DNA from: Allostella sp. ATCC 35155
GTDB lineage: Bacteria > Pseudomonadota > Alphaproteobacteria > ATCC43930 > Allostellaceae
Assembly: GCA_006738865.1 (NCBI GenBank)
Contig: AP019701.1
Span: 62,001-126,000 of the forward strand
DNA length: 64,000 bases
Direction: 5' to 3'
The position numbers were made by a program, and so were the translations under genes. The notes below the pieces were generated by a model. It searched no databases and was not told the DNA's origin. It was given only the letters and a program-made list of their open reading frames with translations. Each line of letters opens with the position of its first letter. The stretch's first letter is position 1. Below, one piece after another: positions 1-64,000 of this stretch.

Positions 1-858
1 GCGGCCGGGCACGGTGCCGCGGGCGAGGTCGAAGAGGTCGCCGACCACATCGGCGCGACTGATGACCCCGGCGGCGATCGGCTGCACGAGATCGCCCGCC
101 TCGTGAAGGGCGCCCTCGCGCGTGTCGACGAAGATGCGGGCCCGTCGCACCGCCTCGTCGTCGGCCTCCCGCATGTTGGGCGTGAAGCCGCCGACGAGGT
201 CGAGATGGCAGCCGAGCGGCAGCCATTCCCCGCGGATGAGGGGCTGCTCGGCGAGGGTGGCGCAGCTCACGATATCGGCCTCGCGGACGGCCGACGCGAG
301 ATCGGTCGTCGCGCTCGCGGCGAACCCCTCTTCGGCGAGGCGTCCGGCCAGGCCTTCGGCTGCCTCGCGCCGCCGGCCCCAGACGACGATCTCGCGCAGC
401 GGCCGAACGGCGGCGTGGGCGCGCACCAGATGGGGAGCCAGCGCTCCGGTGCCGACGATGACGAGCCGCCGCGCATCCGCCCGCGCGAGGCGGGAGGCGG
501 CCAGTGCCGAGGCGGCGGCCGTGCGGCGGACGGTCAGCATGCTGCCGTCGATCACCGCGCGCGGCGCGCCGGTGGCGCCGTCGAGCAGCAGGTAGGTGCC
601 GATCACCGCCGGCAGGCCGCGCCGGCCGTTGTCGGGATAGACGGTGACGATCTTGATGCCGACCGCGCCCCCCCGGCTCCAGGCGGGCATCAGCAGCAGC
701 ATGGCGTCGCGCCCGGCCGGCTGGGGGATCGGGTGATGATGGCGCAGGGGCACCTCGCGCCCGGCGCGGAACGCCTCGTCGAGCGTCGAGACGAGGGAGG
801 GATAGTCGAGGGTGCGCTCGACCGTGGCCGCGTCGACGATCCGGGGCGCAGCGCTCAT
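1..858 (-). CDS. Ornithine cyclodeaminase / mu-crystallin family protein (3' end outside window)
   Basis: Partial: 286 codons are present and the C-terminus runs off the left edge (family about 310-330 residues). The family includes NAD(P)-dependent ornithine cyclodeaminase, alanine dehydrogenase and imine reductases; the exact substrate cannot be read here. The N-terminal half has the substrate-binding lysine context GIKIVTVYPDN, followed by a Rossmann NAD-binding motif GTGALAPHL and a second-strand region VVWGRRREAA. The ATG at 858 overlaps the stop of the upstream lapA-like gene (ATGA), so the two are probably co-transcribed. The fold assignment is firm, the reaction is not. Confidence 0.85.
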   Translation of the reverse strand, partial: MSAAPRIVDAATVERTLDYPSLVSTLDEAFRAGREVPLRHHHPIPQPAGRDAMLLLMPAWSRGGAVGIKIVTVYPDNGRRGLPAVIGTYLLLDGATGAPRAVIDGSMLTVRRTAAASALAASRLARADARRLVIVGTGALAPHLVRAHAAVRPLREIVVWGRRREAAEGLAGRLAEEGFAASATTDLASAVREADIVSCATLAEQPLIRGEWLPLGCHLDLVGGFTPNMREADDEAVRRARIFVDTREGALHEAGDLVQPIAAGVISRADVVGDLFDLARGTVPGR

Positions 859-1211
859 GCCGGAGTGCGATCCCGCTGGACGACGAGCGCCCGGGCTTCG
901 CCGGTGGCCGCGGCCACGCCGTCGCCTTCGGCGATCCGCCGCCGCAGGGTCTGAACCTCGCTCTCGAGCGCCGCGATGCGGCGGCCGCGGCGGCGCATTT
1001 CCCGCCGCTGGATGCCGGCCGAAAGCCAGGTGGCGAGGGCACCGATCGCCAACCCGACGGCCACGGCGGCGAGGATCACCAGGAAGGCCGGTACCGTCAC
1101 GACGAAGGGCAGCGGCCACAGTTCGAGCGAAACGGCCTCGCGGTTCGTGACCGCGAAGGCGGAGATCGCCGCCAGCAGCGGCAGGGTCAGCAGCCAGAAG
1201 AAGAAGCGCAC
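855..1211 (-). CDS. LapA-domain (DUF1049) inner-membrane protein
   Basis: 118 residues. There are two hydrophobic segments, about residues 3-20 and 37-60, separated by a short loop with NREAVSLELWPLPF, the usual LapA-domain pattern. A basic, helical C-terminal tail (about 65-108) is likely a coiled coil in the cytoplasm. E. coli LapA takes part in LPS assembly and control of LpxC turnover together with LapB; no lapB is in this window, so the function is inferred from the domain only. It lies 21 bp after ihfB and overlaps the cyclodeaminase-like gene by 4 bp. The ihfB-lapA order is common in alphaproteobacteria. Confidence 0.85.
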   Translation of the reverse strand: MRFFFWLLTLPLLAAISAFAVTNREAVSLELWPLPFVVTVPAFLVILAAVAVGLAIGALATWLSAGIQRREMRRRGRRIAALESEVQTLRRRIAEGDGVAAATGEARALVVQRDRTPA

Positions 1212-1232
1212 GATGTCAACCGTCCCGCCGGC

Positions 1233-1520
1233 TCACGACTCCGCGGCGTTGAGACGCTCGCGGAGCTGCTTGCCGGTCTTGAAGAAAGGGGTGCGCTTGC
1301 GCTCGACCTTGACCGCCTCGCCCGTGCGCGGGTTCCGGCCGACGCGCGGATCGCGCTCCTTCACAGAAAACGCTCCGAAGCCCCGGAGTTCCACCCGGTC
1401 GCCGCGCGCCAGCGCCTCGACCACCTCCTCGAAGATGGTGGTCACGATGCGCTCGACGTCGCGCTGATAGAGGTGGGGATTGAGTTCCGCGAGCCGCAGG
1501 ATCAGTTCGGACTTGGTCAT
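1233..1520 (-). CDS. ihfB: Integration host factor subunit beta
   Basis: 95 residues, the full length for the family. IHF-beta pairs with IHF-alpha to bind and bend DNA in the minor groove, affecting sigma-54 promoters, recombination and replication. The HU/IHF signature is clear: MTKSELI at the start, the [12 protein letters not shown] segment, the beta-arm [10 protein letters not shown] with the intercalating proline, then [13 protein letters not shown]. It sits directly after sppA (54 bp) and before the lapA-like gene. A purine-rich ribosome site (GGAAGG) lies about 8 bp before the ATG. The beta rather than alpha or HU assignment rests on the sequence type and the rpsA-sppA neighbourhood. 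Confidence 0.95.
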
Positions 1521-1574
1521 TGCAGCACCTTCCGGGCGCTGGGCGCCCTCGGAACGGAGCTGCCCGACCGTCTG

Positions 1575-2495
1575 TCAGCCGCCCCCGTCGCCGGCAGGGT
1601 GCCAAACGGAGATCGGCCCGTCAACCCTAAGCCTCTCTGGGAAAAGGGATTTTCCGAGAGCGGCGAGTCCGGTGCCGATCCAGGAGTCGGGTTCGCCCGG
1701 TCGGACGTCGACCGTACGCAGGTCGCGGTCGACCGATTTGCTGCGCGCCAGCCAGGAGCGCGCGGCCGGTTCGCCGCCGCTCTCGTCGACCAGGCCCAGT
1801 TCCTTCGCCTTCCGTCCGGTGAAGACCCGGCCGTCGGCCAGCGCGACCGCGCGGTCGCGGTCCATGGCGCGGCGCTCGGCCACCAGGTCGACGAACTGGT
1901 CGTAGAGATCCCGCACGACCACTTCGGCGGCCTCCCGTGCCGCTGGTGTCAGCGGTTCCAGCGGGCTGGGGGTGCCCTTCAGGGGCGCGCTCTTGATCGT
2001 CTCGGGCTTGATGCCGATGCGGTCGAGCAGGCCGGTGATATCGGCCGACTGCATGATGACGCCGATCGAGCCGGTCACGCTGGAGTCGCGCACGAATATG
2101 CGCTCGCCGCCCAGCGCGGCCATGTAGGCGGCGGAGGTTCCGAGGGAGTCGATGACGGCGACGGTCGGCTTCTTGTCGGCCAGCGCGCGGAGCGCGCGGT
2201 AGAGCCCTTCGCCCCCGCCCACGGCGCCGCCGGGGCTGTCGATGCGCACGACGACTGCGGCGACGTCGTCATCCTCGCCGAGTCGGCGGATCGTCTCGTC
2301 GCGCTGCGGACTGTCGGAGATGAAGCCGGTCACCCAGAGGCGGGCGACATGCGGGCGATCGAAGATGCCGCCTGCGCCATCGGCGGCCACCAGCCCGGCA
2401 CCCACCAGGGCCAGGACGGCGACGGCGCGCCAGATGCCGAGCCGGCGCTTCAGGCGGCGACGGTCGATCAGGGAGTCGGAGCCGCTGTCGGGCAT
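1575..2495 (-). CDS. sppA: Signal peptide peptidase SppA (short form)
   Basis: 306 residues, the short single-domain SppA type. It is an inner-membrane serine protease that degrades signal peptides left after secretion. There is one N-terminal membrane segment (about residues 21-40) after a basic stretch, then a ClpP-like fold with VVRIDSPGG near 82-90. The probable nucleophile is Ser121 in GTSAAYMAALGG and the general base Lys173 in APLKGTPSP; their spacing of 52 residues matches characterised short SppA enzymes. The start lacks a strong ribosome site, so a nearby alternative start is possible. It lies between rpsA and ihfB in the same orientation. Confidence 0.93.
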   Translation of the reverse strand: MPDSGSDSLIDRRRLKRRLGIWRAVAVLALVGAGLVAADGAGGIFDRPHVARLWVTGFISDSPQRDETIRRLGEDDDVAAVVVRIDSPGGAVGGGEGLYRALRALADKKPTVAVIDSLGTSAAYMAALGGERIFVRDSSVTGSIGVIMQSADITGLLDRIGIKPETIKSAPLKGTPSPLEPLTPAAREAAEVVVRDLYDQFVDLVAERRAMDRDRAVALADGRVFTGRKAKELGLVDESGGEPAARSWLARSKSVDRDLRTVDVRPGEPDSWIGTGLAALGKSLFPERLRVDGPISVWHPAGDGGG

Positions 2496-2570
2496 GCGCG
2501 CTTGGGCCGGCGGGAAACGATATGGAGGGATGCGGGCAGCGATCCGGGAAGGATCGCCGCCCGCCTGCGC

Positions 2571-4283
2571 CTACTCTTCGGTCTCGGTCTTCTCGCGATC
2601 CTGGCGGGCGCGGTTCATGGCCGCTCCCAGGATGTCGCCGAGGCTCGCACCGGAGTCGGACGAGCCGAACTCCGCCATCGCGCGCTTCTCCTCGTCGAGT
2701 TCGCGGGCCTTGATCGACAACGTCACCTTGCGGGTGGCGCGATCGATGTTGGTGACCTTGGCGTCGACCTTCTCGCCCACGGCGAAACGGTCGGGCCGCT
2801 GCTCGCTGCGATCACGCGACAGCTCGGACTTGCGGATGAAGCCCGGGACGCCGTCCGACATGGTGACGTCGAGGCCGCCGTCCTGGATGCCGGTCACGGT
2901 GCAGGTGACGACCTGGCCCTTGTTCATGCGGCCCATCGCCGACTCGAACGGATCGTTCTCGAGCTGCTTGATGCCGAGGCTGATGCGTTCCTTGTCGATG
3001 TCGACGTCGAGCACCTTGACGCGAACCTGATCCCCCTTGCGGAAGTCCTGGATCGCGTTCTCGCCCGGACGGCTCCAGTCGATGTCCGAGAGATGGACCA
3101 TGCCGTCGATGTCGCCGGGCAGGCCGACGAAGAGGCCGAACTCGGTGATGTTGCGAACCTCGCCCTCGAGCTCGGTCCCCGCGGGGTACTTCTCGACGAA
3201 GGACTCCCAGGGGTTCTCCAGGCACTGCTTCAGGCCGAGGCTGATCCGCCGCTTCTGCGGATCGACGTCGAGGACCATGACCTCGACTTCCTGGCTGGTG
3301 GAGACGATCTTGCCCGGATGGACGTTCTTCTTGGTCCAGCTCATCTCGGAGACATGGACCAAGCCCTCGACCCCCGGCTCCAGCTCCACGAAGGCGCCGT
3401 AGTCGGTGATGTTGGTGACGCGCCCGCGGAACTTGGCACCGGCCGGGTACTTCAGCTCGACGCCCTCCCACGGGTCGGCCTCGAGCTGCTTCATGCCGAG
3501 CGAGATGCGCTGGGTCTCCGGGTTGAAGCGGATGACCTGCACCTTGACCGACTGGCCGATGGTGAGCGCCTCGGACGGGTGGTTGATGCGCCGCCAGGCG
3601 ATGTCGGTGACATGCAGCAGGCCGTCCACGCCGCCGAGATCGACGAAGGCGCCGTAGTCGGTGATGTTCTTCACCACGCCCGTCAGGATCTGGCCTTCCT
3701 TCAGGCTGGCCACCAGCTCCGAGCGGGCCTCGGCGCGCGATTCCTCCAGGACGGCGCGGCGCGACACCACGATGTTGCCGCGCGAGCGGTCCATCTTGAG
3801 GATCTGGAAGGGCTGCGGCGACCCCATCAGCGGGGTGACGTCGCGCATCGGCCGGATGTCGACCTGGCTGCCCGGCAGGAAGGCCACGGCACCCGAAAGA
3901 TCGACCGTGAAGCCGCCCTTGACGCGCCCGAAGATGACCCCGGTGACGCGCACATTGTCCTGGAAGGACTTCTCCAGCTGCGACCAGGCCTCCTCGCGGC
4001 GGGCCTTCTCGCGGCTCAGGACGGCTTCGCCGTTCTTGTCTTCCATCCGCTCCAGGAAGACCTCGACCAGATCGCCCACCGCGATTTCCGGAGGCTGGCC
4101 CGCCACCGAAAATTCCTTGAGGGGGACCCGGCCCTCGGACTTCAGTCCGACGTCGATCAGGGCGAAATCGCCCTCGACGGAGATCACGGTTCCCTTGAGA
4201 ACCGTGCCTTCGAGCCCGCCGCTACGGCCAAGGCTCTCGTCCAGGAGGTCGGCAAAGCTCTCCTTGCGTGCCGCTTCCGCCAT
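2571..4283 (-). CDS. rpsA: 30S ribosomal protein S1
   Basis: 570 residues, near the usual length. S1 holds mRNA on the small subunit and is needed to initiate on structured or weak leaders. Six S1/OB repeats can be followed, with typical phrases such as ITDYGAFVDLGGVDGLLHVTDIAW, ITDYGAFVELEPGVEGLVHVSEMSW and ITEFGLFVGLPGDIDGMVHLSDIDW. The chosen ATG at 4283 begins MAEAARKESFADLLDESL, the standard alphaproteobacterial N-terminus, with GAGGAA just upstream; the open frame extends further 5' but without homology. It follows cmk after a 146-bp gap, as in many proteobacteria. Confidence 0.97.
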   Translation of the reverse strand: MAEAARKESFADLLDESLGRSGGLEGTVLKGTVISVEGDFALIDVGLKSEGRVPLKEFSVAGQPPEIAVGDLVEVFLERMEDKNGEAVLSREKARREEAWSQLEKSFQDNVRVTGVIFGRVKGGFTVDLSGAVAFLPGSQVDIRPMRDVTPLMGSPQPFQILKMDRSRGNIVVSRRAVLEESRAEARSELVASLKEGQILTGVVKNITDYGAFVDLGGVDGLLHVTDIAWRRINHPSEALTIGQSVKVQVIRFNPETQRISLGMKQLEADPWEGVELKYPAGAKFRGRVTNITDYGAFVELEPGVEGLVHVSEMSWTKKNVHPGKIVSTSQEVEVMVLDVDPQKRRISLGLKQCLENPWESFVEKYPAGTELEGEVRNITEFGLFVGLPGDIDGMVHLSDIDWSRPGENAIQDFRKGDQVRVKVLDVDIDKERISLGIKQLENDPFESAMGRMNKGQVVTCTVTGIQDGGLDVTMSDGVPGFIRKSELSRDRSEQRPDRFAVGEKVDAKVTNIDRATRKVTLSIKARELDEEKRAMAEFGSSDSGASLGDILGAAMNRARQDREKTETEE

Positions 4284-4429
4284 GTTATTCCTCACTCTCC
4301 CGACAGGATGAGCGGCCGCCGTCCGGGAGAGGGGACGAGGTCCGCTGTCGTCATCGATCGACGGGCGTGACGACGTTGGCCCGATCCTGCGGCTTCCGCC
4401 GGATGCCTTGACGGCGACCCGGGCGGAGA

Positions 4430-5053
4430 TCAGCGTGCGCGGGAGGCGATGTGCGCCAGAACCGCCCGGAAGGCGGCCTCGGGGTCGAGTTGCGTCGTGT
4501 CGAGCACGAATGCATCCTCGGCCTGGGACAGGGGCGCCGTGCTCCGGCCGCTGTCCCTCGCGTCGCGTTCCTGAATATCCTGCAGGATGCGCGCTTCTAT
4601 AGCGGGCACCCCCCGATCCTGCAACTCCTTCGCGCGGCGGCGGGCGCGTTCGGCGGCGTCGGCGACGAGGAACACCTTCACCTCCGCCTCGGGGCAGACG
4701 ACCGTGCCGATATCCCGACCGTCCAGGACGGCCCCGGGCGGGGTCGCCGCGAAGCGCCGCTGAAATGCCAGAAGGGCCGCGCGCACCGCCGGAATGGCAG
4801 CCAGCACCGAGGTCGCCCGGCCGACCTCCTCGTCGCGCAGGCGCGGGCTCGCCAGTTCGTCCGAGCTCAAGGCCTCGGCCGCGGCAACCGCCGCGGCCGC
4901 GTCGTCGGGCGCCCGACCGGCTTCCAGCAGCCGCCGGGCGACCGCGCGATAGAGCGCCCCGGTATCGAGGTGGGGATACCCGAAATGAGCCGCGAGCCGG
5001 CGGGCGAGGGTGCCCTTGCCGGCGGCCGCCGGCCCGTCGATCGCGATGATCAA
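4430..5053 (-). CDS. cmk: Cytidylate kinase
   Basis: 207 residues. The enzyme phosphorylates CMP and dCMP with ATP in the cytosol. The P-loop is [19 protein letters not shown] near the N-terminus, followed by [12 protein letters not shown], the [21 protein letters not shown] nucleotide-binding segment and the lid-like RRAKELQ. No ATG fits the N-terminus: translation most likely starts at the TTG at 5053, which overlaps the aroA stop (TTGA), implying translational coupling. The order aroA-cmk-rpsA is the conserved proteobacterial arrangement. Confidence 0.95.
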
Positions 5054-6417
5054 GCGGTGATCGCCCTGCGCGGCCCGTCTCCCTCGCCATCGGGGCGGGC
5101 GATGCGGGCGCCCAGCCCGTTCATCAGGCCGACGAAGTCGGGAAAGCTGGTGGAGATGGCGGCCTCGTCGTCGATCGTGACGGGCTCGCGGGTGGCGATG
5201 CCGAGCACCAGGAACGCCATCGCGATGCGGTGGTCGAGGCGGGTCGCGATGTGGCCGCCGCCCTCCGGCGCATGGCCGTCGCCCTCGACCGTCAGGGTAT
5301 CGCCGTCGACCGAGACCACCGCGCCGCAGGCCGCGAGCCCTTCGGCGACCGCGGTCAGCCGGTCGCTCTCCTTGACCCGCAGCTCGCCGAGGCCGTGCAT
5401 CACGGTACGCCCGCGCCCGGCCGCGGCAAGGCACGCCAGGATCGGATATTCGTCGATCATGCTGGGCGCGCGCCCGGCGGGAACGGAAACCCCGGTCAGC
5501 GGGCCGGTACCGCGCACGCGCAGGTCGCCGACCGGCTCGCCCGCCTGCACCCGCGCATTCTCGACCGCAACGGCGGCGCCCATCTCCTGCAGCGTCGTCA
5601 GCAGGCCGGTGCGCAACGGGTTCAGGCCGACATTGCGGATCAGCACGTTCGAGCCCTCGACCAGGAGCGCGGCGACGATCGGGAAGGCGGCCGAAGAGGG
5701 GTCGCCGGGAACCAGGACCGGCCGCCCGGTCAGCTCCGGCTGGCCGAGCAGCGACACGACCCGCCCCTCGGGACCGTCCTCGACGTCGATCGTCGCCCCG
5801 AAGTGCCGCAGCATGAGTTCGGTATGGTCGCGGGTCGGCTCGGGCTCGACCACCGTCGTGCGGCCGGGCGTATTCAGGCCGGCCAGCAGCACCGCCGACT
5901 TCACCTGGGCGGAAGCGACCGGCAGGCGATAGCGGATCGGCAGCGGATCGGACGCGCCGCGCAGGCCGAGCGGCAGGCGGTCGCCCGACCGCGCGAGGAA
6001 GGTGGCGCCCATCTGGCGCAGCGGCGTCATCACGCGCGCCATCGGGCGGCGCACGAGCGAGGCGTCGCCGGTGAAGAAGGCGGTGATCGGATGCGCGGCG
6101 ACGACGCCCATGAGCAGGCGGGCGCCGGTGCCGGCATTGCCCATGTCCAGGACTTCGGCCGGCTCGGTCAGGGCTCCGACCCCGACGCCGCGCACGTGCC
6201 AACTGCCGTCCGGCTGCTGGCTCACCATGGCGCCGAGCGCGCGCATGGCGACGGCCGTGCGCAGGACATCCTCCCCCTCGAGCAGCCCCTCGATGACGGT
6301 CTCGCCGACGGCGAGGCTGCCGAGCATCAGGGCGCGGTGCGAGATCGACTTGTCGCCCGGGACGGCGATCTCGCCGGTGAGCGGGCCGGCGGCGGTGGCG
6401 GAGCGGAGGGCGGTCAC
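5050..6417 (-). CDS. aroA: 3-phosphoshikimate 1-carboxyvinyltransferase (EPSP synthase, class II-like)
   Basis: 455 residues. It joins PEP to shikimate-3-phosphate, the sixth step of the shikimate pathway. The N-terminus has [13 protein letters not shown] and the fingerprint [19 protein letters not shown], which match the class II enzymes typified by CP4 more closely than the E. coli type, including the same total length. The glyphosate-relevant loop reads GNAGTGARL with Gly96 where CP4 has alanine, so the insensitive CP4 residue is not present. Further motifs are DASLVRRPM and, near the C-terminus, [13 protein letters not shown]. First gene of the aroA-cmk-rpsA run; transcription diverges from the TIGR02300 gene. 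Confidence 0.96.
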
Positions 6418-6640
6418 GGGAGGGCGGGCCTTGCTGTCGGTCGGAATTCGGGGCCGGCACGCTTGTCGGCCGCGCGGTCATTACCATATGGCGGTGCCTT
6501 GCGACACCGGGCCGAGCCGGACGACGCACCGTCGCCGCTGCCGCAACTAAAATCTTTGACAGTCGGGCGTGCGCGTGGCAATCGGCGCCCCTTCGGCCGG
6601 GCGCGCGGCATCATACGGCAGTATATCTGGAGCGATTGAC

Positions 6641-6967
6641 GTGGCGAAACCGGAATGGGGTCTGAAGCGCATCTGCCATAGCTGCGGCACGCGCTACTAC
6701 GACATGCGTCGTGCGACGATCAAATGCCCCAAGTGCGGCACCGAATTTGATCCCGAGGCGCTGCTGAAGAGCCGGCGCGGGCGCCCGGTCGCGGCCCCCG
6801 GCGCGGCCGCGCCCGATGCGATCGTACCCGAGGACGAGGCCCTCGCCGACGACGCGGAGAAGAACGAGGAGGACGAGGAGCTGATCGAGGACACCTCCGA
6901 GCTGGGCGAGGACGACGACGACGTCGCGGAGGTCATCGAGAACGTCGACGAGGACGACGAGCGCTAG
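6641..6967 (+). CDS. TIGR02300 family (FYDLN-type acidic) protein
   Basis: 108 residues from a GTG start. The N-terminal 45 residues form a small zinc-ribbon-like module: CHSCGTRYYDMRR followed by IKCPKCGTEFDPE, two CxxC pairs. The C-terminal half is extremely acidic (runs of D and E). This architecture is typical of TIGR02300, a conserved alphaproteobacterial family of unknown function; here the usual FYDL motif reads YYDM. The GTG gives VAKPEWGLKRIC, the conserved start, whereas an upstream ATG at 6569 adds an unrelated tail. It is divergent from aroA and followed by tRNA-Ala. No biochemical function can be assigned. Confidence 0.85.
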   Translation: MAKPEWGLKRICHSCGTRYYDMRRATIKCPKCGTEFDPEALLKSRRGRPVAAPGAAAPDAIVPEDEALADDAEKNEEDEELIEDTSELGEDDDDVAEVIENVDEDDER

Positions 6968-7046
6968 GCTGCCGCGACGGGTTCGGGCGGGCGGCGCGAT
7001 TTTCCTCTTGCGCGGGATCGGCTCCCACCCCTAAGAGAGGCGCCCC

Positions 7047-7071
7047 GGATCGGCAGTCCCAACGCCGATCC
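7047..7071 (+). other. Hairpin between the TIGR02300 gene and tRNA-Ala
   Basis: An 8-bp perfect inverted repeat (GGATCGGC / GCCGATCC) with a 9-nt loop. It lies downstream of the TIGR02300 gene and 19 bp before tRNA-Ala. No T-run follows, so it may be a weak terminator or only a structured spacer. Confidence 0.4.
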
Positions 7072-7090
7072 GCGGAAGAGTTCCGGAATC

Positions 7091-7166
<76 letters not shown>

Positions 7167-7173
7167 TCCGACG

Positions 7174-7207
7174 GAAGGGCCCGGACGAGCGATCGTCCGG
7201 GCCCTTC
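7174..7207 (+). terminator. Hairpin terminator after tRNA-Ala
   Basis: A perfect 15-bp stem (GAAGGGCCCGGACGA with its complement) closed by a GCGA tetraloop. Downstream is GCATTTCCG, so the U-tract is poor, but the position directly after the tRNA and the length of the stem support termination. Confidence 0.75.
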
Positions 7208-7222
7208 GCATTTCCGCAACCG

Positions 7223-7250
7223 CTTGATGTCGCCGCCGGCGATCCCAAAT
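7223..7250 (+). promoter_or_regulatory. Probable heat-shock (RpoH, sigma-32) promoter of hsp20
   Basis: CTTGATG at 7223-7229, a 14-bp spacer, then CCCAAAT at 7244-7250. This is close to the sigma-32 consensus CTTGAAA-N12-14-CCCCATnT. It lies about 95 bp before the small heat-shock gene, leaving a leader of roughly 85 nt. The match is by eye. Confidence 0.6.
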
Positions 7251-7344
7251 TATGCAAGGCGGACGCGGCCTTCGGGGCGGGTCCGACGAGGGGTGCCGCA
7301 AGGGCCCCACCACCTGCTCGCTCGCCAAATCGAGGGGGAGGCGC

Positions 7345-7809
7345 ATGAGCCGTCTATCGCTGCTGAACAGCCCGCTGCTGCTGGGCTTCGATCATGTCGA
7401 GCGCGTGCTCGACCGCGTTTCCAAGTCGTCGACCGACGGCTATCCGCCCTACAACATCGAGCAGATCGGCGAGGACCGGCTGCGGATCAGCCTCGCGGTC
7501 GCCGGCTTCTCGACGGACGAACTGGCGGTCCAGATCGAGGACAACCAGCTCGTGGTCCGGGGCAAGCAGCGGGAGGATCCGGCGCGAGTCTTCCTCCACC
7601 GGGGGATCGCGGCGCGTCAGTTCCAGCGCAGCTTCGTGCTGGCCGACGGGATCGAGATCACCGGTGCACACCTCGACAATGGACTGCTGCATGTCGACCT
7701 CCGCCGGCCGCCGGTGGAGAGCCGGGTGCGGACCATCCGCATCGACGGCACGAAGGCTGCAGGCGGCAATGCCGTGGATGCAGCGGTCGGCGTGGCACGC
7801 CGGAGCTGA
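7345..7809 (+). CDS. Small heat-shock protein, Hsp20/IbpA family
   Basis: 154 residues. Small heat-shock proteins hold unfolding proteins in a refoldable state for DnaK/ClpB. The alpha-crystallin domain spans about residues 33-125: PPYNIEQIGEDRLRISLAVAGF, then ELAVQIEDNQLVVRGKQ, FLHRGIAARQFQRSFVLADGIEITGAHLDNGLLHVDL, the last part being the usual IbpA-type strand. The C-terminal IxI-type anchor can be seen as IRI at about 133-135. A strong purine-rich ribosome site (GAGGGGGAGG) precedes the ATG. It is followed 22 bp later by the DUF1150 gene and preceded by a heat-shock-like promoter. Confidence 0.95.
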   Translation: MSRLSLLNSPLLLGFDHVERVLDRVSKSSTDGYPPYNIEQIGEDRLRISLAVAGFSTDELAVQIEDNQLVVRGKQREDPARVFLHRGIAARQFQRSFVLADGIEITGAHLDNGLLHVDLRRPPVESRVRTIRIDGTKAAGGNAVDAAVGVARRS

Positions 7810-7831
7810 CGCGGCGGGCAGGAGAAGGACG

Positions 7832-8047
7832 ATGAACGGTACGGAAAAGCTCAAGCATCTGTCGGTCCAGGATTTCGCCCAGTTGGGTCTTCCCCATCTG
7901 GCCTATGTCCGGCGGGTGGTGATCAACGACGAGATCCGCTTTGCAATTCATGCCGCCGACGGCTCCACGATGGGGATGGCACCCGACATCGACGTCGCGT
8001 TCGCGGCCGTGCGCCAGCACGACATGGAGCCGCTGAGCGTGCACTGA
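7832..8047 (+). CDS. DUF1150 family protein
   Basis: 71 residues. The sequence LSVQDFAQLGLPHLAYVRRV and the C-terminal half with GMAPDIDVAFAAVRQHDMEPLSVH are the DUF1150 pattern, a small alphaproteobacterial family nearly always beside an hsp20 gene. The gene is 22 bp downstream of hsp20 with a GGAG ribosome site, so it is probably part of the same heat-shock transcript. The function is unknown. The protein has no membrane segment. Confidence 0.88.
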   Translation: MNGTEKLKHLSVQDFAQLGLPHLAYVRRVVINDEIRFAIHAADGSTMGMAPDIDVAFAAVRQHDMEPLSVH

Positions 8048-8125
8048 TCGCGCGGCACACCGACGGTCGCGGCCGGCGATTCCGCCGGTCGCCCGCGGCG
8101 GCCCGGTCGGTCGGTCGGCGGCCGG

Positions 8126-8590
8126 TCAGGCCGATGGCGTGACCGCTTGGCTGCTGAGAATGGCGTAGAGCGCGTCGGCGCGGTCCGTGCCGCGCAGCTT
8201 GTCGCAGGTGCCGCGGTCGCGGAACAGGCGCGACACCCGGGCCAGTGCCTTGAGATGGTCGGCCCCGGCACTTTCCGGTGCAAGCAGCAGGAACAGCAGG
8301 TCGACCGGGCGCTCGTCGATGGCGTCGAAATCGATGGGCCGATCGACGCGTGCGAACACGCCGACGATCCGGTCGAGGTCGGCGAGCTTGCCGTGCGGGA
8401 TGGCGATGCCGTTGCCGACGCCGGTCGTGCCCAGGCGCTCTCGCTCCAGCAGGACGTCGAATATCGCCCGTTCCGGCAGACCGGTGATCTGCGCCGCCTT
8501 GCGGGCCAGTTCCTGCAACGCCTGCTTCTTGCTGCCCACCTTGAGCCGCGCGATGACCGCTTCCGGGGTCAATAGGTCTTCTATTTCCAT
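8126..8590 (-). CDS. ptsN: PTS IIA-like nitrogen-regulatory protein PtsN
   Basis: 154 residues, the normal length for EIIA-Ntr. It accepts phosphate from NPr in the nitrogen PTS and regulates potassium transport, stringent response and other targets. The phospho-acceptor is His66 in GVGNGIAIPHGKL, followed by DRPIDFDAIDERPVDLLFLLLAPE. In alphaproteobacteria it normally follows rpoN and hpf; here it follows rpoN across a 337-bp gap without hpf. No ptsH or ptsP is in the window. Confidence 0.95.
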   Translation of the reverse strand: MEIEDLLTPEAVIARLKVGSKKQALQELARKAAQITGLPERAIFDVLLERERLGTTGVGNGIAIPHGKLADLDRIVGVFARVDRPIDFDAIDERPVDLLFLLLAPESAGADHLKALARVSRLFRDRGTCDKLRGTDRADALYAILSSQAVTPSA

Positions 8591-8927
8591 GGATGTCCTC
8601 GGAAAGGATTCGCACCGCCTGTCCCGTACGCTTCACGGGCACGTTCCGCGCCAGGGCGGCCGCTCCGGTGGTAGAGCGTCGCCGTTTGCAGGCCGCTCCT
8701 ACCCCCACGCCGGCTGCGAGTGCGAAACTTCAGATGGGCAGGTGCGAGCCCGCCATTCACCGGTCGATCGGTTTCCGCTGATGTGATCAATAGGTCCCCG
8801 CGGCCCGCATTCTCGATCCCCGGCGGCCGCCCACCCGGTTGCCGTCGCGATGGCCCCGGATGCGCGGCGGAACCTACGAGCCCGATTCCGGCCCGTCAAG
8901 CGCCCGCTGATGCGATGCCGATCCGCC
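8591..8927 (-). other. Gap between rpoN and ptsN; no hpf gene
   Basis: This 337-bp stretch holds no convincing gene on either strand. In most alphaproteobacteria the ribosome-hibernation factor gene hpf (about 190 codons) occupies this slot. The open frames here give low-complexity, arginine-rich products without family motifs. No clear terminator was seen; a ptsN promoter may lie here but no good -35/-10 pair was found. Confidence 0.55.
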
Positions 8928-10432
8928 TCAGGCGGGGGCCCATTTTGCCCGTCGCCGCTCGACCGACGAGGGGATGCGCATGGCCTCGCGGTACTTGGCG
9001 ACGGTGCGCCGCGCGATGTCGACGCCGTCGCGCTGCAGCTCGCTGACGATCTGGTCGTCCGACAGGACGCGGTCCGCGGCCTCCGCCTCGATCAGCGACC
9101 GGATGCGGTGGCGCACCGCTTCGGCGGAATGGGCCGCGCCGCCGTCGACCGACTGGATCGAGGCGGTGAAGAAGTACTTCAGCTCGAAGATGCCGCGCGG
9201 CGTGGCGATGTACTTGTTGCTGGTGACGCGGCTGATCGTGCTCTCGTGCAGGGAGACCGCTGCGGCGATGTCGCGCAGCACCAGCGGCCGCAGGTGCGAG
9301 ACGCCGTGGACGAAGAATCCGTGCTGCTGGCGCACGATCTCGGCGGCCACCCGCAGGATCGTCGTCGCCCGCTGGTGCATCGAGCGGACCAGCCAGTTGG
9401 CCGACTGCAGCCGTTCGGCGAGATAGCCGCGGTCGCCCTTGTCGCGGCTGCCGCGACTGACCTCGGTGAAGTAGCGGTGATTCACCAGGACCTGGGGCAG
9501 TGTGTCGGGATTGAGTTCGATCGCCCAGGCGCCGTCGGCCTGCGGTCGCATCAGGATGTCGGGAACGACCGGCTGCAGGGGTTCGAAATCGAAAGCGAGC
9601 CCGGGCTTGGGATCGAGCGAGCGAACCTCCGCCATCATCTCGGCCAGCGTATCCGCGTCGACCTGACAGAGGCGGCAGAGCTGGGTGCGGTCGCGCCGGG
9701 CGAGCAGGTCGAGATGGTCGAGCAGCGTGCGCATCGCCGGCGTCAGGCGACCGCGATCCTCGAGCTGGAGCGCCAGGCATTCGGACAGCGAGCGGGCGAA
9801 TATGCCGGCGGGATCGAACCGCTGCATGCGCCCGAGAACGTCCAGCACCTGTTCGCCCGGACATCCCAGCAGCTGGCCGATCGCCTCCGGCGCGACGTCC
9901 AGATAGCCGGTGGGGGCGATGCCGTCGATGATGTGCAGGCCGATCATGCGCTCGGCCGGGCCCGCGATCTCGATCATCAGCTGGGACAGGAGATGGTCCC
10001 GCAGCGTCTCCGCCCGATGGAGCGAGTCGAGCGGATCGCCGCCGCTGTCCTCGAAGCTGCCGCCGGACACCTTGTTCCAGCGCAACCCGTCCACACCGTC
10101 CCCGGCCGGGGTGCCGACGCTCGCCTCGGAGGCGCCGCCGTCGGCCGGGCCGTTCGTGGATTCCTCGGGATGCCAGTACTCGTCGAACTCCTGGCCGAAG
10201 GGGCCCTCGACGTCCGCACCGGGCTCGGCCCGGTCCGGCTCGGCGCCGACCGTCGGGCCACCCTCGTCGCGCTCGAGCAGCGGGTTGCGCTCGAGTTCGT
10301 CGTCGACGAACGCCGCCAGCTCGAGGTTCGACATCTGCAACAGCTTGATCGCCTGCTGCAGCTGCGGAGTCATCACCAGGGACTGCGCCTGGCGGAGCTC
10401 CAATCGCGGTGCGAGCAGCATCGAGCGCGCCA

Positions 10433-10433
<1 letters not shown>
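8928..10433 (-). CDS. rpoN: RNA polymerase sigma-54 factor
   Basis: 501 residues. Sigma-54 directs polymerase to -24/-12 promoters that need AAA+ activators. Region I is glutamine/leucine-rich (LELRQAQSLVMTPQLQQAIKLLQ), an acidic region II follows (about 55-110), then the core-binding part, a helix-turn-helix region ending KYFFTAS, and the C-terminal RpoN box RRTVAKYREAMRIPSS. It starts at GTG 10433, sharing one base with the lptB stop; an in-frame ATG 12 bp later is an alternative. Last gene of the kdsD-lptCAB-rpoN run. Confidence 0.97.
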
Positions 10434-11205
<772 letters not shown>

Positions 11206-11209
<4 letters not shown>

Positions 11210-12165
11210 GGCCGGCTCCGGACATCGGGCGGCGCCGGCTTGCGGGCCGGCAGAACGGGCGCGACGGCGGATGCGCCGGGCGAACCTTCCGGCGCGGCCG
11301 GGTCGGCAGCAGGCGCGGCCGAAGGCGTGGCGGCCGGTTGTCCGGGCGTTCCGGCCGGGCGGTTCGGCACGAAGAGGCCGGTCACCCGGCTCGCCGGCTG
11401 GCCGTCGCGGGGCGGGCCCGGCAGGATGCGGCTGACGCCGCTGTTGAGGTCGACCACCGCATACTCGCCGTTGAGCTGGTTCTGCCCTCGGGTGATGCGC
11501 ACCTTGCCGCGCAGGGTGGCGACGCCGCGCTCCAGGTTGTAGACCCCGGTTTCCGCTCGCGCCGTCTCCGAGGCCGTCGCCACCAGGACATTCCCGAAGG
11601 CATCGACGCGCTGCACCTCGTTGTCGCCCTTGGCGCTCTTGCCGAGCGTCGCGCTCAACGTGTCGGCGCGGATGCGTTTGTCGTCCCGGGTGGCGGTCGC
11701 CGCGCCGCGGGCGACGGCGAGCTGCCGCTGTTCCCAGAACTCGAGGCTGTCCCGTGCGGTGACGACGTCGCCGCCCGACATCAGGCGGATATCGCTGCCG
11801 GTCAGCACGAACACGGCGCGGTCGACCTCGTAGACGCCGCGATCACCCTGGACCGACCCCTGGCCGGAGGTGATGCGAACCGTGCCGTCGGCGACGACGC
11901 GGAAGATCTCGGTCCCGCCGCCGGTGGTGTCGCGGTAATAGGCGGTCAGGGTGTCGGCAGCAACGGTGGTATCGCCGCTGATCGCCTTCGCATTGCCCCG
12001 TGCGACGTAGGCCTTGCTGTTCTGCTGCCACTCGATCCCCTCGTCGGCGAGGATCTCGACCGGCTTGTCGCCACCGCCGCTGCCGAACATGCCGCCGGTC
12101 TGGCCGAGGGCCGGCGCCGCGGTCACCAGGATCGCCGCAAGCGCGGCCGGAAGGAGTCGCCTCAT
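11206..12165 (-). CDS. lptA: Lipopolysaccharide transport periplasmic protein LptA (OstA-like)
   Basis: 319 residues with a signal peptide (about residues 1-21, ending APALGQ). LptA forms the periplasmic beta-jellyroll bridge that carries LPS to the outer membrane. The OstA repeat pattern is visible: [98 protein letters not shown]. The last 70 residues are a low-complexity Pro/Ala tail, longer than in E. coli LptA (185 residues). Overlaps lptC (ATGA) and lptB (GTGA). Confidence 0.93.
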
Positions 12166-12863
12166 GGCGCGGGCGCCGCCGCGCCGGGCGGCAGCAGCAG
12201 CCGCGAGGCGCCCCGGAACTCGACCACGGCCCCCTTCTGCAGCACGCGGAAGCCCTCGGCCCGGATGGTGCCGCCAGGGCCGCGGCCGACGACCGGATCG
12301 TCGCCGGCGACCGTGCCGGCGGCCAGATCGACGCGGGCCACCTCCGTTTCGAAGACATAGCCGTCGTCGCGGGTGACGCGGACCTTGCCCATGAGGTCGA
12401 GCGTCTTGCCGCTTCCGTTGTAGACGCCGGATTCGGCGGCCACCGTGACCTGGGATCCGTTCTCCATCGTCAGCTCGGCCTGCGGAATCTCCAGCGCCAC
12501 CAGGTTCTTGTCGCGCGGGTTCTGGACCGCACCCTCGGCCGTCAGCCGGTAGGGGCGCTCGTTCTCGTCGATGCCCTGGTAGCGCGCGCGGGTCATCCGC
12601 AGCGTGGAGATGTCCGAGGGGTCGAGCTTCAGCGCCTGCAGGCGAAAGCCGTCGATCCCGCCATGGAGCTGCGGCCAGATCGCCACCAGCGCCAGCAGCG
12701 CGACGGCCAGGATCGGCAGCAGATACCGCAGCAGCGCGACGAAGCGGCTGTAGCGGGCGTCGTGGCGGCGCGGCTGGGCCGGCTGCCAGGCCCGCGGCGG
12801 CCGGGCGGCACGGGCGCTCTCGCCGCTCGGCGGCGGCGGCTTCGGGGCAGGGATGGGTGCCAT
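12162..12863 (-). CDS. lptC: LPS export ABC transporter periplasmic protein LptC
   Basis: 233 residues. A Pro-rich cytoplasmic N-terminus (about 1-40) precedes one membrane anchor (about 43-63, LLRYLLPILAVALLALVAI), then a periplasmic beta-jellyroll with ISTLRMTRARYQGIDENERPYRLTAEGA and ESGVYNGSGKTLDLMGKVRVTRDDGYVFET, the alphaproteobacterial LptC pattern. LptC passes LPS from LptBFG to LptA. It sits between kdsD (5 bp) and lptA (4-bp overlap). Confidence 0.92.
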   Translation of the reverse strand: MAPIPAPKPPPPSGESARAARPPRAWQPAQPRRHDARYSRFVALLRYLLPILAVALLALVAIWPQLHGGIDGFRLQALKLDPSDISTLRMTRARYQGIDENERPYRLTAEGAVQNPRDKNLVALEIPQAELTMENGSQVTVAAESGVYNGSGKTLDLMGKVRVTRDDGYVFETEVARVDLAAGTVAGDDPVVGRGPGGTIRAEGFRVLQKGAVVEFRGASRLLLPPGAAAPAP

Positions 12864-12868
12864 GGCGC

Positions 12869-13852
12869 TCAGGCGACTCCGGCCCGGAGAACATCGTGGA
12901 TGCGCAGCACACCGACCGGCCGGCGTTCCACGTCGACCACGAAGAGGCAGTAGACCTTGCTGTCGTTCATGAAGCCCAGGGCTTCGGCGGCGAGCGCGTC
13001 GGGCGCCATCGTCCGGGGCGTCTGCGTCATGACTTCGCCGGCGCTGCGCGCCAGCAGATCCGGGCCCATGTTCCGGCGCAGATCGCCGTCGGTGATGACC
13101 CCGACCAGCCGTCCGCCCGTGTCGACGACGCCGACGATCCCGAACGTCTTGGCGGTCATGATCAGGATGGCGTCGTCCATCCGCGTTTCCGGCCGGCAGA
13201 GCGGCACCTCGTCGCGGCCATGCATGATGTCGGCGACGCGCTGCAGCCGGCGGCCGAGCTTGCCGCCCGGGTGGAAGACGCGGAAATCGGCGTCGGAGAA
13301 GCCCCGCCGCTCCAGCAGGGCCACGGCGATGGCGTCGCCGAGCGCCAGCATCTGGGTCGTCGATGTCGTGGGGGCGAGCCCGAGCGGGCAGGCCTCCTCG
13401 CTGTCCGGCAGCACGAGCGCGATGTCGGCCGCATCGGCGAGCGTGCTCGGGCGACGGCGGGTCATGCCGACGAGCGGGATCGCGAAGCGGCGGGCATAGG
13501 CGACGATGTCGGCGAGTTCCGGCGTCTCGCCGGAATTCGAGAGCGCGAGGATGGCATCCGACGGCGCGATCATGCCGAGGTCGCCATGGCTGGCCTCGGC
13601 GGGATGGACGAACATCGCCGGGGTGCCGGTCGATGCGAGGGTGGCCGCGATCTTGCGCGCCACATGGCCGCTCTTGCCCATGCCGGTCACGACGATACGG
13701 CCGGAGACGGCCGAGAAGCGGTCGAGTGCGGCTGCGAACGACGCGCCCAGGCTGGCCGAGAGCGCTTCGATCCCGGCGATCTCCAGACGGAGTGTGCGTC
13801 GGGCCGATGCCAGATCGGCGGACAGGGCGTAGTTCTCGGCAAGTGCCGTCAA
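12869..13852 (-). CDS. kdsD: Arabinose-5-phosphate isomerase, KpsF/GutQ family
   Basis: 327 residues. The enzyme interconverts ribulose-5-phosphate and arabinose-5-phosphate, the first step to KDO for LPS. A SIS domain covers about residues 35-180 (IVVTGMGKSGHVARKIAATLASTGTPAMFVHPAEASHGDLGMI, SNSGETPEL). Two CBS repeats follow (about 205-327: MDDAILIMTAKTFGIVGVVD and VMTQTPRTMAPDALAAEALGFMND). It is the first gene of the kdsD-lptC-lptA-lptB-rpoN run, which ties KDO supply to LPS export. Confidence 0.95.
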   Translation of the reverse strand: MTALAENYALSADLASARRTLRLEIAGIEALSASLGASFAAALDRFSAVSGRIVVTGMGKSGHVARKIAATLASTGTPAMFVHPAEASHGDLGMIAPSDAILALSNSGETPELADIVAYARRFAIPLVGMTRRRPSTLADAADIALVLPDSEEACPLGLAPTTSTTQMLALGDAIAVALLERRGFSDADFRVFHPGGKLGRRLQRVADIMHGRDEVPLCRPETRMDDAILIMTAKTFGIVGVVDTGGRLVGVITDGDLRRNMGPDLLARSAGEVMTQTPRTMAPDALAAEALGFMNDSKVYCLFVVDVERRPVGVLRIHDVLRAGVA

Positions 13853-13999
13853 TGGAACCGTCCGAACCCAGCGTGAGGGCTGCGGAAAGCAGCCGAAATT
13901 CAGCAGGCTAGCGGTGCCATGCTGCTATGCGGAATATGCGCCCGCCCCCCACAAAGGTCAACGCGACCGGACGGCACGGCGGCCGACCGGGCACCCGGG

Positions 14000-14611
14000 T
14001 CAGTGGGCGAAGATGTCTTCCTCGGGCCAGCCGGCAAGGTCGAGCAGCGCGCGGGTCGGCAGGAAGCGGAAGCAGGCCGCGGCCAGTTCGGTGCGGCTCT
14101 CGCGCGCCAGCATCTCGTCGAAGCGAGCCTTCAGGGCATGCAGGTGCAGCACGTCGGAGGCGGCATAGCGCTGCTGCTCCTCGGTCAGCCGCGGGGCACC
14201 CCAGTCCGAGGTCTGCTGCTGCTTGGACAGGTCCACCCCCAGCATCTCGCGGCACAGATCCTTGAGGCCGTGGCGGTCGGTGAAGGTGCGGGTCAGCCGC
14301 GAGGCGATCTTGGTGCAGTAGACCGGCGCCGCGACGACGCCGAGGTGCCGGTGCAGCGCGGCGATGTCGAAGCGCGCGAAATGAAAGAGCTTCACGACGC
14401 TGCGGTCGGCCAGCAGCGCCTTCAGGCGCGGCGCGTCATAGGCGCCGCGGGCGAACTGGACGAGGTGGGCGGTGCCGTCGCCGGCCGACAGCTGGACGAG
14501 GCACAGACGGTCGCGATGCGGGTTGAGCCCCATCGTCTCGGTGTCGATGGCGACGCAGGAACCGAAATCGATTCCGTCGGCGAGATCGCCGCGATGGAGG
14601 GTGATCGTCAC
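14000..14611 (-). CDS. rnd: Ribonuclease D (short alphaproteobacterial form)
   Basis: 203 residues, the short form with only the DEDD exonuclease domain and no HRDC domains. It trims 3' ends of tRNA and other RNAs. Metal-binding motifs are CVAIDTETMGLN (Exo I), FHFARFDIAALHRHLG (Exo II) and QQRYAASDVLHLHALKARF (Exo III). The chosen start is GTG 14611, giving VTITLHRGDL, the usual family N-terminus with GGAGG just before it. An upstream ATG at 14674 would begin inside the 3' end of tRNA-Leu and adds non-conserved residues. tRNA-Leu lies immediately upstream in the same orientation. Confidence 0.93.
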   Translation of the reverse strand: MTITLHRGDLADGIDFGSCVAIDTETMGLNPHRDRLCLVQLSAGDGTAHLVQFARGAYDAPRLKALLADRSVVKLFHFARFDIAALHRHLGVVAAPVYCTKIASRLTRTFTDRHGLKDLCREMLGVDLSKQQQTSDWGAPRLTEEQQRYAASDVLHLHALKARFDEMLARESRTELAAACFRFLPTRALLDLAGWPEEDIFAH

Positions 14612-14673
14612 CGGCCTGTCTGTCTTGTGCGTTGCGGGATCGTGCCGCCGCTCCGCCCCGTCGATCGGGACCA

Positions 14674-14760
14674 TGGTGCCCAGGAGAAGACTCGAACTTC
14701 CACGACCTTTCGGCCACAGGTACCTGAAACCTGCGCGTCTACCAATTCCGCCACCTGGGC
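14674..14760 (-). tRNA. tRNA-Leu (anticodon CAG)
   Basis: 87 nt on the minus strand with encoded CCA and the long variable arm of class II tRNAs. The acceptor stem GCCCAGG pairs with CCTGGGC. The anticodon stem CAGGT/ACCTG closes the loop TTCAGGT, giving anticodon CAG (complement of 14724-14726). The T-arm reads AGTTCGAGTCT. Confidence 0.97.
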
Positions 14761-14774
14761 TCGGGGCGGCGCGT

Positions 14775-14804
14775 TGGTTACCCCCACCGGACGGGCGGTG
14801 TCAA
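14775..14804 (-). promoter_or_regulatory. Promoter of tRNA-Leu
   Basis: On the minus strand: perfect -35 TTGACA (14804-14799), an 18-bp spacer, then TAACCA (14780-14775). The expected transcript start is just before the tRNA at 14760. The position and the perfect -35 support it; the -10 is weak. Confidence 0.6.
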
Positions 14805-14826
14805 TCTCCGTTTCGCGCCGCGGCTG

Positions 14827-14854
14827 TTGTCGGGGGCGGCCGAGGCTATATAAG
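14827..14854 (+). promoter_or_regulatory. Probable sigma-70 promoter of the NDUFA9-like gene
   Basis: TTGTCG at 14827-14832, a 16-bp spacer and TATAAG at 14849-14854, ending 52 bp before the ATG at 14907. It stands out as the only AT-rich hexamer in this otherwise GC-rich gap and diverges from the tRNA-Leu promoter. Confidence 0.55.
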
Positions 14855-14906
14855 CGGCGAATGTGCCGCGCCCGCCGGGGTGCGACGGTCGAGAGGGGCA
14901 GGGCAG

Positions 14907-15842
14907 ATGCGAGCGACAGTCTTCGGCGCTTCGGGCTTCATCGGGCGCTACGTCGTGCGGCGGTTGGCCGCCGAGGGTGCGCAGGTGGTCGCAGCGGTGC
15001 GCCATCCCGATCAGGCCCTGTTCCTGAAGCCGATGGGCAATGTCGGCCAGATCACGCCGGTGCGGGCCTCCGTCACCGACGACGAGAGCGCGCGGGCGGC
15101 GATCGCCGGCAGCGATGTCGTGATCAACCTCGTCGGCATCCTCTACGAGCACGGCAGCCAGACGTTCGAGGCGGTCCATCGCGACGGCGCGGGCCGGGTG
15201 GCGCGGCTCGCCGCCGAGGTGGGAGCGGCGAGGCTCGTCCAGGTCTCCGCGATCGGTGCCGACCCGGCGGCTGCGGCGAACTACGCGCGCACCAAGGGCG
15301 AGGGGGAGGCGGCCGTCCGGCAGGCCTTCCCGGCAGCGACCATCCTGCGGCCCAGCATCGTCTTCGGGCCGGAGGACGATTTCTTCAACCGCTTCGCGGC
15401 GATGGCGAGGATCGCGCCGGCCCTGCCGCTGATCGGCGGGGGAACGACACGGTTCCAGCCGGTCTATGTCGACGATGTCGCCGAGGCGACGATGCGCGTG
15501 CTGGCCGATCCGGCGACGGCGGGCCAGACCTACGAGCTGGGTGGCCCGACGGTCTACAGCTTCGCCGACCTCATGCGCCTGATGCTCCGCGAGATCGGGC
15601 GCCGGCGGCTGCTGGTCCCGGTGCCGTTCGGCATCGCCCGCCTCAAGGCATGGTTCCTGGAGAAGCTGCCGGTGCCGCCGCTGACTCGCGACCAGCTGCT
15701 GATGCTGGAGCATGACAATGTCGCGCAGGGCCCAGGCTTGGCCGAGCTCGGCGTTCGACCGACGCCGGTGGAAGCCGTGCTCCCGATGTACCTGGACCGC
15801 TACCGCAAGGGGAACCTCTTCGCGCAGCGCAACTATCGCTGA
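14907..15842 (+). CDS. Complex I NDUFA9-like NAD(P)-binding protein (atypical SDR)
   Basis: 311 residues. An N-terminal Rossmann motif GASGFIGRYVVRRLAAEGAQVVAAVR, then NLVGILYEHGSQTFEAVHRDGAGRVARLA and LVQVSAIGADPAAAANYARTKGEGEAAVR (YxxxK), LRPSIVFGPEDDFFNRFA: this is the family of bacterial homologues of the mitochondrial complex I accessory subunit NDUFA9. The tyrosine-lysine pair is retained. Its bacterial role is unclear; a quinone- or lipid-linked reductase or an accessory role in respiration is possible. It stands alone between tRNA-Leu and gltD, with its own promoter. Confidence 0.85.
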   Translation: MRATVFGASGFIGRYVVRRLAAEGAQVVAAVRHPDQALFLKPMGNVGQITPVRASVTDDESARAAIAGSDVVINLVGILYEHGSQTFEAVHRDGAGRVARLAAEVGAARLVQVSAIGADPAAAANYARTKGEGEAAVRQAFPAATILRPSIVFGPEDDFFNRFAAMARIAPALPLIGGGTTRFQPVYVDDVAEATMRVLADPATAGQTYELGGPTVYSFADLMRLMLREIGRRRLLVPVPFGIARLKAWFLEKLPVPPLTRDQLLMLEHDNVAQGPGLAELGVRPTPVEAVLPMYLDRYRKGNLFAQRNYR

Positions 15843-16058
15843 TGCGATTGCACATAAAGATCCGAAACGGGACGAACTGAGGCGGATGCTCCGAGATTCT
15901 AAGGGCAACGAGGCGTCGTTGCCGAAACCTTGAGCACTAAAGGTCACATCTGTTGACCAAATAGCGATTTTCCGCTCGCGCTCCGTCCTGTCTTGCCGTA
16001 AGGAAGCCGCGTTCCGTCCTGCCGGGCGGAGTTTGGCCTCGATCTGGGAGGGGCGGGA

Positions 16059-17498
16059 ATGGCGGAGAAGCTGCTGCGGTTCGTGTCGGTCGCCAAGGAA
16101 ATGCCGGCGAAGCGGCCGGCCGACGGGCGCCGACAGGACTTCGACGAGATCTACGGGCAGTACGCGGCCGACCGCGCGCAGGCGCAAGCCAGCCGCTGCT
16201 CGCAATGCGGCATTCCCTACTGCCAGATCCATTGCCCGCTGCAGAACAACATTCCCGACTGGCTGAAGCTGACGGCGGAAGGCCGGCTGGAAGAGGCCTA
16301 CGAGGTCTCGAGCGCGACCAACACCTTCCCGGAGATCTGTGGCCGCATCTGCCCGCAGGACCGCCTCTGCGAGGGCAATTGCGTCATCGAGAAGGGGTTC
16401 GAGTCGGTCACCATCGGCTCGGTCGAGAAGTACATCACCGACACGGCCTTCGAGCGCGGCTGGGTGCGGCCCGGCGCGCCGCGGCGGGAACTGGGCCAGT
16501 CGGTCGGCATCATCGGCGCCGGCCCGGGCGGGCTCGCCGCCGCCGACATGCTGCGCCGGCGCGGCTATCAGGTCCATGTCTACGACCGCTATGACCGCGC
16601 GGGCGGGCTCCTGGTCTACGGGATCCCGGGCTTCAAGCTCGAGAAGCACATCGTCACGCGCCGCGCGGAACTGCTGGAGAAGGCCGGCGTGGTCTTCCAT
16701 CTCGGCGTCGACATCGGCCGCGACGTCTGCCTGTCGGACCTGCGGGCGCGGCATGACGCGCTGCTGATCGCGACCGGCGTCTACCGCGCGCGCGACATCA
16801 TGGTGCCGGGCGTCGGCCTGCCGGGCGTCGTCGCCGCGCTCGACTACCTGACGGCGAGCAATCGCAAGGGCTTCGGCGACAGCGTCCCGGCGTTCGAGGA
16901 CGGCTCCCTCGATGCGTCCGGCAAGCATGTCGTCGTCATCGGCGGCGGCGACACGGCGATGGACTGCGTGCGCACGGCCGTCCGCCAGGGCGCGAAGTCG
17001 GTCAAGTGTCTCTATCGCCGCGATCGCCGGAACATGCCGGGCTCCCAGCGCGAGGTCGCGCACGCCGAGGAAGAGGGCGTCGAGTTCGTCTGGCAGGCGG
17101 CGCCCGACGCCTTCACCGGCTCGTCCTCCGTCAAGGGCGTGCGCGCGCACCGCATCCATCTCGGCATGGCCGATTCGACCGGGCGCCAGACCCCGCAGCC
17201 GATCGAGGGCTCGTCCTTCACCCTGAAGGCCGACCTCGTCATCAAGGCGCTCGGCTTCGATCCCGAGGACATGCCGGCCATGTTCGACGCGTCGGAACTC
17301 GCGGTCACCCGCTGGGGGACGCTGAAGATCGACCACCGGACGATGATGACCAACCTCGACGGCGTGTTCGCGGCCGGCGACATCGTGCGCGGCGCGTCGC
17401 TCGTCGTCTGGGCCATCCGCGACGGCCGCGACGCGGCCGAGCAGATGCACCGCCACCTTCAGGCCAAGGCCGCCCAGGCCCTGGCCAAGGCATCCTGA
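16059..17498 (+). CDS. gltD: Glutamate synthase (NADPH) small subunit
   Basis: 479 residues. The beta subunit takes electrons from NADPH through FAD to the iron-sulphur clusters of the alpha subunit. Two N-terminal cysteine groups suitable for 4Fe-4S clusters are visible (SRCSQCGIPYCQIHCP near 45-60 and CGRICPQDRLCEGNC near 90-110). Nucleotide-binding motifs follow: VGIIGAGPGGLAAADMLRRRG (FAD) and VVVIGGGDTAMDCVRTA (NADPH), and the C-terminal VFAAGDIVRGASLVVWAIRDGR. It lies 14 bp before gltB, so the order is gltD-gltB, opposite to E. coli. Confidence 0.96.
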   Translation: MAEKLLRFVSVAKEMPAKRPADGRRQDFDEIYGQYAADRAQAQASRCSQCGIPYCQIHCPLQNNIPDWLKLTAEGRLEEAYEVSSATNTFPEICGRICPQDRLCEGNCVIEKGFESVTIGSVEKYITDTAFERGWVRPGAPRRELGQSVGIIGAGPGGLAAADMLRRRGYQVHVYDRYDRAGGLLVYGIPGFKLEKHIVTRRAELLEKAGVVFHLGVDIGRDVCLSDLRARHDALLIATGVYRARDIMVPGVGLPGVVAALDYLTASNRKGFGDSVPAFEDGSLDASGKHVVVIGGGDTAMDCVRTAVRQGAKSVKCLYRRDRRNMPGSQREVAHAEEEGVEFVWQAAPDAFTGSSSVKGVRAHRIHLGMADSTGRQTPQPIEGSSFTLKADLVIKALGFDPEDMPAMFDASELAVTRWGTLKIDHRTMMTNLDGVFAAGDIVRGASLVVWAIRDGRDAAEQMHRHLQAKAAQALAKAS

Positions 17499-17512
17499 CG
17501 GGAGGCCGGATC

Positions 17513-22087
<4,575 letters not shown>

Positions 22088-22597
22088 TCAGCAGGCGTGG
22101 AAGCCGCCGCCGGGAACGGGGGCGGCTTCCAGGATTCCGAGCAGGCGCGGACCGGCCGCCGCGGGCGCGATGACGATCGCCGCGCCCTCCGGCAGGGCAC
22201 GGCCGCCGACCGCGGGCCCCAGCACCATGATGGCCGGCGTCCGATGACCGACCAGCACCCGGTTGGCGCCCGACGGCGGGGCTGCGGAGAAGAGGCGGCG
22301 GTGGCCGGCCAGCACGGCTTCCAGCCGCCCGCCGGCATAGTCGTCGGCGAGAAGATCGTCCGTGACCGCCACCCGGTCGGCGCCGAACGCAAGCTCGGCC
22401 GTGTCGCGGGCGCGGAACACCGGTCCGGCGAGCACCGGGAAGGCGATCGGCGTTCCGGCCTGTGCCAGGACCGTGCCGATGCGACGGGCCTGATCCCGGC
22501 CGGTCGCCGACAGGTTGCGCTGGCCGTCGCGGTCGCCGACCCGGAAGCTGCGGTCGCAGGGCATGCCCCGGGTGTCGGCATGGCGGAAGAACAGCAC
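22088..22597 (-). CDS. Histidine phosphatase family protein, probable N-terminal defect
   Basis: 169 residues from GTG 22597. The phosphatase motif LFFRHADTRG (the RH in place of the usual RHG/E), NLSATGRDQARRIG, the FRARDTAELAFG segment and VLVGHRTPAIM with the second catalytic histidine are present. This start would put the catalytic RHA at residue 5, unusually early. The frame continues upstream for 46 codons and encodes a convincing signal peptide and linker (AALLFLLPAALADPLRPVAIG), but no ATG, GTG or TTG lies in that stretch before a TGA at 22736. A secreted protein with a frameshift or a non-canonical start is likely. Convergent with gltB, stops adjacent. Confidence 0.7.
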   Translation of the reverse strand: MLFFRHADTRGMPCDRSFRVGDRDGQRNLSATGRDQARRIGTVLAQAGTPIAFPVLAGPVFRARDTAELAFGADRVAVTDDLLADDYAGGRLEAVLAGHRRLFSAAPPSGANRVLVGHRTPAIMVLGPAVGGRALPEGAAIVIAPAAAGPRLLGILEAAPVPGGGFHAC

Positions 22598-22735
22598 CAG
22601 GCCGCCCTCGGAAATGCGCCGCAGCAGGCGGTCTCCCTCGGGCGTGCCGATCGCGACGGGGCGCAGGGGGTCGGCCAGGGCAGCCGGCAGGAGGAACAGC
22701 AGCGCCGCGGCCGAACCGGCGCAAGCCGGATTGCG

Positions 22736-22927
22736 TCAGGCGGGCGCGGGCGAGACCGATCGGGCGAACTCCTCGACGTCGTGCTCGCGATCGTCCGGAT
22801 CGACGATGCGGACGTTGCGATAGCTGGCCGCTTCCAGCTCGCGCGCCTTCTTCAGGGCCGCCACGGCATTGGCCCGTTCCAGGGCGATGGCACCCGTCGC
22901 GTCGGCGGCGGAGATCCGGTAGGTCAT
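22736..22927 (-). CDS. Small hypothetical protein
   Basis: 63 residues: a soluble alpha/beta-looking protein with YRISAADATGAIALERANAVAALKKARELEAASY and NVRIVDPDDREHDVEEF. The pattern strand-strand-helix-strand with a conserved-looking VRIVD..DGR-like end is seen in short alphaproteobacterial proteins of unknown role. The ribosome-site-like GTGAGGAG precedes the ATG. Its stop directly abuts the extended frame of the phosphatase gene downstream, so the two were probably coupled. No function is proposed. Confidence 0.65.
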   Translation of the reverse strand: MTYRISAADATGAIALERANAVAALKKARELEAASYRNVRIVDPDDREHDVEEFARSVSPAPA

Positions 22928-23006
22928 TGGGCTCCTCACCATTGTTCTCGTTGCCACGGCAGTAGGCGCCCTTCGGGTTCCGCTGGCAAGGCTCCCGCAA
23001 TCGCCA

Positions 23007-23035
23007 TTGACAGCCGCCGCGGCGCCACTTAATGG
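23007..23035 (+). promoter_or_regulatory. Strong sigma-70-type promoter upstream of a short transcript
   Basis: A perfect -35 TTGACA (23007-23012), a 17-bp spacer, and TAATGG (23030-23035). It faces a short region that ends in a strong hairpin terminator before asd, so it should drive a transcript of about 140 nt. Confidence 0.6.
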
Positions 23036-23046
23036 TCCCGGCCGCA

Positions 23047-23124
23047 ATGTTCGCCGCGATTTTCAAGCGCACCACCATGACCAAGAAGCCCTTTGCGGGG
23101 CGGCTTCGGTTGCGCGTGCGCTGA
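23047..23124 (+). ncRNA. Short transcript body: small RNA or 25-codon leader-type ORF
   Basis: The interval between the promoter at 23007-23035 and the terminator at 23148-23180. It contains an ATG-TGA frame of 25 codons starting MFAAIFKRTT and ending RLRLRVR, a basic, amphipathic-looking peptide; an internal ATG at 23077 would give 15 residues. Neither ATG has a good ribosome site, and the first would lie within a few nucleotides of the predicted transcript start. It may be a small non-coding RNA, a leaderless micro-peptide gene or an attenuated leader for asd. Confidence 0.4.
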
Positions 23125-23147
23125 CGAACGGCGACATCGCGAAGAAC

Positions 23148-23180
23148 CGAAGGGCCCCGCCGGACTGGTGGGGCCCTTCG
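23148..23180 (+). terminator. Hairpin terminator upstream of asd
   Basis: The arms CGAAGGGCCCC (23148-23158) and GGGGCCCTTCG (23170-23180) pair perfectly; three more inner pairs, one of them G-T, leave a 5-nt loop. AGTTTCC follows. No annotated gene ends before it on the plus strand, so it must serve the short transcript above or attenuate asd. Confidence 0.65.
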
Positions 23181-23234
23181 AGTTTCCGGGCCCTTCCTCC
23201 GCCGGGTTCATGACCGAACGAGAGGATGACGCGC

Positions 23235-24308
23235 ATGAGCCCAGACCAGCATTTCGCCGCCGCCGCCGCCATCGACGGGGCGGCATCCCGCAGCCTTCCG
23301 GCCCGGCCGTCCGTCGCCGTCGTCGGCGCCACCGGCGCGGTCGGCGTCGAGCTGATCGCCTGCCTGGAGGATCGCGGCTTTCCGCTCTCCCGCCTGCGCC
23401 TCCTCGCATCGCCCCGGTCGGCCGGCAGGACGGTGATCTTCCGCGACGAGACCCTGGCGGTCGAGGCGCTGGGGGAGGGCAGCTTCGCCGGGGTCGACCT
23501 CGCGCTCTTCTCCGCCGGCAGCGGGATATCCCGGCACTATGCGCCCATCGCGGCGGCGGCCGGCGCCATCGTGGTGGACAATTCCTCGGCCTTCCGGATG
23601 GACGCCGACGTCCCCCTCGTCGTGCCCGAGGTCAACCAGGGGGCAGCCGCGGGGCATCGGGGCATCATCGCCAACCCCAACTGCGTCGCGATCATCGCCG
23701 CGGTGCCGCTGTGGCCCCTGCACCGGCTGAGCCCCGTCCAGCGCGTCGTCGCCGCAACCTACCAGGCGGCGTCCGGCGCGGGCGCGGCGGCGATGGAGGA
23801 GCTGCGGGCCTCGACCGCCGCCTATCTGGAGGGACGGCACTACGCCAACACGGTGCTGGCGCACCCCTACGCCTTCAATCTCTTCAGCCACGACACGGCG
23901 GTCGACGCCGCGACCGGCAGCAATGGCGAGGAGGCGAAGGTCATGCAGGAGCTGCGCAAGATCCTGGGCGAGCCGGAACTGCGGATCGGCATCACCTGCG
24001 TCCGGGTGCCGGTGCTGCGTGCCCACTCGATCGCGATGACCGTCGAGTTCGAGCGGCCGGTGGCGCTCGACGCGGTGCGGGCCGCTCTGGCGGCCGCGCC
24101 CGGCGTGCGGCTGGTCGACGACGTCGCCCGCAACCATTTCCCGATGCCGCGCGAGGCTTCGGGGCAGGGGGACGTGCTCGTCGGCCGCATCCGCCACGAT
24201 GCGAGCGACCCTTCGGGCCGGTCCGTCATGCTGTTCGTGGCCGGCGACCAGCTCCTCAAGGGCGCGGCGCTGAACGCCGTGCAGATCGCCGAGCGCCTGC
24301 TGCCGTAG
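23235..24308 (+). CDS. asd: Aspartate-semialdehyde dehydrogenase
   Basis: 357 residues. It reduces aspartyl phosphate to aspartate semialdehyde, the branch point to lysine/DAP, threonine and methionine. The NADP motif is VAVVGATGAVGVELI near 27-41; the catalytic cysteine is Cys150 in GIIANPNCVAI; the substrate segment RVPVLRAHSIAMTVEF holds the conserved Arg and His. There is an unusual 25-residue Ala-rich N-terminal extension. An ATG 9 bp further upstream is possible, but the GAGAGG site is better spaced for 23235. A hairpin terminator lies in its leader region. Confidence 0.95.
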   Translation: MSPDQHFAAAAAIDGAASRSLPARPSVAVVGATGAVGVELIACLEDRGFPLSRLRLLASPRSAGRTVIFRDETLAVEALGEGSFAGVDLALFSAGSGISRHYAPIAAAAGAIVVDNSSAFRMDADVPLVVPEVNQGAAAGHRGIIANPNCVAIIAAVPLWPLHRLSPVQRVVAATYQAASGAGAAAMEELRASTAAYLEGRHYANTVLAHPYAFNLFSHDTAVDAATGSNGEEAKVMQELRKILGEPELRIGITCVRVPVLRAHSIAMTVEFERPVALDAVRAALAAAPGVRLVDDVARNHFPMPREASGQGDVLVGRIRHDASDPSGRSVMLFVAGDQLLKGAALNAVQIAERLLP

Positions 24309-24358
24309 CAGGCGCTCGGGGCGGGCGGTCCGGGCGGGAGCGGGCGGCGGCGGCCGGG

Positions 24359-25789
24359 TCAGGAGACCGGCGGCCGCCGCTCCTCCCAGGGACGAGCCTG
24401 CTCGAGCTGGCCGGCCAGCCGCAGCAGCGTCGCCTCGTCGCCATAGCGGCCGACGAAATGACTGCCGATCGGCAGCCCCTCGCCGTTCCAGGCGAGGGGA
24501 AGCGAGATCGCGGGCAGGCCGGCCGCGTTCTCGACCGGGGTGAACGGAATATAGGCGCGCAGTCGCTCGCTGTAGGCGTCGGCGTCCATCGCACCCATGT
24601 CGATCTCGCCGAGCCGTACCGGCGGGGTGGCCAGGGTCGGCGTCAGGATCAGGTCGTAGCGCTCCATGAAGGCTCCGAGCCGGCGGCCGAGCCCGTGGAT
24701 GGTCAGGATCGCCCATGCATAGTCGGCGCCGGAAACCTGGTGCTGCCCGATCTCGCGGAAGGCCAGCGTCGACCGTTCCAGTTCCTCCGGCCGCACGGCG
24801 CGGCCGAGGGCCGCCTCGCGCAGGTTCACGGTGTTCGCGACATGCGAGCAGATGATGACCCGGAAGGCGGCCCACAGCGCCTCATGGTCGATCGGCGGAT
24901 CGGCTTCCTCGACGACATGGCCCAGTTCGGCGCACAGCTTGGCCGCGTCCCGGACCGCCGCCATGCAGTCCGGATCGACGGCGACGCCGGCCGGCACCGT
25001 CGTCGACAGTGCGATCCGCAGCCGGCCGGGGTTGGCGCCGACCTCCGACAGGAAGGGGCGCGCCTTGGGCGGACAGGCATAGGGGTCACCGACGGCCGGA
25101 CCCTCGACGGCGTCCAGCGCCGCCGCGGTGTCGCGCACGCTGCGGCTGACGACGAGGCCGGCCGACAGGCCGTTCCAGCCCTCGCCGACGTCCGGACCCA
25201 TCGGGCAGCGGGCCCGAGTCGGCTTCAGGCCGACCAGGCCGCAGGCGGAGGCCGGGATGCGGATCGAGCCGCCGCCGTCGGTCGCATGGGCGATCGGGAC
25301 GAGGCGCGCGGCGACCGCCGCCGCGCCGCCGCCGCTCGATCCGCCGGCCGACCGCTCGAGGTTCCACGGGTTGCGGGTCGGGCCGAACCGGGCGGGCTCG
25401 GTCGTCGGCACGAGGCCGAATTCCGGTGAGTTGCTGCGGCCGAGGATCGCCAGCCCGGAGTTGCGGAAGCGGGTCACGATCTCCGAATTGTGGTCGGCGA
25501 GAAAGCCGTCATAGAAGCGGCTGCCGTTGCCGCTCGGCTCGCCGGCATCGAGCGCGTAGAGGTCCTTGAGCAGGAACGGGACGCCGTGGAACGGGCCCTG
25601 CGGCAGGCCCAGGGACGCCTCGCGGCGCGCCCGGTCGAACTGACGGTGCACGACGGCGTTCAGCTTGCCGTCCAGCGCCTCGATGCGCGCGATCGCAGCC
25701 TCCAGCACCTCGGCGACCGAAACCTTGCGGTCGCGGATCAACGCCGCCAGCCCCAACGCGTCGTACCGGTCGTATTCCTTGAACGCCAT
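24359..25789 (-). CDS. Amidase signature family enzyme
   Basis: 476 residues. The amidase-signature Ser-cisSer-Lys triad is readable: Lys75 (FLLKDLYAL), Ser151 in [15 protein letters not shown] and Ser175 in [13 protein letters not shown], the last two separated by 24 residues as in the family. Enzymes of this kind hydrolyse small amides, nylon oligomers, aryl acylamides and others; the GatA role is unlikely because gatC and gatB are absent nearby. Convergent with asd, divergent from the GST gene. Substrate unknown. Confidence 0.9.
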
Positions 25790-25899
25790 CTTCCGGCTCC
25801 TTCGTCCCGCGTGGCGGCAGGGAGGCTAGCAAGAGCGGGCGCCGGCCGCGAGGTGCGACTTTGCTCCGGCGAGGGGCTTTCACTAGAATCGCGGTCACG

Positions 25900-26568
25900 A
25901 TGCGGATGCTGCACCATTTCTGGCTCTCGGCCGCCTCGCGCAAGGTGCGAATCGCCCTGCGCGAAAAGGACATTCCCTTCGAGACGACGCTGGAGAAGCC
26001 CTGGGAACGGCGGCCGGAGCTGCTCGCGCTCAATCCGGCGGGCGAGGTGCCGGTGCTGGTCGAGCAGCAGGGCATCGTGCTCAGCGACGGTCAGGCGATC
26101 TGCGAGTTCCTTGAGGAGGTCTATCCGCAGCGGCCGCTCCTGCCGCGGGACGTGCGTGCCCGCGCCGAGGTGCGCCGCCTCGTCGGCTGGTTCGATGGCA
26201 AGTTCTCCCGCGAGGTGACGGACGCCCTCGTCGGCGAGAAGATGATCAAGCGGCTGACCCGGCGCGACACCCCGAACTCGGCGCTGATCCGGCTCGGGCT
26301 GGCGCAGATCCGCTTCCATCTCGACTATATTGGCGAACTCGCCGAGCGGCGGCGCTGGCTGGGCGGCGACGAGTTCTCGCTGGCCGACATCACGGCGGCC
26401 GCCCATCTCTCGGCGGTGGACTATATCGGGGACGTGCCGTGGGCCGACTGCGAGCCGGCCAAGGACTGGTACGCGCGCATCAAGTCGCGCCCGAGCTTCC
26501 GCCCGATCCTGGCCGACCATGTGCCGGGCGCACCGCCGCCCGCGCACTACGCCGACCTCGACTTCTGA
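25900..26568 (+). CDS. Glutathione S-transferase family protein
   Basis: 222 residues. A thioredoxin-fold N-terminal domain (MLHHFWLSAASRKVRIALREKDIPFE, then NPAGEVPVLVEQQGIVLSDGQAICEFLEE with the cis-proline and the SDGQAI glutathione-binding turn) and an all-helical C-terminal domain (GGDEFSLADITAAAHLSAVDYIGDV with the N-capping box). The catalytic residue at the first helix is most likely Ser10 or Ser13. Probably cytosolic conjugation or stress-related. ATG at 25900 chosen; another ATG two codons later is possible. Confidence 0.9.
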   Translation: MRMLHHFWLSAASRKVRIALREKDIPFETTLEKPWERRPELLALNPAGEVPVLVEQQGIVLSDGQAICEFLEEVYPQRPLLPRDVRARAEVRRLVGWFDGKFSREVTDALVGEKMIKRLTRRDTPNSALIRLGLAQIRFHLDYIGELAERRRWLGGDEFSLADITAAAHLSAVDYIGDVPWADCEPAKDWYARIKSRPSFRPILADHVPGAPPPAHYADLDF

Positions 26569-26801
26569 CTGCGCCGCAACCGCCTCGCCCGCCAACGATT
26601 CAGCAGGGTCAGTTGAGTTCCCGGAGAATGCGTGCGCGACCGGCCGTTCCATCAACCGCTCTTCGAAGGATGATCGCGCGCATCCGATGAAGGGCGCATT
26701 GTCGTCCAGCGGGCTTGCCGCGAGCGTCAGGCCGCAGCGTCATTCGCTTGAAGGTCGGAACGGCAGGACTTGGTACTCGATGTCCGCGAGGGTCGTCGAA
26801 G

Positions 26802-27251
26802 CTATCGGATCGGCCGCTCTCCGATGCTTTGTGCCAGCATCAGCAGATATCCGTCCGGATCCTGCACGAAGACTTCGCGCTGACCGCTTTCGCTGTCTTC
26901 ACCGGTTCGACGCCAGATCTCCCGCGGGCCGAGATAGATCGGCCAGGAGTGGGCGGCAGCCCGGCCCAGCACGGATTCGAGATCGGAGAGGTAGACCTGG
27001 AACATCGCGCCTTGGCCCAGCGGGGCCTGCATCGGCCCGGTCTCGAATCGACCATTGCGCTGGCACAGCATGACCTGCTGTCCCTCCGCATGCTCCAGGT
27101 ACACGAAGCGTTCGGCCGGTCGGTGAAACGCCACAGCGAAACCGCAAATGTCGCGCCAGAAGGCGAGGCTGGCATCCAGATCGTTGACGTGCAGCTCCGC
27201 CACCATCTTCGCCCAGCCAGATCTGGGCGGCGCCCCGAGATTCTCACGCAT
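26802..27251 (-). CDS. VOC-superfamily (glyoxalase/bleomycin-resistance fold) protein
   Basis: 149 residues. Two beta-alpha-beta-beta-beta modules are visible: VAELHVNDLDASLAFWRDICGFAVAFHR and MFQVYLSDLESVLGRAAAHSWPIYLGPREIW, ending REVFVQDPDGYLLMLAQSIG. Metal-binding positions of the superfamily would be His21 and Glu in the last strands, but only DPDGY is well kept, so the activity (resistance protein, lyase or binding protein) is open. Met16 is an alternative start with better similarity. Confidence 0.85.
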   Translation of the reverse strand: MRENLGAPPRSGWAKMVAELHVNDLDASLAFWRDICGFAVAFHRPAERFVYLEHAEGQQVMLCQRNGRFETGPMQAPLGQGAMFQVYLSDLESVLGRAAAHSWPIYLGPREIWRRTGEDSESGQREVFVQDPDGYLLMLAQSIGERPIR

Positions 27252-27326
27252 GAAGCCGGCCTAGCGACATTCGTTCGACGGTGACTGCATTGAGGTCAGC
27301 ATCCGTCTGTTGTGACCACGGGGCGG

Positions 27327-28100
27327 CTACCGGCGCTGCGGCTCGACTCGCACGTCGAGCTTCTCGAGGTTCGCGCGCGCGGCGTCGCCCGCCGGTCCGT
27401 CCGGTGCGAGGCGCAGGACCGCCATCCAGTCGGTGCGGGCACCGGCGGCATCCTTGCGCAGGCGACGGATGATGCCGCGTTCCAGCAGTGCGTCGGCCGA
27501 GCGCGGGTCGAGCGAGAGGGCCCGCGCCAGATCCTCGTCGGCCAGCTCCAGGCTTCCCACCCAGCGATAGGCGGTCGCCCGCAGGACCAGCGGATTCGCC
27601 CGCCGCGGCGCCAGTTCGATCGCCCGGTTGAGATCGTCGATCGCCTCCCAGTAGTTGCGGGCCGTGGCCAGCACGATGCTGCGATCGATCCACAGGTCGG
27701 CGTCGTCGGGCGCGACCTTGACCGCCTGCGACAGCACCGCATGGGCACGTTCGGCCATGCCGGCGGCGAGCCAGGCCTGGGCCGCCTGCGAGAGCAGTTC
27801 GACCCGGACCCGCACGGCATCGCCGCGCGCGCCGGTCGCCAGCCGTTCCAGGCGGATCGCGGCTTCGGCCGGCTGGCCGAGGGTCATGAGCGCGACGGCC
27901 GCGCAATGGCGCGCCGGCAGGCCGCCGCCGCGTCCGTCCCAGGCCGTCGCCGTCTCGAATGCCTCCGTGGCCTGCGTGCGCGCGAGGCGCATGCAGCGGG
28001 CATATTCGTCGCTGTCGCTGCGCGGCTGCTGGGCCGCGGCGGGAACGGCGGCGAGCAGCAGCGCGAGGGCCGGAGCCAGCGGGAGAAAGCGAGTCGCCAT
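27327..28100 (-). CDS. Secreted tetratricopeptide-repeat protein
   Basis: 257 residues with a signal peptide (cleavage near AAA-QQ, about residue 23). Several TPR-like helical pairs cover 50-250: AMAERAHAVLSQAVKVAPDDADLWIDRSIVLATARNYWEAIDDLNRAIELAPRRANPLVLRATAYRWVGSLELADEDLARALSLDPRSADALLERG, with the typical W-LG-Y-A-F-A-P positions. The family has no fixed reaction; it is probably a periplasmic protein-interaction scaffold. It lies 36 bp after the alcohol dehydrogenase in the same direction, so it may be co-transcribed with it. Confidence 0.85.
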   Translation of the reverse strand: MATRFLPLAPALALLLAAVPAAAQQPRSDSDEYARCMRLARTQATEAFETATAWDGRGGGLPARHCAAVALMTLGQPAEAAIRLERLATGARGDAVRVRVELLSQAAQAWLAAGMAERAHAVLSQAVKVAPDDADLWIDRSIVLATARNYWEAIDDLNRAIELAPRRANPLVLRATAYRWVGSLELADEDLARALSLDPRSADALLERGIIRRLRKDAAGARTDWMAVLRLAPDGPAGDAARANLEKLDVRVEPQRR

Positions 28101-28136
28101 GGCCGCACACTCGCTCCCGCCGGCCGCGGAGGCAAG

Positions 28137-29213
28137 TTAAGGCGTGATCGCGACCTTCAGCACCCCGTCCCGCTGGTGCTGGAAGAGGTCGTAGGCGGCC
28201 TCGATGTCGTCGAGCCGGAAGCGGTGGGTGACGAGCGACTTGGCGTCGATGCGTCCGCTCGCCACGACCGACATCAGGCGCCGCATCCGTTCCTTGCCAC
28301 CCGGACACAGGGTCGAGACGATCCGGAGATCGCCGAGGCCGGCGGCATAGGCGCCGAGCGGGATCGTCAGGTCGGCGGAATAGACACCGAGCGAGGACAA
28401 GGTGCCGCCGGGCCGCAGGGACCGCAGGGCCGCCTCGAACGTCTCCTGCCGGCCGAGCGCCTCGATCGTGACGTCGCAACCGCGACCGTCGGTCAGGCGC
28501 ATGATCTCCTCGACCGGATCGACCTGCGAGAAGTCGACGACATGATCGGCGCCCATGGCGCGGGCCACGGCCAGCCGCTCCGGCACGCGGTCGACCGCGA
28601 TGATGGTGGTGGCGCCCATCAGCCGCGCGCCGGCCGTGGCACAGAGGCCGATCGGCCCCTGGGCGAAGACGGCGACCGTGTCGCCGATCCGCGTCCCGCC
28701 CGATTCGGCGCCGCTGAGGCCGGTCGACAGGATGTCGGGGCACATCAGCACCTGCTCGTCCGTCAGCCCGTCGGGCACCGGCGCCAGGTTGGCCATGGCG
28801 TCCGGCACCAGGAGATATTCGGCCTGGGCACCGTCGATCGTGTTGCCGAAGCGCCAGCCGCCCATGGCCTTGAAGCCGTGCCGGGTGCCGGCGCCGTCCT
28901 GCGAATGGCAGCCGCACAGGCAGGCGTAGGAGTGACCGGAGGGCGTGATCGCGCCGGCGATGACGCGGTCGCCCTCGCGGAAGCCCTCGACCTGGGAGCC
29001 GAGCTTCCACACCACCCCGACCGGTTCGTGGCCGATCGTCAGGCCGCTTGCGACCGGGTACTCGCCCTTCAGGATATGGACGTCCGTGCCGCAGATGGTC
29101 GTCGTCGTGATGCGGATCACGGCGTCCATCGGGCCCGGATCGGGGATGGGCTTTTCGTCCAGGACGATGCGTCCGGGCTCGACGAAGATGGCGGCCTTCA
29201 TGCGGCTGGTCAT
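28137..29213 (-). CDS. Zinc-dependent alcohol dehydrogenase (MDR family)
   Basis: 358 residues. The catalytic zinc ligands are seen as Cys in TTTICGTDVHI, the GHEPVGVVWKLG glutamate/histidine block, and a structural or substrate loop with CLCGCHSQ. The coenzyme motif is FAQGPIGLCATAGARLMGATTIIAVDR. This resembles alcohol dehydrogenases acting on isopropanol or short-chain alcohols. The ATG at 29213 has AAGGGAG in the right place; the frame extends 11 codons further up. An FNR/FixK-type palindrome lies 60 bp upstream, so expression probably rises under low oxygen. Confidence 0.9.
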   Translation of the reverse strand: MTSRMKAAIFVEPGRIVLDEKPIPDPGPMDAVIRITTTTICGTDVHILKGEYPVASGLTIGHEPVGVVWKLGSQVEGFREGDRVIAGAITPSGHSYACLCGCHSQDGAGTRHGFKAMGGWRFGNTIDGAQAEYLLVPDAMANLAPVPDGLTDEQVLMCPDILSTGLSGAESGGTRIGDTVAVFAQGPIGLCATAGARLMGATTIIAVDRVPERLAVARAMGADHVVDFSQVDPVEEIMRLTDGRGCDVTIEALGRQETFEAALRSLRPGGTLSSLGVYSADLTIPLGAYAAGLGDLRIVSTLCPGGKERMRRLMSVVASGRIDAKSLVTHRFRLDDIEAAYDLFQHQRDGVLKVAITP

Positions 29214-29272
29214 GGCGGGTCTCCCTTCGTGGATGGCAAGCGCCATGTCACCAGCACGCGCGCCGGTGCGCC

Positions 29273-29286
29273 TTGACCTGCATCAA
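29273..29286 (-). promoter_or_regulatory. FNR/FixK-type binding site upstream of the alcohol dehydrogenase
   Basis: TTGAC-CTGC-ATCAA, a near-perfect match to the TTGAT-N4-ATCAA consensus. Its centre is about 66 bp before the ATG at 29213. With activator bound at -41.5 the transcript would start near 29238, leaving a 25-nt leader with a good ribosome site. Confidence 0.7.
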
Positions 29287-29327
29287 GCGCCGCGCATCTG
29301 CCGCAATCCCGTATCAGGATCGCGCGC

Positions 29328-30194
29328 ATGACCGACCAACCTTGCCGCTTCTTCTGCTTCGGCCTCGGCTATGTCGGCATGGCCGCGGCGCGCGTGCTGG
29401 CGGCCGACGGCTGGCATGCGTCGGGAACCGTGCGCAGCATGCCCGGTCCCGTCGACCCGCGCCTGCGCGTCCACCGGTTCGCCAGCGATGTGCCGCTCGA
29501 TCCCGGGGCGCTCGCGGGAACGACGCATCTGCTCTCGACCGTCGCCCCCGACGGGGCCCGCGACCCCGTCCTGGCGGCATTCGGGGCTGCGATCCGCGAC
29601 CTGCCGGCCCTGCGCTGGGTCGGCTACATCTCGTCGACCGGCGTCTACGGCGACCGCGCGGGCGGTTGGGTCGACGAGGACAGCCCGACCGATCCGAGCG
29701 GCCCACGCGGGCGCCACCGGCTGCTGGCGGAAGAAGCCTGGCGGGACCTCTGGCGTCATCACGGGCTTCCGGTCCATGTCTTCCGGGCAGCCGGCATCTA
29801 CGGCCCCGGCCGCAGCGCCGTCGATCTGGTGCGGGCCGGCACGGCACGGCGCATCGTCAAGCCCGGCCAGTACTTCTCGCGCATCCATCGCGACGACATC
29901 GTCGCGGTGCTGCGCGCTTCGATGGCGCGGCCGCGCCCGGGCGCGATCTACAATCTCGCGGACGATCTGCCGGCGCCGCCCGATGCGGTGGTCACGCACG
30001 CGGCAGCACTTCTCGGCGTCGCGCCGCCGCCGGAGGAACCGTTCGAGACGGCGGCGGCCACCATGTCGGCGATGGCGCGGTCCTTCTATGCCGACAACCG
30101 CCGGATCGCGAACGGCCGGATCAGGGCCGAGCTCGGGGTGCGACTCGCCTATCCGACCTACCGCGAGGGGCTGGCGGCGATCACGGCCGGATGA
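29328..30194 (+). CDS. NAD-dependent epimerase/dehydratase-like SDR protein
   Basis: 288 residues, of the YeeZ-like branch of extended SDRs. The glycine motif is FFCFGLGYVGMAAARVLAADGW (GxGxxG), then YISSTGVYGDRAGGWVDEDSP and the FRAAGIYGPGRSA segment; YFSRIHRDDIV is typical of the substrate region. The usual catalytic YxxxK is replaced by RHRLLAEEAW, as in this subfamily, so it may be an NAD-binding reductase without classical SDR chemistry. It ends inside the 3' end of the convergent hydrolase gene (37-bp overlap). Confidence 0.82.
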   Translation: MTDQPCRFFCFGLGYVGMAAARVLAADGWHASGTVRSMPGPVDPRLRVHRFASDVPLDPGALAGTTHLLSTVAPDGARDPVLAAFGAAIRDLPALRWVGYISSTGVYGDRAGGWVDEDSPTDPSGPRGRHRLLAEEAWRDLWRHHGLPVHVFRAAGIYGPGRSAVDLVRAGTARRIVKPGQYFSRIHRDDIVAVLRASMARPRPGAIYNLADDLPAPPDAVVTHAAALLGVAPPPEEPFETAAATMSAMARSFYADNRRIANGRIRAELGVRLAYPTYREGLAAITAG

Positions 30195-30931
30195 GCGGTG
30201 AGTTCGTCGACGGCCGCGATCATGCGGGCGATGTCCTCCGGGCGGGACAGGCGGTGGTCGCCGTCCTTGACGAGCGTCAGGGCGACGTCCTCGGCCGCGA
30301 CGTGCTCCAGCAGCCGCTGCGATACGGCCCACGGCACGTCGCGGTCGCGCATGCCGTGGATCAGCCGGATCGGGCAGGCGATGGACAGCGGCCGGCGCAG
30401 CAGCAGGTGCTCGCGCCCCTCCTCGATGAGGTCGAGGGTGATGGGATAGGGGGTGTCGCCATACTCGCTCGGCTCGTGCCAGATGCGCTCCCGCAGCAGC
30501 ACCCGCCGCACCGGCTCGGGGAACTGCTCCCACATCAGATCCTCGGTGAAGTCGGGCGCCGTCGCGATGCCGACCAGCCCGGCCACCCGGTCGGGCCGGG
30601 CCAGGGCCGCCAGCAGCATCAGCCATCCGCCCATGCTCGATCCGACCAGGATCTGCGGGCCGCTTGTGAGGCGGTCGATGGCAGCGACGGCATCGGCCGC
30701 CCAGCCGCCGATGGTGCCGTCGACAAAACGTCCTTCCGACGCGCCGTGGCCACGATAGTCGAAGCGCAGGAAAGCGCGACCGCGTGTCCGGCAGTGGGCT
30801 TCCAGCGCCGTCGCCTTGGTGCCGGTCATGTCCGACATGAATCCGCCGAGGAAGACGACGCCCGGTCCCGCGCCCGGCGTGCGGACATAGGCGAGGCGCC
30901 CGCCCGCCGCTTCGATGAAGCCTTCGTGCAT
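30158..30931 (-). CDS. Alpha/beta hydrolase
   Basis: 257 residues. The oxyanion region VVFLGGFMSDMTGTKA, the nucleophile elbow LVGSSMGGWLML (probable Ser99), the acid in IHGMRDRDVPW and the histidine in VKDGDHRLSRPED complete a Ser-Asp-His triad. Resembles small serine esterases and peptidases related to the YqiA/BAAT-like groups. ATG at 30931 (MHEGFIEAAGGRLAYV) was chosen by homology over longer frames. Divergent from the glycosyltransferase gene. Substrate unknown. Confidence 0.88.
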   Translation of the reverse strand: MHEGFIEAAGGRLAYVRTPGAGPGVVFLGGFMSDMTGTKATALEAHCRTRGRAFLRFDYRGHGASEGRFVDGTIGGWAADAVAAIDRLTSGPQILVGSSMGGWLMLLAALARPDRVAGLVGIATAPDFTEDLMWEQFPEPVRRVLLRERIWHEPSEYGDTPYPITLDLIEEGREHLLLRRPLSIACPIRLIHGMRDRDVPWAVSQRLLEHVAAEDVALTLVKDGDHRLSRPEDIARMIAAVDELTAHPAVIAASPSR

Positions 30932-30981
30932 CGCCTGGGGTAATCTCCCGCCGAGTCGTGGATACATACGTCGAAGATAAC

Positions 30982-32181
30982 ATGGACCTTGCGACCGGCC
31001 CGGGCCTGGCGGTTCCGCCGGCGCCGCGCACGGTTCTGCAACTTCTGCCGGCACTGCATGTCGGCGGCGTCGAGCGCGGTACGGTCGATGTCGCGCTGGC
31101 GCTGCGCGCCGCCGGATGGCGCGCCGTCGTCGCCTCGTCGGGCGGGCCGCTGGTCGCCGAACTGGAGCGGGCGGGCGCGGTGCACGTCACCCTGCCGCTC
31201 GACAGCAAGAACCCCTTCACCATCCGCCGCAACGGCAAGCGTCTCGTCGAGATCATCGACCGCTACGACGTCGACATCGTCCATGCGCGCAGCCGTGCCC
31301 CGGCCTGGGCGGGGTGGCTGGCCGCGCGGGCGACGGGGCGGCATTTCATGACCACCTTCCACGGCACGCACAGCCACGGCAACTGGGCCAAGCGCCGCTA
31401 CAACGCGATCATGGGCCGCGGCGAGCGGGTCGTCGCGATCTCGCACTTCATCGCCGAGCACGCCTACGCCGTCTATGGCGTGGCGCCGGAACGCATCCGC
31501 ATCGTCCCGCGCGGCATCGACTTCCGGCGCTTCGATCCCGCGGCGGTCACCGGCGAGCGGATGATCCAGGTGGCGAGCCAGTGGCGCGTCCCGGACGGGG
31601 TCCCGATCGTCATGCTTCCCGGGCGATTCAGCCGCTGGAAGGGCCACGAGGTGCTGATCGACGCGATCGCGCGGCTGGAGGGGCGGGATCTGGTCTGCGT
31701 GCTGGTCGGCGCAACCGAGGACCGGGACGGATATCGCGCCGAACTCGAGCAGCGCATCCTCGCCAAGGGGCTCGGCGGGCGGGTGCAGATGGCGCCGGAC
31801 TGCCGCGACATGCCGGCCGCCTACATGCTGGCCGACGTCGTCGTGGTGCCCTCGACCGAGCCCGAGGCCTTCGGCCGGGTGCCGGTCGAGGCGCAGGCCA
31901 TGGGGCGGCCGGTGATCGCGACCGACCATGGCGGCGCCCGCGAGACGGTGGTCCCGGGCGAGACCGGATTGCTGGTGCCCCCGGGCGACCCGGCGGCGCT
32001 GGCCGCTGCGATCGCCGACGCGCTCGATCTCTCGATGGACGAACGGCAGGCGCTGGGCCGGCGGGCCATCGCCCATGTCCGGGCCAACTTCGACATGAAC
32101 CGCATGTGCGCGGAGACGATCGCGGTCTATTCCGAGGTGCTCGGAATCGACGCCGCCGGCGAGCGCAGCATCGCCGCCTGA
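30982..32181 (+). CDS. Glycosyltransferase family 4 (LPS/polysaccharide type)
   Basis: 399 residues, a GT-B fold. The N-terminal domain has LQLLPALHVGGVERGTVDVALAL, typical of GT4 enzymes that extend LPS core or exopolysaccharide; the C-terminal donor-binding domain shows VMLPGRFSRWKGHEVLIDAIARL and the E-x7-E motif in PSTEPEAFGRVPVEAQAMGRPVIATDHGG. ATG 30982 follows GAAGAT; an upstream GTG at 30958 is possible. It precedes a GT9 gene by 19 bp, together suggesting LPS-core assembly. Confidence 0.93.
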   Translation: MDLATGPGLAVPPAPRTVLQLLPALHVGGVERGTVDVALALRAAGWRAVVASSGGPLVAELERAGAVHVTLPLDSKNPFTIRRNGKRLVEIIDRYDVDIVHARSRAPAWAGWLAARATGRHFMTTFHGTHSHGNWAKRRYNAIMGRGERVVAISHFIAEHAYAVYGVAPERIRIVPRGIDFRRFDPAAVTGERMIQVASQWRVPDGVPIVMLPGRFSRWKGHEVLIDAIARLEGRDLVCVLVGATEDRDGYRAELEQRILAKGLGGRVQMAPDCRDMPAAYMLADVVVVPSTEPEAFGRVPVEAQAMGRPVIATDHGGARETVVPGETGLLVPPGDPAALAAAIADALDLSMDERQALGRRAIAHVRANFDMNRMCAETIAVYSEVLGIDAAGERSIAA

Positions 32182-32200
32182 CGTGGCCGCGGGCGCGGCG

Positions 32201-33133
32201 ATGCGCATTCTCGTCATCAAGCACGGCGCGCTCGGCGATCTGGTCCAGGCGCTGGGGCCGATGGCCGCGATCCGCGCCCACCATCCCGATGCCCGGATCA
32301 CCTTGCTGACGACGCCGGCCTTCCGCGATTTCCTCGAACCCTGCCCGTTCTGCGACGAGGTCTGGACGGACAGCCGGCCGCCGGCCTGGAACCTGCCGGC
32401 GATCCTGGCGCTCGCCCGGCGGCTTCGCTCGGCCGGGTTTTCGCGCGTCTACGACCTGCAGACATCGCGGCGGTCGAGCCGGTACTTCGCCCTCCTCGGT
32501 CGGCCGCGGCCGGAATGGTCCGGCATCGCGCCCGGCGCCTCGCACCGGCATGCCGATGCGGAGCGGGACCGGCTGCACACGCTCGACCGCCAGCGGGCGC
32601 AGCTGCGGGTGGCGGGCATCGACCGGGTGCCGCCGCCCAGCCTCGACTGGGTGCCGGACGCGCCGCTGCCGGAGGGGCTCGAGGCCGCATCCTATGTCGT
32701 CCTGGTGCCGGGCGGCTCGGCCCATCGGCCGGAGAAGCGCTGGCCCGTGGAGCGGTTCGCCGAGCTTGCCGTCCGGATCGCCGCCATGGGCCGGCGCGTG
32801 GTCGTCGTCGGCGGCAGCGGCGAGCGGCCGCTCGCGGCGGCGATCGCGGCCCGGGTGCCGGAGGTGGTCGACCTCACCGGCCGAACCGACCTCGCCGACC
32901 TCGTCCGGCTCGGCCGGCGCGCGGCCGGCACGATCGCCAACGACACCGGGCCGGCCCATCTCCTGGCCGTGGCGGGATCGCCGGCGGTCGTCCTGTTCTC
33001 GGCGGCGTCCGATCCCGCGCTCTGCGCCCCGCGTGCCCGCCGGGTGGCGACCCTGCGCCGCGCCCGCCTCGCCGACCTGCCGGTCGAGGCGGCTCTCTCG
33101 GAGCTGCGTCGCGTGACCCTCTTGCAAGCATGA
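32201..33133 (+). CDS. Glycosyltransferase family 9 (heptosyltransferase-like)
   Basis: 310 residues. The N-terminus MRILVIKHGALGDLVQALGPMAAIR and the C-terminal GTIANDTGPAHLLAVAGSPAVVLF are hallmarks of ADP-heptose:LPS heptosyltransferases. It probably adds a heptose or related sugar to the LPS inner core. GTG 32183 is an alternative start; ATG 32201 gives the usual N-terminus. Pairs with the GT4 gene upstream; infC follows 76 bp later and is probably a separate unit. Confidence 0.93.
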   Translation: MRILVIKHGALGDLVQALGPMAAIRAHHPDARITLLTTPAFRDFLEPCPFCDEVWTDSRPPAWNLPAILALARRLRSAGFSRVYDLQTSRRSSRYFALLGRPRPEWSGIAPGASHRHADAERDRLHTLDRQRAQLRVAGIDRVPPPSLDWVPDAPLPEGLEAASYVVLVPGGSAHRPEKRWPVERFAELAVRIAAMGRRVVVVGGSGERPLAAAIAARVPEVVDLTGRTDLADLVRLGRRAAGTIANDTGPAHLLAVAGSPAVVLFSAASDPALCAPRARRVATLRRARLADLPVEAALSELRRVTLLQA

Positions 33134-33161
33134 CAAGCATCGTTAGATTGGGGAATGCGGC

Positions 33162-33178
33162 CGGCATGGGGAATGCCG
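33162..33178 (+). other. Hairpin in the infC leader
   Basis: CGGCAT and ATGCCG form a perfect 6-bp stem around GGGGA, located 31 nt before the infC start. Possibly a weak terminator of the glycosyltransferase unit or part of the infC control region. Confidence 0.3.
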
Positions 33179-33209
33179 CCCGTATTGTCGTGACCAGAGG
33201 AGACGATTC

Positions 33210-33746
33210 ATAGCCAGACCCCCTTTCGAGCCGGCACCGTCCCGCGACGGGCCGCGCGTCAACACCGAAATCCGCGTGCCGCGCGTGCGCCTTGTCGACG
33301 AGCAGGGCGAGATGGTCGGCGTGGTGACCACCGCGGAAGCGTTGCAGATGGCCGAAGAGGCCGGTCTCGACCTGGTCGAGGTTGCGCCGAACGCCGATCC
33401 CCCCGTTTGCAAGATCCTCGACTTCGGCAAGTTCAAGTACGAGGAGCAGAAGAAGAAGAACGAGGCGCGCAAGCGGCAGAAGATCATCGAGGTCAAGGAG
33501 ATCAAGCTGCGCCCGGGCATCGACGATCATGACTACGACGTCAAGATGCGCAGCATGCAGAAGTTCATCGAGGAGGGCGACAAGGTGAAGGTCACCTTGC
33601 GGTTCCGCGGGCGCGAGATGGCGCACCAGGATCTCGGCCTCCAGGTGCTGATCCGGGTGCGCGACGACCTTGATGCGGTCGCCAAGGTGGAGCAGATGCC
33701 CCGCCTGGAAGGCCGCCAGATGGTCATGGTGATGTCGCCCAGGTAG
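33210..33746 (+). CDS. infC: Translation initiation factor IF-3, ATA start codon
   Basis: 178 residues. IF-3 checks start codons and the initiator tRNA on the 30S subunit. Starting at ATA 33210 restores the complete N-domain ([36 protein letters not shown]); an AGAGGAG ribosome site is 7 bp upstream, and no ATG, GTG or TTG lies in frame between it and the core. A start at GTG 33276 would delete 22 conserved residues. The linker is lysine-rich ([20 protein letters not shown]) and the C-domain reads [43 protein letters not shown]. Rare infC starts (AUU in E. coli) allow IF-3 to repress its own synthesis. Confidence 0.95.
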
Positions 33747-33761
33747 GGCGCGGCTCGGGGC

Positions 33762-33782
33762 GGGCGGCCTTGGAGGCCGCCC
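33762..33782 (+). terminator. Hairpin terminator after infC
   Basis: GGGCGGCC pairs with GGCCGCCC around a 5-nt loop, followed by TTGCCTTCC. It ends exactly where the rpmI promoter -35 begins, separating infC from rpmI-rplT. Confidence 0.6.
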
Positions 33783-33811
33783 TTGCCTTCCGGTTCCTGC
33801 ATCGCTATAAG
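33783..33811 (+). promoter_or_regulatory. Promoter of rpmI-rplT
   Basis: TTGCCT (33783-33788), 17-bp spacer, TATAAG (33806-33811). It would start a transcript near 33818, with an 86-nt leader before rpmI that could carry the L20 control site known in this operon. Confidence 0.65.
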
Positions 33812-33903
33812 CCCGGCTCCCGCCGGCGGCCGGGCTGGTGCGCATTCGTGCGCACGAACGGGCATGCCTTCGCTGCGGCGCGTGATACTCGAGAAGGACC
33901 GAA

Positions 33904-34107
33904 ATGCCCAAGATGAAGACCAAGAGCGGGGCGAAGAAGCGCTTCCGCATTACCGGCACCGGCAAGGTGGTGGCGAACGTCGCGCACAAGCGGCATCGCC
34001 TCGTCAGCAAGCCGCAGAAGATGAAGCGCAAGGCGCGCGGCACCATGATCCTCGCCGACGGCGATGCGCGTCAGGTGCTGAAGTACATGCCGTACGCACG
34101 GGGGTAA
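33904..34107 (+). CDS. rpmI: 50S ribosomal protein L35
   Basis: 67 residues, full length. [47 protein letters not shown] is the family signature: a small, very basic protein of the large subunit. GAGAAGGA precedes the ATG. It lies 6 bp before rplT. Confidence 0.98.
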
Positions 34108-34113
34108 TCGAGC

Positions 34114-34479
34114 ATGGCCCGCGTCAAGAGGGGCGTCACCGCGCACGCCCGCCACAAGAAGGTTCTCGACATGGCCACGGGTTACCGTGGTCGCGCCAAG
34201 TCGAGCTTCCGCATCGCCATCGAGAAGGTCGAGAAGGGGCTTCAGTACGCCTATCGCGACCGCCGTCGCAAGAAGCGCGATTTCCGCGGACTGTGGATCC
34301 AGCGCATCAATGCCGGCGCGCGCGAGCACGGCCTGACCTACTCGCAGTTCATGAACGGCATGAAGAAGGCCGGCATTGCGGTCGACCGCAAGGTTCTGGC
34401 CGATCTCGCCGCGCGTGAGCCGGAGGCGTTCAAGGCGCTCGCCGCCCAGGCGCAGTCGGCACTCGCCGAAGCTGCCTGA
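34114..34479 (+). CDS. rplT: 50S ribosomal protein L20
   Basis: 121 residues, full length. [80 protein letters not shown] is unmistakable. L20 is needed early in large-subunit assembly and, in E. coli, represses its own operon by binding the leader. A predicted leader peptide and terminator follow, then pheS. Confidence 0.98.
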
Positions 34480-34494
34480 GCCGAGCGCACGCAG

Positions 34495-34530
34495 ATGCTG
34501 ACGACCGGTCGATTTACGGGCGTGTTCTAG
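34495..34530 (+). CDS. Candidate leader peptide for pheST attenuation
   Basis: Eleven codons: [11 protein letters not shown], with Phe codons TTT at residue 7 and TTC directly before the TAG stop. It begins 15 bp after rplT and is followed by three inverted repeats, the last a perfect rho-independent terminator, ahead of pheS. E. coli pheST is controlled by such a Phe-rich leader (pheM). Two Phe codons are few, and the ribosome site is weak, so the case is moderate. Confidence 0.45.
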
Positions 34531-34550
34531 CCCCGCGGTCGACCGCGCGG

Positions 34551-34582
34551 GCCCGGTCCGGCGACTTCCGTCGCCACCGGGC
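34551..34582 (+). promoter_or_regulatory. Attenuator pause hairpin in the pheST leader
   Basis: GCCCGGT (34551-34557) pairs with ACCGGGC (34576-34582), then after a CC bulge GGCGAC pairs with GTCGCC around TTCC: 13 base pairs. It starts 20 nt after the leader-peptide stop. Its 3' arm (ACCGGGCC) could also pair, with one bulge, with GGCCGGT of the terminator stem, forming an antiterminator. Confidence 0.45.
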
Positions 34583-34593
34583 CAGCCAGCACC

Positions 34594-34618
34594 AAGGGGC
34601 CGGTTCCGGCCCCTTTTT
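34594..34618 (+). terminator. Rho-independent terminator between rplT and pheS
   Basis: A 9-bp GC-rich stem (AAGGGGCCG / CGGCCCCTT) with loop GTTC and a run of five T, then CTTT. The best intrinsic terminator in the window. It either ends the rpmI-rplT transcript or serves as the pheST attenuator. Confidence 0.85.
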
Positions 34619-34678
34619 CTTTGGCTTCGTCCCGGATGGCTCGCCGTCCGGGCCCGGACAGATTGGGGAATGCCGGCG

Positions 34679-35755
34679 ATGACCGACCTCGAACCGCTGC
34701 GCGACCGCCTGATGGCGGCGGTCGCCGAGGCGGCCGACCTCGACCAGCTGGAGGCGGTGCGCCTCCAGTCGCTGGGCCGCAAGGGCGAGATCACCGAGCG
34801 GATGAAGACGCTGGGCGGCCTCGCGCCCGACGCGCGGCGCGCCGCCGGCCAGCAGCTCAACGAACTGAAGGATGCCGTTGCCGAGGCGCTGGAGGCGCGC
34901 CGCGCGGCACTGCAGGCGGACGCGCTGGACCGCCGCCTGGCGGCCGACCGCATCGACGTGACCCTGCCGCCGCGCCCGGCGGCCGAGGGCCGCATCCACC
35001 CGATCAGCCAGACCATCGACGAGCTGACCGCGATCTTCGCCGACATGGGCTTCACCGTCGCCGAGGGGCCGCACATCGAGGAGGATTTCTACAACTTCAC
35101 CGCCCTCAACATCCCGCCCGAGCATCCCGCGCGGCAGGAGCACGACACCTTCTACCTGCCGCCGCGCGCCGACGGCACCCGGCTGGTGCTGCGCACGCAC
35201 ACCTCGCCCGTGCAGATCCGGACCATGATGCGGGACAAGCCGCCGATCCGGATCATCGTGCCGGGCCGCACCTTCCGCTCGGATCATGACGCGACCCACT
35301 CGCCGATGTTCCATCAGGTCGAGGGGCTGGTCGTCGACCGCACGAGCCACATGGGCCACCTCAAGGGCTGCCTCATCGAGTTCTGCCGCGCCTTCTTCGA
35401 CATCGACGACCTGCCGGTGCGCTTCCGGCCGAGCTACTTCCCCTTCACGGAGCCCTCGGCGGAGGTCGATATCGGCTGCTCGCGCCAGGGCGGCCAGCTC
35501 CGGATCGGCCACGGCGCCGACTGGCTGGAGATTCTCGGCTGCGGCATGGTCCATCCGAAGGTTCTCGCCAACGCCGGCGTCGACCCGGGTGAGTACCAGG
35601 GCTTCGCCTTCGGCATGGGCATCGAGCGCATCGCGATGCTGAAATACGGCATTCCCGACCTGCGCACCTTCTACGAGTCCGACCTGCGCTGGCTGCGCCA
35701 CTACGGCTTCGTGCCGCTCGACGTGCCGACGCTCTCCGGGGGCCTGTCGCGATGA
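34679..35755 (+). CDS. pheS: Phenylalanine--tRNA ligase alpha subunit
   Basis: 358 residues. It holds the catalytic site of the (alpha-beta)2 enzyme that charges tRNA-Phe. An N-terminal coiled coil (about 1-85, [10 protein letters not shown] type) contacts tRNA; class II motif 2 ([22 protein letters not shown]) and motif 3 ([22 protein letters not shown]) are intact. The ATG at 34679 is placed 9 nt after GGGGA; ATG 34670 is an alternative. Its stop overlaps pheT (ATGA). Confidence 0.97.
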
Positions 35756-38154
35756 AGATCACCCTGTCCTGGCTGAAGGACCATCTTGAGACCGAGGCCG
35801 ACCTCGCGACGATCGCCCACCGCCTCACCATGCTGGGGCACGAGGTCGACGCGATCGACGACCCGGCGGCGCGCCTGTCCTCCTTCATCGTCGGCCATGT
35901 CGTCTCGGCCGTGCAGCATCCGAACGCCGACCGACTGCGCGTCTGCGTCGTCGATACCGGCGGCGACCGGGTGCAGGTGGTCTGCGGTGCGCCCAACGCG
36001 CGCGCCGGCATGAAGGGCGTCTTCGCGCGCGCCGGGACGGTCATTCCGCGCACGGGCCTGCTGCTGAAGGCCGGCGCGATCCGCGGCGAGGCCTCGAACG
36101 GGATGCTCTGCTCGGCATACGAGATGGGGCTGTCCGACGATCACGAAGGCATCATCGACCTGCCGACGGACGCGCCGGTCGGCCAGCCCTTCGCGCCGGT
36201 CATGGGCCTCGACGATCCGGTCCTCGACATCAAGATCACGCCCAACCGGGCCGACTGCCTGGGGATCCGCGGGATCGCCCGGGATCTTGCCGCCGCCGGC
36301 GTCGGGCGCCTCAAGGCGCGCCCGCCCGTCACCGTGCCGGGAGGCTTCGCCAGCCCGGTCGGCGTGCGCTTCGATCTGCCGGGAGAACTCGCCGCGGCCT
36401 GCCCGCTCTATGCCGGCCGCTACATCCGCGGCGTGCGCAACGGGCCGAGCCCGGCCTGGCTGCAGAAGCGCCTGCTCGCCGTCGGCCTGCGGCCGATCTC
36501 GGCGCTCGTCGACATCACGAACTTCTTCACCCTCGACATCGCCCGGCCGTTGCACGTCTTCGATGCCGACGCCGTGGCCGGCGACATCGTGGTGCGCATG
36601 TGCGTTCCGGGCGAGTCGCTGGAGGCGCTGAACGGCAAGGCCTACGAGCTCGAAGGCGAGATGACGGCGATCGCCGACGGCGACGGGGTCGTCGGGCTCG
36701 GCGGCGTCATCGGCGGCCAGGGCACGGGCTGCACCGAGGAGACGGTCAACGTCTTCGTCGAGTCCGCGCTGTTCGATCCCATCCGCACCGCGGCGACCGG
36801 GCGCCGCCTCGGGCTGCAGACCGATGCCCGCTACCGCTTCGAGCGCGGCGTCGATCCGGCCTCGGCCGTCGCCGGCATCGAGGCGGCGACGCGCATGATT
36901 CTCGACCTCTGCGGCGGCGAGGCCAGCGAGGTCGTGGTCACCGGTGCCGAGCCGGCGCATGCCCGCACCTTCGTCCTGCGTGACAGCCGGGTCGCGACCC
37001 TGGGCGGCCTGCCGGTGCCGCCCGAGGAATCGCGCCGCATCCTGGAAACCCTCGGCGCCACTGTCCGGCGCAGTGCCGACGCACTCGAGGTCGACGTCCC
37101 GTCCTGGCGTCCCGACATCGAGGGCGAGGCGGACCTCGTCGAGGAGGTCCTGCGGGTGCATGGCTATGACGCCATCCCCGTGGTGCCGCTGCCGCGCGAG
37201 CACGCGGTGACGCGGCCGGCGCTGACCCCCGCACAGCGACGGGTCGGCCACGCCCGGCGGGCCCTCGCCGGCCGGGGGATGGTCGAGGCCGTGACCTTCT
37301 CCTTCATGCCCGGCGGCGATGCCGCCCTGTTCGGCGGCGTCGGCGAGGCGTTGCGCCTCGTCAATCCGATCAGCGCCGACCTCGACGTGATGCGGCCGTC
37401 GGTGCTGCCCAACCTGATCGCCGCCGCCGGGCGCAATGCCGACCGGGGCTTCCCGGACGGCGCGCTCTTCGAGATCGGTGCGCACTATGCCGACGACACG
37501 CCGGAGGGGCAGGTGCTGGTGGCGGCCGGGATCCGCTCCGGCACGGCGGTCGAGCGCCACTGGACCGGCCCGGCCCGGCCCGTGGATGCCTACGACGCCA
37601 AGGGCGACGCACTGGCCGCGCTGTCGGCGCTGGGCGCACCGGTCGACAATCTCCAGACCTCGCTCGATGCGCCGGGCTGGTACCATCCCGGCCGCTCCGG
37701 CGTCCTGCGGCTCGGGCCGATCGCCGTCGCCCGCTTCGGCGAACTGCATCCGGCGGTGCTGCAGGCGATGGGCGTCAAGGGGCCGGTCGTCGGCTTCGAG
37801 GTGATGATCGACGCCGTTCCGCTGCCCCGGGGCAAGGGCGGCCACGCCCGGCCGGCCCTCACGCTCTCGCCGTTCCAGCCGGTGGGCCGCGACTTCGCCT
37901 TCCTGGTGGACGAGGCTGTCTCGGCCGAAGCCGTCCTCCGGGCAGTCCGCGCGGCCGAGCGCAAGCTGCTGGCGGGGGTGCGCATCTTCGACGTCTATCG
38001 TGGCCCGGGCGTGCCCGAAGGCCGCAAGTCGGTGGCGGTCGAGGTCGTGCTGCAGCCCGTCGGCGCAACGCTGACGGAAGAGGAGATCGACGCGGTCGCG
38101 GCGCGGATCGTGGCGCAGGTGGCGAAGGCGACCGGAGGCGTGCTGCGGGGATAG
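35752..38154 (+). CDS. pheT: Phenylalanine--tRNA ligase beta subunit
   Basis: 800 residues, full length. N-terminal helix and EMAP-like tRNA-binding domain ([26 protein letters not shown]), B3/B4 editing domain ([12 protein letters not shown]... [20 protein letters not shown]), B5 domain, catalytic-like core ([10 protein letters not shown]) and the C-terminal ferredoxin-fold anticodon domain ([44 protein letters not shown]). Overlaps pheS by 4 bp and is convergent with the ATP-grasp genes 21 bp later. Confidence 0.97.
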
Positions 38155-38175
38155 CGGTCGCGATGGTCGCCGCGG

Positions 38176-40005
38176 TCAGCGCAGCAGCAGGCGCCCGGCG
38201 ACCGCGGCGACCGTTGCGATACGGTCCACCAGCGGCGCGCCGTCCGCGAACCGGTCGATGCGGTCGGCATGGTCGCGGACGAGCGCGGCGATCGGCCCGG
38301 AGCTTGTCGCGGGAAGAAAGGCCTGGTCGATGCGGCCGATGCCCAGGCCGCGCCGGGCGAGCCGCCGGCCCGTCGTCCAATGCAGGGCGAGCCCGATCGT
38401 CGCGTCCTCCGCGATCCGGCCATGGGCGGCGCCGGTCGATGCCGGGGCGCCACCGGCCGGGAAGCCGTCCAGCACGACGCCGGACGGCCCCGCCAGACCG
38501 AGCGAGCGGATGGCGCCGAGCGCGGCCCGCACCGCGGGAAAGTTCGCGTCGGCGTCCAGGTCGACGACGAGCATCGTCGGCAGCCGCGCCGCCGCGGGAT
38601 CCGGGAAGTGATGCTCCAGGATGCGGCGCGCCAGGCGGTCGCCCTCGATGTCCCCGATGCTGGGGCGGGCGTTGGCCTCGAGCACGGCGATCCGCTGGTC
38701 CTGCCAGGGGCGGTCGAGCGCCTCGGCGCGGAAGTCGATCGCCACCACCGGCATCGCCAGGACATGCGCGATCCGCTCGAACAGCCGCAGCATCTCCGGG
38801 TGGGCCCGGGCGGTTTCGTTGGTCGGATAGCCGCCCAGCGACCGCACCGGCGCGGTGCGGACCATGACGCGATGCCCGGCCTCGGGCACGGTATCGAGCG
38901 CCAGCCCGGCCCTGGCGAGCGTCCAGCGCACTTCGTCGTCGACCTCCAGGGCGTATCCGGCCGGAAAGCGGGCCCGGCCGCGGCGGAGGTCCGCGTTGTG
39001 CGCGGCGATCAGCGCCGCGATCGTCCGCTCGCCGTCGCCCACGACGTAGGGACGGTTGCGCTGCATGACGATCGCCACCGCCCCGCCGATGACCGTGGCG
39101 CGGAAGTCCGGCGTATCGAGATAGGGCTCGATCATGGCGGCGGAGCCGTGCCGCGCCGCCCGGTCGTAGGCCTCTTCCGCCTCCTCCACGCTCTGGACGT
39201 CGAGCGCGACACCCTGGAACAGGGTTCCGTCGATCGGCTTGATGGCGACGGGAAAGCCGAGTTCGGCTGCGGCCCGGCCCGCCTCGGCCCGGTCGACGAC
39301 GACGCGGCAGGGCAGGACCGGGATGCCCAGGCCGGCCAGGAATCGTTTGGTCGCGAGCTTGCTGGGGGTCAGGGCCGCGCCCAGCGTCGCGGCGTTCAGC
39401 GGCGCGGAGCGATCGAACCGCACCTGGCGCCGACCCTCGCCGAACAGGATCGTGCCGGGCTGGAGGCGCGACGGGCGCCAGAGCAGCCCGAGGGCGCGCG
39501 CGGCCTCGACCATGAGCGGCGTGACCGGGTCGGCGCGGTCCGGGAGTTCCGACACCAGCCGGCGCAGCCGGGCGATCTCCTCCGCCAACCGCTCCGGCTG
39601 CCACCCGTCGCCGCCGGACAGCAGGTCCATGACGAAGCCGACGGCGACCTGGGCGGTGCTGCGCGCGATGCCCTCGGTCGCCGGCGAGATCAGGAACGCC
39701 CCCGGAGACCCTCGGGCAGGTCGCACGGCCTGCGTCCGCCGGTCATGGATGTGGGCGAGCAGGCACTCGGTCGTCGCCACCGCGAGATCGATCCCCGTCA
39801 CCACGGTGGGCATCTCCGGTGCATCGTCCAGGCCGGCTGCCCGGCAGCCGGACCGCCACCCCGCGAGCTGCGGCGCATCGACGGCATGCCCCAACGCCTC
39901 GGCGCGGAGGACATGCAGCAGGGTGCAGTCAGCCCTGCCCTCGAGCGACGGCCCTTCGATCGGGTGGATCGCGAGGTCGATGGACGGGGATGCCGGAGCG
40001 TTCAT
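38176..40005 (-). CDS. CphA-like ATP-grasp ligase, paralogue 1 of 3 (most downstream)
   Basis: 609 residues. Three regions can be read. An N domain (about 1-180) opens with EGPSLEG, comparable to the GPN/GPSL start of cyanophycin synthetase. A glutathione-synthetase-like ATP-grasp domain (about 190-475) has KLATKRFLAGLGIPVLPCRVV, the ATP lysine Lys256 (FPVAIKPIDG), Glu293 (MIEPYLDTPDFR), VVGDGERTIAALI and the metal motif E443-A-N445 (LEANARPSIGD). A C-terminal part (about 476-609) resembles the start of a Mur-ligase domain (EDATIGLALHW, RRGLGIGRIDQAFL) but without a P-loop. Probably an active amino-acid or peptide ligase. Overlaps paralogue 2 by ATGA. Its N domain is the most divergent of the three. 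Confidence 0.8.
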   Translation of the reverse strand: MNAPASPSIDLAIHPIEGPSLEGRADCTLLHVLRAEALGHAVDAPQLAGWRSGCRAAGLDDAPEMPTVVTGIDLAVATTECLLAHIHDRRTQAVRPARGSPGAFLISPATEGIARSTAQVAVGFVMDLLSGGDGWQPERLAEEIARLRRLVSELPDRADPVTPLMVEAARALGLLWRPSRLQPGTILFGEGRRQVRFDRSAPLNAATLGAALTPSKLATKRFLAGLGIPVLPCRVVVDRAEAGRAAAELGFPVAIKPIDGTLFQGVALDVQSVEEAEEAYDRAARHGSAAMIEPYLDTPDFRATVIGGAVAIVMQRNRPYVVGDGERTIAALIAAHNADLRRGRARFPAGYALEVDDEVRWTLARAGLALDTVPEAGHRVMVRTAPVRSLGGYPTNETARAHPEMLRLFERIAHVLAMPVVAIDFRAEALDRPWQDQRIAVLEANARPSIGDIEGDRLARRILEHHFPDPAAARLPTMLVVDLDADANFPAVRAALGAIRSLGLAGPSGVVLDGFPAGGAPASTGAAHGRIAEDATIGLALHWTTGRRLARRGLGIGRIDQAFLPATSSGPIAALVRDHADRIDRFADGAPLVDRIATVAAVAGRLLLR

Positions 40006-41798
40006 CGCGCGAGCCTTCCGGCTGCCGCGAGGATGGCCGGCGGCACCATCGCGCGGCCGTCCCAGCGTTCGATATGGCGCGCGAGCCGGCCGACGAGCGC
40101 CCGTAGGTCGCTCGGCGTCGCCGATTCGTCCGCGGGCATCCAGGCGACATCGATCACCGGGGCGCCGATGCCATTGCGGACCAGATCGTGCGGCGACGCC
40201 CAGTGGATCGCGACCGCCAGCGTGGGATCCTCGGTCATCCGCAGGTGCGCTTCTCCCGGATGCACCGGGACGGCCAGGCCGCCGAGATGCAGCCCCTCGG
40301 CGCTGCGCAGCCCGAAGGGCAGCAGATCCTGGTCGATCTGCCGGCGCAGGTGGGCCGGCCCATCGCCGGGGTTCCGATCGACCACCAGGATCGTCGGCAG
40401 GCGGACGGCCTCGGGATCGGGCGCGACCCGGCGGATGATGCGGTCGATCACCGGATGCCCGACAAAGTCGCCGAGGTTGGGGCGCGAGTTGTATTCGAGG
40501 ATGGCGAACCGCTGTGCCATCCAGGGCCGGTCGACGGCCTCCGCGCGGAAATCGATGGCAAAGACGGCGAGGTCGACCAAGTCTGCCAGCCGGCGGAACA
40601 GGGCGTCGATCGAGGGGTGCAGCTGGTCCGTCCGGTCGACGGGATGGCCGCCGATGTGCAGCAAGGGCGCCGTGCGCACCGTCACCCGCTGCCCGGCCTC
40701 CGGCACCGAGCCGACGGTCCGGCCGCCGCGGGCCAGCGTGCGGTCGACCTCCGCGTCGTGGCCGATCGGATGCCGGGCGGGGACGGACGGGTCATGCGCG
40801 GCCACCGCCCGGTCGTGCGCGGCGATGAGGGCACCGATCGTCGAACGGCCGTCGCCGACGACGGCAGGCGGCACCCGCTGGAAGACGAAGCGAGCGGCGC
40901 CGTCCACGACGACGGCGCGGAAGTCGGGCACCGCGAGAAACGGCTCGAACATCACGGCGGTCCCGTAGGGGCGCGCGGTCTCGAAGGCGGCTGCCGCCTC
41001 CGCCGGGGTGCGGACGTCCAGCGACAGGCCGTGGCCGAGCGAACCGTCGATCGGCTTGACGGCGATCGGATAGCCGATCGATTCCGCTGCTGCGGCCACG
41101 TCATTCATGTCGGTGACGACGCGTTCGGGCAGCACCGGCAGGCCGAAGCTGGACAGGTAGCGCTTGATGGCCAGTTTGTTGCGCGCGACCACGCCCCCGA
41201 AATGGCGTTCGCGCATCGACTTCAGGCCGTCGAAGAGGGTGAGATGCCGGCCCTCGCCGACGCGGACCAGCCCCGGATTGACCGTCGACCAGCTCCAGGG
41301 CAGACCGAGACGCGACAATCCTTCGACGAGTGGGCCTGCCAGCGGGCGGGCCGCGACGCTGGGCAGGCTGCCCGCCAAACCCCCGAGGGCATCGGCGGAC
41401 TGCCGCATCCGTACGACTGCCGCCGCCGGCGGTGAACCGGTCCGGGTCAGGTCGACCGACGCCACTGCCAGCCGGGCGGCCGAGACGGCCAGGCCGCGAT
41501 CCATCTCCGGCAACAGGAACTCGCCCGGCAGCGGCGCCCGGCGGATGGTCCAGGGGGGATCGCCGAGCGCCCGGGCCGCGAAGGCGCCGGTTGCCTCGGC
41601 CGCTGCTGCCTCGGCATCGGCGGCCTCGCCGACGGCGACGCCCAGCGCGCCGCACAGCGCGCGCCACCGTTCGCGCCAAGCGGCGTCCATGGCGGCCGCT
41701 CCGCCGATTCCCGGCGCGGCGAAGACGGTGACCGTCTCGTCGGCATGGAGGCTGGGGCCCGGAAGCCGGCGGATCGTGATCGGGATGCGCGTTGCCAT
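40002..41798 (-). CDS. CphA-like ATP-grasp ligase, paralogue 2 of 3 (middle)
   Basis: 598 residues from ATG 41798, which has GAGGA 10 nt upstream. ATG 41825 gives nine more residues and an ATGA overlap with the preceding gene; the choice is uncertain. Same layout as its neighbours: GPSL at 14-17, LGLPWSWSTVNPGLVRVGEGRHLTLFDG (about 164-191), LAIKRYLSSFGLPVLPERVV, Lys248 (YPIAVKPIDGSLGHG), Glu285 (FEPFLAVPDFR), VVGDGRSTIGALI, and metal motif E435-Y-N437 (LEYNSRPNLGDFVGH). The C-terminal remnant has LPTILVVDRNPGDGPAHL where CphA carries its P-loop, then HLRMTEDPTLAVAIHW and RNGIGAPVIDVAWM. Stop overlaps paralogue 1. Confidence 0.8.
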   Translation of the reverse strand: MATRIPITIRRLPGPSLHADETVTVFAAPGIGGAAAMDAAWRERWRALCGALGVAVGEAADAEAAAAEATGAFAARALGDPPWTIRRAPLPGEFLLPEMDRGLAVSAARLAVASVDLTRTGSPPAAAVVRMRQSADALGGLAGSLPSVAARPLAGPLVEGLSRLGLPWSWSTVNPGLVRVGEGRHLTLFDGLKSMRERHFGGVVARNKLAIKRYLSSFGLPVLPERVVTDMNDVAAAAESIGYPIAVKPIDGSLGHGLSLDVRTPAEAAAAFETARPYGTAVMFEPFLAVPDFRAVVVDGAARFVFQRVPPAVVGDGRSTIGALIAAHDRAVAAHDPSVPARHPIGHDAEVDRTLARGGRTVGSVPEAGQRVTVRTAPLLHIGGHPVDRTDQLHPSIDALFRRLADLVDLAVFAIDFRAEAVDRPWMAQRFAILEYNSRPNLGDFVGHPVIDRIIRRVAPDPEAVRLPTILVVDRNPGDGPAHLRRQIDQDLLPFGLRSAEGLHLGGLAVPVHPGEAHLRMTEDPTLAVAIHWASPHDLVRNGIGAPVIDVAWMPADESATPSDLRALVGRLARHIERWDGRAMVPPAILAAAGRLAR

Positions 41799-41821
41799 GG
41801 GAAGACGATCCTCGGCTGCGG

Positions 41822-43672
41822 TCATGACGAAAGGCCGCGCGGACGTGCCGGCGCGGCGGCCAGCAGTGCGACATCCGCCGCGACCGCCGCCATGTCGATG
41901 GCAGGGCAATCGCGCGTCCGGCGCGCACGGGATCGAACCAGTGCGATCGCCTCGGCCTCCAGGCGGACGGTCGGGGCCTCGTCCCCGCGCGCCATCGCGC
42001 CGGCGCCCGGTTCGGCCAGATGGGCGATGTCGATCACCGCGACGCCGAGGCCGAAACGGGCGACGTCCGCGGCCGTCCGGCAATGTACCGCGACCGCGAG
42101 CGTCGGATCCTCGATCATGCGCCGGTGCGCGCTGCCCGGCTCGATCGCGACGCGGATGTCGGCGAGGGCGAGATCGTCCGCCGTGGCGACGGCGGCGGGC
42201 AGGCCGCGGCAGGCAAACTCGTCGCGCAGGGCGGACGCTAGGACGGCCGGCTCGTCGCCGACGATCAGCAACGTCGGCAGGCGGATGGCTTCCAGGTCCG
42301 GTGCTATCGACCGAAGCAAGGTCGCGACCAGTGGGTGGCCTGCGAATATTCCGATATCGGGGCGTGCGTTGTACTCGAAGATGGCGAACCGCTGCGCGTC
42401 CCAGGCTTGCCCGATATCCTCGGCGCGAAAGTCTATGGCACAGCACGCCATGCCCGTGATCGATGCCAGACGCGCGAAGAGCGCCAGCGTACGGGGATGC
42501 GCCTCCGCCGTGGCGTCGGTTCCGTAGGCGCCGAGATCGCGCATCGGGAGGCGACGCAGAATCACCTGTTCGCCCACGGCAGGCACGGTTTCGAGAGAGC
42601 GGCCCGATCGCCGCAGCGTCTGCTCTACGTCGAAGTCCACCGTCACCGGGTAATGTGCCGGAAAGGCCGCTCGCTGCTCCGTGACGGCACGGTTGTGTTC
42701 GGCCAGTAGGCCGGCGATGTCCGTCCGGCCGTTCCCGGTCAGATAGGGCGGATCGCGGCGGAGGACGTTCACCACCTGCGTCCCGACCATGATCGCCCGG
42801 AAGTCCGGAAGATCGAGATAGGGTTCGATCATGACGGCCGAACCTTCGCTCCGCGCCCGCCCGAACGCGTCGGGCATCTCCTCCGCTTTCCGCACATCCA
42901 GGGTGACGCCGCGCGCCCGCGATCCGTCGACCGGCTTGACCGCGACCGGATAGCCGAGTTCGGCGGCGGCCGCCGCGGCCTCCTCTTCGCGCCGCGCGAT
43001 GCGGTCGGGAAGGACCGGCAGGCCGAAGCCGGCGAGATAGCGCTTCATCGCGGGCTTGCTCGCCGCGAGCTGGGAGCCCATGACCGGTCGATCCATGGGG
43101 CTCGCGCCGTCGAGCAGCGTCAGGTGCCGGCCTTCACCGATCCGGATCAAACCCGGCTGGGTCGTCGACCAGCCCCAGGGAATGCCCAACCGCTCGGCCG
43201 CCCCCGCCACGACGCCGTCGACCCGACGGGCCGGCGGCGCGGGCTGCGACCGTGCCAGCCGGTACAGGCGTCCGGTCGCCTGGCGCAGGCGCTCGATCTC
43301 GGCCTGCGGTACCGTTTCTGAGCATGCCAGACCGGCCGTGGCCGAGACGATGCCCGCGGCGCGCTCGGCGATGGCCGGCGGCATGTCCGGAAGGACATAG
43401 GCTCCAGGCTCCGCAGAGGATCGGACCGCAGCCGGCTCGCGGTCGAGCGCGGCGGCCGCCAGTGCCTCCGTAGCTGCCGCAACGGCGCGCGCCGGGTCGT
43501 CGGACGTATCGGGCGGAAGGGCGGATGGTCCGATCATCGCGGCGAGCCGGCGCCATCTCGCGCGCCATGCCGCGTCCATCCGGGGGGCGTCGACGGCCAC
43601 GATCGTGACCGTCTCCGGCCCATCGAGGCTCGGCCCGTGCGCCCGGCGCGTCGTCGCTGCGATGTTTGCCAT
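41822..43672 (-). CDS. CphA-like ATP-grasp ligase, paralogue 3 of 3 (first in the operon)
   Basis: 616 residues. N domain to about 160 (GPSL at 13-16), then LGIPWGWSTTQPGLIRIGEGRHLTLLDG as in CphA before the G domain. The ATP-grasp part shows KPAMKRYLAGFGLPVLPDRI, Lys246 (YPVAVKPVDGSRARG), Glu283 (MIEPYLDLPDFR), GNGRTDIAGLLAEHN and E433-Y-N435 (FEYNARPDIGIFAGH). The C-terminal 150 residues read LPTLLIVGDEPAVLASALRD, where a Mur-type P-loop (GTNGKTTT) would be expected, followed by SAHRRMIEDPTLAVAVH and FGLGVAVIDIAHLAE, which align by eye with the SARMVLRDPTV and GLGFDRCDVGV parts of CphA. It starts 72 bp after serA in the same direction. Confidence 0.8.
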   Translation of the reverse strand: MANIAATTRRAHGPSLDGPETVTIVAVDAPRMDAAWRARWRRLAAMIGPSALPPDTSDDPARAVAAATEALAAAALDREPAAVRSSAEPGAYVLPDMPPAIAERAAGIVSATAGLACSETVPQAEIERLRQATGRLYRLARSQPAPPARRVDGVVAGAAERLGIPWGWSTTQPGLIRIGEGRHLTLLDGASPMDRPVMGSQLAASKPAMKRYLAGFGLPVLPDRIARREEEAAAAAAELGYPVAVKPVDGSRARGVTLDVRKAEEMPDAFGRARSEGSAVMIEPYLDLPDFRAIMVGTQVVNVLRRDPPYLTGNGRTDIAGLLAEHNRAVTEQRAAFPAHYPVTVDFDVEQTLRRSGRSLETVPAVGEQVILRRLPMRDLGAYGTDATAEAHPRTLALFARLASITGMACCAIDFRAEDIGQAWDAQRFAIFEYNARPDIGIFAGHPLVATLLRSIAPDLEAIRLPTLLIVGDEPAVLASALRDEFACRGLPAAVATADDLALADIRVAIEPGSAHRRMIEDPTLAVAVHCRTAADVARFGLGVAVIDIAHLAEPGAGAMARGDEAPTVRLEAEAIALVRSRARRTRDCPAIDMAAVAADVALLAAAPARPRGLSS

Positions 43673-43744
43673 GATCGCCGCACTGCCCCCGCTCCAGGGC
43701 GGACCGCCCCGGGCCGCATCCTTACAGCGGCATCGCCGCCCGGG

Positions 43745-45322
43745 CTAGAAGTGGATGGTCTTCCCCTGGACCACGTGGGGCAGGGCGCGCACCGCCGCCA
43801 GCAGGGCCTCGTCGACCGGCTGGTCGACCTGCACGAGGCAGATCGCGTCCTCGCCCGGGCCGGTGCGGCCGAGATGGAAGCTCGCGATATTGACGCCGGC
43901 ATCGCCCAGCGTCCGCCCCAGCGCACCGATGAAGCCCGGCTTGTCGCGGTTGCGGACGAACAGCATCGGCCCGTCGAGTTCCGCCTCGAAGGCCATGTCC
44001 TGGACCTCGACGACGCGCGGCCGGGTGCCGCCGAAGAGGGAGCCGGCCACCGTCCGGACGCGCTCGCCGCAGGTGACCGACACCCGCAGCAGCGTCTGGT
44101 AGTCGGGCGTGCGCGTGCCGGTAACCTCGCTCACCTTCATGTTGCGCTCGCGGGCGAAGACGGGCGCCGACACCATGTTGACGCTCTCCAGCTGCGGTGC
44201 CAGCAGGCCCGTCAGCATGGCGGCCGTCACCGGCTTGGTGTTGATGGCGGCGGCATCGCCCTCGAAGCTGATCTCGACGGCCTCGATCGGCTCCTCGGTG
44301 AGCTGCCCCGCGAAGCTGCCGAGCTGTTCGGCCAGGCGCATGTAGGGCCGCAGCGTCGCCGCCTCCTCCGCGGAGACCGAAGGCATGTTGATGGCGTTGA
44401 CGACGGCGCCGGTCAGCAGGAAGTCGGCCATCTGCTCGGCCACCTGGAGCGCCACGTTCTCCTGAGCCTCGCCGGTCGATGCGCCGAGGTGCGGGGTGAC
44501 GATCACGTCGTCGCGGCCGAAGAGGGGGCTTGCGAGCGCCGGTTCGACGGCGAAGACGTCGATCGCCGCCCCGGCGACCTGTCCCGAATCGAGCGCGGCG
44601 ACCAGCGCCGCCTCGTCGATCAGGCCGCCGCGGGCGCAGTTCACGACGCGCACGCCGGTCCGCATCTTCGCGATCGCGGCCGCGTCGATGATGTTCCGCG
44701 TCGCCTCGGTCAGCGGCGTGTGCAGGGTGATGAAGTCGGCCCGCGCGAAGAGCTGGTCGAGATCGACCTTGTCGACGCCGAGGGCGCGGGCGCGCTCCTC
44801 CGTGAGGAACGGATCGTAGGCGACGACCTTCATCTTCAGCCCGATGGCCCGCTCGGCGACGATGGCGCCGATGTTGCCGCAGCCGATCACGCCCAGCGTC
44901 TTGGCCGTGACCTCGACGCCCATGAACCGGTTCTTCTCCCACTTGCCGGCCTGGGTCGAGCGGTCGGCGGCCGGGATCTGGCGGGCCAGCGACAGCATCA
45001 GCGCGATCGCGTGCTCGGCCGTGGTGATCGAGTTGCCGAAGGGCGTGTTCATCACGACGATGCCGCGGGCGGTGGCGGCGCCGACATCGATGTTGTCGAC
45101 GCCGATGCCGGCGCGGCCGATGACCTTGAGGCGGTCGGCCACCGCCAGGGCCTCGCGGGTCGCCTTGGTGGCCGAGCGGACGGCGAGCCCGTCATAGCCG
45201 CCGATGATGGCGCGCAGTTCGGCCGGCTTCAGGCCGGTCTTCACATCGACCTCGATGCCGCGGCGGCGGAAGATCTCGACCGCGCGCGGGGACAGGGAAT
45301 CGGCGATCAGCACCTTGGGCAT
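43745..45322 (-). CDS. serA: D-3-phosphoglycerate dehydrogenase (long form)
   Basis: 525 residues. It oxidises 3-phosphoglycerate in the first step of serine synthesis. NAD motif LGVIGCGNIGAIVAERAIGLKMKVVAYDP; catalytic Arg, Glu and His in NCARGGLIDEAALVAAL and IVTPHLGAST; then the ASB domain (FEGDAAAINTKPVTAAML) and a C-terminal ACT domain (FVRNRDKPGFIGALGRTLGDAGVNIASFHLGR), so serine feedback inhibition is possible. It follows serC by 75 bp and precedes the ATP-grasp trio. Confidence 0.97.
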   Translation of the reverse strand: MPKVLIADSLSPRAVEIFRRRGIEVDVKTGLKPAELRAIIGGYDGLAVRSATKATREALAVADRLKVIGRAGIGVDNIDVGAATARGIVVMNTPFGNSITTAEHAIALMLSLARQIPAADRSTQAGKWEKNRFMGVEVTAKTLGVIGCGNIGAIVAERAIGLKMKVVAYDPFLTEERARALGVDKVDLDQLFARADFITLHTPLTEATRNIIDAAAIAKMRTGVRVVNCARGGLIDEAALVAALDSGQVAGAAIDVFAVEPALASPLFGRDDVIVTPHLGASTGEAQENVALQVAEQMADFLLTGAVVNAINMPSVSAEEAATLRPYMRLAEQLGSFAGQLTEEPIEAVEISFEGDAAAINTKPVTAAMLTGLLAPQLESVNMVSAPVFARERNMKVSEVTGTRTPDYQTLLRVSVTCGERVRTVAGSLFGGTRPRVVEVQDMAFEAELDGPMLFVRNRDKPGFIGALGRTLGDAGVNIASFHLGRTGPGEDAICLVQVDQPVDEALLAAVRALPHVVQGKTIHF

Positions 45323-45397
45323 GGTGGTCGTCCGTCGTCTTTCGGAAAGGGGGGCGGCCCGGCGGACGCGCCGGGCCGCTGGAAAGCGAGTTGGGGC

Positions 45398-46558
45398 TCA
45401 GGCCGCGGCGGCGCGGGTCTCTTCGGACCAGGCCCAGTCGAGCCACAGGCAGAGCGCCTGGATGTCGGCGGTCTCGACCGTCGCGCCACACCAGATGCGC
45501 AGGCCGGCGGGCGCCGCGCGATGGCCGGCGATGTCGTAGGCCACGCCCGCCTGCTCGAGCCGGCGGGCGAGATCCTTGACGCCCGCCTGCTGCGCCTCGT
45601 CGGACAGGGCGGCGAACCGGGGATCGACGATCGCCAGGCAGACCGAGGTCCAGGAGCGCGATGCGGGGTCGCGGGCGAGGAAGTCGATCCAGGGCGTCCG
45701 CTCGACCCAGTCGGCCAGCGCCGCGAAATTCGCCTTCGAGCGGCCGACGAGCCCCTCCAGCCCGCCGACCTGCTCGGCCCAGCGCAGCGAGTCGAGCGCA
45801 TCCTCGACGCACAGCATCGAGGGCGTGTTGATCGTCTCGCCCTGGAAGATGCCCTCGTTCAGCTTGCCGCCGGAGGTGAGGCGGAAGAGCTTGGGCATCG
45901 GCCAGGCCGGCTTGTGCTGCTCCAGTCGCTCCACGGCGCGGGGCGACAGCGCCAGCATGCCGTGCGCGGCCTCGCCGCCCAGCGCCTTCTGCCAGGACCA
46001 GGTGACGACGTCGAGCCGGTCCCAGGGCAGCGCCATGGCATAGGCGGCCGAGGTGGCGTCGCAGATGGTGAGGCCGGCGCGGTCCGGCCTGATCCAGTCC
46101 GCGTTCGGCAGGCAGACGCCCGACGTGGTGCCGTTCCAGGTGAAGACGACATCGCGGTCGGTGTCGACCTGGGAGAGGTCGGGCAGGCTGCCATAGGGCG
46201 CGGCGAAGGTGCGCACGTCGGCAAGGCGCAGCTGCTTGCGGATGTCGGCGTCCCAGGTCTCGCCGAAATTCTCCCAGGCCAGCACGTCGACCCCGCGCGG
46301 GCCGAGCAGCGACCACAGCGCCATCTCGACGGCGCCCGTGTCGGAGGCGGGCACGATCGCCAGCCGCCAGTCGGCCGGCATCCGCAGCACCGCGCGGCTG
46401 CGGTCGATCACGTCCTTGAGCTTGGCCCGGCCGGGTTTCGCCCGGTGCGAGCGCCCGAGGAAGGCGCCTTCCAGTTCGGAGAGGCTCCAGCCCGGGCGCT
46501 TGGCGCATGGGCCGGAAGAAAAGCAGGGGTTCGCAGGTCGCACTGCGGGCGTCGTCAT
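45398..46558 (-). CDS. serC: Phosphoserine aminotransferase (alphaproteobacterial type)
   Basis: 386 residues, PLP-dependent class V. Converts 3-phosphohydroxypyruvate to phosphoserine. Begins with [20 protein letters not shown], and [23 protein letters not shown] and [19 protein letters not shown] (PLP lysine in SWQK) are typical of the alphaproteobacterial SerC branch (TIGR01365). First gene of the serC-serA-(ATP-grasp)3 run. Its leader contains two tandem hairpins with a shared GYAGCCA tail. Confidence 0.96.
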
Positions 46559-46578
46559 GTCGGCCGATCCCTTCCAGA

Positions 46579-46640
46579 ATGGCTGCGCCCCGGTGGGGGG
46601 GCGTGTCCCGCCGCGGTGGCTACGCCCTGGGGTGGGGCGG
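46579..46640 (-). promoter_or_regulatory. Tandem hairpins in the serC leader (candidate serC RNA motif)
   Basis: On the minus strand, reading towards serC: a GCCC-loop-GGGC hairpin (46640-46623) followed by GTAGCCACC, then a CGCCCC-loop-GGGGCG hairpin (46603-46586) followed by GCAGCCATT, 21 nt before the serC ATG. The duplicated hairpin plus G-Y-A-G-C-C-A tail is not expected by chance. A serC RNA motif is known upstream of alphaproteobacterial serC-serA; I did not verify that its consensus matches. Confidence 0.5.
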
Positions 46641-46812
46641 CGTCAACGAAGATGATGAAGCGACGGCGGCCTGTGGCGTTCTGGCGCAGTGCGGGCACAA
46701 CGGTGCATGGCGGCGCCGCGGCGGGATGCCGCGCACGAACCGGGTGCGGCCACTTATTTGCAGGAGGCGCAAAGAAGAGGGTGTCGTCCGGCGAGGCGTC
46801 GGTCGCAGTGCC

Positions 46813-46842
46813 TTGGACAGGGCCGCCAGAGGTTGCTATGAA
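46813..46842 (+). promoter_or_regulatory. Promoter of tRNA-Thr
   Basis: TTGGAC (46813-46818), 18-bp spacer, TATGAA (46837-46842); a start near 46849 is 12 bp before the tRNA. Confidence 0.55.
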
Positions 46843-46860
46843 CCCGCAATCCTCTGGGCG

Positions 46861-46935
46861 GCCGGATTAGCACAGTGGTAGTGCAGCGGTTTTGTAAACC
46901 GAAGGTCGCGGGTTCGAATCCTGCATCCGGCACCA
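46861..46935 (+). tRNA. tRNA-Thr (anticodon TGT)
   Basis: 75 nt with encoded CCA. Acceptor stem GCCGGAT pairs perfectly with ATCCGGC. The anticodon loop TTTGTAA gives TGT at 46893-46895; the T-arm is CGGGTTCGAATCCTG. Convergent with the threonine aldolase gene. Confidence 0.97.
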
Positions 46936-46960
46936 GCCTCCGCCCCCGCCGGTCCCTGCC

Positions 46961-48028
46961 CTAAGGCAGGGCGGCGACGTCGGCGGCGCGGGGCAGCAGG
47001 CGCTCGGCGGCGGCGATGATCTGGTCGACCTCCGCCTCCGTTCCGTCGTGGCGGCAGACGAGCCGGATCAGCTTCGGGCCGCGGCGGGCGAAGAGGAAGC
47101 GCTCGGCCTCCAGCCGCGTGATCGCCGCCTCCGGCATTTCCACGAAGACCTCGTTGGCCTCGACCGGGACGTGCAGCTTGACGCCCGGCAGGGCCGCCAG
47201 CCCCTCGGCGAGGCGGCGGGCGAGGCCGTTGGCACGGGCCGCCAGTTCGAGATAGAGGCCGCCCTCGACATAGGCGAGCAACTGCGCCGAGGCGAAGCGC
47301 ATCTTCGACCAGACATGCCCCGCCCGGCGCAGGCGGAAGACCAGTTCGTGCGCTATGGCCGGGTCGAAGGCGACGATCGCGTCGCACGACATGCAGCCGT
47401 TCTTGGTCGCCCCGAAGGACAATACGTCGACGCCGATCTTCCAGGTCATCTCGGCCGGGGTGCAGCCCAGCGTGTCCAGCGCATTGGCGAAGCGGGCGCC
47501 GTCCATGTGCATCTTGAGGCGGTTGGCGCGCGCCACCTCGCCGATCGCGGCCAGCTCCTCCAGCCGATAGACGGTGCCGAAGTCGGTCGCCTGGGTGACC
47601 GAGATGCCGGCCGGCTGGGGTTTGTGCGGCTGCCCGACCCCGGCCTCGGCGATCGCGCGGGCCAGGCGGTCGGCCGAGATGCGGTACTGCGCGCCGGGCA
47701 GCAGCTGCAGCTTGGCACCGCCCGACTGCGCCTCGAACGCGCCGCACTCGGATGTCTGGATGTGTGCCGTCTCGTGGCAGTAGATGCCGCCCCAGGGCCG
47801 CGTCATCGCCGAGAGCGCGATGGCGTTGGCCGCCGTTCCGGTGGCCACCGGGAACACCCGGACCTCGGTCTCGAACAGGTCGGAGAGCCGTCGGTCGACC
47901 GCGCGCGTCATCTCGTCGTTGCCGTAGGACGGCGCCGTACCGCGATTGGCGGCGACGATCGCCTCCATGATCGCCGGCGCCACGGAAGCAGTGTTGTCGC
48001 TGCGGAAGTCGACGGGCTGCGTCGTCAT
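46961..48028 (-). CDS. ltaE: Low-specificity L-threonine aldolase (beta-eliminating lyase family)
   Basis: 355 residues, PLP enzyme of fold type I that splits threonine and related beta-hydroxy amino acids to glycine and an aldehyde. N-terminal FRSDNTASVAPAIMEAIVAANRGTAPSYGNDEMTRAVD, GTAANAIALSAM, MHMDGARFANAL, and the PLP lysine in VLSFGATKNGCM are typical. Could equally be a low-specificity threonine/allo-threonine enzyme; stereochemistry cannot be seen. It lies between tRNA-Thr and the cbb3 accessory genes. Confidence 0.92.
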   Translation of the reverse strand: MTTQPVDFRSDNTASVAPAIMEAIVAANRGTAPSYGNDEMTRAVDRRLSDLFETEVRVFPVATGTAANAIALSAMTRPWGGIYCHETAHIQTSECGAFEAQSGGAKLQLLPGAQYRISADRLARAIAEAGVGQPHKPQPAGISVTQATDFGTVYRLEELAAIGEVARANRLKMHMDGARFANALDTLGCTPAEMTWKIGVDVLSFGATKNGCMSCDAIVAFDPAIAHELVFRLRRAGHVWSKMRFASAQLLAYVEGGLYLELAARANGLARRLAEGLAALPGVKLHVPVEANEVFVEMPEAAITRLEAERFLFARRGPKLIRLVCRHDGTEAEVDQIIAAAERLLPRAADVAALP

Positions 48029-48113
48029 CGGCGGTCGCTCCGAAAGGCGGAAAGGATCGGGCGACGATAGGGCGGCAGCCCGGTCCCGGCAACCCGGCCC
48101 GCGCGGTCCGCCC

Positions 48114-48299
48114 TCAGTCTCCGGTGGCGCGGTCGAACCAGCGCTTCACCAGCCAGAAGTCGAAGGCGACGGCGAAGGCCGCGAAGACCAGCCCGACGGC
48201 GTACATCTCGGGATCATGGGCGCGGGAGGCGGCGACGAGGCCGAGCAGGCCGAGCAGGCCGATCACGGCACCGAGGGCGAAGGCGGAGACGGGGGACAT
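48114..48299 (-). CDS. Small two-segment membrane protein after ccoS
   Basis: 61 residues, MSPVSAFALGAVIGLLGLLGLVAAS then VGLVFAAFAVAFDFWLVKRWF: two membrane helices, no known signature. Its start lies 37 bp inside the end of ccoS, so it is translationally linked to the cbb3 maturation genes. Its role is unknown. Confidence 0.7.
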   Translation of the reverse strand: MSPVSAFALGAVIGLLGLLGLVAASRAHDPEMYAVGLVFAAFAVAFDFWLVKRWFDRATGD

Positions 48300-48490
48300 G
48301 CGGGTTCTCCCGGGTTGGCCGCGCCGGGACGTCCGGTGCGGGATGGGGTGCGATCTTCGTCGAAGAGGATGCGGGCGCCTTCGCCGTCGAGGTCGTCGAA
48401 CTGGCCGCTGCGCAACGCCCACAGAAAGGCGGCAAGGCCGGCTGCACCCAGCCCGAGCGCCACCGGCACGAGGAACAGGAGGCTGGTCAT
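48263..48490 (-). CDS. ccoS: cbb3-type cytochrome oxidase assembly protein CcoS/FixS
   Basis: 75 residues. One N-terminal membrane helix (LLFLVPVALGLGAAGLAAFLWALRSGQFDDLDGEGARILFDED), with the FWALRSGQFDDLDGEG signature of CcoS. CcoS is required for inserting haem and copper in the oxidase. The Pro-rich tail (20 residues) is longer than the usual 50-60 residue form and overlaps the next gene. It starts inside the ccoI stop (ATGA). Confidence 0.93.
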   Translation of the reverse strand: MTSLLFLVPVALGLGAAGLAAFLWALRSGQFDDLDGEGARILFDEDRTPSRTGRPGAANPGEPACPPSPPSPSVP

Positions 48491-50880
48491 GAATGCCGTC
48501 TCCCGCCCGCCGGGCGGAGGGCGTTGGCGATGACCAGGATCGACGAACTCGACATGGCGATGGCCGCCACCAGCGGGGTGACATGGCCGGCGACCGCCAG
48601 CGGCACCGCCAGCGCGTTGTAGCCGATGGCCAGCACCAGGTTCTGGCGGACGCGCCGGTCGGCGGCGCGGGCGGCACCGAGCGCGTCGGCAACCGCCGTC
48701 AGGCGCTGACCCTGGAACACGAGGTCGGCCGCGCTCTGGCTGATGTCGGCGGCCGCGGCCGGCGCCATCGAGACATGGGCGGCGGCGAGCGCCGGCGCGT
48801 CGTTGATGCCGTCGCCGACCATCAGCACGCGCCGTCCCTGGCGGGCGAGGTCGGCCATGGCGGCGACCTTGGCCGCCGGGTCCAGCGCCGCCTGCCATTC
48901 GCCGATGCCGGCATCGGCCGCCGCGCGGGCCACGGCCGGGGCGCGGTCGCCCGACAGCAGCAGGATCCGCAGGCCGCGCCGGCGCAGCCGCGCGACGACC
49001 ACGGCGGCGTCGGCGCGCAGCTGGTCGCGGAAGGCGAACCGGACGGCGGGCCGGCCCGGCCGCGCCAGGAACAGTTCGGGGTCGGTCTCGACCGCCGTCT
49101 CCCCGACGCCGCAGAAGGCGCGGCTGCCGAGCCGCCATTCGCCGTCAGGCCCGGGCCAGGACAGGCCGCGGCCCGGATGCTCGACGACGCTGGCGGCGGC
49201 CGCGACCGGTCGGCCGACCGCGGCGACGAGCGCCAGCGCCAGGGGGTGCCGGCTCGAGGCGGCGATGCCTGCCGCCGCATCCAGGTCGGCGGGCAGGCGG
49301 TCCGGATCGGCCAGCAGCACCGGCCGCCCTTCGGTCAGGGTGCCGGTCTTGTCGAAGACGACCGTATCGACCTGGGCGAGGCGTTCCAGCGCCGTCGCCG
49401 ACTTCAGCAGCACGCCGCGGCGCATCAGCCGGCCGCCCGCGACGACCTGCACGACCGGCACCGCAAGGCCGAGGGCGCAGGGACAGGTGATGATGAGGAC
49501 GGCGACGGCGTGCATCATCGCCGTCTGCAAGGGTGCGGCCAGCAGCAGCCACCAGCCGAGGAAGGTCGCGAGCGCGGCCACATGAACGAGGGGGGCGTAG
49601 ACGCGGGCGACGCGATCGGCGAGCGCGACGAGACGGGCCCGGCCCTGCTCGGCCGTCTCCATCAGCCGCACGATCTCGGCCAGCAGCGTCCGCTCGCCGG
49701 ACGCCGTGGTCACCACGGTCAGGGGGCCGGTCAGGTTGATCGTGCCCGCATGGACGATGCTGCCCGGTCGGACCGCCACCGGCACGGACTCGCCCGTCAC
49801 CAGCGCCGCATCGACGTCGGAGAGGCCGCGCGCCACGCGACCGTCGATGCCGATCCGCTCGCCGGCGGCGACCAGGATGCGGTCGCCGGGGGCGACCTGC
49901 TCCGGCGCGCGCCGCTCGGTCGTGCCGTCCGCGCGCAGGAGGCTGACCGCGCGGGCGCGCAGGCCCATCAGATGCTGCGCGGCCGACCGGGCGCGGCCGC
50001 GGGCGCGCTGGTCGAGCCAGCGGCCGATCAGCAGGAAGAACAGCAGGGTGATGGCGGAATCGAAGTAGGCGTGCGTGCCGGAATGCAGGGTTTCGTGGAG
50101 GCTGGCGGCGGCGGCGAGCACGACGCCGACCGCGATCGGCACGTCCATCGACGAGCGTCCGGCCCGCAGCGCCCGCCAGGCGCCCGCGAAGAAGGGCCGG
50201 CCGGCATAGGCGATGGCCGGCAGTGCGATGGCGGCGGAGATCCAGTGCAGCAGGTCGCGCGTCGCCACACCCATGCCGCCACCGGCTTCGCGCCCCACCA
50301 GTCCCGACCAGACCGCGACCGACAGGAGCATGACGTTGGCCGCGGCGAAGCCGGCCACGGCCATGCTCTGCAGCAGGCGGCGCTCGGTCTCGGCGGCGGC
50401 ATCGGCCAGGCGGCCGGGATCGTAGGGCGCGACCTGGAAGCCGAGCCGGACCACCGGCAGCAGCAGCGCGTCGGCCAGCTCGGGTCCGCCCTGCCATTCG
50501 ACGACCAGGCGCCGGGTCGTCATGTTGACCCGGGCCCGGAGGACGCGGGGGTCGCGCGCGAGCGTGCTCTCGATCAGCCAGACGCAGGCCGCGCAATGCA
50601 GCCCGTCGACCATCAGGTGCACCCGCGACCGCCCGCTGCCGGCCGGCTGCGCGTAGGTCGTGGCATCCACATGGGCGTCCGTGGCCGGCCGCAGCGGCGC
50701 CATCGCCGGATCGAGAACGAAGCGGTCGTAGAAGCGATCGAGGCCGAGGCCCTCGATCGCCTGCCGCGCCGCGGCGCAGCCGGCGCAGCAATAGGGGCCG
50801 GCGCTGCCCGCCGGCAGCGGCAGGCCGCAGTGGCGGCAGGGCGCGGACGCGCCGTCCGGCCGGGCGGCCTCGAGGATCAT
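48487..50880 (-). CDS. ccoI: Copper-transporting P1B-type ATPase CcoI/FixI
   Basis: 797 residues. It moves copper for assembly of the cbb3 oxidase. N-terminal cysteine-rich segment (CRHCGLPLPAG... CCAGCAAARQAIEGL), a metal-binding domain with LHCAACVWLIE, eight membrane helices, the actuator TGES (ALVTGESVPVAV), the copper-site CPC in IITCPCALGLAVP, phosphorylation site DKTGTLTEG and MVGDGINDAPAL. ATG 50880 overlaps the ccoH stop; the longer frame begins before the gene. Very well conserved order with ccoH and ccoS. Confidence 0.97.
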   Translation of the reverse strand: MILEAARPDGASAPCRHCGLPLPAGSAGPYCCAGCAAARQAIEGLGLDRFYDRFVLDPAMAPLRPATDAHVDATTYAQPAGSGRSRVHLMVDGLHCAACVWLIESTLARDPRVLRARVNMTTRRLVVEWQGGPELADALLLPVVRLGFQVAPYDPGRLADAAAETERRLLQSMAVAGFAAANVMLLSVAVWSGLVGREAGGGMGVATRDLLHWISAAIALPAIAYAGRPFFAGAWRALRAGRSSMDVPIAVGVVLAAAASLHETLHSGTHAYFDSAITLLFFLLIGRWLDQRARGRARSAAQHLMGLRARAVSLLRADGTTERRAPEQVAPGDRILVAAGERIGIDGRVARGLSDVDAALVTGESVPVAVRPGSIVHAGTINLTGPLTVVTTASGERTLLAEIVRLMETAEQGRARLVALADRVARVYAPLVHVAALATFLGWWLLLAAPLQTAMMHAVAVLIITCPCALGLAVPVVQVVAGGRLMRRGVLLKSATALERLAQVDTVVFDKTGTLTEGRPVLLADPDRLPADLDAAAGIAASSRHPLALALVAAVGRPVAAAASVVEHPGRGLSWPGPDGEWRLGSRAFCGVGETAVETDPELFLARPGRPAVRFAFRDQLRADAAVVVARLRRRGLRILLLSGDRAPAVARAAADAGIGEWQAALDPAAKVAAMADLARQGRRVLMVGDGINDAPALAAAHVSMAPAAAADISQSAADLVFQGQRLTAVADALGAARAADRRVRQNLVLAIGYNALAVPLAVAGHVTPLVAAIAMSSSSILVIANALRPAGGRRHS

Positions 50881-51365
50881 TCCGCGATCACCCGCCGGCG
50901 GACATGGAGCCGGCCATCGGCGCGGCGGGCATCGACGATCACGTCCCACTGCCCCGGCCGCAGTTGTGCGAGGCGGGTGACGTAGCGACCGGCACCGGCC
51001 ATCTCCGGCGTCGCTTCGATGCGCGATTCGGGTTCGAGCGGCCGCTCGAGCCGGACGGTCGCCTGGGCATCCAGCGGGCGGCCCTCGGCGTCCCGGAGCA
51101 CGAGGTGCAGGATGCTGCCGCCGCCGGTCGTCTGGAGGCGCAGGTCGGCGGTCCAGCCCAGCCGGTCCTGCGCGGACTGGGCGGCCAGGATGGTGTTGTA
51201 GGCGATGCCGCGCTCGTACGGTCGCTCGACCGTGACGCCGGTGAAGGTGCCGAGGGCGAGGCGGATCATGACGGCGTTGACCGCGATCACCAGCAGCATG
51301 CCGCCGACGAAGATCCAGGGAATCCAGCCGCTGCGGCGGGGCGCTCGCGCTTCGAACGTCGTCAT
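50877..51365 (-). CDS. ccoH: FixH/CcoH family protein
   Basis: 162 residues. One N-terminal membrane segment (about 14-35, WIPWIFVGGMLLVIAVNAVMIRLALG) and a beta-rich periplasmic domain (GWTADLRLQTTGGGSILHLVLRDAEGRPLDAQATVRLERP). CcoH is needed for the stability or maturation of cbb3 oxidase. It is 3 bp after ccoG and overlaps ccoI (ATGA). Confidence 0.92.
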   Translation of the reverse strand: MTTFEARAPRRSGWIPWIFVGGMLLVIAVNAVMIRLALGTFTGVTVERPYERGIAYNTILAAQSAQDRLGWTADLRLQTTGGGSILHLVLRDAEGRPLDAQATVRLERPLEPESRIEATPEMAGAGRYVTRLAQLRPGQWDVIVDARRADGRLHVRRRVIAE

Positions 51366-51368
51366 GGA

Positions 51369-52853
51369 TCAGGGCCTCGGGGCCAGGAATACGGACCCGT
51401 GGCGGGCCGTCTCGCCAGTCGACTGGCGGGTTGCGGAGAAGGTCAGGGGAGTCGATTCCGGCAGCTTCCGCCCGGCCGGGACGGAGACGAAGACGCGATA
51501 GGTCGCCACGCTGTCGGGCTGGGCGGAGACGACCGCATCGCCGTCGTCACCCGAGACCGCCAGCCTCGCCTCCGGCAGGCCGTCGACGGCAAGGCGATAG
51601 GTATCCTGATCGCGATTCTTGTTGAGGATCTTGAGGGTATAGGCGTTGCGGACGGCTCCGTCCGCCAGGACCACCCACAGCGGGCTGCGGTCGCGCTGCA
51701 CCGACAACTCGACCGTCGCCCGCATCGCCAGTCCGCCCAGCATGACGAGCCCGACCACCGAGATGAGGACGAGGTAGATGAGCACGCGCGGGCGCAGCCA
51801 GCGGAAGGGCACCGTGCGGCCGGCCGCCTTCGCTTCCTGGCGGGCCAGCGTGTCCCATGTGATGAGCCGCGGCGGCCGCCCGACCTTCTCCATCACGCCG
51901 TCGCAGGCATCGACGCACAGGCCGCAGCCGATGCATTCGAGCTGCTGGCCGTCGCGGATGTCGATGCCGGTCGGGCAGACGGCGATGCACTGGCCGCAGT
52001 CGATGCAGTCGCCGCGGCCCTCCCAGCTCGTGCCGGCCTTGTGCTTGCCGCGCGGTTCGCCCCGCCAGTCCTGGTAGGTGACGGTGACGCTGTGCTCGTC
52101 CAGCATCGCCGCCTGGAAGCGCGGCCAGGGACACATGTAGGTGCAGACCTGCTCGCGCGCCCATCCGGCCAGGAGGTAGGTGGTGGTCGTGAAGAGGGCG
52201 ACGAAGACATAGACGCCGGCGTCGGCCTCGCCGCGGAAGATCGGGCCGATCGAACTCGGAGCGTCGACGAAATAGAGGATCCAGGCGCCGCCGGTGGCGA
52301 GCGCGATCAGAAGCCAGATCGCGTGCTTGGCCACCTTGCGACCGAGCTTGCGGGCGCTCCAGGGCTGGCGGTCGAGGCGCATGCGGGCATTGCGGTCGCC
52401 CTCGATCAGGCGCTCGACCAGCATGTAGAGGTCGGTCCAGACCGTCTGGGGGCAGGCATAGCCGCACCAGACGCGGCCGAGCAGGCTGGTGACGAGGAAG
52501 AGGGCGAAGGCCGCCAGCACCAGCAGGCCGGTGATGTAGTAGACCTCCTGCGGCCAGATCTCGATCCACAGGAAGTAGGCGCGCCGGCCGGGCAGGTCGA
52601 TCAGCACCGCCTGGTCGGCTGCGCCGGGGCCGCGGTCCCAGCGCAGCCACGGCACGAGGTAGTAGATCGCCAGGAAGAGGGTCAGCAGAACCCACTTGAT
52701 GCGCCGGAACGGGCCGGCGACGGACTTGGAATAGACCTTGATCCGGTGCGCGTAGAGCGGCGCGTCGGCCTTCTGGGCCGCGACCGACGCGATCGATGCA
52801 TCGCCGGCTTCGACCGGCGGCGGCGCCCGGCCGCTCTTCGTCACCAGGTTCAT
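51369..52853 (-). CDS. ccoG: Cytochrome c oxidase accessory protein CcoG (FixG/RdxA)
   Basis: 494 residues. Membrane ferredoxin with several helices and two [4Fe-4S] motifs, CIDCGQCIAVCPTGIDI and CIGCGLCVDACDGVMEKVG, preceded by WCGYACPQTVW and CTYMCPWPRFQAA. In other bacteria CcoG reduces copper for oxidase assembly. A C-terminal immunoglobulin-like domain (about 390-494) follows. ATG 52853 has GAGG 8 bp upstream and lies 10 bp after the ccoP stop. Confidence 0.96.
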   Translation of the reverse strand: MNLVTKSGRAPPPVEAGDASIASVAAQKADAPLYAHRIKVYSKSVAGPFRRIKWVLLTLFLAIYYLVPWLRWDRGPGAADQAVLIDLPGRRAYFLWIEIWPQEVYYITGLLVLAAFALFLVTSLLGRVWCGYACPQTVWTDLYMLVERLIEGDRNARMRLDRQPWSARKLGRKVAKHAIWLLIALATGGAWILYFVDAPSSIGPIFRGEADAGVYVFVALFTTTTYLLAGWAREQVCTYMCPWPRFQAAMLDEHSVTVTYQDWRGEPRGKHKAGTSWEGRGDCIDCGQCIAVCPTGIDIRDGQQLECIGCGLCVDACDGVMEKVGRPPRLITWDTLARQEAKAAGRTVPFRWLRPRVLIYLVLISVVGLVMLGGLAMRATVELSVQRDRSPLWVVLADGAVRNAYTLKILNKNRDQDTYRLAVDGLPEARLAVSGDDGDAVVSAQPDSVATYRVFVSVPAGRKLPESTPLTFSATRQSTGETARHGSVFLAPRP

Positions 52854-52863
52854 GGCCGTCGCC

Positions 52864-53724
52864 TCAGCGTCCGCCGCCGAGCTGGTGGACATAGAGCGTC
52901 AGCATCCGGATCGTCGCCTCGTCGAGGCGGTCGGTCCAGGCCGGCATGACGCCGCCGCGCGCCACCTGGATGCTGTGCTCGATCGCGGCCTTGTCGCCGC
53001 CATAGAGCCAGATCTGGTCGGCGAGGCTGGGGGCGCCCAGCTCGGCCATGCCGCGGCCCTCGGCGCCGTGGCAGGCGGCGCACTGCTCGGCATAGATGGC
53101 GCGACCGCGTTCGACGGCGACTGGAACCGCCGCGCGGCCGGACAGGGACAGCACGAACTCCGCGGTGTCCGAAATCTGCGCCGGTGTCAGCAGACCGTCG
53201 GTCCCGAAGCGCGGCATCTGCGACTGGCGCGTCTCGGGGTGGGCGCTGCGGATGCCGAAGGCCACGGTGCGCTGGATCGCGTCCGGATCGCCGCCCCAGA
53301 TCCATTCGTCGTCGGCCAGTGACGGGAAGCCGCCCTTGGCACCGGCACCGCCGGCGCCGTGGCAGGGCGCGCAGTTGTCGGCAAAGGCGGCACGGCCGCC
53401 GGCGACCGCGAAGGCGGCGAGGTCCGGCTGGTTGCGGATCTCGGTCACCGGCGTCGCCCGGATGCGGTCCAGCATCGGCCGGATGCGCTCGCGCTCGGCC
53501 GCCATGCCGTCGGCCAGTTCGGCGCGCTGCGACCAGCCCAGGATGCCATTCAGCCCGGGGAGGGTCGGATAGAGGACGTAGTAGCCGATCGACCAGACGA
53601 TCGTGGCGTAGAAGACCCACAGCCACCATTTGGGCAGGGGTGTGTTGAGCTCGCGGATGCCGTCCCACTCATGACCCGTCGTCATGGTGCCGGTGACGGC
53701 ATCCTTCTCGATCTTCGTCGGCAT
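52864..53724 (-). CDS. ccoP: cbb3-type cytochrome c oxidase subunit III (dihaem)
   Basis: 286 residues. One N-terminal membrane helix (about 33-53, WWLWVFYATIVWSIGYYVLYP) and a periplasmic region with two haem c sites, CAPCHG and CAACHG, each followed by a distal Met (QMPRFG and VMPAWTD). It passes electrons from cytochrome c to CcoO. AAAGG precedes the ATG. Confidence 0.97.
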   Translation of the reverse strand: MPTKIEKDAVTGTMTTGHEWDGIRELNTPLPKWWLWVFYATIVWSIGYYVLYPTLPGLNGILGWSQRAELADGMAAERERIRPMLDRIRATPVTEIRNQPDLAAFAVAGGRAAFADNCAPCHGAGGAGAKGGFPSLADDEWIWGGDPDAIQRTVAFGIRSAHPETRQSQMPRFGTDGLLTPAQISDTAEFVLSLSGRAAVPVAVERGRAIYAEQCAACHGAEGRGMAELGAPSLADQIWLYGGDKAAIEHSIQVARGGVMPAWTDRLDEATIRMLTLYVHQLGGGR

Positions 53725-53753
53725 GGCTTGCAGGCCTTTCGGATGCGGGAGGG

Positions 53754-53906
53754 TCAGCGGTCGTCGCGGAACGGGATGCGGCCGTGGTCTTCCAGGCGGC
53801 GCCGGTTCGTGGGCCACAGGGCCCAGGCGACGATGCCGAGGAAGAGGAGCATGAACCACACGCTCCACAGCGGCCGCAGCACGGCGAGAAGTTCGGTCGC
53901 GTCCAT
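53754..53906 (-). CDS. ccoQ: cbb3-type cytochrome oxidase subunit CcoQ
   Basis: 50 residues: MDATELLAVLRPLWSVWF plus one membrane helix (LLFLGIVAWALW) and PTNRRRLEDHGRIPFRDD. CcoQ is a small stabilising subunit. The ribosome site TAGGAGGCGGCG is excellent. The gene is too short for many gene finders; it lies 9 bp after ccoO and 29 bp before ccoP. Confidence 0.93.
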   Translation of the reverse strand: MDATELLAVLRPLWSVWFMLLFLGIVAWALWPTNRRRLEDHGRIPFRDDR

Positions 53907-53915
53907 CGCCGCCTC

Positions 53916-54641
53916 CTACTGCTGCAGGTCCTTGAGGGTGTAGTCGCTGAACTTCACCAGGGTGCCCAGCATCTGCAGGTACGCCACCAGTGCGTCCATC
54001 TCGGTCAGCCGCCGGGGATCGCCGTCGAAGTCGCCGACGACCGCCTTGGGGTACCGCTGCAGCAGCGCGGTCGTGTCCGCTTCCGGGTCCGCCTGCATGC
54101 GCAGGTCGAGGGCCGCGGCAGCGACCATCTCGTCCGTATAGGGGACGCCGACGGCCCGGTTCGTCCGCAGGTGGTCGGCGATGTCGCCGGCGCGCAGCGT
54201 CCGGTTCAGCAGGAAGCCGTAGGGCGGCATGATCGACTCCGGCACGACGCCGCGCGGGTCGACGAGATGGGCGACGTGCCACTCGTTGGAATACTTGCCG
54301 CCGACGCGCGCGAGATCGGGGCCGGTGCGCTTGGAGCCCCACTGGAACGGGTGGTCGTACATGCTCTCGGCCGCCAGGCTGTAGTGGCCGTAGCGCTCTG
54401 CCTCGTCGCGGAAGGAGCGCACCTGCTGGCTGTGGCAGACGTAGCAACCCTCGCGGATGTAGATGTTGCGGCCGGCCAGTTCGAGCGGCGAGTAGGGGCG
54501 GACCCCCTCGACGCGCTCGATCGTGGATTCGACGGCGAAGAGCGGGATGATCTGGACGAGCCCGCCGATCGAGACCGTGATCAGCGTCAGCACCATCAGC
54601 AGGATGACGTTCTTTTCGATCGTCGCGTGACGGAAGGTCAT
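53916..54641 (-). CDS. ccoO: cbb3-type cytochrome c oxidase subunit II (monohaem)
   Basis: 241 residues. A single N-terminal membrane helix ([23 protein letters not shown]) and a periplasmic domain with one haem site [47 protein letters not shown] is typical of CcoO. It transfers electrons from CcoP to the catalytic subunit. Confidence 0.97.
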
Positions 54642-54657
54642 GGCGATGTCCTCCCCG

Positions 54658-56139
54658 TCACTCGGCCGCCGCGGGCTGGGCCGCGACGGCGACCGGCTGC
54701 CGCACGGTCATCCAGAGGTTGTAGATCATGATGAAGGATCCCACGAGGAAGCAGACCCCGCCCAGCGCCCGGATCAGGTAGAAGGGGTGCATGGCGGCCA
54801 CGGTCTCGACGAAGGCGTATTGCAGGAAACCGAGCTCGTCGTAGGCGCGCCACATCAGGCCCTGCATGATCCCCGACACCCACATCGCGGTGATGTAGAG
54901 GACGATGCCGAGGGTCGCGATCCAGAAGTGCCAGGAGACGAGGCGGGTGGAATAGAGCTGCGGGCGCTTCCACAAGACCGGCACCAGGTAGTACACGGCG
55001 CCGAAGACGATGAAGGCGACCCAGCCGAGCGCGCCCGAATGGACATGCCCGATCGTCCAGTCGGTGTAGTGGCTGAGCGCATTGACGGGCTTGATCGACA
55101 TGACCGGGCCTTCGAACGTGCTCATGCCGTAGAAGGCGACGGCAGTGACGGAGAAGCGCAGGGCCGGGTCGGTGCGCAGCTTGTCCCAGGCACCCGACAG
55201 CGTCATCAGGCCGTTGATCATGCCGCCCCAGGACGGCATCCACAGCATGATCGAGAAGGTCATGCCCAGCGTCTGCGCCCAGTCCGGCAGCGCCGTGTAG
55301 TGCAGGTGGTGTGGGCCGGCCCAGATGTAGAGGAAGATCAGCGACCAGAAATGGACGATCGACAGCCGGTAGGAATAGACCGGGCGGTCGGCCTGCTTCG
55401 GGATGAAGTAGTACATCATCCCGAGAAAGCCGGCGGTGAGGAAGAAGCCGACGGCGTTGTGGCCGTACCACCATTGCACCATGGCATCCTGGACGCCCGA
55501 GAAGAGGATATAGCTCTTCGTCCCGGTGAATGAGACGGGCACCGCCAGGTTGTTGACGATGTGCAGCATCGCGATAGTCACGATGAAGGCGAGATAGAAC
55601 CAGTTCGCGACGTAGATGTGCGGCTCCTCGCGCCGCATGATCGTGCCGAGATAGGCCAGCAGGTAGGCGACCCAGACGATCGTCAGCCACAGGTCGACGT
55701 ACCATTCGGGCTCGGCATACTCCTTCGACTGGGTGATCCCCATGAGGTAGCCGGTCGCCGCCAGCACGATGAACAGCTGATAGCCCCAGAAGAGGAACCA
55801 GCCCATCAGGTCGCCGCCGAAAAGCCGCGCCCGGCAGGTCCGCTGGACGACGTGGATCGACGTTCCGAGCAGCGCGTTGCCGCCGAACGCGAAGATCGCG
55901 GCCGAGGTGTGCAGCGGCCGGAGGCGCCCGAACGTCGTCCATTCGAGGTCGAGGTTCAGGATGGGGAAGGCGAGCTGCAGGGCGATGAAGACGCCGGCTG
56001 CGAAGGCCGCGACGCCCCAGAACATCGTCGCCACGACGAAGGCCCGGACGACGTCCTCGACGGGACGGAACGCGGCCCGCGCCGGCAGATCCTGCGGCGC
56101 CGGCCCCGCCACGCCATCCATGGCCGTGATCGCACTCAT
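54658..56139 (-). CDS. ccoN: cbb3-type cytochrome c oxidase subunit I (catalytic)
   Basis: 493 residues, about 12 membrane helices. Haem-copper ligands are visible: the low-spin haem histidine in [10 protein letters not shown], the copper-site WYGHNAVGF, the pair in [16 protein letters not shown] and the haem b histidines in [13 protein letters not shown] high-affinity terminal oxidase reducing oxygen to water under microoxic conditions. GGGGGA lies before the ATG. An FNR/FixK-type box is 67 bp upstream, first gene of ccoNOQPGHIS. Confidence 0.98.
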
Positions 56140-56205
56140 GTCGAAATCCCCCTTCGTCCCGCTCCGAGACAAGGGGGCATTCTCCGCGCGCGGCCGCCGC
56201 GGACA

Positions 56206-56219
56206 TTGATGTACGTCAA
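56206..56219 (-). promoter_or_regulatory. FNR/FixK-type binding site of the ccoN operon
   Basis: TTGAT-GTAC-GTCAA, 9 of 10 consensus positions. Its centre is 73 bp before the ccoN ATG; a class II activator at -41.5 would start the transcript near 56171. It also faces the divergent DUF2189 gene. Confidence 0.8.
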
Positions 56220-56306
56220 GGACGGTGGATGCCGGTTCCGGCGACGGTCCGCGATCGGACGCGGCGGAAGGTCGCGGGCCACCCGAGAACAGGGAGAGGA
56301 TGCGCC

Positions 56307-57080
56307 ATGAGCGAAACCGTGCCGGTCTTCGTCGAGCCCAGCCCCGTCGTCCGCCGCGTTCCCATCGATCGGCCCTGGCACTGGCTGGCCGCGGGCTGGC
56401 GCGACCTCCGCGCCGCATCGGGGGTGGCCGTCGCCTATGGCGGGATGATCGTGCTGGCCAGCGCCGTCCTCCTGTTCGTGCTGGTGGCGGGCGGTCACTC
56501 GGCGCTGATCCTGCCGCTGGCGGCGGGCTTCCTGCTGGTGGCCCCGGTGCTGGCGGCCGGGCTCTACGAGACCAGCCGGCGGCTGGCCAGCGGCCAGCCG
56601 GTCTCGCTCGCCGCCGCGCTCGCAGGATTCCGGGCCAACGCCTCCCAGATCGGCCTGATCGGCGTGCTGCTGCTGATCATCCATCTCGCCTGGATGCGCA
56701 TCGCCTTCCTGCTCTTCGCGCTGCTCGTCGGCGATGCACCACCCGAACTCGATCGCGTCGTGACCGAGGTGCTGCTGAGCGCCCGCGGCCTGCCACTGCT
56801 CGTGGTCGGTACCGTCGTCGGCGGAGCGCTGGCCGGCGTCACCTTCGTCGTCTCGGTGATCTCGATCCCGATGCTGCTCGACCGCGACATCAACGTCTTC
56901 GCGGCGATCGCGACCAGCGTCGTGGCCGTGCGCGCCAACCCCGTGCCGATGGCGCTGTGGGCGGCGATCATCGTCGCCTTCACCATCTTCGGGTTGGCGA
57001 CGTTGACTCTGGGCCTTGCGATCGTGCTGCCGCTGCTCGGCCATGCGAGCTGGCACGCCTATCGCGACCTCGTGGAGTGA
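56307..57080 (+). CDS. DUF2189 family membrane protein
   Basis: 257 residues, six or seven hydrophobic segments ([79 protein letters not shown]). GLYETSRRL and [10 protein letters not shown] are the DUF2189 signature. Members are often next to cbb3 oxidase genes in alphaproteobacteria, but the function is unknown. Divergent from ccoN, sharing the FNR-type site region. Confidence 0.88.
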
Positions 57081-57113
57081 ACCTCGTCGCGTGCCGGGGC
57101 TGCCCGCGACGGC

Positions 57114-57851
57114 CTATGCCGACAGCTGCCGCCAGGCGATCCAGGCGAGGAAGGCGGCGTTGACGAGGAAGAGGACCGGTGCCGCCCGGCGCAGCGGCCC
57201 GGCCCAGCGCCGGCCGAAGAAGCTGCCGAGGCAGCCGAGCCCGACCAGCGGCACCGCCGTGCCTGCGACGAAGGCCGCGGTCGCGGCGGCACCGCCGGCC
57301 GCGCTGCCGGTTCCGGCGGCGGCGGCCAGCGCGCCGTAGAGCAGGCCGCACGGCAGGAAGCCCAGCGCGACGCCCAGTGCATAGCCGCGTGCGCCGCGGG
57401 GATCGCCCAGCAGCGGCTCGATCCGGGCGACGATCCAGCCGGCAGACGGCCCCGCCGCCACGGCCGGCCGCAGGCGCGCCAGCCGCTCGACGCCCCACAG
57501 CAGCATGGCAACCGCGGCCAGCACCAGCAGGCCGGCGGTCAGCAGGCGCGTCTCCGCCGCCAGCGCCGCGCGGCCGGCCAATGCCCCGCCGAGGGTGCCG
57601 AGGAAGACGTAGGTGGTGGCACGGCCGAGGTGGTAGGGCAGCAGTGCGGCGCCGGCGAGGCGCTGCAGCGTGCCGTAGCGGCGGCCTTCGCCCGGCAGGT
57701 TCGCCGCCACCTGGGAGAGCACGAACGGCCCGCACATGCCGATGCAGTGACCAAGGCCGCCGACGAGCCCGGCCAGCAGCATCGCCAGCGCGACCCCGGC
57801 GAGATCGCCGGCGGCCAATGCCGAGTGGAAGGCGGGTCCGGGGTCGTGCAT
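57114..57851 (-). CDS. SafE/TauE-like membrane protein (cbb3-linked)
   Basis: 245 residues, six predicted membrane segments. GLGHCIGMCGPFVL and GFLPCGLLYGALAAAAGTGSA, two conserved cysteine-containing loops, mark the sulphite exporter-like branch that also contains CcoA-independent copper/cbb3-associated proteins. ATG 57851 is chosen; ATG 57914 would place the FNR-type box over the start codon itself. Convergent with the DUF2189 gene. Confidence 0.8.
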   Translation of the reverse strand: MHDPGPAFHSALAAGDLAGVALAMLLAGLVGGLGHCIGMCGPFVLSQVAANLPGEGRRYGTLQRLAGAALLPYHLGRATTYVFLGTLGGALAGRAALAAETRLLTAGLLVLAAVAMLLWGVERLARLRPAVAAGPSAGWIVARIEPLLGDPRGARGYALGVALGFLPCGLLYGALAAAAGTGSAAGGAAATAAFVAGTAVPLVGLGCLGSFFGRRWAGPLRRAAPVLFLVNAAFLAWIAWRQLSA

Positions 57852-57912
57852 GGCATCCGTGGCGGCGGCGGGCGATGCGGCGCATCCTGCGCCTGCGTGG
57901 TCGATCGCACCC

Positions 57913-57926
57913 ATGATCCAGGTCAA
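57913..57926 (-). promoter_or_regulatory. FNR/FixK-type binding site before the SafE-like gene
   Basis: On the minus strand TTGAC-CTGG-ATCAT, one base short of the ATCAA half-site. Centre 68 bp before ATG 57851, matching the spacing at ccoN and the alcohol dehydrogenase. Confidence 0.55.
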
Positions 57927-58001
57927 GGCGCGGCGCGCGCTTGACGGCGGCCGCCTGCCGGGAGGAAAGCTCCTCGCCAGCCGGGGGAGGGGAGAAACGC
58001 G

Positions 58002-59567
58002 ATGGCGGGCGTGCGCAATATCCTGTTCGTGATGTGCGATCAGCTGCGGGCCGATCACCTCGGCGCCGCCGGCCATCCGCACCTGAAGACACCGAATCTC
58101 GACCGGCTGGCGCGACGCGGCGTCCGTTTCGATCGCGCCTACGTCCAGTCGGGCGTCTGCGGGCCCTCGCGCATGTCGTTCTACACCGGCCGCTACATGT
58201 TCTCGCACGGCGCAACCTGGAACCGGGTGCCGCTGTCGGTGCGCGAGCGCACGATCGGCGACCATCTGCGGCCGGCCGGCCTGCGCGTGGCGCTGGCCGG
58301 CAAGACGCATGTGCTGCCGGACGCCGAGGGGCTGGCGCGCTACGGCATCGAAGCAGGCTCGGCTCTGGACGCGCTGTTGCGCGAGGGCGGCTTCGAATCG
58401 CTCGACCGCTATGACGGTCACAGCAGGCCCGGGCGGGAGAGCGGCTATCCCGCCTACCTCGCCGCCCACGGCTATGGCGGGGACGATCCGTGGAACGACT
58501 GGGTCATCTCGGCCGAGGCACCGGACGGCCGGGTCGTCAGCGGCTGGCACATGCGCAATGCGCGGCTGGCGGCCCGCGTCGCCGAGGAGCATTCCGAGAC
58601 CGCCTACATGACCGACCAGGCGCTCCGCTTCGTCGCCGAGCAGGGCGACCGGCCCTGGTTCCTCCACCTCAGCTACGTCAAGCCGCACTGGCCCTACATG
58701 GCGCCCGCCCCCTACCACGCCATGTACGGGCCCGAGGACTGCCTGCCGCTCAACCGCGACCCGTCCGAGTTCATCGAGCCGCATCCCGTCATCGCGGCCT
58801 ACCGCGGCCATGAGGAGAGCCGGAACTTCGCGCGCGAGGAGGTCGCCCGGACCGTGCGGCCGACCTACATGGGCCTCGTGTCCCAGATCGACAGCCATAT
58901 CGGCCGGCTGATGTCGGCGCTGGAGACAGCCGGGCGGCTGGAGGACACCCTGATCGTCTTCACCGCCGACCATGGCGACTTCCTCGGCGACCACTGGCTC
59001 GGCGAAAAGGAGATATTCCATGAGGAGGCGATCCGCGTGCCTCTGATCGTGGTCGATCCGGACCGGCGCGCCGATGCGAGCCGCGGCCGGGTGGAGCGGC
59101 GGCTGGTCGAGGCGGTCGACCTGCTGCCGACCTTCCTCGACGTGCTCGGCCTCGATCCCGCGACCCACCTCGTCGAAGGTCGGTCGCTGGCTCCGCTGCT
59201 GCGCGGGCCGGCGCCCGTTTCATGGCGCGAGGCCGCCGTCTCGGAACTCGACTATTCCTTCCGTCAGGCGCGGGTGACGCTGGGACGCGAGCCCGGCCAG
59301 TGCCGCGCCTGGATGGTGCGCACCGAGCGCTGGAAATATGTCGAATGGCTCGGCTTCCGGCCGCAGCTATTCGATCTCGTCGAGGATCCGCAGGAGCGGG
59401 TCGATCTCGGCGCCTCCGGTGCACACCGCGCCGTCCGGTCGGAGATGCGGGACCACCTCTGGGAATGGGTGCGCGAGCGCAAGCTGCGGACCACGCTGTC
59501 GGACGCGGAGGTGCGGCGGCGGACGGCGCGCCACAAGGAACACGGCATCTTCTTCGGCGTCTGGTAG
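58002..59567 (+). CDS. Phosphonate monoester hydrolase-like sulphatase-superfamily enzyme
   Basis: 521 residues. Motifs: NILFVMCDQLRADH (metal Asp13), VCGPSRMSFYTGRYM with Cys53 as the formylglycine site (CxPSR), WFLHLSYVKPHWPYMAP, and DTLIVFTADHGDFLGDHWLGEK. The CGPSR box, the length and the HSYVKPH region match phosphonate monoester hydrolases/phosphodiesterases of alphaproteobacteria more than arylsulphatases. Formylglycine needs a modifying enzyme that is not seen here. No signal peptide, so cytoplasmic. Preceded by AGGGGAG. Confidence 0.85.
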   Translation: MAGVRNILFVMCDQLRADHLGAAGHPHLKTPNLDRLARRGVRFDRAYVQSGVCGPSRMSFYTGRYMFSHGATWNRVPLSVRERTIGDHLRPAGLRVALAGKTHVLPDAEGLARYGIEAGSALDALLREGGFESLDRYDGHSRPGRESGYPAYLAAHGYGGDDPWNDWVISAEAPDGRVVSGWHMRNARLAARVAEEHSETAYMTDQALRFVAEQGDRPWFLHLSYVKPHWPYMAPAPYHAMYGPEDCLPLNRDPSEFIEPHPVIAAYRGHEESRNFAREEVARTVRPTYMGLVSQIDSHIGRLMSALETAGRLEDTLIVFTADHGDFLGDHWLGEKEIFHEEAIRVPLIVVDPDRRADASRGRVERRLVEAVDLLPTFLDVLGLDPATHLVEGRSLAPLLRGPAPVSWREAAVSELDYSFRQARVTLGREPGQCRAWMVRTERWKYVEWLGFRPQLFDLVEDPQERVDLGASGAHRAVRSEMRDHLWEWVRERKLRTTLSDAEVRRRTARHKEHGIFFGVW

Positions 59568-59585
59568 GGCGGCGGCCGGCTTCCC

Positions 59586-60863
59586 TTGCGTCACGTCCTG
59601 CAGTCCTTCGCGACCACCGGCGCCATCCAGATCCTGGGGCTCCTGAACGCGGTGCTGCTCGCCCGCCTGCTGGGGCCGGAAGGGCGGGGCGAGCTGGCGC
59701 TCGTCCTGCTCTATCCGGTGCTGGCGCTGGGGCTGGCGGGCCTCGCGCTCAACGACGCGGTCGTCTACCGGGCGGCGCGCGGCGTCGCGCCGGGCCGGCT
59801 GGCCCCGTCGGCGCTGCTGCTGGCCGCCGTCGCGGGAACGGTCGTCGCGGCCGTCGGCGCCGCCGTGGCGCCGCTGCTGCTGGCGGGGCACGCCGATGCG
59901 GTGCGCCGGTCGGCGGCGCTCTACTTCCTGATGGTGCCGGCCGGCCTTGCCGCGCTCCATATCGGGGCCGTGTTCCAGGGGCGCCTCGAATATGGCGTGT
60001 GGAACGCCGTCCGCGGCAGCACGACGCTGGCGACCGTCGCCGGCGTCGCCGCACTGGCGCTGGCCGGGCTGGCCGAGGTCGAGACGGTGACGCTCGCCTA
60101 TCTCGGCGGCTTCTGTGCCTCCGCTGCGCTCGCCGTCGCGGTGGCGCACCGGCGGCGCTGGCTGCCGGCGCCGATCGATCGCCCGGAACTGGGCCAGCTC
60201 CTGCGCTTCGCATTGCCGCTGCAGGCCGGGGTCGTCGTTCAGCTGGTCAACGAGCGCCTCGACCAGATTCTCATCGCCCACCTGCTGACGCCGACCGACC
60301 TCGGCCTCTATGTCGCGGCCATGGCGATCGCCGCCATCCCGTCGATCCCGGCACTGACGCTCGCCAACGTCGCCTATCCGCGGATCGCCGGCGTCGCGGA
60401 TGCGGCCGAGCGCGGGCCGGTCGTCGAGCGCTACCTGCGGCTGGCGATCGTCCTGGCCGGCGCCGTCGCCATCGTGCTGCACGTCGCCGCGCTGCCGCTG
60501 GTGACGGCGCTCTACGGCCCGGCCTTCGCCGCCGCCGTACCGATCCTCGAATGGTATGCCGCCGGCGCCGTCGCGCTGGCCGCCCGGGCGGTGCTGGCCC
60601 AGGCCGTGAAGGCGTCCGGCCGGCCGATGCTCGCCAGCGCCGCCGAACTGTCCGGGCTCGCGGTCAACGTGGCCCTGCTGCTGTTGCTGCTGCCGCGGAT
60701 CGGCGTCGTCGGGGCGGCGATGGCCTATGCCGGGATGCAGGCGACGGCGCTGGCGGTGCTCGCCATCGCGGCGGTCCGCGTCGCCGGCTTCCGCCCGCTG
60801 CGCCTCTTGCGTGAAACCCCGCGCGAGGTCGCCGACCAAGCGCGACGGCTGGTCCGCCGATAG
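59586..60863 (+). CDS. Polysaccharide/lipopolysaccharide flippase (MOP superfamily)
   Basis: 425 residues, about 12 hydrophobic segments. ILGLLNAVLLARLLGPEGRGELALVLLYP and ERLDQILIAHLLTPTDLGLYVAAMAIA are typical of Wzx-type oligosaccharide exporters. It may carry a lipid-linked sugar across the inner membrane. Starts at TTG 59586, 18 bp after the previous stop; no ATG fits well. No other polysaccharide gene is adjacent, so its substrate is open. Confidence 0.85.
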   Translation: MRHVLQSFATTGAIQILGLLNAVLLARLLGPEGRGELALVLLYPVLALGLAGLALNDAVVYRAARGVAPGRLAPSALLLAAVAGTVVAAVGAAVAPLLLAGHADAVRRSAALYFLMVPAGLAALHIGAVFQGRLEYGVWNAVRGSTTLATVAGVAALALAGLAEVETVTLAYLGGFCASAALAVAVAHRRRWLPAPIDRPELGQLLRFALPLQAGVVVQLVNERLDQILIAHLLTPTDLGLYVAAMAIAAIPSIPALTLANVAYPRIAGVADAAERGPVVERYLRLAIVLAGAVAIVLHVAALPLVTALYGPAFAAAVPILEWYAAGAVALAARAVLAQAVKASGRPMLASAAELSGLAVNVALLLLLLPRIGVVGAAMAYAGMQATALAVLAIAAVRVAGFRPLRLLRETPREVADQARRLVRR

Positions 60864-60894
60864 CGGTCAGCCGGCCAGGCTCAGCCCGCCAAGA

Positions 60895-61923
60895 TCAACC
60901 TGGGCGCGGCGCGTCGTCGGAGGTTGCGAGGCGAACACCCCGGCCGAAGCCGAAGCGGGGCCCGAGCCCGTCCAGCAGCGCCACCAGACCGCGCGGCATG
61001 AACATCACCACGATGACGATGAGCGCGCCGTAGATCAGCATCCGGTACTCGCCGACGCCGCGCATCGCCTCGACGCCGATGGTCAGCACGAAGGCGCCGA
61101 GGATCGGTCCGAACAGCGTGCCGACGCCGCCGATCAGCGTCATGCCGATGACGAGGATCATGAGGTCGAGGCCGAGCACCGAGCTCGGCGTCAGCAGCAG
61201 GATGTAGTGGGCGTAGAAGGCGCCGAGCAGGCCGACCGCGAAGGCGCTGGCCGAGAAGACGAGCAGCTTGTAGCGCGTGAGGTTGATGCCGAGGCTCTCG
61301 GCCGCGTCCTGGGAATCGCGGATGGCGACCAGCGCCAGCCCGACCGGCGACTTCACCATCCGCACCGTGGCATAGACCGTGCCGAGGAACAGGAGGGCCG
61401 CCACGTAGTAGTAGGGCACCTTCTCGGCCGCATTGAACACCACCTCGCCGATCACCGGCAGCGTGAAGCCGTCGAAGGCGGGGATGCCCCACAGGCCCAT
61501 CTCGCCGCGCGTCGTCTCGCGGAAGACGGTGAGCAGCACGCGCACGATCTCCGCGAAGCCCAGCGTCACCATGGCGACGTGCGGCACCGACCGGATGCGC
61601 AGGACGGGCAGTGCCACCACCAGCCCGGCACAGGCGGCGACGAGGCCCGCGACGGGCGCGGTGATCCAGGGCGTGATCTCGAAATCCTTCGACACCAGCG
61701 CGGAGAAATAGGCGCCGATGCCGAAGAAGGCGTGGTGGCCGAAGGTCTTGAGCCCGGCGAAGCCCGTCGCCAGGTTCCAGGCCACCGCGAAGGCGCCGAA
61801 GATCATCGACAGGATGACGAGGTGCAGGACGTAGGTGTCGTGCCAGACCAGCGGCAGCACGAGCAGCGCCAGCACCAGCGCCGCGACGGCGAGCCGTCCC
61901 TGGGGGGCGAGAGGGTCGAACAT
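60895..61923 (-). CDS. livM: Branched-chain amino-acid ABC transporter permease LivM
   Basis: 342 residues, eight or nine membrane segments. FGAFAVAWNLATGFAGLKTFGHHAFFGIGAYFSALVSKDF, LPVLRIRSVPHVAMVTLGFAEIVRVLLTVFRETTRGEMGLWGIPAFDG and ALVAIRDSQDAAESLGINLTRYKLLVFSASAFAVGLLGAFYAHYILLLTP (the LivM EAA-type loop) are characteristic. Five bp after livH. Partner of LivH in the membrane channel. Confidence 0.95.
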   Translation of the reverse strand: MFDPLAPQGRLAVAALVLALLVLPLVWHDTYVLHLVILSMIFGAFAVAWNLATGFAGLKTFGHHAFFGIGAYFSALVSKDFEITPWITAPVAGLVAACAGLVVALPVLRIRSVPHVAMVTLGFAEIVRVLLTVFRETTRGEMGLWGIPAFDGFTLPVIGEVVFNAAEKVPYYYVAALLFLGTVYATVRMVKSPVGLALVAIRDSQDAAESLGINLTRYKLLVFSASAFAVGLLGAFYAHYILLLTPSSVLGLDLMILVIGMTLIGGVGTLFGPILGAFVLTIGVEAMRGVGEYRMLIYGALIVIVVMFMPRGLVALLDGLGPRFGFGRGVRLATSDDAPRPG

Positions 61924-61928
61924 CCGGC

Positions 61929-62804
61929 TCAGCGCTCCTTCACCCCGAAGAGACCCCATGGGCGGACCCAGAGGAAGAGGATCATCATTCCGAAGGCGAT
62001 GACGTCGCGCCATTCGGAGGAGGTCAGCGTGATCCCCACGGCCTCGACAATACCGAGCAGGAAGCCGCCGGCGATGGCGCCGGGGAAGCTGCCGAGGCCG
62101 CCCAGCACGACGACCACGAACGCCTTGATGATGAGCGGCAGGCCCATCCAGGGATTGACCGCGAAGACCGGCGCCAGCAGTGCCGCGGCGACGGCGGCCA
62201 GCGCCGCGCCGAGGGCGAAGGTCATGGTGTGGATGCGCGCGGCCGGCACGCCGACGACGGCGGCGGCCTCGGGATCCTGGGCGGTCGCACGCACCGCCCA
62301 GCCGAAGCGGGTGTAGCGCAGCACATAGGCCATGACGCCCATCACCGCGACGGCGACGACGAAGATCAGCACGCGCTGCCACGGCAGCCGGAACTCGCCG
62401 ACCTGCAGCAGCCCGTCGACGAAATAGGGCACCGACTGGAAGCGTTCGCCCCACAGGGCCAGCGCCAGGTTCTGCAGGAAGATCGAGACGCCGAGCGTCG
62501 CCGCGATGGTACTGAAGGCCCAGCCTTCGCGCTTCAGCAGGACGTGGACGGTCAGGCGCTGGACGATGGCGGCGACGAGGGCGACGCCGGCGACCGCGAT
62601 GATCACCGCCGGCACCGGATTCAGGCCCTGCTGGGCGAACAGGAAGAACACGAAGAACCCGCCCAGCATGTAGAACTCGCCATGCGCGAAGTTGAGGATG
62701 CGCATGGTGCCGTAGATGAGGGCGAGGCCGGCCCCCATGATCGCGTACATGGATCCGAGGATGATCCCGTTGACGATCTGCTCCAGGAAGAGGGTGAGCG
62801 TCAT
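61929..62804 (-). CDS. livH: Branched-chain amino-acid ABC transporter permease LivH
   Basis: 291 residues. LEQIVNGIILGSMYAIMGAGLALIYGTMRILNFAHGEFYMLGGFF and the loop RATAQDPEAAAVVGVPAARIHTMTFALGAALAAVAAALLAPVFAVNPWMGLPLIIKAFVVVVLGGLGSFPGAIAGG identify LivH. It forms the inner-membrane channel with LivM. Confidence 0.95.
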   Translation of the reverse strand: MTLTLFLEQIVNGIILGSMYAIMGAGLALIYGTMRILNFAHGEFYMLGGFFVFFLFAQQGLNPVPAVIIAVAGVALVAAIVQRLTVHVLLKREGWAFSTIAATLGVSIFLQNLALALWGERFQSVPYFVDGLLQVGEFRLPWQRVLIFVVAVAVMGVMAYVLRYTRFGWAVRATAQDPEAAAVVGVPAARIHTMTFALGAALAAVAAALLAPVFAVNPWMGLPLIIKAFVVVVLGGLGSFPGAIAGGFLLGIVEAVGITLTSSEWRDVIAFGMMILFLWVRPWGLFGVKER

Positions 62805-62813
62805 GGCGGGCCC

Positions 62814-63518
62814 TCAGGTACCGAGATAGACGCGCTTGACCATCTCGTGCTCGAGCATGGCGAGGCCCGAGCCTTCGAGGACGATGCGGCCGCTTTCCAG
62901 CAGATAGCCGCGATGCGCGTTGGAAAAGGAGAGGTGGACGTTCTGCTCGTTGAAGAGCACGGCGATGCCCTCGCCGTTGATGCGCCGGATGATGTCGACG
63001 ATCTGGTCGACGATCCGGGGCGCGAGGCCGAGGAACGGCTCGTCCATCATCAGCAGGCGGGGTCCGGACATCAGGCCGCGGGCGATCGCCACCATCTGCT
63101 GCTCGCCGCCGCTCATCCGGCCGGCGAGCTGGCCGCGGCGCTCGCGCAGGATCGGGAACAGCGACTCGACCCATTCCAGCCGCTCCTTCTCGCGGCTGCG
63201 CACGGCCGGGTGGAAGGCGCCCATGCGGACGTTCTCCAGCACCGTCATCTGCGCGAAGAGGCGGCGCCGCTCGAGCACCAGCGAGACGCCGAGGCCGGCC
63301 ATGGCATGGGCCGGCTGGCCGGCGATCGGCCGGCCGTCGAGGGTGATGGTCCCGGCGGCGGAGCGCACGAGGCCGATGATGGCCTTGAGGATGGTGCTCT
63401 TGCCCGATCCGTTCGGACCCATCACCGCGACCACCTCGCCGGCGCCGACGGTGAGATTGATGTCCCACAGGACCTGGACGTCGCCGTACTTCACGTCGAG
63501 TCCGCGAACCTCAAGCAT
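62814..63518 (-). CDS. livF: Branched-chain amino-acid ABC transporter ATP-binding protein LivF
   Basis: 234 residues. Walker A VMGPNGSGKSTILKAIIGL, signature MSGGEQQMVAIARGLM, Walker B LLMMDEPFLGLAPRIVDQIV: the LivF-type short ATPase. ATG 63518 follows GGAGGG and overlaps the livG stop by 8 bp; a longer start at 63536 is less likely. Confidence 0.95.
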   Translation of the reverse strand: MLEVRGLDVKYGDVQVLWDINLTVGAGEVVAVMGPNGSGKSTILKAIIGLVRSAAGTITLDGRPIAGQPAHAMAGLGVSLVLERRRLFAQMTVLENVRMGAFHPAVRSREKERLEWVESLFPILRERRGQLAGRMSGGEQQMVAIARGLMSGPRLLMMDEPFLGLAPRIVDQIVDIIRRINGEGIAVLFNEQNVHLSFSNAHRGYLLESGRIVLEGSGLAMLEHEMVKRVYLGT

Positions 63519-64000
63519 GGCCGGGCCCTCCGGCATGGGCCGCGCCGAGGTAGAGGCTGACCACGTCGGGGTGGTTCGCGATCTCGTCCGGCGAGCCCTC
63601 GGCCAGCTTCTCGCCGCGGTTCAGGAACATCATGCGGTCCGACAGCCGCATGATGACCCGCATGTTGTGCTCGACCAGGATCAGGGTGACACCGGTCTCG
63701 CGCAGCCGCGCGACGAGGTCGATGAGGCCGGGAATGCTCGCCTGGTCGACGCCGCCGGTCACCTCGTCCAGGAGCAGCAGGCGCGGGTTGGTCGCCATGG
63801 CGCGGGCCAGCTCCAGGCGCTTGCGCTGGCCGGTCGACAGTTCCTTGGCTAGCGCATGGCGCTTGGCGCCGAGGCCGACCATGTCGACGAACGGTCCCGC
63901 GGCCGCCCGCATCTCGGCCAGCGTGCGATGGCGCGCGATGCCGGCGGCCATCACGTTCTCCTCGACCGTCAGTTCGGCGAAGGGCTGGGTGATCTGGAAG
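63511..64000 (-). CDS. livG: Branched-chain amino-acid ABC transporter ATP-binding protein LivG (5' end outside window)
   Basis: The C-terminal 162 residues are present; the start and Walker A lie to the right. FQITQPFAELTVEENV (Q-loop), LSTGQRKRLELARAMATNPRLLLLDEVTGGVD (signature with T in place of the second G, Walker B with V for the usual P) and LILVEHNMRVIMRLSDRMMFLNRGEKLAEGSPDEI are LivG-type. The DEVTGG Walker B is somewhat unusual for the family. Overlaps livF. Confidence 0.93.
   Translation of the reverse strand, partial: FQITQPFAELTVEENVMAAGIARHRTLAEMRAAAGPFVDMVGLGAKRHALAKELSTGQRKRLELARAMATNPRLLLLDEVTGGVDQASIPGLIDLVARLRETGVTLILVEHNMRVIMRLSDRMMFLNRGEKLAEGSPDEIANHPDVVSLYLGAAHAGGPGHA

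Follow-up and report, generated by a model that had tools for sequence, protein, structure and literature searches.

Tandem CphA-like ligases of Stella: a putative ATP-grasp repertoire with altered substrate pockets

Three adjacent genes of Stella sp. ATCC 35155, a member of a genus of star-shaped bacteria, encode ligases which, judged by their sequences, have a CphA2-like build, yet are not CphA2, and whose peptide-like products are probably assembled from units that differ from those of cyanophycin. We put at about even the proposition that the triplet consists of active ATP-grasp amide ligases of diversified specificity, forming a parallel repertoire for peptide-like or polyamide products.

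Gene organisation and domain plan

The window (the whole stretch of DNA analysed, 64,000 nucleotides) belongs to the 5,339,096-base genome AP019701 of Stella sp. ATCC 35155 (PMC6687932). The first-pass annotation had described three adjacent genes of 609, 598 and 616 codons with a shared plan and shared motifs, a description borne out by the complete open reading frames of all three genes on the minus strand, the pairwise identity of 39-44% among their products (P0001-P0003) and the recovery of the motifs. The features of the locus are the following (window coordinates):

41822..43672, minus strand: paralogue 1 (P0001), 616 amino acids, CphA-like N and G domains and shortened M core; first gene after serA
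40002..41798, minus strand: paralogue 2 (P0002), 598 amino acids, CphA-like ligase
38176..40005, minus strand: paralogue 3 (P0003), 609 amino acids, CphA-like ligase
40413..41348, minus strand: G (ATP-grasp) domain of paralogue 2, residues about 151-462
40005..40406, minus strand: shortened Mur-ligase-like M core of paralogue 2, C-terminal, residues about 465-598; GTNGKT P-loop absent
43745..45322, minus strand: serA (phosphoglycerate dehydrogenase), next upstream of paralogue 1 across a 72-nt gap
45398..46558, minus strand: serC (phosphoserine transaminase), upstream of serA
35752..38154, plus strand: pheT, convergent; downstream boundary of the ligase array

The junctions had been noted earlier as ATGA-type or close. 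Paralogues 2 and 3 overlap by four nucleotides (ATGA); paralogues 1 and 2 do so only via an alternative start, an in-frame ATG which overlaps the TGA of paralogue 1 (again ATGA) and yields a paralogue 2 of 607 amino acids; the start of the 598-residue form lies downstream of it. Neither a promoter-like nor a minus-strand terminator-like site stood out in the gap between serA and the triplet. Each of the four Stella genomes has serA next to these ligases. In the sister family, three genomes carry two different genes after serC-serA (identified by eye as hisZ and purA) and no ligase; the neighbourhood of serA and the ligases may thus be a chance rearrangement, and a role in the serine pathway, considered on account of the serA linkage, was dropped. 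A role in anti-phage defence was also rejected, there being no PADLOC match.

The best NCBIfam match of each protein was cyanophycin synthetase (E = 5e-53, 9e-49 and 6e-60 for P0001, P0002 and P0003, respectively). The scores of 166-203 bits with NF010623 (cut-off 877) and of 158-189 bits with TIGR02068 do not reach the curated CphA1 cut-offs (877 or 850 bits). The best sequence matches in the PDB were CphA1 (E 1e-36 to 5e-41), and the alignments with solved CphA1 extend into the Mur-ligase domain; Pfam returned ATP-grasp fragments only and no Mur match. The earlier identification of CphA-like N and G domains, with an intact ATP-grasp site, is upheld. The statement that the Mur part is absent is correct inasmuch as the P-loop is lost and no working Mur ligase is present, but a shortened M core is there: the last 130-150 residues or so correspond to an M-domain core without the GTNGKT P-loop, with A, G or D at the position of the P-loop lysine in the triplet (residue table). 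In CphA1, the M domain with its GTNGKT P-loop is responsible for the addition of arginine.

An AlphaFold2 model of P0002 (mean pLDDT 92.2, pTM 0.84) matched TeCphA1 (7wae; Z 28.8, rmsd 4.8, 578 residues) and CphA2 (7ta5; Z 24.9, rmsd 7.8, 550 residues; and 8fxi; Z 20.6, rmsd 7.7, 568 residues), the structural match spanning CphA1 residues 1-709; since the 36-row alignment used as model input included CphA sequences, the fold match and the evidence from sequence are not independent of each other. The hydrolytic Cx19HxxEH motif of the N domain is absent from the ligases and is likewise missing in CphA2 (PMC9262961). The predicted plan of the triplet is that of CphA2: an N domain followed by an ATP-grasp G domain and an M core that is shortened and lacks the P-loop.

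ATP site and substrate pocket

In TeCphA1, the phosphates of ATP are bound by K220 and K261 and Mg is held by D431 and E450; R309 and R323 touch the reacting carboxylates and H267 stabilises the acyl phosphate, while the arginine of the chain is bound by E215 and the incoming aspartate by N394, R323 and R458 (PMC9427784). K208, K248, R294, R308, D416, E435 and N437 of P0002 are the equivalents of TeCphA1 K220, K261, R309, R323, D431, E450 and N452, respectively. The counterparts of K220, K261, R309, D431 and E450 are identical in about 38 Stella proteins and in all the CphA sequences used for comparison, and those of R323 and N452 do not vary either among the nine closest Stella proteins. With the two ATP lysines, the Mg-binding Asp and Glu with the E-x-N motif and the γ-phosphate arginine in place in P0001-P0003, and unchanged across 36 aligned relatives, the three proteins are assigned to the ATP-grasp ligase superfamily. 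GPSL, KPVDG/KPIDG, E-x-N and the conserved ATP-grasp residues occur in all three paralogues as annotated, but of the VxGDGRxTIxxLI motif, also listed as shared, gene 2 has an exact copy, gene 3 a close one and gene 1 an altered form (LTGNGRTDIAGLL).

The residues at the TeCphA1 positions are:

P0001: K, K, R, R, D, E and N kept; E215 to Q, H267 to R, N394 to M, S396 to D, R458 to G
P0002: E215 to V, H267 to L, N394 to L, S396 to H, R458 to G
P0003: E215 to A, H267 to L, N394 to V, S396 kept as S, R458 to G

R323 is kept throughout the triplet, E215, H267, N394 and R458 are replaced in all three paralogues, and S396 is found in paralogue 3 only. Across the nine-member Stella group the N394 column is always hydrophobic, the R458 column never holds Arg, L, R, G and F are the residues found in the H267 column, and seven different residues occur among the nine sequences at E215, a column at the 99th percentile of variability. 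The 15 CphA1 compared show no variation at N394, S396 and R458. This pattern suggests purifying selection on the ATP engine and a substrate pocket unlike that of CphA. The view of the triplet as divergent paralogues that probably differ in substrate is supported.

It would be tempting to regard the triplet as CphA2-type enzymes which re-polymerise β-Asp-Arg dipeptides to cyanophycin, given the same domain plan, the similar length, the CphA2 structures among the best fold matches and the shared absence of Cx19HxxEH (PMC9262961). We consider this highly improbable. No cyanophycinase (TIGR02069) that could supply β-Asp-Arg was detected in any of the four Stella genomes (the control was positive in 5 of 14), which speaks against a recycling role and extends to whole genomes the earlier remark that a cyanophycinase neighbour is missing. 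Cyanobacterial truncated proteins retain N394 and S396, whereas the triplet lacks N394 and R458, and a FastTree phylogeny places the truncated proteins of Leptolyngbya, used as representatives of CphA2, outside the Stella clade. The Stella-only clade, the lack of a detected cyanophycinase and the loss of residues kept in CphA2 together argue that the triplet is not CphA2.

Distribution, descent and rate of divergence

The genomes of Stella sp. ATCC 35155, S. humosa, a Stella-like MAG and S. vacuolata contain 13, 12, 13 and 3 homologues, respectively. At the serA-pheT site there are three copies in ATCC 35155, two in S. humosa, one in S. vacuolata and at least two in the MAG, the last count being a lower bound as the contig ends there. 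A search of 39 further genomes of the order gave no homologue at E <= 1e-15, and the 385 genomes screened from the class contained no close relative; across 398 genomes from the phylum, members of the group scored 886-902 bits and nothing outside Stella exceeded 247. These genome sets are samples, and absence elsewhere is not proven by them. Among the matches listed, the best non-Stella relatives in named genomes share about 25-33% identity, and most of them are full CphA1. In genome contigs, a search with a single protein returned none of the relatives, which were found by an alignment-based search. No report of a CphA-like expansion in Stella was found in open-licence papers. By these comparisons the ligases of the triplet form a Stella-only clade, lineage-specific among the genomes sampled.

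The nine-member Stella group is supported at 100/100. Within it P0003 pairs with an S. humosa gene (51% identity; support 99/99), while a second set (100/100) unites P0001, P0002, L009 (a solo paralogue elsewhere in the ATCC 35155 genome) and one gene each from S. humosa and S. vacuolata; the branching inside this second set lacks resolution. As both sets have members from other species, the deepest duplication is older than the species split. A recent duplication confined to one strain, which would have undermined the first-pass annotation, is therefore compatible with the finding of three copies only here, but not with the age of that deepest duplication.

The annotation had envisaged three successive or alternative ligation steps. 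That the genes are dedicated to three successive ligations of one pathway, leading to one small peptide, would accord with their adjacency, their tight spacing and their differing pocket residues; we nevertheless hold it to be decidedly unlikely, for the same site carries one, two, at least two or three copies in the four Stella genomes, and paralogue 3 clusters with a type of gene that S. vacuolata lacks. A fixed three-step order is not required by these copy numbers; alternative specificities, gained and lost by birth and death, fit better. The homologue numbers of 13, 12, 13 and 3, with the one to three copies at the site, thus favour a parallel repertoire.

The ligases have diverged far more than their surroundings: between Stella genomes, identity is 83-95% for flanking genes and does not exceed 52% for the ligases. 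For serA, serC and pheT (83-92% identity) dN/dS is 0.15-0.24, for the ligase pairs (41-51%) about 0.44-0.69, and for single-copy ligases at other syntenic loci 0.38-0.8 against 0.07-0.25 in their flanks, all by the Nei-Gojobori method, which is rough at this divergence. Synonymous divergence of the ligases is about 0.8, roughly twice that of the flanks (0.3-0.5); some pairs may hence be hidden paralogues, and the excess in rate may partly reflect age. Relaxed constraint can also raise the dN/dS of the ligases. The proteins could accordingly be seen as remnants of a cyanophycin synthetase under relaxed selection and heading for loss, as might be read from the lost Mur P-loop, the raised dN/dS, the losses in some lineages and the absence of the P-loop lysine from the S. 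humosa counterpart of the full-length CphA. This we judge unlikely: open reading frames of about 600 codons are intact in four species, seven ATP, Mg and arginine positions are strictly conserved in the group, dN/dS is well below 1, and duplication followed by retention has recurred at several loci. The strict conservation of the catalytic residues itself argues against simple decay.

Partner genes, proposed function and known systems

A gene for an aKG-HExxH peptide β-hydroxylase (TIGR04267), a type present in just 6 of 289 genomes of the class, lies directly upstream of one related ligase in all four Stella genomes; it adjoins another ligase subclade, not the triplet. With a dN/dS of 0.36-0.46 this partner evolves as fast as its ligase. 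Enzymes of the aKG-HExxH class β-hydroxylate Asp, His or Gln of ribosomal peptides (PMC12636437). The pairing hints that the products of the ligase family are peptides, possibly modified ones. No CphA-like gene was found near aKG-HExxH genes at five other alphaproteobacterial loci; at one of these five there is a peptide with repeats, as is typical for precursors of RiPPs. The transporter beside L013:2874 was considered as an iron transporter and rejected; its binding protein most resembles proteins of the 2-aminoethylphosphonate type, with a score below the cut-off.

The ligases might instead modify ribosomal peptides or proteins, in the manner of RimK or graspetide ligases, rather than join free amino acids. 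Their ATP-grasp fold is common to RimK, ArgX and the macrocyclase AMdnB, and the aKG-HExxH partner of the related ligase belongs to a class known from RiPP clusters. This alternative appears quite unlikely to us: inspection of the triplet locus, with its packed genes and a gap of only 72 nt between serA and gene 1, revealed no precursor-like small gene, although a precursor may be encoded at a distance; a CphA-type N domain and M core are kept, unlike in RimK or graspetide ligases; and the whole-protein matches to CphA are far stronger.

We propose instead that the ligases derive from the cyanophycin synthetase superfamily, reduced to the CphA2 plan, and act as ATP-grasp carboxylate-amine ligases. 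Following the chemistry of the CphA G domain, ATP would turn a carboxylate into an acyl phosphate for attack by an amine, and each paralogue would have its own incoming amino acid and/or acceptor in place of aspartate and the cyanophycin chain; the M core would be structural only. The paralogues would represent a changing parallel repertoire, not three fixed steps, for small peptide-like or polyamide products, and at least one related Stella locus would probably give a β-hydroxylated peptide. It counts against this proposal that the triplet locus showed neither a dedicated exporter nor a gene for a protease or a precursor peptide. More tentatively, Stella may possess a genus-private, fast-diversifying repertoire of up to 13 CphA-derived ligases per genome which makes novel NRPS-independent peptides or polyamides, some of them β-hydroxylated by aKG-HExxH enzymes on a non-ribosomal substrate; we regard this wider reading as possible, though short of probable.

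To our knowledge, cyanophycin synthetases (CphA) have been linked to a single polymer, the nitrogen polymer cyanophycin. In Stella, by these data, one genus appears to carry many copies of the CphA scaffold, with the ATP engine untouched and the substrate pockets rewritten. If the products differ, Stella would offer a natural series for specificity change in ATP-grasp amide ligases, and would open a way to make new peptides or polyamides with neither ribosomes nor NRPS.

Among known systems, CphA2 (PDB 7ta5, 8fxh, 8fxi) shares with the triplet the N and G domains and shortened M domain, the length of about 600-640 residues, the absence of a working Mur ligase and the intact ATP-grasp site. The triplet differs in falling in another clade, in the changed Asn394 (Asp site) and Arg458 positions, in being tandem, copy-variable, fast-evolving and alphaproteobacterial (Stella), and in that a β-Asp-Arg route is improbable without a cyanophycinase. 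With CphA1 (PDB 7wae, 7lg5, 7lgn) it shares whole-length homology to about residue 709, the ATP- and Mg-binding residues and Arg309/Arg323; unlike CphA1 it has no Mur P-loop, complete M domain or primer-making motif in the N domain, and E215, H267, N394 and R458 are lost or variable. N-acetylglutaminylglutamine synthetase (TIGR03103) is a relative in the ATP-grasp G domain and the third-best NCBIfam match (91-114 bits), but the triplet remains far below its cut-off of 569 and matches by the G domain alone. The GshAB/GshF module, RimK, ArgX, LysX and graspetide macrocyclases (AMdnB) have the ATP-grasp fold and acyl-phosphate chemistry in common with the triplet, whereas only the G domain matches and the N and M domains have no counterpart in them.

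Ligase paired with an aKG-HExxH enzyme

Coordinates are local to each locus:
L012:7503-8492 (ATCC 35155 genome ~1954503-1955492; corresponding loci L063, L058, L149), aKG-HExxH-type peptide beta-hydroxylase gene (TIGR04267)
L157:8193-8486, another alphaproteobacterial genome, 97-aa ORF with LDTT...PQTGK repeats

A CphA-like (cyanophycin synthetase-like) ligase gene lies directly downstream of the TIGR04267 gene in all four Stella genomes, and both diverge much faster than the surrounding genes. On an unsystematic look, no RiPP precursor stood out beside this pair. Outside Stella, the repeat ORF of L157, followed by an aKG-HExxH gene, is probably a RiPP precursor.

Further CphA-like ligases

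L015:6296-13162 and L059:4844-11857, second array of three tandem CphA-like genes
L013:2874-7198 and L013:11544-14956, two CphA-like ligases, each adjoining an ABC-transporter binding-protein gene
L010:8054-10300 and L061:7027-9369, CphA-like ligase whose N terminus carries a TPR region (TPR_19 match)

Gene 3 of the second array, at only ~400 aa, codes for half a ligase. Next to this array lie a histidine kinase gene and periplasmic binding proteins of the oligopeptide type. The binding proteins beside the L013 ligases are 2-aminoethylphosphonate-like and glutathione/oligopeptide-like, a layout that S. humosa keeps. The TPR-bearing type is not private to Stella, since proteins of Novosphingobium, Burkholderiales and Chlorobiaceae lacking the Mur P-loop group with it.

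Full-length CphA-like protein

L014:8626-11628, full-length CphA-like protein with the Mur P-loop (one in ATCC 35155)
L062:6701-8848, S. humosa counterpart

In both loci a large gene follows, 44% identical between ATCC 35155 and S. humosa and, in the former, of the glycosyltransferase/TPR type. The P-loop lysine is missing from the S. humosa counterpart. The ATCC 35155 protein scores 724 bits, below the 877-bit cut-off of the curated NCBIfam cyanophycin synthetase model, and carries K at the position of H267 (TeCphA1 numbering).
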